From positions 1-23,948 of IMG/VR virus record IMGVR_UViG_3300017708_002438: a stretch of 23,948 nucleotides of DNA. The stretch is one strand, 5' to 3'. Numbering within the stretch: position 1 is the stretch's first letter; each line of letters starts with the position of its first letter. Of this stretch, positions 1 to 23,948 are shown one piece after another. The notes beneath the pieces were generated by a model that saw only the letters and a program-made list of their open reading frames with translations, did not search any database and had not been told where the DNA came from. Position numbers and translations under genes: made by a program. This DNA comes from a virus.

Positions 1-756
1 AGTAACTGCATTACCAGTTGCAGAAACAGTAGTTGTTGCAAAACCATTTCCTGCTGCTTTTTTAGTAGTAGCATCTAGTACTGATACAGCATTTGATTCA
101 TCTGATACTGATGTGACAAATGTACTTGCATGTCCTGCTGTACCGTATATAGTCGGGTCACCAAACTGATTAGCTCCTATAAGGGTATAAGCATCACTTT
201 CATAAGAAGTTGTGATATCAGTACTGGCTATAGCAGGTTGTCCTGGGTTAAAGAAGTTTATTGTACCTTCTGAATCTATACCTGCTGTCTTAATTACAAA
301 CTGCCCTCTAGTTGCATCATTCTCAAACTTAGCAACATATAATACTGCCCCTTCGTCATTAATAATTTTTTGAGTGCCTGGTACTCCAGGATTGTCAGTT
401 ATTGTAAAGAAGTCTCTTAAGGGAAATCCTTTTGGTAGCATTCCCTCATCATCCAACTTCTCAATAGCCATAAAACCTGCACCCCCGTTCTTATCATCAC
501 CTGTGCCGATAGCGATAGAAAAATCAGTCTCAGTATTTCCTACAATTGTGTCTTCTGTGAGTGGTCCCCCTAAAGCTACAGAGACTGCACCATCTTCGTC
601 TTTTTTAAAGTACACCCCATTTTCTGCTGTGTTGGGGAAATAACACGAAAGTCTCCGATACCCTGGAGGAATGTTGCAATTTTGTTTAAATACTCTTTCC
701 CTAGGTATGGAGACATCATATGTGGGTATACTAGCAATATATTTAGATAAACTCAT
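1..756 (-). CDS. Partial structural-like protein with N-terminal Cys-Pro-Gly-Tyr repeat
   Basis: An open frame of 252 codons starts at ATG 756-754 and runs off the left edge, so the C-terminus is missing. The start overlaps the stop of a 29-codon micro-ORF (ATGA). Residues 12-37 carry a motif, TYDVSIP...C27NIPPGYRRLS, that matches the three repeats of the protein at 20455-21159 on the other arm. The rest is rich in Gly, Thr, Ala, Asp and Asn, with beta-rich stretches such as DTIVGNTETDFSIAIGTGDD, as in tail or fibre proteins. It follows the structural genes on the same strand. A virion role (tail, fibre or decoration) is inferred from place and composition; I do not recognise the family. Confidence 0.8.
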   Translation of the reverse strand, partial: MSLSKYIASIPTYDVSIPRERVFKQNCNIPPGYRRLSCYFPNTAENGVYFKKDEDGAVSVALGGPLTEDTIVGNTETDFSIAIGTGDDKNGGAGFMAIEKLDDEGMLPKGFPLRDFFTITDNPGVPGTQKIINDEGAVLYVAKFENDATRGQFVIKTAGIDSEGTINFFNPGQPAIASTDITTSYESDAYTLIGANQFGDPTIYGTAGHASTFVTSVSDESNAVSVLDATTKKAAGNGFATTTVSATGNAVT

Positions 757-842
757 TGCCCGTTATTTTGTTGTTGTTTAATTTGTTCTGCGAGTTCACG
801 CATTCTTTCAAAAAATTTTGATAGTCCTGGATTACTAGCCAT
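753..842 (-). CDS. 29-aa micro-ORF, charged helical peptide
   Basis: ATG at 842-840, 29 sense codons, TGA at 755-753 overlapping the next ATG as ATGA. The peptide begins MASNPGLSKFFERMRELAEQ and ends in a Gln/Asn-rich tail; it looks like one amphipathic helix. It is the first ORF after the intrinsic terminator at 858-885 and would translationally couple the gene downstream. No Shine-Dalgarno sequence is visible; the leader is AT-rich. Its real status rests on the exact stop-start overlap and amphipathic pattern. It could instead be only a leader peptide. Function unknown. Confidence 0.5.
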   Translation of the reverse strand: MASNPGLSKFFERMRELAEQIKQQQNNGQ

Positions 843-857
843 GATAATATTTTTTAT

Positions 858-885
858 AAAAAAAAGGGGGAGGAAACCCTCCCCC
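858..885 (-). terminator. Intrinsic terminator
   Basis: Read on the minus strand, GGGGGAGG, a 4-base loop and CCTCCCCC form a perfect 8-bp GC-rich stem, followed by eight T residues (plus-strand A run 858-865). It lies 16 bases past the stop of the 816-aa gene and points leftward, so it should end most transcripts of the head/connector operon before the next structural gene. Confidence 0.9.
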
Positions 886-901
886 AATTTAGTTAGGTAA
901 A

Positions 902-3352
902 TTATGCTGCTCCTTCGCAACCAATGCTGCCTCCTAAGGCATCTATGATTGATGTGTAGCTACATACCGTATCAGATGGAATCAAGAAGATATATCTAAT
1001 CTCTTCTCCCATTCTGCGGCTTGCAGTTCCAGCATAAGGATTACGCTTCAACTTAACTGTGAACTTGTCGTACTGTACGCAAGGCTCAAGTTTAGTTTCG
1101 AATCCGCTTAGGTACCCTTCAGCATAGCTTCTTCGTGGAGAAATACCAGCGAAGTATTCTGCAGAAGCTTTTTCCTGTACCATGTAGTTAACACCCCAAC
1201 CAGTTCCATCAAAGTCTCTCTCATGACGAGTTACTCTAAATGGAGTAGTTACGAATTGGTAACCTTCCATCAATACTGAAGGAGCTTCCCCGCCTGATAC
1301 TTGAATCTTAACTCCTTTAGGAGTGAAAGTACCAATTTGGTCAGCAAGCATTGCTGGTGGACATAGGTAAGCGTTCTTAGCAACGAATTTGATACCACAT
1401 TCACAATCATCTGGGTAAGCTCCACCTACACCTTTGATTGTGATTTTGATGGTACCTGATGAAGCCCCTCCAAATGGTGAACCAGCAAGGTCAATTACGA
1501 TTTCATCTCCAACTGCAAAACCTGAACTTGGAGCACTTACGTTAACAAGAACAACTTTTATTGGTTCTACAGCAGTACTGCTAAGTGTTACTCTAATATC
1601 AAATTCAGTTCCAGCTGGCTTAGAGCCTGCACCTCCAGTAACTGCAGTAGAAGCTTCAGTTACAAGGAATGTACTGTTATCATCTGCTACATTAATAGTA
1701 GGTGCACCTGTAGTAGTATCTACAGCCCAAGAAGTAATTTCTCCTGCAGCTACAGTTTTAAGAGACCAAGATTCGAAATCGAAGTCCTCTGGCATTTCAG
1801 GGAAAATTGGGTCTGCAGTTTCGCAGCCTTCGCATGCAGGCTCAGAAGTCTGAGTACCTAAGAATCTATTTCTACACTCTGTGAATAGAGTTGAAGTAGA
1901 TGGAGGCTCAGTAGTGTCTGCCGTTACTGATAATTCAGGGAAAGCAGCTTGCAGTTCAGCAAGTTTTGCTGCACGTTTAGCATCTCTTGCTGCATCAGTA
2001 GCATAAGGACCACATTCGAGGTCTACAATGATTTCTAAACTTCTAGTATATACTGAACAAGATTTACCTGTTGCCCAAGCAATAGTGTCAGCAGAATATG
2101 CAATTAAGCATACTGTGTCTTCTGCAGCGTAAGCAGATAACTCAAACTGAGCAGCTGATGTGATACCAGCAACACCTGCAATGATAGCAGCTCTTAATGT
2201 AGCATCAGTCTCATTAGAATCAAGTACAAATATAAAAGTCGTAGTGTCGATAGCATCAGCAGCTCTTCCAGCATCTGTTACGCCAGCATTTGTAACACCA
2301 GCTATGGCCGTAAGCACTGTGTCAAGTGATGCTGCAGTATAATGTCCAGAATCAATTACTAATTTCCATCTATAAAGTCCGCTAATTGTAGTGGCACCTG
2401 ATGGGCAAGTCTCACAATCAGTAACAACTTTTACTACCTCAGAACCATTTCTGTTAAGTGTAGCAGGCTCTGCAAACGCTGCAGAAGGAGCTGCACTAGC
2501 AATAACTTGGTAAGTAGAAGTAGAACCTTCTCTTTCGATTCTTTCAACATCTACGTCTAAAGAACCAAGGTTAGCATCTGCATTTACCCATGCTTGTACC
2601 TGAGCAAGTGCTTCACCATTACCTTCATCACATCTTTCGATTGTGTAGTAAGTAACTGCTGAACCTTCAGCGTATAGGTCTGGAGTACAAGAAGAAGTAC
2701 CAATAACCTCTACTAAATCACCTACTTTGATAGATGCTCCTGTTCCAGCATCAGAACCAGCACGAAGCTCATAGTCTCTGATAGTTTCTACTAAATCTTC
2801 TACAATAGACTGACAAGAAGTATTAGCACATGGGTTAAGACAATTGTCGCAAGCTTCAGGAGAACCTGAGAATACGTTAAATTGTAAATTTGCAACCCCA
2901 TCACGGAAACCGAGATAAGAAAGTTGCTCACCGAATAATTGTAATGAAACTGTAGTAGCTTCATTTTCTTTTAGTTTAATACCTGTACCAGCTGTACCAT
3001 TATACCCTAAAGTTACTTCAGAATATACGGGTGCCTTAGCACGGTCAAAAGTGACATCAAGAACATCATCTCTTCTAAATGCAATAGTTGAGAAGTTCTT
3101 ATTTGTCATATTACCCGCATCTTGAGTGCGGCCTGTTCCCACTTGAAGTTGATACAAATCCCCTTTTGGGTTTCCATCCATGGAAGCTACAGCTGCTGGA
3201 CCTCTTGAGGTCTTGTCAGCCATTCTAAACAAACCAATTTGACCGTTTGCTAGTCTTAATGAGCCTTTACCCTCAGGTATAACGGCATTTTGTCCTAAGT
3301 CTGATAGGACCATCAGCCTTGAATAAGCTGAATTGTGTGAACGTGAATTCAT
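902..3352 (-). CDS. Large virion structural protein (816 aa), family not recognised
   Basis: It starts MNSRSHNSAYSRLMVLSDLG. The first ~160 residues look like a compact beta domain. Cys clusters follow: C168, C171, C175 and C180, then a C313/C316 pair and a C507/C510 pair, the last two of the form CxxC. The middle is rich in Ala, Thr, Asp and Ser (about residues 240-600), as in secreted or virion surface proteins. No signal peptide or membrane segment is seen. It is the last gene before the terminator at 858-885, downstream of capsid and connector genes, and its low-copy-looking neighbours suggest it could be highly expressed. A tail tube/sheath, ring or decoration protein are all possible; I cannot choose. 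The Cys clusters might bind metal or form disulfides. Confidence 0.85.
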   Translation of the reverse strand: MNSRSHNSAYSRLMVLSDLGQNAVIPEGKGSLRLANGQIGLFRMADKTSRGPAAVASMDGNPKGDLYQLQVGTGRTQDAGNMTNKNFSTIAFRRDDVLDVTFDRAKAPVYSEVTLGYNGTAGTGIKLKENEATTVSLQLFGEQLSYLGFRDGVANLQFNVFSGSPEACDNCLNPCANTSCQSIVEDLVETIRDYELRAGSDAGTGASIKVGDLVEVIGTSSCTPDLYAEGSAVTYYTIERCDEGNGEALAQVQAWVNADANLGSLDVDVERIEREGSTSTYQVIASAAPSAAFAEPATLNRNGSEVVKVVTDCETCPSGATTISGLYRWKLVIDSGHYTAASLDTVLTAIAGVTNAGVTDAGRAADAIDTTTFIFVLDSNETDATLRAAIIAGVAGITSAAQFELSAYAAEDTVCLIAYSADTIAWATGKSCSVYTRSLEIIVDLECGPYATDAARDAKRAAKLAELQAAFPELSVTADTTEPPSTSTLFTECRNRFLGTQTSEPACEGCETADPIFPEMPEDFDFESWSLKTVAAGEITSWAVDTTTGAPTINVADDNSTFLVTEASTAVTGGAGSKPAGTEFDIRVTLSSTAVEPIKVVLVNVSAPSSGFAVGDEIVIDLAGSPFGGASSGTIKITIKGVGGAYPDDCECGIKFVAKNAYLCPPAMLADQIGTFTPKGVKIQVSGGEAPSVLMEGYQFVTTPFRVTRHERDFDGTGWGVNYMVQEKASAEYFAGISPRRSYAEGYLSGFETKLEPCVQYDKFTVKLKRNPYAGTASRRMGEEIRYIFLIPSDTVCSYTSIIDALGGSIGCEGAA

Positions 3353-3363
3353 AGTTAAAAAAT

Positions 3364-4035
3364 TTAAGTGTTATTAATAATCCTGTCCTTGTTAATTAAT
3401 GCGGAATTGGCATCGCCATAATTCCTGAAAAACGATTCGGCACACATTGAAATTACTTTGTTGACCCACCAATCTGTGCCCTCTGGGTCTATGTCTGTAG
3501 AGGCTGTACCGTCAATCTTGACGTAGCCTGAAATATCTACTGGTTTTGGAAACCTATAATATGTTATGACACCTCTATCGATTGTGAAATCTTTAGTGTA
3601 AACATTTAGGTTGTTATTTCCAATATAATATGGAGCCTCTCTATATCTAATGGAAGGAGCGTTGTTCGCATCCCTGACTATTTGTTCTTGGTCAAAGTTT
3701 TTAATCTCAAATAAACTCACTCTTATGCCTTTACAGTCTTTAGTATCTACATAAGCAAAAGCACTTGATATTTCAAACCAGTCATCTGCATTTACATCTA
3801 ACGGAACAATGTTGTCAATTGCTGGGAGAGGTTGTACGTTATTATCTATTACAAGGAACTCTTCTGCATCTGAGAGAGAGCTATCATTTCTTTGGTCTAA
3901 TGAATAGTCCAAAAATCTAATTTGCTCCTCATTATACAAAAAGACAAATCTATCTTTTGAAGCTGCTATATTATTAGAACTTAAGTTTTTATTTACTTTA
4001 GTTAAAAATCTTAAGTATGCTTCTTGTATATCCAT
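3364..4035 (-). CDS. Probable head-tail connector / ring protein (223 aa)
   Basis: Starts MDIQEAYLRFLTKVNKNLSS. The N-terminal helix, the phrase APSIRYREAPYYIGNNNLNV and the later ITYYRFPKPVDISGYVKIDG resemble small connector (ring/adaptor) proteins of Bacteroidota podoviruses, where a Tyr/Pro-rich beta segment sits before a C-terminal helical part (WWVNKVISMCAESFFRNYGD). Its ATG overlaps the stop of the 303-aa gene upstream (TGATG), and it lies 11 bases before the 816-aa gene. Place in the order capsid-connector-tail supports a neck role. The assignment is by pattern and context only; it may be another minor virion protein. Confidence 0.75.
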   Translation of the reverse strand: MDIQEAYLRFLTKVNKNLSSNNIAASKDRFVFLYNEEQIRFLDYSLDQRNDSSLSDAEEFLVIDNNVQPLPAIDNIVPLDVNADDWFEISSAFAYVDTKDCKGIRVSLFEIKNFDQEQIVRDANNAPSIRYREAPYYIGNNNLNVYTKDFTIDRGVITYYRFPKPVDISGYVKIDGTASTDIDPEGTDWWVNKVISMCAESFFRNYGDANSALINKDRIINNT

Positions 4036-4946
4036 CAGTCAATTTGAAGTTTCTCTAATAGTTCTTCGTTACCTACTTTAGTTAAAGTTATATATGCTTG
4101 TTGAACGGTTCTCCCGAGTTTTTCACCATCTAAGTAGTAGGTGTTGTCTTCTTTAATAATTTTTCTTCTTTTGATGAAATCACTAATTTTATTTTTAATT
4201 AGGATTTCTTCGTAATCAGTTGTCATGATAGTCTCAGCCAAGTAATCAAGGTTTCGTGAATCAACTAACCATCTTTCAAGAAGAGATAACATTACACCTT
4301 TAGTTGCACTTTGACCTCTTCTAATAGCTCCTACAAATTGTAGGTATTGCTTAAGTCTATCTGAATCTTTTGTATACATGTTACCAAACCAAGTAAGTAC
4401 AGAAAGCCTTTTCTCTGAGTTAGAAGTTTGAGCTTCAGCACTTTTTGTAGTATCAATTATAGCATATAACGAACCGTTATATCTTGGATTACTACCATCA
4501 CAATTAGGGGTAATTTGTCCTCCACGGTATGCTAAGTACAATTTAAAGTAATTGTCCATGTCCGCAGTATCTATAATAGTATTATGAGATAAATCAATAC
4601 CACAATGCTCGGAAGCTAAGAAATCTTTTTCAGTAAGATTAGGATTAGTCTTAATGTAGTTAGCGAGTTTAACCTCATACCAATCGGTAAGATTTTTTCT
4701 TTCTTTTAGAATCTTAGCAATCTCTGTTTTACTTTTACCTCTAAATTCTGAAGAATTCTCATCAAATCCTGTATCATACCTCCCTGTCTCAGGGCTACCT
4801 AAGAATAAACATCTAGCTGGTTCAGCCGTATAAGATACCATCTTATATCTACTAATCTCTCTCAATGGCTCTGGAGTAGAATCATCTACTTTTTCTACAA
4901 TACGATAAATTCTGTCTTTAGCGACTTCAAAACATTCTGAATACAT
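4035..4946 (-). CDS. Conserved-looking phage protein, 303 aa, unknown
   Basis: Begins MYSECFEVAKDRIYRIVEKV. The mix of charged helices and aromatic residues suggests a soluble globular protein. The C-terminal third (from about residue 240, DYEEILIKNKISDFIKRRKI) has a small winged-helix-like alternation of basic helices and a beta hairpin (YYLDGEKLGRTVQQAYITLT), so DNA or protein binding is conceivable. No catalytic motif, signal peptide or membrane segment is seen. It lies between the capsid region and the connector gene and overlaps the latter by one base (TGATG), so it is probably a virion or assembly factor. Function is not recognised. Confidence 0.75.
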   Translation of the reverse strand: MYSECFEVAKDRIYRIVEKVDDSTPEPLREISRYKMVSYTAEPARCLFLGSPETGRYDTGFDENSSEFRGKSKTEIAKILKERKNLTDWYEVKLANYIKTNPNLTEKDFLASEHCGIDLSHNTIIDTADMDNYFKLYLAYRGGQITPNCDGSNPRYNGSLYAIIDTTKSAEAQTSNSEKRLSVLTWFGNMYTKDSDRLKQYLQFVGAIRRGQSATKGVMLSLLERWLVDSRNLDYLAETIMTTDYEEILIKNKISDFIKRRKIIKEDNTYYLDGEKLGRTVQQAYITLTKVGNEELLEKLQID

Positions 4947-5009
4947 AATTGGTTAATTTAGTTGGTTTTTTAAATATGTTGGGTAAAAGCTTACGCTTAT
5001 GTTTCATTT

Positions 5010-5195
5010 CTAGCCCCCGCAAGAAAAATTAGATTGGGATGGGTTTTGTATACCAAAACCTTGTGCTCTGTCTTTTTGAGCATCTGTCATGTAACCTCCG
5101 TGTCCCATTTTTTTATAGGCACCACCCGTACCCATTTTCTTCATCATTTTACCTCCTTGGGTCATTTTCTTTTTATTTTTGTTGCCGTATTTCAT
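5010..5195 (-). CDS. 61-aa Gly/Lys/Met-rich protein with GFGIQ motif
   Basis: A short basic protein with the spaced repeats GGKMMKKMG, GGAYKKMG and GGYMTDAQK, ending in AQGFGIQ (GFGIQ at residues 46-50) and a Ser/Asn/Cys/Gly tail. No stable fold is obvious and it is probably disordered. It lies between the capsid gene (with a G/C hairpin in the gap) and the 303-aa gene, on the same strand. GFGIQ also opens three right-arm proteins (21466, 22603, 23365), which hints at a shared binding partner. Short Gly/Lys/Met-rich proteins of this sort are common in aquatic phage genomes without known function. The position suggests a minor virion component; this is inference. Confidence 0.7.
   Translation of the reverse strand: MKYGNKNKKKMTQGGKMMKKMGTGGAYKKMGHGGYMTDAQKDRAQGFGIQNPSQSNFSCGG
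5046..5060 (-). other. GFGIQ core in the 61-aa capsid-side protein
   Basis: Codes residues 46-50 of the 61-aa protein, preceded by Ala-Gln and followed by Asn-Pro-Ser. Shares only the five-residue core with the right-arm leaders and lies near the C-terminus, not the N-terminus. Confidence 0.7.
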
Positions 5196-5212
5196 GTGTG
5201 ATAAGTATTAAA

Positions 5213-5231
5213 GGGGGGAATAAATCCCCCC
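5213..5231 (-). terminator. G6/C6 hairpin after the capsid gene (weak terminator or attenuator)
   Basis: Minus strand: GGGGGG, loop ATTTATT, CCCCCC, then only TTTAATA. The stem is strong but the U-tract is short, so partial termination, attenuation or mRNA 3'-end protection of the capsid message is more likely than a full stop. It lies 17 bases past the capsid stop codon. Confidence 0.6.
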
Positions 5232-5248
5232 GTTAAAAAAAGGTTATA

Positions 5249-6919
5249 TTAAAACTCGTTAGTTTCGAGTTTCTCAATCATTACGACTCTAGACTTGTCT
5301 GGAATCCATGCTGACATGGAAGACATGCAGGTGAACTCTCTACCAGGCTGTGGTCGTGAGTAGTTGAAGCCTTGTTCAAATACTGGTCCGTTAGTAGAAC
5401 CGTAAGAGAAATCAGGCACATTCTTAGGCTTAACAATGTAAAGGTTACTAGTACCTTGAGAAGCATTGTCAATCTCGACACCTTTAGGTAATACACTTCT
5501 ATCGAATACATTAGAGTACATTGGGTCAGTGATATCCCACATAACCAAAGTCCAAGAACGCTTAGATAGTCCAGCAGAGTATCCTCGGCTGATGTAATCC
5601 CCAAAGCTATCATAGTCAAGAGATGGGTCGTGCTCAACTCTTACCATACCGATTCCGTTTAGGAATGCTTCACCGATAGCATATGATTGATACTGTAAGT
5701 TGTATCTGTCGCTACCCGTCAAGATTTTCACTGGAAGTGCTTCTTGGTCAACGTGTACAGGTACAGTGTTCTTGAACTCTTCTTTGAATAGCTCACGAAC
5801 TAGATTGTGTGCGTTGAAACCAGCCTTGAAGACTAATTTTCTGTCGTGAATCTGAATGGAAGTACCGTGATAGATAACCTCAGCAGCTTTTTGAATGTAC
5901 TGACGAAGCTCGTTTACGTTTTTGTAGATGAATCTATGACCTCTACGTAACTGGTGGTAAAGACCTTCGTTAACAATCTTAGAACCGTTGATTCCTGTGA
6001 TTGTAGCACCTCGGTCAAACATCATACCCATTGCAGTAAGCTTCATCAACTCAGCCATTGCAAGAGCTTCCATAATAGGCTGAACTCGAACTGTGTCACG
6101 AAGAAGTCTTCCGCTATTAGGGTTAACTTGGCCAACGAAGAAGTAATCTCCTCCTAGACGGTCTTGCATTTTCTGAATTCTTTCAGTTAAGAAAGATGCT
6201 TCTTTACCATTTACAGTAAGAACATCTGCGTAAGCAGAGTATCCAACTTGTACTGCACGGTAATCACCTAGAGTATACTGAAGTTTCACAGAGTTTTCAG
6301 AAAGACCCATCATGTTAGGAGCAGAATATTGAGTATCAAACTCACCAGCAACGTGGTCAATTTTTACATACTCAGTACCAGGCTTCAACTTCGATGCTGG
6401 GAAGTATTTACTTCTATCTCTTGTTACAAGTTGTACAGTGTGTACATAACCGTCACCCTCATCTACTACTTCTGAATCCTCGATAACAATCACTTGCTCA
6501 CCATCTACTGGGTCGTAAGTAAGAATGTCACCAGGAGAGAATGGATGCGACAACTTGATGTCAAAGTAAGAACCATCAATTCCTAAATAACTACCTTCTT
6601 CTACATTTTGTACTACGCATGGTTTTTCAATATCCATTGCGATTTCGTAATCGAAGCTACCTCTGATACCATTTACAAAGATTTTATCTGAATTACGCAG
6701 AGCATCTTTAATAAAAGGTACGTTAACGATTCGAGCATTCTCAAAAAGCTCTAACATACCTAAAGATGTTCTATCATCCACATAGTCAGAAGCTTTCAAG
6801 GCTACTGAATCTAGGTAACCGAACTGGGATTGAATGTCACTTTTATTAGTAACCCCAATCACAGTAGAGTCATTGAAGTTTGCTCCAATAAACTGTCCAT
6901 TAAAATTTTCTTTTCCCAT
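5249..6919 (-). CDS. Major capsid protein (probable)
   Basis: A 556-aa soluble protein beginning MGKENFNGQFIGANFNDSTV. It has the mixed alpha/beta, Asn/Gly/Asp-rich composition usual for HK97-fold capsids: an N-arm, a beta-rich part with HPFSPGDILTYDP (about residues 125-140), a helical spine-like segment (IMEALAMAELMKLTAMGMMF, near 285-305) and a C-terminal beta region. The case is mainly context: it follows terminase, portal and a scaffold-like acidic protein on the same strand, and is followed by a strong hairpin, as often seen after highly expressed capsid genes. Length fits crAss-like and related capsids (about 490-560 aa, from general knowledge). No separate protease is evident. An inner structural protein is the main alternative. 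Confidence 0.78.
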   Translation of the reverse strand: MGKENFNGQFIGANFNDSTVIGVTNKSDIQSQFGYLDSVALKASDYVDDRTSLGMLELFENARIVNVPFIKDALRNSDKIFVNGIRGSFDYEIAMDIEKPCVVQNVEEGSYLGIDGSYFDIKLSHPFSPGDILTYDPVDGEQVIVIEDSEVVDEGDGYVHTVQLVTRDRSKYFPASKLKPGTEYVKIDHVAGEFDTQYSAPNMMGLSENSVKLQYTLGDYRAVQVGYSAYADVLTVNGKEASFLTERIQKMQDRLGGDYFFVGQVNPNSGRLLRDTVRVQPIMEALAMAELMKLTAMGMMFDRGATITGINGSKIVNEGLYHQLRRGHRFIYKNVNELRQYIQKAAEVIYHGTSIQIHDRKLVFKAGFNAHNLVRELFKEEFKNTVPVHVDQEALPVKILTGSDRYNLQYQSYAIGEAFLNGIGMVRVEHDPSLDYDSFGDYISRGYSAGLSKRSWTLVMWDITDPMYSNVFDRSVLPKGVEIDNASQGTSNLYIVKPKNVPDFSYGSTNGPVFEQGFNYSRPQPGREFTCMSSMSAWIPDKSRVVMIEKLETNEF

Positions 6920-6944
6920 TGTTCTTTATTTATAAATTTACTTC

Positions 6945-8102
6945 TTATTTAATAAAAGGATTTTTAGTAGCCTTATCTCGTGTAGGCTTAAACGAAAAAT
7001 CTTTCTTTTCAGTAGGTGTCTTTTTTGCTTTTTTAATATCCATGAACACCTTCTTTTGTACCTCGTTTTGCTTGGATGCTGTTAAATTATTAACAAAACC
7101 CTCATAGTCAGTTAGAAAACTGTAGAGCAGTACGGCTCGTTGTGGGTCATTCCTAAAAGCTAAGTAAGCTTCGTCAACTTCAGCTAATCCTGACTCCTCC
7201 TTAAGGTTGGTAAGACCTTTTACCACCCTAGTAGAGGCTCTACTATCAAAATTTGATGACTTTAAAATTGATTTGATATCTTTCTTAAAATCCTCAATAG
7301 CTTTTGTTCTTTGATTATTAGCATCTTCTTGTTGTTGTAACATTTGCTGATGCTGGCCAACAACATGATGTTGAATAGTTTCAAAGGCTGATTGAGCCTC
7401 TTCATCTAAATCCATATCCTTGGTAATACGTTGAACATGCTTATTAATTTTTTGGTCATCCCATCCTACAAAATTTTTGTAGTATGTGTAAACAGCATTA
7501 ACTTTGCCTTGGTCAGTACTAATATCTAGATTGTTGATTCGGTCAACTGCAGTTTTAGATTGATAATACTGCTCTAAATCTCCACCTGATTGCTTAAAGG
7601 CTAAAAATTCTTTTTCAGCAGGGCTGAATGATGAATATATATTTTCTACAAGTCGTTCTGACTTCCATGTGTCCTGTTGTTTTGATAACTGCTCAAAGAC
7701 ATCTTTGTCTATTTCTACGTCACCACTATTTTCAAAGTCCTCCCAAAACCCAGACTCAATTAACTTTTTAGCTACAAACTCGTAATCAAATGAATTATCA
7801 TCGGTTAGTAACGCCTCTTTAACGGCTTCTTGTGCCTGTTGAGTCTCCTCATCGCTTGATGGCGGTGTAGGAGAATCTTCAAAAGCAACTTCCCTATCTA
7901 AGATATCTTCTATCTCAATTTTACCTGAAGGAGTTGGCTCTGTGGGTGCGGGAGAAACTTTTTCGGTAGGAGTTTCTTCCTTTGTTTCTTTTTGAGGTTC
8001 TTCCTGGACCTCTGATTCAGGTTGCTTAGTTTCTTTCGAGTCCTCAAATTCTATATTAAAGGGTTTCCCGATAGTAAATGGATTTTGGCTGGTATTGTCC
8101 AT
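6945..8102 (-). CDS. Scaffold-like protein (probable capsid scaffold)
   Basis: A 385-aa protein with a strongly acidic, Pro/Glu/Thr-rich and probably disordered N-terminal third (residues 17-100), a helical middle with a Gln-rich coiled-coil-like part (about 245-285) and a basic C-terminus (about 345-385, with KKAKK and KKDFSFKPTRDK). Acidic/helical body plus basic C-terminal coat-binding tail is the classic plan of phage scaffolding proteins. It lies exactly between portal and capsid genes, where scaffolds are normally found. Curiously NPF occurs near both ends (NPFTIGKPF at the start, KNPFIK at the end). No protease motif is visible. The call is from composition and synteny. Confidence 0.72.
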   Translation of the reverse strand: MDNTSQNPFTIGKPFNIEFEDSKETKQPESEVQEEPQKETKEETPTEKVSPAPTEPTPSGKIEIEDILDREVAFEDSPTPPSSDEETQQAQEAVKEALLTDDNSFDYEFVAKKLIESGFWEDFENSGDVEIDKDVFEQLSKQQDTWKSERLVENIYSSFSPAEKEFLAFKQSGGDLEQYYQSKTAVDRINNLDISTDQGKVNAVYTYYKNFVGWDDQKINKHVQRITKDMDLDEEAQSAFETIQHHVVGQHQQMLQQQEDANNQRTKAIEDFKKDIKSILKSSNFDSRASTRVVKGLTNLKEESGLAEVDEAYLAFRNDPQRAVLLYSFLTDYEGFVNNLTASKQNEVQKKVFMDIKKAKKTPTEKKDFSFKPTRDKATKNPFIK

Positions 8103-8162
8103 ATTGGTTGATTTTATGGTGTGAACTTAATAAATAATTTAAAATTAAAAAAATTTATAACA

Positions 8163-8193
8163 TTTGTAATTTTAACATTACAAAAATTGTAAT
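8163..8193. repeat. Nested inverted repeats TTTGTAAT / ATTACAAA / TTGTAAT
   Basis: TTTGTAAT (8163-8170) and ATTACAAA (8177-8184) are perfect inverted copies six bases apart. ATTACAA (8177-8183) also pairs with TTGTAAT (8187-8193) across three bases. The array begins directly after the portal stop codon and precedes the scaffold gene. It may be an operator or an RNA hairpin/processing site; no U-tract follows on the minus strand, so a terminator is unlikely. Confidence 0.5.
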
Positions 8194-10902
8194 TTATTTT
8201 TTATCGTACTGGTTCTTGTTAGTTTGAGCGACTTGTAGTTGCCTATTTGCAACTTCCACCCTTGCGGCAGCTTCTTGTGATTTTACTTGATTAGCTTGTT
8301 GGTCTAACATAAATCTTCTATCCGATTCTAGTTGTCTTTGTCTTAGGTCAGAAGAAGCAACCCTCTCTTTATATTTTCTTTCTAAATCTTGAGTAGATGC
8401 CTTTAATTGCTCTATTACTAAAGGAGTTTCATCCATTGTACCGTCTTCTGAAGGTTTAGCAAAACCTAAAGCTAGAATCGCTTGCTTATTGAGAGATATT
8501 TCTCCTTTAACCTTTTCTATCTCAATTTTGTTTTTGTGCTTCTGCTCTTCTTTAGCCATCTCTCCCTGCTGTTGCATTTGCATCATTTGCATTTGCTGCT
8601 GTTGCTGCTGTTGCTCCATCAAGTCTTTTTGCTTTCTAGACAATCTTGCTAACTGTATAATCTTAGCTGTAGAGTCTGCTGAAACAACTTCTGCCATGTC
8701 CTCTAAGTTTTTAGAGATAGTATTATCTCTCATATAAACTTCTTTTAGAAGTTCTAACTCACTCCTTCTCTTAGTGTTATTTCTAGTATAGATTTTAAAT
8801 CTTCTTAATGGAAGTTCAGGGTCTATAATAGACACGAATTGTCTCATCAAATCACTATCTGTATAGTTCACAGTCACATCCTTGCCGTCATGCTGCAACC
8901 ACTGTGCTATGTTAATCTGCATTTCAGCAGTTCTTTGTTGGAACCTAGAGAATTTGTCAAACCAAACTTCTGTCTGTGCATAAGATGATGTTTGAGATGT
9001 TCTGATACCTGTGGCTGTTTCCTGCTCTACAGGTACTGCCATTCTTTGTGGGGTGAACCCTAACTTCTCAAAAGCTCTCATTTTAATAGCTTGAGCAAAA
9101 TTTAATTTACCCATCATGGCTGCAGTAAGGTCCATGTTAACCATTTGGAAGTTGTTGAATGATGTTCCTCTAGCCTGAGAAGAATCAACAGGGAGAAACC
9201 CTAGGTTCCTAGTAACCTCCATTAGTTTTTCAATAGCTTCGTCTCCTCCAAAGTCTTTTAGGAACTCAGGCATATACGCTAAATCCATGAGGAAAAATAA
9301 TCCGAGCTCCTTTGACATATAGTCTCTTGCCATATTCATGGCAAGGGAATACTCTACTTGGTCTATCTCTACTCTAGAAACAAGAGACGTATGTTCTAAC
9401 AATCCTGTAACTGGCATAAGAGTGTGGTAAGTAGCACTCTCTCCTTTTAGTTGGTAGTCTATCGCACCCCCAAATAAATAAAGATGCTCAGGAAGGTCAG
9501 TATTTTCATTTAATATTTTAACTCCATATCTAACTTCAGGTACGTAATCCCACACAATTGTGTTGTCCTGAGGATTTTTAGAGTGCTGGTCTAGTGTTAC
9601 TGTTCTCAGTTTCTTTATTTGAAACTCATTTATAATGTCTTTTAACAGTTCATCAGTTACAACTTCCGACCTAGAAGTTCCGTCTAGTTTAGTGTATGTT
9701 AGGTACCCTACTCTTTTGTATGACACCCAATATGCTTCTACAACTCTAATTAAATCGTATCGATTATCATTATCGTTAAAGAAGAAGTTCTGACCTCTTA
9801 ATTGATTTGGGAACATACCTCTGTAACCCAAATCAATGCCTGTTTGGTCTTGAATAACTCCTAGATTTTCATAACCAACAGCATCTCCAAATGGGACTCT
9901 TCGTAGGGTTCCTCCAGAGTTTTCTAACCAGTCTTGAGTATTATCAATACTTGCAGTTGAAAACTCTTTACCTCTGTAATGTTTAGAACGTAATAAGTCT
10001 TGTTTTTGTACCTCAGTAAGGTGTGAACCAAAGTTGGCAACTACTTGGTTTGGGGTTAGGTATTGAACCCTCCCCACATACTCTCCTACTTCAGGATACT
10101 TTTCGTCTTGTGTTATTGACGTAAAAGTGTTGAGTGGGGACCATCTCTCGGGTTGATAATAGTCATGTCCTATTCTCCAATGTAAGAAACATCTCCCTGT
10201 GATTAGATAATCTCTGAACAAATCTCTGTAGAGTTCGTCCATGTCAAACCTCACCTCGCCTTCCTCAAGTGTCTTTTCTGCCCACTCTAAGTATATTGGC
10301 TTCCACTCGGACTCCATATACTTTTTAACTTCATGTGGTATGTTTTTGTCTCTTTCCTTCCGTAGAGATTCTACGTACTGTTGCTGCTCTTCTTCAGAGT
10401 TAAATTGTCTTTCATTATAAAAGCCTTGGCTTAGTAACTTAATTTCTATCTCCTTAGAAATAGCATTATTTACTCCCTCCCAAAGTTTTGTTTTTTGATT
10501 TCTTAGATACTCATTTGTAGAAAGAGGGTCGTCTGTGTAGACAACATTAGGATTAGGTTTAGTCAAAAACTCCCCAATCATTGTATTTACAATAGGTTCT
10601 ATGAATCCATAGTGTTGTAGGTCTTCTGATAAATCAGACTGAGAACGAAGCATATCTACCTCTGACAAGAATGCAGAGGTGTTTACAACATCACTATATC
10701 TGTAGCTTCCCTCTACTATTCTGTAAGCATCCTCAAATCTTCTTCTAGCACTGTTTAACTGACGAATACCTATTGTTTCTAGAGTATTCATACACTCCAT
10801 AACCCACTCCTTGTTTTTCTTTTTTTCAGGAAGAGCTTGTGCAGGAAGTCTTAGAATGTCTCCAAAATATTGGGCATCTCTTAAATCTATATCAAAAAAC
10901 AT
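8194..10902 (-). CDS. Portal protein (probable)
   Basis: A 902-aa protein downstream of terminase and upstream of scaffold and capsid, the standard portal position. The N-terminal ~650 residues are mixed alpha/beta with long helices, including a helical phrase DLQHYGFIEPIVNTMIGEFL typical of large portals of podoviruses. The C-terminal part is a long Gln-rich coiled coil, with a Gln/Met run at about residues 761-777, then KNKIEIEKVKGEI and further charged helices to the Lys-rich end, fitting a portal barrel. Length is at the upper end for portals and near those of crAss-like phages. No enzymatic motif is seen. Identification rests on order, size and architecture. Confidence 0.82.
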   Translation of the reverse strand: MFFDIDLRDAQYFGDILRLPAQALPEKKKNKEWVMECMNTLETIGIRQLNSARRRFEDAYRIVEGSYRYSDVVNTSAFLSEVDMLRSQSDLSEDLQHYGFIEPIVNTMIGEFLTKPNPNVVYTDDPLSTNEYLRNQKTKLWEGVNNAISKEIEIKLLSQGFYNERQFNSEEEQQQYVESLRKERDKNIPHEVKKYMESEWKPIYLEWAEKTLEEGEVRFDMDELYRDLFRDYLITGRCFLHWRIGHDYYQPERWSPLNTFTSITQDEKYPEVGEYVGRVQYLTPNQVVANFGSHLTEVQKQDLLRSKHYRGKEFSTASIDNTQDWLENSGGTLRRVPFGDAVGYENLGVIQDQTGIDLGYRGMFPNQLRGQNFFFNDNDNRYDLIRVVEAYWVSYKRVGYLTYTKLDGTSRSEVVTDELLKDIINEFQIKKLRTVTLDQHSKNPQDNTIVWDYVPEVRYGVKILNENTDLPEHLYLFGGAIDYQLKGESATYHTLMPVTGLLEHTSLVSRVEIDQVEYSLAMNMARDYMSKELGLFFLMDLAYMPEFLKDFGGDEAIEKLMEVTRNLGFLPVDSSQARGTSFNNFQMVNMDLTAAMMGKLNFAQAIKMRAFEKLGFTPQRMAVPVEQETATGIRTSQTSSYAQTEVWFDKFSRFQQRTAEMQINIAQWLQHDGKDVTVNYTDSDLMRQFVSIIDPELPLRRFKIYTRNNTKRRSELELLKEVYMRDNTISKNLEDMAEVVSADSTAKIIQLARLSRKQKDLMEQQQQQQQMQMMQMQQQGEMAKEEQKHKNKIEIEKVKGEISLNKQAILALGFAKPSEDGTMDETPLVIEQLKASTQDLERKYKERVASSDLRQRQLESDRRFMLDQQANQVKSQEAAARVEVANRQLQVAQTNKNQYDKK

Positions 10903-10961
10903 ACACTTTATGTAAGATGCAAACTTAGTAAATTAGTTTGGATTAAACAAATTTATTACAA

Positions 10962-13112
10962 TTAGCTATACTTTTTATTTCTACCAAATTTGCCACTTGT
11001 TATTTTCCTGTAGACATCTCTCTTAATCTCATACTTGTCTTCAGAACCTTTAATATTGTTAATGGTCAACTCTTCATCCCAAATCAATGCGTGACCAAAA
11101 GACATAATACGGTCATAGTTCTTATAATTACCGAACTTAATTATCTCTTCAAGCAGCATAGGGTCAGTTATTCTAGTAACACCAAGCACACTTATCTCTT
11201 CTCCCTCAGGACCCATAACACCAGTTGGTATTTGGTCCCAACAATAATTTTTGAGGAGTTTCAACAAGTGTTCTTTGTTTCTAGCTGTGGCTGGTAATCC
11301 ATAGTCCACATTAGCCCTACTATTTTCATTGATTCGTAGATTAGTCCCCTTTGCTTGTGCAATAAGGTACTCAGACTTTTGACTTCTAAGATACTTCATA
11401 AAAGGTACGTCTGCCTCTGGTAGACATTCTGCGTTGTATAACTTTAATAATAACATCGCCTGTCTATAATAGTTTGAATCAATGTTAGGTCTTGAGGTGT
11501 ATTGTGCTACAATTTGATTCTGCAATCCTGATACCCCTGCTTGTCTTTTAAATATGTACAAACAATTGAGAGAGTCTGAAGTTGTTGATGTAGATACTTT
11601 GGCACCGTCAAATCCTGCTATATACGTACCTCTTTTTATTTGCCTTGGATTATCAAATACGGGCCTCTCGTAGATAACTACAGGAGCATTAACTGCTCCC
11701 CCTCTAAACGGATAATCATTTACAGGGTCTGCTCCACTGGGTGTTACCGATATAATACCATTAGGCATAACATCAAGAGTTATGTACTCACCATATGTAC
11801 CTTTGACGTTAATAGCATCTTGAGTTCTTTTAGCTTGTTCTACAGGAAATGGGTTATTACCCGAAAACAAGAAACAATCCTCTGGTTGGAAGGGATAGTA
11901 CATTTGTGCTTTCTTCCCTTTGTCTGGTGATTTAGCCTGTTCAGAGCCTATGAAGCCCTGCACTTTGTCTAATGCCTCTTTCCAATCAGTGACGAGAATA
12001 TTGAACCCATCAAGTTCTTTAATTTGTTCTTCAGTGAAATCTCTGTTGAGATATTGTACCAAAGGTATTTCTTTCTTCTCTCCGCCCTTGTTAGACATTT
12101 GGGCAGGAACAAAAAGACTAACTTCCTTATCAGTTTCTTGAACATATTCAAAGTATTCTTCTTTGACTTCTTCTAAATATTGAGTTACATCGAAGTGAAA
12201 AAAATCAGACTTTTCTGTATAGAGAAAATCCATCTCTGCATCTGCGGCAAAGTCTGTGTTACCACCTGTACCAATCAACAACTCAACAAATCTTCTTTCA
12301 CCAAGGTCATTCTCGATGGCAGGTAAAAGTGCAGAACGCTGTTTAGAGTAAAGATACTTCCCTACCTCATCCCATACAGCCTCAGTAGGTGTAATACCTG
12401 CTAGAAGCTCTTCCTTGGATGTGACCTGTCCCTGTTGAAGGTTCCTAACGGATATTCTAGAGAAAGCAAAAGAGTTGTCATTAGGCTTGTCCACAATAGG
12501 AAAAAACTCGTAGCTAATTGGATTGATTGGGTTTCTTCCTTTTGTTACAATTCTTTTGTTAAACTCTATCTCAACATCAGAAGATGTCGCTTTGTTCCAA
12601 TCACTAATTTTTACGAAGTCCGAAAAGCAATCAGGTCTTTTCTCATAGAACTCATCTAGGTATTTCGTAATATTGTTAAGGTCCGACTGTGACCCGCCAA
12701 TGATTAGCGGGTTACTATATTGAAAAATAAAAGTATTATAGGCGACTCGGGATGAAATAAAAGATGTCTTAGCGAATCGTCTTGTACCAAACGCAAGAAT
12801 AGGTTTCTTACCTTCATCATTAGCCTTATTATAACACCAATTAATAAGCCACTCATTGTCTCTTAATTTAGGGTTACTGACTATCCTAATTGAGTTACCA
12901 AAGTCGTCCCTGGTGTCAATAGATAGTTTAAAAAAATTCAGGTGCCAATACAACCAGCCTGAGATGTGTACACCCCCGACCATGACTCCTGACTTACAAT
13001 AGTTTATGTGCTTTATCCAAAAGGATACGTAATTACCATCCTCCCTGGATGGTTCAACTTGATTTACTAAAAAATCTTTGAAAGATACATTTGGAATCTC
13101 TACCTTACTCAC
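10962..13112 (-). CDS. terL: Terminase large subunit (DNA packaging ATPase/nuclease)
   Basis: 716 aa. Residues 104-118 (PILAFGTRRFAKTSF) fit a deviant Walker A loop, with the Lys-Thr/Ser ending displaced as in many phage terminases. EAVWDEVGK (244-252, D248 E249) fits Walker B plus catalytic Glu. EDCFLFSGNNPFP (411-423) is the segment before the nuclease seen in many TerL. The RNase H-like nuclease begins at GTYIAGFDGAK (495-505, D502 likely metal-binding), with a second acid near NAECLPEADVP (560-570). It would pump DNA into the prohead through the portal encoded next and cut it at the end. The start overlaps the preceding small gene by 8 bases. High confidence from motif order and synteny. 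Confidence 0.9.
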   Translation of the reverse strand: MSKVEIPNVSFKDFLVNQVEPSREDGNYVSFWIKHINYCKSGVMVGGVHISGWLYWHLNFFKLSIDTRDDFGNSIRIVSNPKLRDNEWLINWCYNKANDEGKKPILAFGTRRFAKTSFISSRVAYNTFIFQYSNPLIIGGSQSDLNNITKYLDEFYEKRPDCFSDFVKISDWNKATSSDVEIEFNKRIVTKGRNPINPISYEFFPIVDKPNDNSFAFSRISVRNLQQGQVTSKEELLAGITPTEAVWDEVGKYLYSKQRSALLPAIENDLGERRFVELLIGTGGNTDFAADAEMDFLYTEKSDFFHFDVTQYLEEVKEEYFEYVQETDKEVSLFVPAQMSNKGGEKKEIPLVQYLNRDFTEEQIKELDGFNILVTDWKEALDKVQGFIGSEQAKSPDKGKKAQMYYPFQPEDCFLFSGNNPFPVEQAKRTQDAINVKGTYGEYITLDVMPNGIISVTPSGADPVNDYPFRGGAVNAPVVIYERPVFDNPRQIKRGTYIAGFDGAKVSTSTTSDSLNCLYIFKRQAGVSGLQNQIVAQYTSRPNIDSNYYRQAMLLLKLYNAECLPEADVPFMKYLRSQKSEYLIAQAKGTNLRINENSRANVDYGLPATARNKEHLLKLLKNYCWDQIPTGVMGPEGEEISVLGVTRITDPMLLEEIIKFGNYKNYDRIMSFGHALIWDEELTINNIKGSEDKYEIKRDVYRKITSGKFGRNKKYS

Positions 13113-13464
13113 CAGTATTTCGCTTTTGAACTGCTTCTTTTAGAAAATCTTTTAACTCACCAATAGCCATACCTGATACATTGACAAGTTTACCATCTTC
13201 CATCATAAATGCTTGCTGTGCTTCTTTTATAGATTCTGCTATATTACCTTGAATATCTAAATCTTCATTGAACAATTGTTTGGAACAATCGCCTAATGCT
13301 TTCATATATACTAGGCACTCTTGCATAGAAGCACTGAGTAGTAGTTTGAGATAGTTTTCATGTGGTTCTTCGCCAAGCAATTCTACTTCAGCAGAGAGTG
13401 CATTGTATAGTTCGGTGTGGTACTTTAGAGCACTCTCCAAGTATTTTTTATTAGTATTTGCCAT
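13105..13464 (-). CDS. Small helical protein next to terminase (119 aa)
   Basis: An all-helical, acidic protein (MANTNKKYLESALKYHTELY at the start) lying directly before terL and overlapping it by 8 bases; its own start overlaps the gene upstream by 14 bases. Small subunits of terminase often sit here, so this is one candidate for TerS, but no DNA-binding helix-turn-helix is convincing. The second half (from about residue 80) is a charged helix pair ending KDFLKEAVQKRNTGE. It may instead be a chaperone or assembly factor. Function is not recognised. Confidence 0.7.
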   Translation of the reverse strand: MANTNKKYLESALKYHTELYNALSAEVELLGEEPHENYLKLLLSASMQECLVYMKALGDCSKQLFNEDLDIQGNIAESIKEAQQAFMMEDGKLVNVSGMAIGELKDFLKEAVQKRNTGE

Positions 13465-13681
13465 TGGTTGAAATTTTTAAGTCATTTAATGTCCTTTCTA
13501 ACGCTAAAGATATTTGTTCATCTGTAGCATCCATAAAGAATACGCTATCTTGAGATTTACCATTTTTATAATTTTTTCTCCTCAAAATTGCTTTAATCAA
13601 CATTGAGACATCGTATTCAGGGTAGTCTTGTATTATCTGACTTAACATGTCAGCAATATGTGTTTTTCTTAGTTGGCTCAT
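13451..13681 (-). CDS. Small helix-turn-helix-like protein (76 aa)
   Basis: MSQLRKTHIADMLSQIIQDY opens a short helical, slightly basic protein; the segment up to about residue 40 (VSMLIKAILRRKNYKNGK) resembles a compact helix-turn-helix or RNA-binding unit. Its ATG overlaps the stop of the 200-aa gene as ATGA, and its end overlaps the next gene by 14 bases, so translation is probably coupled along the operon. Together with the following 119-aa gene it is a candidate for the missing small terminase subunit, but this is only position-based. Confidence 0.65.
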   Translation of the reverse strand: MSQLRKTHIADMLSQIIQDYPEYDVSMLIKAILRRKNYKNGKSQDSVFFMDATDEQISLALERTLNDLKISTNGKY

Positions 13682-14280
13682 TTTACTTCTCCTTTTAATG
13701 CTATAACAAAAATATCTTTGTCGGTTTTAATTTTTAATCTTTTGTTTATCTCTCCTTCAAGCTTAGTGTTGTACTTCAGTATTAATTTTGCTGATTCTGC
13801 TTCTTTTAGTGAGGTTTTGTCTAATACTACTGAAAAGCAAGAACATATAGACGTTCTAATGTTATTTAGAGTTGTGTCATACTCTAACTCTTCGTGGTCT
13901 CCTCTACAATTAATAAGCTCTAGTGTGAGTTTAGTATCAGATATTTTTTGATTCAATTTAAATGGCTTTTTGTATGAAACAGTGAGTGAGCCATTTTCAT
14001 TCTCTTCAATTGTGGCAATATCAGTATCATGTAGTTTTACAGCTAATCCCCTGTCTTTAAATTCTTTTATGTCTTCCCACTTGTTCATAGGACAATATTC
14101 TTCTTTTACTTTTACTTTTGCTTTTAACAAACATCCACAGATATTGCAAGTACCAGTTAATTTGTTTTTATCAGGACATTTATTACAAATCTTTAACCTA
14201 TTTTTTGCAAAATTATCTTTTGCATTTGTTAACATCTTGCCCCATCCCTTCAAAATTCTATTTGGTCTTATCTTACCCAT
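13678..14280 (-). CDS. Zinc-cluster protein with C-terminal beta domain (200 aa)
   Basis: Residues 30-70 hold six Cys: ICNKCPDKNKLTGTCNICGC gives C32, C35, C45, C48 and C50, then C63 in EYCPMNKW. This CxxC...CxxCxC...CPxxKW pattern is a small zinc-binding module common in short phage proteins of Bacteroidota and other hosts. The N-terminus is basic (RILKGWGKMLTNAKDNFAKN). Unusually the module is extended by ~130 residues that alternate as beta strands (SLTVSYKKPFKLNQKI and later), which could be a second domain. It overlaps its neighbours by 8 and 4 bases within the pre-terminase operon. DNA or protein binding is likely; the role is unknown. Confidence 0.75.
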   Translation of the reverse strand: MGKIRPNRILKGWGKMLTNAKDNFAKNRLKICNKCPDKNKLTGTCNICGCLLKAKVKVKEEYCPMNKWEDIKEFKDRGLAVKLHDTDIATIEENENGSLTVSYKKPFKLNQKISDTKLTLELINCRGDHEELEYDTTLNNIRTSICSCFSVVLDKTSLKEAESAKLILKYNTKLEGEINKRLKIKTDKDIFVIALKGEVK

Positions 14281-14677
14281 TTTTAATATTTTTTGGATTA
14301 AACCTGTTTCTAAGGAACCATATGTTATTTACTTTTAAAGACACTGCTTTGTCGATTAATTCACGCATTTTCATGAGTTTAGATTTGACTATGTCTTTTC
14401 TTTTATTTATTTTTTGTTTGTCGCTTTCTCTAAGATGAGAATACTTATTTATTGTACCCTCTAACTTATGTTCAATATTATACAAAGAGCTTTGCGTAAA
14501 ATACAGAGTTCCAAAGTTTGGAATCTTGTAAACAATATCATCGCTATTTTCTATGTCTTTTTTTACAGTGTCATGGAAGTACCAATAAATAGATTCTCCT
14601 ATCTCTCTGTCTCCCCCTCTTCTTTCATATTCATCTAGAATATCATCAAGAAAATATATTTTATCATCAAACTCCAT
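14273..14677 (-). CDS. Possible HU/IHF-like DNA-binding protein (134 aa)
   Basis: Helical N-terminus (MEFDDKIYFLDDILDEYERR), then IYWYFHDTVKKDIENSDDIV and IPNFGTLYF (residues 52-60). In HU/IHF proteins a helix leads into a strand carrying a GFGxF-like turn, so the order helix-acid-strand-NFGTLYF is suggestive. The following DNA-clamping arm is not clear, and the tail is helical and basic (KQKINKRKDIVKSKLMKMRE). HU/IHF-like genes are known in crAss-like phages. It overlaps the wHTH-like gene upstream by 11 bases. I rate the HU/IHF idea as modest; a plain helical assembly factor is the alternative. Confidence 0.7.
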   Translation of the reverse strand: MEFDDKIYFLDDILDEYERRGGDREIGESIYWYFHDTVKKDIENSDDIVYKIPNFGTLYFTQSSLYNIEHKLEGTINKYSHLRESDKQKINKRKDIVKSKLMKMRELIDKAVSLKVNNIWFLRNRFNPKNIKNG

Positions 14678-15044
14678 CTTCTTTGCTGTAAACCATTTGA
14701 ACCACTATATTAGGGTATTCGTCAACAGTATTTTTTATTTTAGTCAAATCCTCATTAAAATCTTTTCTATTCTTTACAGGGTGCTTAATCACTAAGTTTT
14801 TCTTTTTTAATCTAGAAAACATTGTAGTGACATTTTGATGTGTCTTGATTCCTACATTAGCTTTTATAGCTATATCCTTAAAATTCTTACTATTCATATC
14901 ATACAAAAAACATAATGTTAAAATATCTATGTCTCTTTTAGTTAAGTAAACTGTTGTAGCACTATACAATAGTAATAGTTTCTGAATTAAGTCTACTTTA
15001 TCTGAGTATGACAGATAAAAAGGTAATGCTCTATACTTCGCCAT
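14667..15044 (-). CDS. Winged-helix-like protein, first gene of the leftward arm (125 aa)
   Basis: Residues 33-90 fit a winged helix: helix LTKRDIDILTLCFLYDM, helix NFKDIAIKANVG, recognition-like helix KTHQNVTTMFSRLKKKNLV, then a basic beta wing (IKHPVKNRK). This is the layout of MarR-like or primary-transcript regulators, and also of some small terminase subunits. Being first in the operon that leads to terminase, and facing the divergent intergenic region, it could regulate that region or bind the packaging site. Both are inference. The ATG is preceded by an AT-rich leader without a clear ribosome binding site. Confidence 0.75.
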   Translation of the reverse strand: MAKYRALPFYLSYSDKVDLIQKLLLLYSATTVYLTKRDIDILTLCFLYDMNSKNFKDIAIKANVGIKTHQNVTTMFSRLKKKNLVIKHPVKNRKDFNEDLTKIKNTVDEYPNIVVQMVYSKEDGV

Positions 15045-15271
15045 AACTAAATTTTTTATATCTTACACCCTACAACCCTTTCCTCCGAACCCCCTGTAGT
15101 CCCCCTTACCTCCTTCCCCTTTGTAAGATACATGCAATTATACAAAAAAAAATTGACATATGCAAGTCTTTGTGGAAAACTATTGTAAAACTAATAATAT
15201 TAGCATTTATTATGTTATTTGTTTGGAAAAGTCAAATATATTTTGTAGATTGCGAAAAAATCAGCTAAATC
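15045..15271. promoter_or_regulatory. Divergent intergenic control region with G-rich block
   Basis: 227 bases without a gene separate the two arms, so both must start transcription in or near it. A perfect 9-bp inverted repeat, TATCTTACA (15059-15067) and TGTAAGATA (15122-15130), brackets 54 bases that are almost all pyrimidine-rich on the plus strand and so G-rich on the minus strand, with tracts of 3-5 G. The rest (15131-15271) is AT-rich, with A-runs and CAT(AT)GCAA-like near-repeats. TTGACA occurs at 15153-15158 but no fitting -10 box follows, and no TAnnTTTG Bacteroidota box is convincing. No tRNA or ORF is seen. An origin or packaging site is possible. Confidence 0.6.
15059..15130. repeat. 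9-bp inverted repeat around a C-rich block
   Basis: TATCTTACA at 15059-15067 and its exact reverse complement TGTAAGATA at 15122-15130. Because the copies point outward in mirror fashion, each arm has TGTAAGATA on its own coding strand upstream of its first gene; it could be a bidirectional promoter element, an operator, or the base of a cruciform. Confidence 0.75.
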
Positions 15272-15505
15272 ATGGAAAGAAGTAAAAATAATATTGAACG
15301 TGAGTACTTCATGGATTACTGTGACTGTGTGTTAGATTACATTGAAGATGATGTCCTAAATGATGCCCTATATGATGTTATAGGGAAAAGACTCGAGGAT
15401 TTAGTCTTTGAAATGTATCTTTTTAATACTCCTTGTGGAAAGGCTACACACATAGTTGAAACTATGTTAAAACTTTTTAGAAGAGAATTAAACAACTTTA
15501 ATTAA
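15272..15505 (+). CDS. Small acidic helical protein, first gene of the rightward arm (77 aa)
   Basis: MERSKNNIEREYFMDYCDCV starts an acidic, helical protein with three Cys (two in CDC, one in NTPCGKA). No known motif is seen. Its stop overlaps the recA start as TAATG, so it is probably translated together with recA and made early. Being the first rightward gene facing the control region fits an early regulatory or host-takeover protein, which is a guess from position. Confidence 0.7.
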   Translation: MERSKNNIEREYFMDYCDCVLDYIEDDVLNDALYDVIGKRLEDLVFEMYLFNTPCGKATHIVETMLKLFRRELNNFN

Positions 15506-16494
15506 TGGGTACTAAATTAGAAGAGGCTTTAAAGAGTCTCAATAAAAACTTTGGTTCAGGCTCAGTATTTCACTTAGGTGAAAATGAGGCTTTTGAAAAA
15601 TTAGAAAGAATACCAACAGGGTCTTTAGGTTTAGATGTCATCACAGGAGGGGGATACCCTTTAGGGAGAATAATTGAACTATTCGGATGGGAATCCTCGG
15701 GAAAAAGCACATTATGTATACATGCAATAGCACAGGCTCAAGCAATGGGTAAAAAGTGTGCATTTGTAGATATGGAGCATGCTTTTGATAAGCATTATGC
15801 AGAAGCATTGGGGGTTAACACTGAGGACCTTATATTCTGTCAACCAGGGAGTGGAGAGGAAGCAATTGAGATTACTAAAACATTAGCAAGTACTGGTGAA
15901 ATAGGTCTTGTAGTTGTAGACTCAGTTGCTACTATGGTACCATCTGTCGAATCCGAAGGTGAAGCAGGTGAAAACAAGATGGGCGTCCACGCAAGACTTA
16001 TGTCACAAGCTATGCGTGTGCTATCTCCTATCGCAAGTAAAAACAATTGTACTTTAATGTTTGTCAATCAGCTCCGTCAAAAGATTGGAGTTATGTATGG
16101 TTCCCCAGATGTTACTACTGGTGGAAACGCTCTTAAATTTTATTCATCAATTCGTATTAAACTGACATCTAGTAAGTCTGCTGGCAACAAAGAAAAAGTT
16201 GACGGTGTGGACAAGCAGGTGTCTAATCTAGTTACTGCAACTACTGAAAAAAATAAAACATACCCACCGTTGCAAAAGCATGCCTTTCAACTAAGATTTG
16301 GGATAGGAGTGGATGCAAAAGAAGAGATTGTAGATATGGCTATCTCTCTAGGACTAATAGACAAGAAAGGTGCTTGGTACAGTTACGAAGGCACACAGCT
16401 TGGTCAAGGTAAGAAAGCAGTATTTGCTTTACTTGAAGATAATCCTGACCTTGAGGAAACCCTCAAAGAACAGATAATTAAACATTATAGCTAA
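15505..16494 (+). CDS. recA: RecA-type recombinase
   Basis: 329 aa, co-linear with bacterial RecA. Walker A GWESSGKST (61-69), catalytic Glu in MEHAFD (E91), Walker B VVVDS (136-140), NQLRQKIG (188-195), and loop L2 around YGSPDVTTGGNALKFYSS. It binds single-stranded DNA, hydrolyses ATP and drives strand exchange for repair and recombination-dependent phage replication. It is slightly shorter than typical RecA (about 350 aa) and lacks the long acidic C-terminal tail, which in E. coli tempers activity. The first Gly of Walker A is followed by Trp rather than the usual Pro. The start is coupled to the gene before (TAATG) and its stop to the PhoH gene (TAATG). Confidence 0.95.
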   Translation: MGTKLEEALKSLNKNFGSGSVFHLGENEAFEKLERIPTGSLGLDVITGGGYPLGRIIELFGWESSGKSTLCIHAIAQAQAMGKKCAFVDMEHAFDKHYAEALGVNTEDLIFCQPGSGEEAIEITKTLASTGEIGLVVVDSVATMVPSVESEGEAGENKMGVHARLMSQAMRVLSPIASKNNCTLMFVNQLRQKIGVMYGSPDVTTGGNALKFYSSIRIKLTSSKSAGNKEKVDGVDKQVSNLVTATTEKNKTYPPLQKHAFQLRFGIGVDAKEEIVDMAISLGLIDKKGAWYSYEGTQLGQGKKAVFALLEDNPDLEETLKEQIIKHYS

Positions 16495-17168
16495 TGAGAG
16501 AGGATTTAAGTACTCGAAGAACAAAGACCAACCCGTCTTTTAAGTATGAGCTAAGTGAAGAACAAAAACTTGCAAAAGAAAAAATTCTTGACTCTAAGAT
16601 TGCTATAGTAACTGGTAAGGCAGGCACGTCAAAGACCTTCTTAGCTTCACAGATAGCCTTAGATTTGTTTTTGAAAGGAGGAGTAGAGAGGATGTATATA
16701 GCTCGCCCACAGGTCTCTACAGAGGACATGGGGTACCTTCCAGGAAACAAAGATGAGAAGATGAGGCAGTGGTGTGCTCCTGTTATAGAGAACATGGAGA
16801 TACTCCGAGATAATGGTAAGAAAGAAGTAGAAAAGTGGTTGAAAGAGGGCCAGCTAGAATTATTGCCCTTACAATTCGCTAGGGGTAGAACTGTCACAAA
16901 CAGTGTAATGATTATAGATGAAGCACAAAACCTAACCAAGCTTCAAACATATTTATTCTGTACAAGACTTGGTAAAGGTTCGTTAATGATATTTACAGGA
17001 GACCTTAAACAGAATGACTTAAAACAACCTAGTAGAAGTGGTTTTGCTCAACTCATTGAAACCTCTAACAAATTAGATGAGATGGTTCATGTGGAACTAC
17101 AACAAAATTATAGAGACCCTATTGTTGCTAAATTTATGGAACAATATGAAAAAATTTGTGGCTGGTAA
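16494..17168 (+). CDS. PhoH-like ATPase
   Basis: 224 aa. Walker A GKAGTSKT (41-48), the family signature IARPQVSTEDMGYLPGN (69-85), Walker B with VMIIDEAQN (138-146), sensor-like IFTGDLKQND (166-175) and a C-terminal ELQQNYRDP (201-209). PhoH proteins are P-loop ATPases related to helicase superfamily 1; phage copies are widespread in marine phages and their substrate is unsettled, with RNA or nucleic acid remodelling suggested. The usual extra C-terminal domain of bacterial PhoH is absent, as is common in phages. It starts within the recA stop (TAATG) and its own stop overlaps the nuclease start, placing it in a recombination/replication operon. Confidence 0.92.
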   Translation: MREDLSTRRTKTNPSFKYELSEEQKLAKEKILDSKIAIVTGKAGTSKTFLASQIALDLFLKGGVERMYIARPQVSTEDMGYLPGNKDEKMRQWCAPVIENMEILRDNGKKEVEKWLKEGQLELLPLQFARGRTVTNSVMIIDEAQNLTKLQTYLFCTRLGKGSLMIFTGDLKQNDLKQPSRSGFAQLIETSNKLDEMVHVELQQNYRDPIVAKFMEQYEKICGW

Positions 17169-17644
17169 TGTGGATATACGACAATAAAAAAATTACGTCT
17201 CTAGAGCAAATTCCAAGCGAAGCTATAGGGTTTATATACTGTATACATAATTTTTCGAAAGATAGAATGTATATTGGTAAAAAGAACTTGTATCATTGGA
17301 AAAGGGTTGGAATAAAAAGACATCAAGAGTTAAAACTTGAAGGTTTTGAAGTGAGGAAACACAAAAACAAAAAAAAATCTAAAAAAGGCTTGCCTGTTTG
17401 GGTTTATAAAGCTAAATTAGAGTCTGATTGGCTTATGTATACAGGTTCTAACAAAGAGCTAAACGAGGACATAAAGACAGGAGATAGGATTGAAAAACAC
17501 ATTTGGCAATTTTCAAATTGCTTAAAAAACTTATCCTTTTTGGAAACAGAGGCTCAGTTTAAAATGGATGTTATCAGGGATAATGAAAAATTCTACAATG
17601 GTAACATTCTAGGGAAATATTTCCCAGGGGACTTAAATTGTTAA
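17168..17644 (+). CDS. GIY-YIG family nuclease (Seg-like)
   Basis: 158 aa from ATG 17168, which overlaps the PhoH stop as TAATG; a TTG four codons upstream is open but lacks such a link. GFIYCIHN (21-28) and MYIGKKN (34-40) are the GIY-YIG pair, followed by a basic segment (RKHKNKKKSKKG), ESDWLMYTGSNKELNEDI (85-102) and a catalytic-type Glu near LETEAQF (125-131), then YNGNILGKYF. This is the pattern of phage Seg-like GIY-YIG endonucleases: they cut double-stranded DNA and may act as free-standing homing enzymes or in repair and host DNA breakdown. Placement in a coupled recombination operon argues for a resident repair role, but homing cannot be excluded. Confidence 0.88.
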   Translation: MWIYDNKKITSLEQIPSEAIGFIYCIHNFSKDRMYIGKKNLYHWKRVGIKRHQELKLEGFEVRKHKNKKKSKKGLPVWVYKAKLESDWLMYTGSNKELNEDIKTGDRIEKHIWQFSNCLKNLSFLETEAQFKMDVIRDNEKFYNGNILGKYFPGDLNC

Positions 17645-17645
17645 T

Positions 17646-18635
17646 ATGATTATCAAAGATATAATTAAAAAGCATATTAGAGAGATAATCGATATATATG
17701 CTAAAAAACAAAACTTTACGCACACTGCGGAAGCTTTTTGTGCAAAGTTTAATTACAAATATAGTGACTCTTGGAGAAGAGGGATAAGCAGATACATAAA
17801 TTCTATACCTGAACTAGATGCTGATGTAGCATTGAGAGAAGAGGCAGAGATTGCTAGTCCTGCAAGAGTCCTGATATTTGATATTGAAACTGCTCCACTT
17901 ATGTCCAATATATGGGGCCTATGGAACCAAAATGTAGGACATAATCTATCTATGCTTGAGTCAGACTGGTTTATTATAACTTGGTCTGCAAAATGGCTAT
18001 TTGAGGAGAAAGTTTATACAGGTAAGCTAACTCCAAAAGAAGCTAAAAAACAAGATGATTCTAGGATAGTAAGAAACTTTTGGAATTTACTTGATGAGGC
18101 TGATATTGTAATCGCTCACAATGGTGACAAGTTTGATATAAAAAGAGTTAACACTCGCTTCCTGAAACTGGGTTTACACCCACCTACACCGTACCAGACT
18201 ATTGACACCCTTAAACATGTCAGGAGGAAGTTTAACATATCATCTAACAAATTAGACTATGTTGCTAAGTTTTTAGAACTTGGAGGCAAGATGCAGACTG
18301 GAGGTTTTGAGTTGTGGAGGGGATGCATGGAAGGAGACCAAGAATCTCTCAACAAGATGGAAGAGTACAACATAAAAGATGTGACTCTTCTAGAAGAAGT
18401 GTATCTAAGGATACGTTCTTGGATTACTCCTCATCCAAATATGGGCTTACACATAGGTGAAAACGTAACATGCTGTGCCACATGTGGAGGAACAGACTTG
18501 TCTGTTGTAGGTACTTATAAGACGTATATGTCTGAGTATGATGCACTTAGATGTAATTCTTGTGGAAGCATTAATAGGTCAAGAGCAAGTTCGTTAACCA
18601 CAGAAGCTCGTAGATTATTAACAAAATCAATTTAA
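17646..18635 (+). CDS. DnaQ-like (DEDDy) 3'-5' exonuclease with zinc ribbon
   Basis: 329 aa. Residues 1-60 form a helical, helix-turn-helix-like part (FTHTAEAFCAKFNYKYSD). The exonuclease core follows: IFDIETAP (77-84, D79 and E81), VIAHNGDKFDIKRVNTR (155-171, D164), and YNIKDV (241-246) giving the Y-x-x-x-D of the DEDDy class. A C-terminal zinc ribbon has CCATC (276-280) and CNSC (303-306). This fits ribonuclease H-like 3'-5' exonucleases used in DNA repair or recombination; there is no polymerase domain. The gene starts one base after the GIY-YIG stop and lies in the same operon. Substrate is unknown; the zinc ribbon suggests binding a nucleic acid or a partner. Confidence 0.9.
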   Translation: MIIKDIIKKHIREIIDIYAKKQNFTHTAEAFCAKFNYKYSDSWRRGISRYINSIPELDADVALREEAEIASPARVLIFDIETAPLMSNIWGLWNQNVGHNLSMLESDWFIITWSAKWLFEEKVYTGKLTPKEAKKQDDSRIVRNFWNLLDEADIVIAHNGDKFDIKRVNTRFLKLGLHPPTPYQTIDTLKHVRRKFNISSNKLDYVAKFLELGGKMQTGGFELWRGCMEGDQESLNKMEEYNIKDVTLLEEVYLRIRSWITPHPNMGLHIGENVTCCATCGGTDLSVVGTYKTYMSEYDALRCNSCGSINRSRASSLTTEARRLLTKSI

Positions 18636-18998
18636 ATGAGCGATTTAATGTTTTTAAAAGTAAAAGGGTTTGTCCACACTTTCAAGGAGGAGTCAAGAGC
18701 TGTAGAGTGTGAAGAGTGTTTAAAAGAATCTGAGGAAAGAGCAGAGTCTCTAGGATTAGACAAGGACTCTTTCGAAAGTCACTGCGATGATTTGTGTTCT
18801 GAAAGTGTGTTAGAGAGTAAGAATCTAGAAACTGAAGAGGTGCTGATTAAAGTTTCGGATATTGTTAATATTGCTGAAGCAAACGATGGCAGGGCTATCA
18901 TACAAACATCTTCTGATTTACTACCTAGGTTGTTCAAAGACAACTACAAAGACATTGTAGAAAGATTAATTTCTGTCGGCCAAATAACTATTATATAG
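18636..18998 (+). CDS. Small acidic protein, unknown (120 aa)
   Basis: ATG directly abuts the exonuclease stop. The protein begins MSDLMFLKVKGFVHTFKEES, has an acidic Cys-rich middle (ECEECLKES and HCDDLCSES, about residues 24-55) and ends with a beta/helix segment (IVNIAEANDGRAIIQTSSDL then a helix to the end). That C-terminal order of strand, turn, strand and Glu-rich helix is seen in short phage sensor-like proteins, but the link is weak. The cysteines could bind metal. The function is not recognised. Confidence 0.75.
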   Translation: MSDLMFLKVKGFVHTFKEESRAVECEECLKESEERAESLGLDKDSFESHCDDLCSESVLESKNLETEEVLIKVSDIVNIAEANDGRAIIQTSSDLLPRLFKDNYKDIVERLISVGQITII

Positions 18999-19010
18999 CT
19001 ATCTCAACAA

Positions 19011-19062
19011 ATGTAATATATTTGGATAATATAAATATTTTACATATATTACGATGTAATAT
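19011..19062 (+). promoter_or_regulatory. Operator-like repeat array before the 84-aa gene
   Basis: ATGTAATAT occurs at 19011-19019 and again at 19054-19062, overlapping the start codon at 19061. Between them GTAATATAT (19013-19021) and ATATATTAC (19044-19052) are a perfect 9-bp inverted repeat 22 bases apart. The gap between the genes is only 62 bases. This is likely a promoter/operator for the downstream cluster or an RNA hairpin hiding the start. No matching -10/-35 can be assigned with confidence. Confidence 0.45.
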
Positions 19063-19315
19063 GGCTAAGAATACCTACAAACCAATTAAAGAAAATAATT
19101 ATTGGGATGCTAGAAAGAAATACGATGTCCTGAAAAAATCAGGGGAGCTATTTGAGAAGGATGATAGAATGATTGGGGTTTGGGCATATGATATGAAAAG
19201 ATTTTTAGAACTAAACGAAACACTACAAAAATGGGATGTGGATGTGGTAAACCCAAAAGACCAAAGCCAAGAGGAAAGTAGAGGTGCCATATGGCACGAT
19301 AACAAACAGGAGTAA
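19061..19315 (+). CDS. Small charged protein, unknown (84 aa)
   Basis: I choose ATG 19061 (MAKNTYKPIKENNYWDARKK); the frame is open further upstream from a TTG at 19022, but that part would translate the repeat array before it and has no natural start signal. The protein is charged and helical (VLKKSGELFEKDDRMIGVWA), with no membrane segment. Its stop overlaps the next micro-ORF start by one base (TAATG), and a GGAG (19309-19312) near its end can serve the next start. Function unknown. Confidence 0.7.
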   Translation: MAKNTYKPIKENNYWDARKKYDVLKKSGELFEKDDRMIGVWAYDMKRFLELNETLQKWDVDVVNPKDQSQEESRGAIWHDNKQE

Positions 19316-19398
19316 TGAAAAAACAATTGTGTTTATTTGTAAAATGGATTACCCGAGGCAAAGTTTGTCTAGGATGGTGTTGTATTAAAAAAGATTAG
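19315..19398 (+). CDS. 27-aa micro-ORF, basic Cys-rich peptide
   Basis: ATG 19315 lies in the stop of the previous gene (TAATG), with AGGAG just upstream at 19308-19312, one of the better ribosome binding sites in the window. The peptide starts MKKQLCLFVKWITRGKVCLG, is short, basic and hydrophobic with four Cys, and ends WCCIKKD. It could be a membrane-active peptide or an accessory to the holin-like gene downstream. Too short to assign; reality is supported by the overlap and RBS. Confidence 0.5.
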   Translation: MKKQLCLFVKWITRGKVCLGWCCIKKD

Positions 19399-19404
19399 TA
19401 TAAA

Positions 19405-19476
19405 ATGCCCATAGAAACTGCTATAGTAATTGTATTTTTTTTAGCGTTTCTAATCATAGACACAATCAAAAAATAA
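19405..19476 (+). CDS. 23-aa single-membrane-segment micro-ORF
   Basis: ATG 19405 to TAA 19476, which overlaps the next ATG (TAATG). After a short start (MPIETA) comes one uninterrupted hydrophobic stretch of about 13 residues (IVIVFFLAFLIID), then a Lys-ended tail. This is a plausible tiny membrane protein next to a holin-like gene, such as a small holin partner. The ORF is short enough to occur by chance, but hydrophobicity plus exact coupling supports it. Confidence 0.55.
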   Translation: MPIETAIVIVFFLAFLIIDTIKK

Positions 19477-19718
19477 TGGGAAAGTTCTTTAAAGCAATGT
19501 TTTCAGAAGGAGGGGCAGTATCTTCTAAAAGAGTAGTTACAGCAATGTGCCTGTTCTTTATGCTTATTGCCTTCACATCGAACTTGTTTTGTGGGTACAC
19601 CGTAGAACAACATATGTTTGAATCCTTACAATGGATAGTCATGGCAGGACTAGGATTCACAGCATCAGAAAAATTTTCTGAAATAATAAGTAATAGAAAA
19701 AACCAAAATCATGAGTAA
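19476..19718 (+). CDS. Holin-like membrane protein (80 aa)
   Basis: 80 aa with two hydrophobic segments: VVTAMCLFFMLIAFTSNLFC (about 20-39) and LQWIVMAGLGFTASE (51-65), with SSKR before the first and a charged tail (SEIISNRKNQNHE). Small two-segment proteins of this shape in Bacteroidota phages are often annotated as holins, which make lesions in the inner membrane at lysis. No endolysin is in the window, so lysis is inferred. It is coupled to the 23-aa ORF upstream (TAATG) and overlaps the next gene by 8 bases. Confidence 0.65.
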   Translation: MGKFFKAMFSEGGAVSSKRVVTAMCLFFMLIAFTSNLFCGYTVEQHMFESLQWIVMAGLGFTASEKFSEIISNRKNQNHE

Positions 19719-20430
19719 AAAAGTTTATCATTTTAGAGGACATCGTTATGGTGGGGAAGCCACCATCGGACAAGTAACAGAAGAGTTTTATAATTACTGG
19801 GCTCAGTTAGATGAAGATGACTTTAGTGACTACATCCTACAAGGGTGGGAGGACAATGAGGATGAAAATATCCCTCAAATGACAAAAGATGGTGATGAGT
19901 ATTGGCACGACCTAGATGATATCTTACATTTTTCTGGAAGTTTTGCCACTTCTAATCTAACTTTGACGGATACAGATACTGAAGAGGAGAGGGAAGTAGA
20001 ACATCAATTCTTATGGAGCCGAGAAGGCGGTTTCTTTGACGAGGAAGAGCCTAATTGGGATAATTTGTATGATGGCCTCACTAAAGAAGATTACGTGCCT
20101 ATAGTGGCTTGTATAAGTGAAGAGAAAGGATGGTTAACTAACTGGGTCCTTGAGCTCGATGAGGGAGAAGAGTTTGACGAAAAGAAACTTTCGGCTGGAA
20201 TACTCGAAACTAACTTTGGAGAGTTTGTAGAGAAACTATACTATGATGGTAAAGAATTAGAGGACGATGGGGCCGAAAGTTCAACTGGAAAAGGTTTCAC
20301 TGTAAAGCTTGGATGGTTTAACACAAAATGGGTTGATAACCTAGAACAATACGCTGAAGGAAGTGAAGGACTAACCGAAGCACTAAATGAATTAAAAGAA
20401 CAGCTTGAATGGGAAGCTGAGAATAACTAA
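19711..20430 (+). CDS. Acidic 239-aa protein, unknown
   Basis: The protein is very acidic: Glu and Asp occur throughout, as in QLDEDDFSDYILQGWEDNED and ELDEGEEFDEKKL, with many Trp (for example EYWHDL, REGGFF, EEPNWDN). The start, MSKKVYHFRGHRYGGEATIG, is the only basic part. No membrane segment or catalytic motif is seen. Strongly acidic globular phage proteins can mimic DNA and block host nucleases or restriction enzymes, but that is only a composition argument. A long-range structural or chaperone role is equally possible. It follows the holin-like gene with an 8-base overlap. Confidence 0.8.
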   Translation: MSKKVYHFRGHRYGGEATIGQVTEEFYNYWAQLDEDDFSDYILQGWEDNEDENIPQMTKDGDEYWHDLDDILHFSGSFATSNLTLTDTDTEEEREVEHQFLWSREGGFFDEEEPNWDNLYDGLTKEDYVPIVACISEEKGWLTNWVLELDEGEEFDEKKLSAGILETNFGEFVEKLYYDGKELEDDGAESSTGKGFTVKLGWFNTKWVDNLEQYAEGSEGLTEALNELKEQLEWEAENN

Positions 20431-20454
20431 AAATAAAATTAAAAACGAGAAATA

Positions 20455-21159
20455 ATGCCTAGTTACGATATATCGATTAAAAAAGAAAACCTAGTAAAGC
20501 ACGGATGTGCTGTGCCCGCAGGGTACGTAAGATTAAGTTCAGTGATAGCAAGATTACCTGCATTTCGAGACGAGGCAGCGGCAAGAGCCGCAGGACTAAA
20601 AGACTGTGATATGTATTCAATTGGTAGTACTAACGGTATTGCTATTTTGGGTACAGGAGGTACAGGAGGTACAGGAACAGGAGATAGAGACTTTACAAAT
20701 GCTCTTGACATTGCTATTCCTCAAGAAGAAGTTGTAAAGTATGGTTGCCAAGTGCCAAATGGTTATGTAAGGTTCACATCTGTTTACGGAAGTTTACCTG
20801 TATACGGTACTGAAGCAGCTGCCGTAGGGGACGGACTTAAAAAATGTGACCCTTATCTTTCGGCACTTACTGGAGACTTACAGCTAGTAACTGGTAATTT
20901 TGGTTCCAATAATAATGGGGCAACGGAAAAGAAAGTACCTTACTTTGATGTTGCTATTAAAAAAGAGCAAATTCTATATAGAAACTGCAATCTTCCAAAA
21001 GGATACATAAAACTTAGCCAAGTATTAGCTTCATTACCTGTTTACTCTTCAGCCGAGGCAAAGACTCTTCTACCTGAGTGTGGAGGGTATCTTCGTGTTA
21101 ACACAGCAGGTAAAATTACTGATGGAAACGTTTCTTTCAACAGACAGGTTATACCTTAA
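20455..21159 (+). CDS. Triple-repeat protein, Cys-Pro-Gly-Tyr repeats (234 aa)
   Basis: Three tandem repeats of exactly 80 residues: first Cys at 18, 98 and 178, each followed by PxGY(V/I)(R/K)(L/F) and, about 33 residues later, a second Cys (51, 131, 209). Each starts with a D(I/V)(S/A)I(K/P) strand: YDISIK, LDIAIP, FDVAIK. Gly/Thr- and Asn/Gly-rich linkers join them (GGTGGTGTGDRD and NFGSNNNGATEKK), typical of surface-exposed fibre modules. The same motif lies at the N-terminus of the left-arm partial protein (1-756). Two Cys per repeat may pair in disulfides or bind metal. No signal peptide. A virion decoration, fibre or adhesin role is inferred; the family is unknown to me. Confidence 0.85.
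   Translation: MPSYDISIKKENLVKHGCAVPAGYVRLSSVIARLPAFRDEAAARAAGLKDCDMYSIGSTNGIAILGTGGTGGTGTGDRDFTNALDIAIPQEEVVKYGCQVPNGYVRFTSVYGSLPVYGTEAAAVGDGLKKCDPYLSALTGDLQLVTGNFGSNNNGATEKKVPYFDVAIKKEQILYRNCNLPKGYIKLSQVLASLPVYSSAEAKTLLPECGGYLRVNTAGKITDGNVSFNRQVIP
20650..20676 (+). repeat. Three tandem GGTACAGGA copies in the linker
   Basis: GGTACAGGA occurs three times in a row, coding GTGGTGGTG, the flexible linker after repeat 1 of the triple-repeat protein. Expansion by slippage would lengthen the linker in frame. Confidence 0.9.
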
Positions 21160-21299
21160 TGATTAGGAAAACTCGGAATAAAAGTCAGTGGAAGCTTTTT
21201 TCTAAGGATGGTAGCAAAGTTTTAGGTACTTTTCGAAGTAAGAAGAAAGCTGAAGAAAGAGAACGGCAAATTAATTATTTTAAAAGCAAAAAGAAATGA
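21159..21299 (+). CDS. 46-aa basic small protein
   Basis: ATG 21159 overlaps the previous stop (TAATG). The protein (WKLFSKDGSKVLGTFRSKKK, then EERERQINYFKSKKK) is highly basic, with a central beta hairpin (SKVLGTFRSK) and a helix. The pattern G(K)VLG(T)xxSKxxAxxRExQ(I/V)xYFK recalls very short conserved proteins in many phage genomes, whose function is unknown. Its stop overlaps the next start (ATGAG). Nucleic acid binding is plausible from charge alone. Confidence 0.6.
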   Translation: MIRKTRNKSQWKLFSKDGSKVLGTFRSKKKAEERERQINYFKSKKK

Positions 21300-21454
21300 G
21301 GAATTGGAACTTGACGGTGTCTTTACATTGGCCTCATGATAGATTTGCCTTAGGTTGGGAATACCTAAGACCTACCGAAGAAGTAAAGTTCCACACTACA
21401 GAAATATTTTTGTTAATGATAACAATAACATTTAATTTAGAAAGTAACAATTAA
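21296..21454 (+). CDS. 52-aa small protein, conserved-looking
   Basis: ATG 21296 overlaps the preceding TGA (21297-21299). Trp/His-rich start (MRNWNLTVSLHWPHDRFALG) followed by WEYLRPTEE, a hydrophobic strand EIFLLMITITFNL and a polar end. Short phage proteins with a WPHDRF(A)(L/I)GW pattern and a beta strand tail are familiar to me as unknown conserved genes, so it is probably real. The overlapping start and stop fit operon translation. Function unknown. Confidence 0.6.
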   Translation: MRNWNLTVSLHWPHDRFALGWEYLRPTEEVKFHTTEIFLLMITITFNLESNN

Positions 21455-21465
21455 AACTAGAAATA

Positions 21466-22443
21466 ATGGGATTTAGAAAAAGAGAATCAAACCAAGAAGG
21501 ATTTGGTATTCAAAGAAACGAAAAAATGAAAGCAGGAAGCTCAGTACCTAAGAAGCCTAAAAAAAAGGCTAAGAAAAAAGCTGTAACTAAAAAGCAGGGT
21601 GAGTTTGGTGTAAGTGTCACTCTTCCAAAAATTGGAGGGAGAAGAGGTAGAATTAAAAGAGCATTTAGAGATGACATATTAGAAGCTATTGACGCAGGTG
21701 CATCTATTACTGATTTCAGTACGGAAGAATTAGCTTTTGCATTTGGTCCAAGAAAAGCTGCTAATATTATTGCACAAATAGGTGGAGCTGATAGTATTAC
21801 TATGACTAATCAGCAAGGCCAAGGCCAAGTAGCTACAGGAGGTAGTGCAGTGGCCACAGGAGGTAGTGCAAATGCAAGTGCAGAAGCAAATCCTAACATA
21901 GATGTAGATGCAGATGCCACATTCGAATCAATGGATAATCCAATGATGCTTAAAACAATAGAAGATATGCCAGTAAGTGGAGGTAGGACTGCCCCTGCTT
22001 TACCAGGAGGAGGAAGCGGAAACATTATCATGACCCCAGAAGGTCCAATGATGGTAGACCCTGTTACTGGTCGCCTTCTGCCTATACAAGGAAACCCTTT
22101 CCCCCTTCCTGGTGGATATGGGGCTGGTCGTCCTGTGCAATTACCTTTTGTTCCAGGAATTGACCCAGTAACAGGCATGCCTTTTAACCAAGGAGGAGGA
22201 ATGTATGATGAGTATGGAATGCCTCTTATAATTGATGACATTGGAATAAGAGATAATGTTAGAATAGGTGACGGATACGGGTTTGAAGATGGAGGAATGA
22301 AGTATCAAGGGTCGATGGTAAAACTTCCTACTAAAGGCGGTAAAGAACAGCTGAAAGCAGGTGGTACTAAGAAGAAGAAGAAGAAGGGTAAAGTAATGAA
22401 TAAAAGAAAATCAAATAGATACTCAAGTAAATATGGCTACTAA
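21466..22443 (+). CDS. GFGIQ-leader protein 1, basic ends and Gly/Pro-rich body (325 aa)
   Basis: The N-terminus has SNQEGFGIQRN (residues 8-18), then a Lys-rich stretch (28-43) and KKQG (42-45). A helical part (about 60-105, RRGRIKRAFRDDILEAIDAG) might be a small helix-turn-helix. The body (120-250) is Gly/Pro/Met-rich with repeats such as VDPVTGR and IDPVTGM, and tandem VATGGSA. The end has DGGMKYQGSMVK (275-286) and a poly-Lys tail with KSNRYSSKYGY. Leader and basic segments recur in the genes at 22603 and 23365. It looks mostly disordered and may be an internal or decorating virion protein; no enzyme motif. The leader before the ATG shares AGAAATAATG with gene 20455. Confidence 0.8.
   Translation: MGFRKRESNQEGFGIQRNEKMKAGSSVPKKPKKKAKKKAVTKKQGEFGVSVTLPKIGGRRGRIKRAFRDDILEAIDAGASITDFSTEELAFAFGPRKAANIIAQIGGADSITMTNQQGQGQVATGGSAVATGGSANASAEANPNIDVDADATFESMDNPMMLKTIEDMPVSGGRTAPALPGGGSGNIIMTPEGPMMVDPVTGRLLPIQGNPFPLPGGYGAGRPVQLPFVPGIDPVTGMPFNQGGGMYDEYGMPLIIDDIGIRDNVRIGDGYGFEDGGMKYQGSMVKLPTKGGKEQLKAGGTKKKKKKGKVMNKRKSNRYSSKYGY
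21487..21519 (+). other. Leader motif SNQEGFGIQRN, copy 1
   Basis: Codes residues 8-18 of the 325-aa protein. Codons differ from the other copies at third positions and in the Arg codon family, so the peptide, not the DNA, is being kept. Confidence 0.85.
21835..21870 (+). repeat. Two direct copies of ACAGGAGGTAGTGCA
   Basis: The 15-base unit occurs at 21835-21849 and 21856-21870, coding the doubled VATGGSA in the 325-aa protein; a likely product of local duplication. Confidence 0.85.
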
Positions 22444-22603
22444 TAAAAAAAGAGTTCCAGCGCCCAAGGGGTTTCACTGGATGAAAGAAAGAGGAGGTTC
22501 ACTAAAATTAATGAAAGACCCTTCGACTGGATATAAAAAGCATCCTGGTTCGTCCAAGTATGCTGAGTTTGGTATACAGAAGGTGCATAAAAAGAAAAAG
22601 TAA
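22433..22603 (+). CDS. 56-aa small protein ending in EFGIQK and a Lys tail
   Basis: ATG 22433 overlaps the previous gene by 11 bases; the stop (22601-22603) overlaps the next ATG (TAATG). It begins MATNKKRVPAPKGFHWMKER and has the plan PAPKGFHWMK, then KLMK, then a Pro/His turn, then AEFGIQKVHKKKK. That resembles a widespread short phage family whose C-terminus is xxF(K/G)(V/I)QKxH, so the EFGIQK here may come from that family, not from the GFGIQ leaders of its neighbours. Very basic; a nucleic-acid or virion role is plausible but unproved. Confidence 0.65.
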   Translation: MATNKKRVPAPKGFHWMKERGGSLKLMKDPSTGYKKHPGSSKYAEFGIQKVHKKKK

Positions 22604-23286
22604 TGAAAAAGTCACCATTCAGGAGTTCAAGCTCTAATCAAGAAGGATTTGGCATTGAACGTAATAATAAAAGAAAGCCTTCTAAGAAAAGGTCTACTAA
22701 GCGTAAAAAGCCTGTTGCTAAGAAGCAAGGTACATCGATTGCTAGAAAAACGGAAGACAAAGATTTAATTGTACAAAACTTTGGAGATAATGTATTTGCT
22801 GGTATTAAGACAAAAGCAAATCCAGAAGGTAATGCAGACCTTGGAAGTGGTAATAAGGCTCCACAACAGATAACATATGAAGTTAATCCTGATGGTAGTT
22901 ACAGACAAATAGTTTCGACAAAAGGATATTACGACAGTAATTTAGGCGAATATATTCCTGATAACGTTGTTATTGGTGAGGGTATGAATATTATGGACAC
23001 AAGGCTTGTCAATCCTGTTACAGGAATGCCTGTAGGAGAGGAGCTATTTGGAGATAATCCTGGAAATTATTTCGGTACTTATCAAGGAGCCATGGAAGGT
23101 CCTGTTTTCCAATCTTTTTCAGGCTCACCAATGGATATGAGGGAAATAGCAAGACAAGAAGCCTTAAAAAAATTAGAGCAAGGTAACAAAAATGTATCCT
23201 TTCAACCCCCATATCAATTAGCTGCTATAAAACTGTCTGATACTTTAAAAGAAGCTAAAGAGCAAGGTAACTTTACGAAAGAATGA
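22603..23286 (+). CDS. GFGIQ-leader protein 2, basic N-terminus (227 aa)
   Basis: Residues 1-21 read MKKSPFR then SSSSNQEGFGIERN (the leader at 11-21), followed by a Lys/Arg-rich stretch (23-38) and AKKQG (39-43). The remainder (50-227) is polar and Asn/Gly/Asp/Glu-rich, with NPVTGMPVG (137-145), close to DPVTGM in the 325-aa protein. Little secondary structure is evident until a helix near 178-190 (MREIARQEALKK). Leader codons differ from those in the sister genes though the amino acids are the same. It starts in the stop of the 56-aa gene (TAATG) and its end overlaps the next ORF as ATGA. A virion or DNA-binding role is inferred. Confidence 0.8.
   Translation: MKKSPFRSSSSNQEGFGIERNNKRKPSKKRSTKRKKPVAKKQGTSIARKTEDKDLIVQNFGDNVFAGIKTKANPEGNADLGSGNKAPQQITYEVNPDGSYRQIVSTKGYYDSNLGEYIPDNVVIGEGMNIMDTRLVNPVTGMPVGEELFGDNPGNYFGTYQGAMEGPVFQSFSGSPMDMREIARQEALKKLEQGNKNVSFQPPYQLAAIKLSDTLKEAKEQGNFTKE
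22633..22665 (+). other. Leader motif SNQEGFGIERN, copy 2
   Basis: Codes residues 11-21 of the 227-aa protein; Gln is replaced by Glu at the ninth position. Arg is CGT here against AGA in copy 1 and CGC in copy 3. Confidence 0.85.
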
Positions 23287-23387
23287 TTAGGACTTTCACA
23301 TATACTGCCGAGGAGATAATGTATAACACTGTTACATTTACTTGTAACGTAAATATTGTAAGAGATGAAGAAGAGAAGCCCTTTTAA
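23283..23387 (+). CDS. 34-aa micro-ORF overlapping the next gene
   Basis: ATG 23283 overlaps the TGA of the previous gene (ATGA); TAA is at 23385-23387, and the next gene starts at 23365 in another frame, a 23-base overlap. The peptide (MIRTFTYTAEEIMYNTVTFT and on) is threonine-rich then acidic (RDEEEKPF). It may be real or a coupling leader; the ATGA link is the main support. Function unknown. Confidence 0.4.
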   Translation: MIRTFTYTAEEIMYNTVTFTCNVNIVRDEEEKPF

Positions 23388-23948
23388 ACAGACTAGTTCT
23401 AACCAGGAGGGGTTTGGCATTCAACGCAACGTCAAACGCAAACCTGTGAGAAAAAAAACTAAGAAGAAATCCGTTACTAAAAAACAGGGAGAAACTGATT
23501 CTATTAAAACAATAAATAAATCAAAGTATACCCTTTTGTCTGAGTTATCTGACCAAGAATTAGTACCCTTCTTAGCATCTATGCCTGTGGTAAGCCAAGA
23601 CGACCTTAATTACCTTACAACATCAGGACGATTAAATAATTTATTTACTACTCAATTTAATAATGACGACCCAGTGTTCGGGGAACAATTACAGGCTACC
23701 TTCGATAAATACGGTTCAGTGGTGAAACAAATGGATGGAGGATATAAGTATCAAGGTGACACAGGTGCATTGTATTCTGAGAATCCTATGTTTCAAGATT
23801 ATAAAGAGCAAGTATACGGAACAGGACCTGGTCTTTATGGTGGCAATCTTGATGGACGTACAACACAAAGTGGAAGTGGTTTCTTCAAACCATTTCCAGA
23901 TGCTCCTGATTTAAGTATGTATGCAGGGGACCAAAAAGGTTATTCCTC
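23365..23948 (+). CDS. GFGIQ-leader protein 3, partial at the right edge
   Basis: ATG 23365, open to the window end (194 full codons). It begins MKKRSPFKQTSSNQEGFGIQ, i.e. nearly the same as the 227-aa protein (MKK(R)SPF(R/K), then SSNQEGFGI), then a Lys/Arg stretch and TKKQGE (38-43). Further on a helical part (LSELSDQELVPFLASMPVVS) and the phrase MDGGYKYQGDTGALY (close to DGGMKYQG in the 325-aa protein), then a Gly/Tyr-rich region. The C-terminus lies outside. A third member of the leader family, probably a virion or structural accessory protein (inference). Confidence 0.78.
   Translation, partial: MKKRSPFKQTSSNQEGFGIQRNVKRKPVRKKTKKKSVTKKQGETDSIKTINKSKYTLLSELSDQELVPFLASMPVVSQDDLNYLTTSGRLNNLFTTQFNNDDPVFGEQLQATFDKYGSVVKQMDGGYKYQGDTGALYSENPMFQDYKEQVYGTGPGLYGGNLDGRTTQSGSGFFKPFPDAPDLSMYAGDQKGYS
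23398..23430 (+). other. Leader motif SNQEGFGIQRN, copy 3
   Basis: Codes residues 12-22 of the partial protein at the right edge. Identical in amino acids to copy 1 but with CAG, GAG and GGG where copy 1 has CAA, GAA and GGA. Confidence 0.85.

Follow-up and report, generated by a model that had tools for sequence, protein, structure and literature searches.

To our knowledge, the entry of proteins into phage heads is understood for few systems, namely T4, P22, T7 and crAss001. The T4 internal proteins IPI to IPIII are small and basic, with divergent bodies and one short terminal peptide that is tied to the scaffold core, and the set of internal proteins varies among close phages (PMC9026906). 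Encapsulin cargo-loading peptides are likewise short, may be N- or C-terminal, and are found on differing proteins encoded beside the gene for an HK97-fold shell (PMC7355545). In crAss001, gp45, gp46 and the RNA polymerase-associated proteins are cargo stored in the virion, are 60–277 kDa in size and are mostly helical (PMC10172136).

The stretch of DNA analysed here (the window, 23.9 kb in all) represents part of the genome of a marine phage whose relatives include the csAss, Lightbulbvirus and crAss phages. Its terminase large subunit, portal and capsid proteins placed it among the relatives of Cellulophaga phi4:1, phi17:2 and csAssE-Sib, with a more distant relationship to Crassvirales. The clade used for comparison consisted of fifteen contigs with terminases 82–100% identical; most of the related records are fragments, and ORFs were called mechanically.

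A leader peptide on three neighbouring proteins

The original prediction was that three ORFs starting at 21466, 22603 and 23365 share a bipartite leader on bodies that otherwise differ. These encode P1 (21466..22443, + strand, 325 aa, pI 9.8), P2 (22603..23286, + strand, 227 aa) and P3 (23365..23948, + strand), which is cut by the window end after 194 aa and is complete at 281 aa in contig L040 (2710–3552). The N-termini read MGFRKRESNQEGFGIQRNEKMK...KKQG in P1, MKKSPFRSSSSNQEGFGIERNNKRK...KKQG in P2 and MKKRSPFKQTSSNQEGFGIQRNVKRK...KKQG in P3. In P1 the tag SNQEGFGIQRN (residues 8–18, 21487..21519) is followed by a Lys/Arg-rich run to KKQG (residues 19–45, 21520..21600). The tag of P2, KKSPFRSSSSNQEGFGIERN (22606..22662), consists of an SPF half, eight residues and a GFGIE half, with the core SNQEGFGIERN at residues 10–20, and is followed by the Lys/Arg-rich run at 22663..22731. 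P3 carries KRSPFKQTSSNQEGFGIQRN (23371..23427), with SNQEGFGIQRN at residues 11–21, and the run at 23428..23490; all of these features are on the + strand. KKQG occupies residues 42–45, 40–43 and 39–42 in P1, P2 and P3, respectively. The sequence [KR]SPF lies exactly 8 residues ahead of GFGI in P2 and P3 and is absent from P1. Disorder was predicted over most of the length of P1, with a helical stretch at residues 60–108.

Both parts of the prediction were borne out. Leader-to-leader alignments scored 106–137, far above the shuffled sequences (averaging about 34, with maxima of 60–74 over 2000 shuffles), while body-to-body scores of 39–45 lay inside the shuffled range, being reached by 151, 53 and 40 of 500 shuffles, and the three proteins could not be aligned over their full lengths. 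Different codons were used at identical leader residues in 8 of 14 cases for P1 and P2, 12 of 15 for P2 and P3, and 6 of 12 for P1 and P3, indicating that the leader copies are not recent DNA duplications. Selection at the level of the peptide, which had been claimed from the codon differences, is the natural reading. In the nearest contigs, all of the 22 leader residues of P1 were kept (100%) against 48–76% of the body, and the P2 leader was 95–100% kept against 63–85% for the bodies. Neither of the two outcomes that the original prediction had named as refuting it was therefore seen.

A search of viral contigs with the exact leader returned 24 stretches. It was present as a leader in only three contigs beyond the window, making four contigs in total with the exact leader; the other stretches were out of frame or in unrelated sequence. 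Among these others, a small unrelated phage protein of approximately 100 aa ending in ANQEGFGIGxGLG was found in L045, L047, L048, L050, L056, L061, L065 and L068, and its NQEGFGI match looks coincidental, though it recurs in several contigs. In the 92-kb and 90-kb relatives, P1–P3 were absent from the same place, and the flanking 52-aa and 56-aa ORFs were present.

A 56-aa basic ORF (22433..22603, + strand) with the C-terminal sequence ...AEFGIQKVHKKKK shares bases with both the 3′ end of the P1 gene and the 5′ end of the P2 gene. It is possibly a weak relative of the tag; its FGIQ is treated as doubtful because relatives read FPIQ or IGIQ. The start of P2 overlaps the preceding stop (TAATG), and this tight packing suggests joint expression. 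On the 3′ side of P3, L040 contains a 97-aa HNH-nuclease-like ORF (EVDHKKPLSKGGTNSKKNL) that is kept in most relatives and may help to move cargo genes. Just before the leader locus is a 234-aa protein (20455–21159, + strand) containing three repeats of IxxExVxxxGCxxPxGYVRxxSVxxxLPxY. The start regions of its gene (20440–20457) and of P1 (21451–21468) are near-identical, with the form AAAA[CG][GT]AGAAATAATG. An ORF of the structural region (1–756, − strand) opens with a similar IxxExVxxxGC... unit, and the unit recurs in relatives, at 4945 and 7836 in L032, which suggests a shared virion-surface or assembly domain.

A wider two-part tag at two variable sites

Comparison across the clade revealed a wider tag composed of two elements, [KR][SN]PF and G[FMH]G[IVT][QE], that can swap places, lie 3–8 residues apart and have Lys/Arg-rich flanks, although these motif classes were partly defined after viewing the same sequences. 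The SNQEGFGI[QE]RN leader is recognisable as a local form of it. Within the clade the tag was essentially confined to small basic proteins (56–396 aa, pI 9.4–11.7) at two hypervariable sites, namely the leader locus and a slot immediately 3′ of the major capsid gene. In the window, the major capsid protein, identified by homology and here the proposed docking partner, is encoded at 5249..6919 (− strand), and the downstream slot holds a 61-aa Lys/Gly-rich ORF (5010..5195, − strand) with the sequence ...QGFGIQNPSQSNFSCGG and a tag in reversed order, GFGIQNPSQSNF (5025–5060, − strand). Among the clade members examinable on both sides, the slot was filled by one, two or three small Lys/Gly-rich ORFs. 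These differ from phage to phage, and the bodies change while the capsid proteins stay 92–99% identical. Most slot ORFs carried a version of the tag (for example GFGVQEMGGKKSPFRG*, FGIQNGGRSPFS*, GFGIQNPSSSPF, GFGVENGSKSNF, SPFANPMDQHGHGVQR or MRSPFSNPQGDGTHGIS); a few, such as the ORF in L005, retained only fragments of it.

The tag was found at the N-terminus of P2, P3, the DUF5824 proteins, a 90-aa protein in L026 and a 152-aa protein in L218, with the GFGIQ half alone in P1, and also at C-termini and in mid-protein positions. The bodies beneath it were of several kinds, namely disordered, DUF5824 and weakly VP2-like. The last is the 90-aa protein (L026, 19158–19427, − strand), whose body resembled the Fusellovirus VP2 capsid family with an E value of 1.3e-4, which falls below the curated cut-off. 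P1–P3 had no match in PHROGs or Pfam. In four relatives a DUF5824 protein with a start resembling MRKSPFTSQYADGSGMGIQKYKKGGK is encoded at the leader locus instead, the body of one being identified as this domain (PF19141) with an E value of 1.4e-11, and one of these relatives also had MAKKSPFTNPKGDGIHGIGG on a different body. P2, P3 and the DUF5824 proteins agree in the eight-residue spacing from SPF to the glycine. The tag was present at four of 79 DUF5824 loci, all four in the clade. Outside the clade the same domain occurs untagged, at each of the 75 loci found. No papers about DUF5824 were found. In L042 (1153–1467) a DUF5824 gene and an upstream 70-aa ORF (YKAAPGSAREKMIRKAGKLYREGK...RMEKK) are separate neighbours, and the two are fused into one protein in many other phages.

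A model of the bipartite tag scored the tagged proteins at 28.9–38 bits, against 20.2 for the best other ORF among 451 clade ORFs and at most 20.8 for shuffled sequences. Since it was trained on the tagged proteins, it gauges how distinct they are and does not count as independent discovery of the tag. P1 was borderline (21.1 bits), reflecting its missing SPF half. DNA patterns of fixed spacing, built for both orders of the tag, recovered clade members only, plus chance matches that included proteins resembling RNA-phage maturation proteins. A 1021-aa low-complexity protein in L033 (10468–13530, + strand), which starts MAQEFKRKNAPQYKDGGGYFKHQMISPFFGVSNTPVFGVSQ and is found among giant ORFs, may be a large protein with a related motif.

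Hence, the claim of an N-terminal tag stood as far as a selected leader on unrelated bodies is concerned. The motif also occurs elsewhere than at N-termini, and the SPF half had been missed. This distribution bears on two other explanations. One is that the leader is a propeptide cut by a prohead protease at maturation, like the T4 capsid-targeting sequences, and several basic proteins with a short segment at the N-terminus do recall the T4 internal proteins (PMC9026906). However, tags at C-terminal and mid-protein positions would not be removed as leaders. Peptidase_S78 and S77 had no match in six related records, a weak negative given that these are fragments and that other proteases are possible. 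We regard cleavage as extremely improbable. The other explanation is that P1–P3 are old tandem paralogues in which an N-terminal nucleic-acid-binding segment was conserved for its own sake while the disordered bodies drifted. The three are adjacent, basic and identical in the order of their leader parts, and their bodies have tiny fragments such as PVTGMP in common. However, the motif is also C-terminal and order-reversed, it occurs at a different locus on bodies of unrelated kinds, DUF5824 among them, and its SPF half sits on an acidic protein (see below), so that simple drift among paralogues appears rather unlikely.

The SPF half on a scaffold-like protein

Between the portal and capsid genes of the window is a gene (6945..8102, − strand) for a 385-aa acidic protein (pI 4.7) predicted to have a helical body and disordered ends. 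These features and the position of the gene are those of a scaffold, which the protein looks like and is inferred to be. Its fold resembles those of proteins of phi17:2, phi14:2 and cr116_1. The phi4:1 homologue, gp065, has no MS/MS virion note and the neighbouring portal and capsid genes carry them, an indirect sign that would fit a scaffold leaving the particle at maturation. A profile of the scaffold-like protein found nothing useful among PDB sequences, and the matches from VIA-align against solved structures were all of a generic helical kind, with Z no higher than 5.6. Searches for csAss and for a Crassvirales scaffold turned up nothing relevant.

The N-terminus of the 385-aa protein contains QNPFTIGKPFNIE (about 8049–8087, − strand) and its C-terminus KNPFIK (6948–6965, − strand). 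Relatives carry the same ends, one of them with NTSPFT*, and the C-terminal NPF is also present in L239. Across eight sequences with identities as low as 35%, residues P8 and F9 and the C-terminal P382 did not vary, although the regions around them are poorly conserved. When both ends of each ORF were scored with a model of the SPF half trained without the scaffold, the scaffold-like protein ranked first or second in seven of seven records. In G015 it was first of 214 and none of 42,800 shuffles reached its score; in G016, the most distant record, its score was not significant. The full bipartite model gave no significant match to the scaffold-like protein, and the likeness is therefore claimed for the [KR][SN]PF half only. 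G015, a long record outside the tagged clade, has the scaffold ends and no tagged protein was found in it, suggesting that the scaffold motif came first. In the examples read from more distant phages (L085–L112), neither the scaffold ends nor the basic-protein slot was found.

The sharing of the SPF half with the scaffold-like protein, together with the tagged ORFs adjoining the capsid gene, also argues against a tag that targets a host or replication structure, such as the nucleoid or a phage factory, and not the virion. The leader genes lie outside the structural gene block, on the same strand as the DNA-metabolism genes and following them, and the bodies are basic, as such a role might lead one to expect, yet we consider it very improbable. 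Docking in the tail offers the main rival partner, the tail barrel. The ring protein 1 orthologues (CrAss_Ring_1) end in GFGT[FM]QNPNP[FY]RF, close to GFGIQNPSSSPF, so that a tail component could be the partner; the tag would then mimic this C-terminus and dock to the tail barrel or portal, and the tagged proteins would be cargo stored there. In crAss001 the cargo protein gp45 does bind ring proteins inside the tail and portal (PMC10172136). However, the ring protein matches at one end and the scaffold-like protein at two, the ring protein end varies (NPYRF in G001 and ...AAFNPNSF in G015), and many tagged proteins are encoded beside the capsid gene. This makes docking in the tail decidedly unlikely.

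A proposed capsid-docking role

Of the readings put forward in the original prediction, the best supported is that of a virion- or prohead-targeting signal, or of a docking motif for a shared partner, because the motif occurs on basic proteins encoded 3′ of the capsid gene and half of it on the ends of the scaffold-like protein. The propeptide reading did not find support, as no S78 or S77 gene was detected in the six related records and the motif is also C-terminal. That the tag is a capsid-loading address, with its SPF half copying the terminal [KR]NPF of the scaffold-like protein, is in our view evenly poised between right and wrong. The fuller version, in which a modular and half scaffold-derived address would allow basic proteins to be swapped through two hypervariable cargo sites, is put forward more tentatively. 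Tagged proteins would be recruited to the procapsid where the scaffold ends dock, either at the capsid inner face or at the portal, or alternatively via the scaffold itself, and would enter together with the scaffold. The basic bodies would remain inside the head on the packaged DNA and might be ejected along with it. If correct, this would explain the fast exchange of injected or DNA-binding proteins in a crAss-related lineage, and would provide a sequence rule for predicting the virion cargo of uncultured phages and possibly a handle for loading foreign proteins. The tag thus offers a candidate function, testable by proteomics, for a set of otherwise unannotated ORFs.

We propose, by analogy, that the tag works like the T4 capsid-targeting sequences. 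The likeness lies in a short peptide common to several small, basic and divergent proteins. The tag described here differs in being SPF/GFGIQ-like, in occurring at either end, in both orders and in mid-protein, in being half-shared with the ends of a scaffold-like protein, and in that no S77 or S78 protease was found and packaging is a proposal. Encapsulin cargo loading is similar in layout, in that most clade contigs have tagged ORFs adjoining the major capsid gene on its 3′ side; however, the leader locus is approximately 16 kb from the capsid gene, this is a tailed phage and binding of the tag to the shell is putative. Relative to the large helical cargo of crAss001, the tagged proteins are of a different type, being 56–396 aa long and basic, with P1 predicted to be largely disordered.
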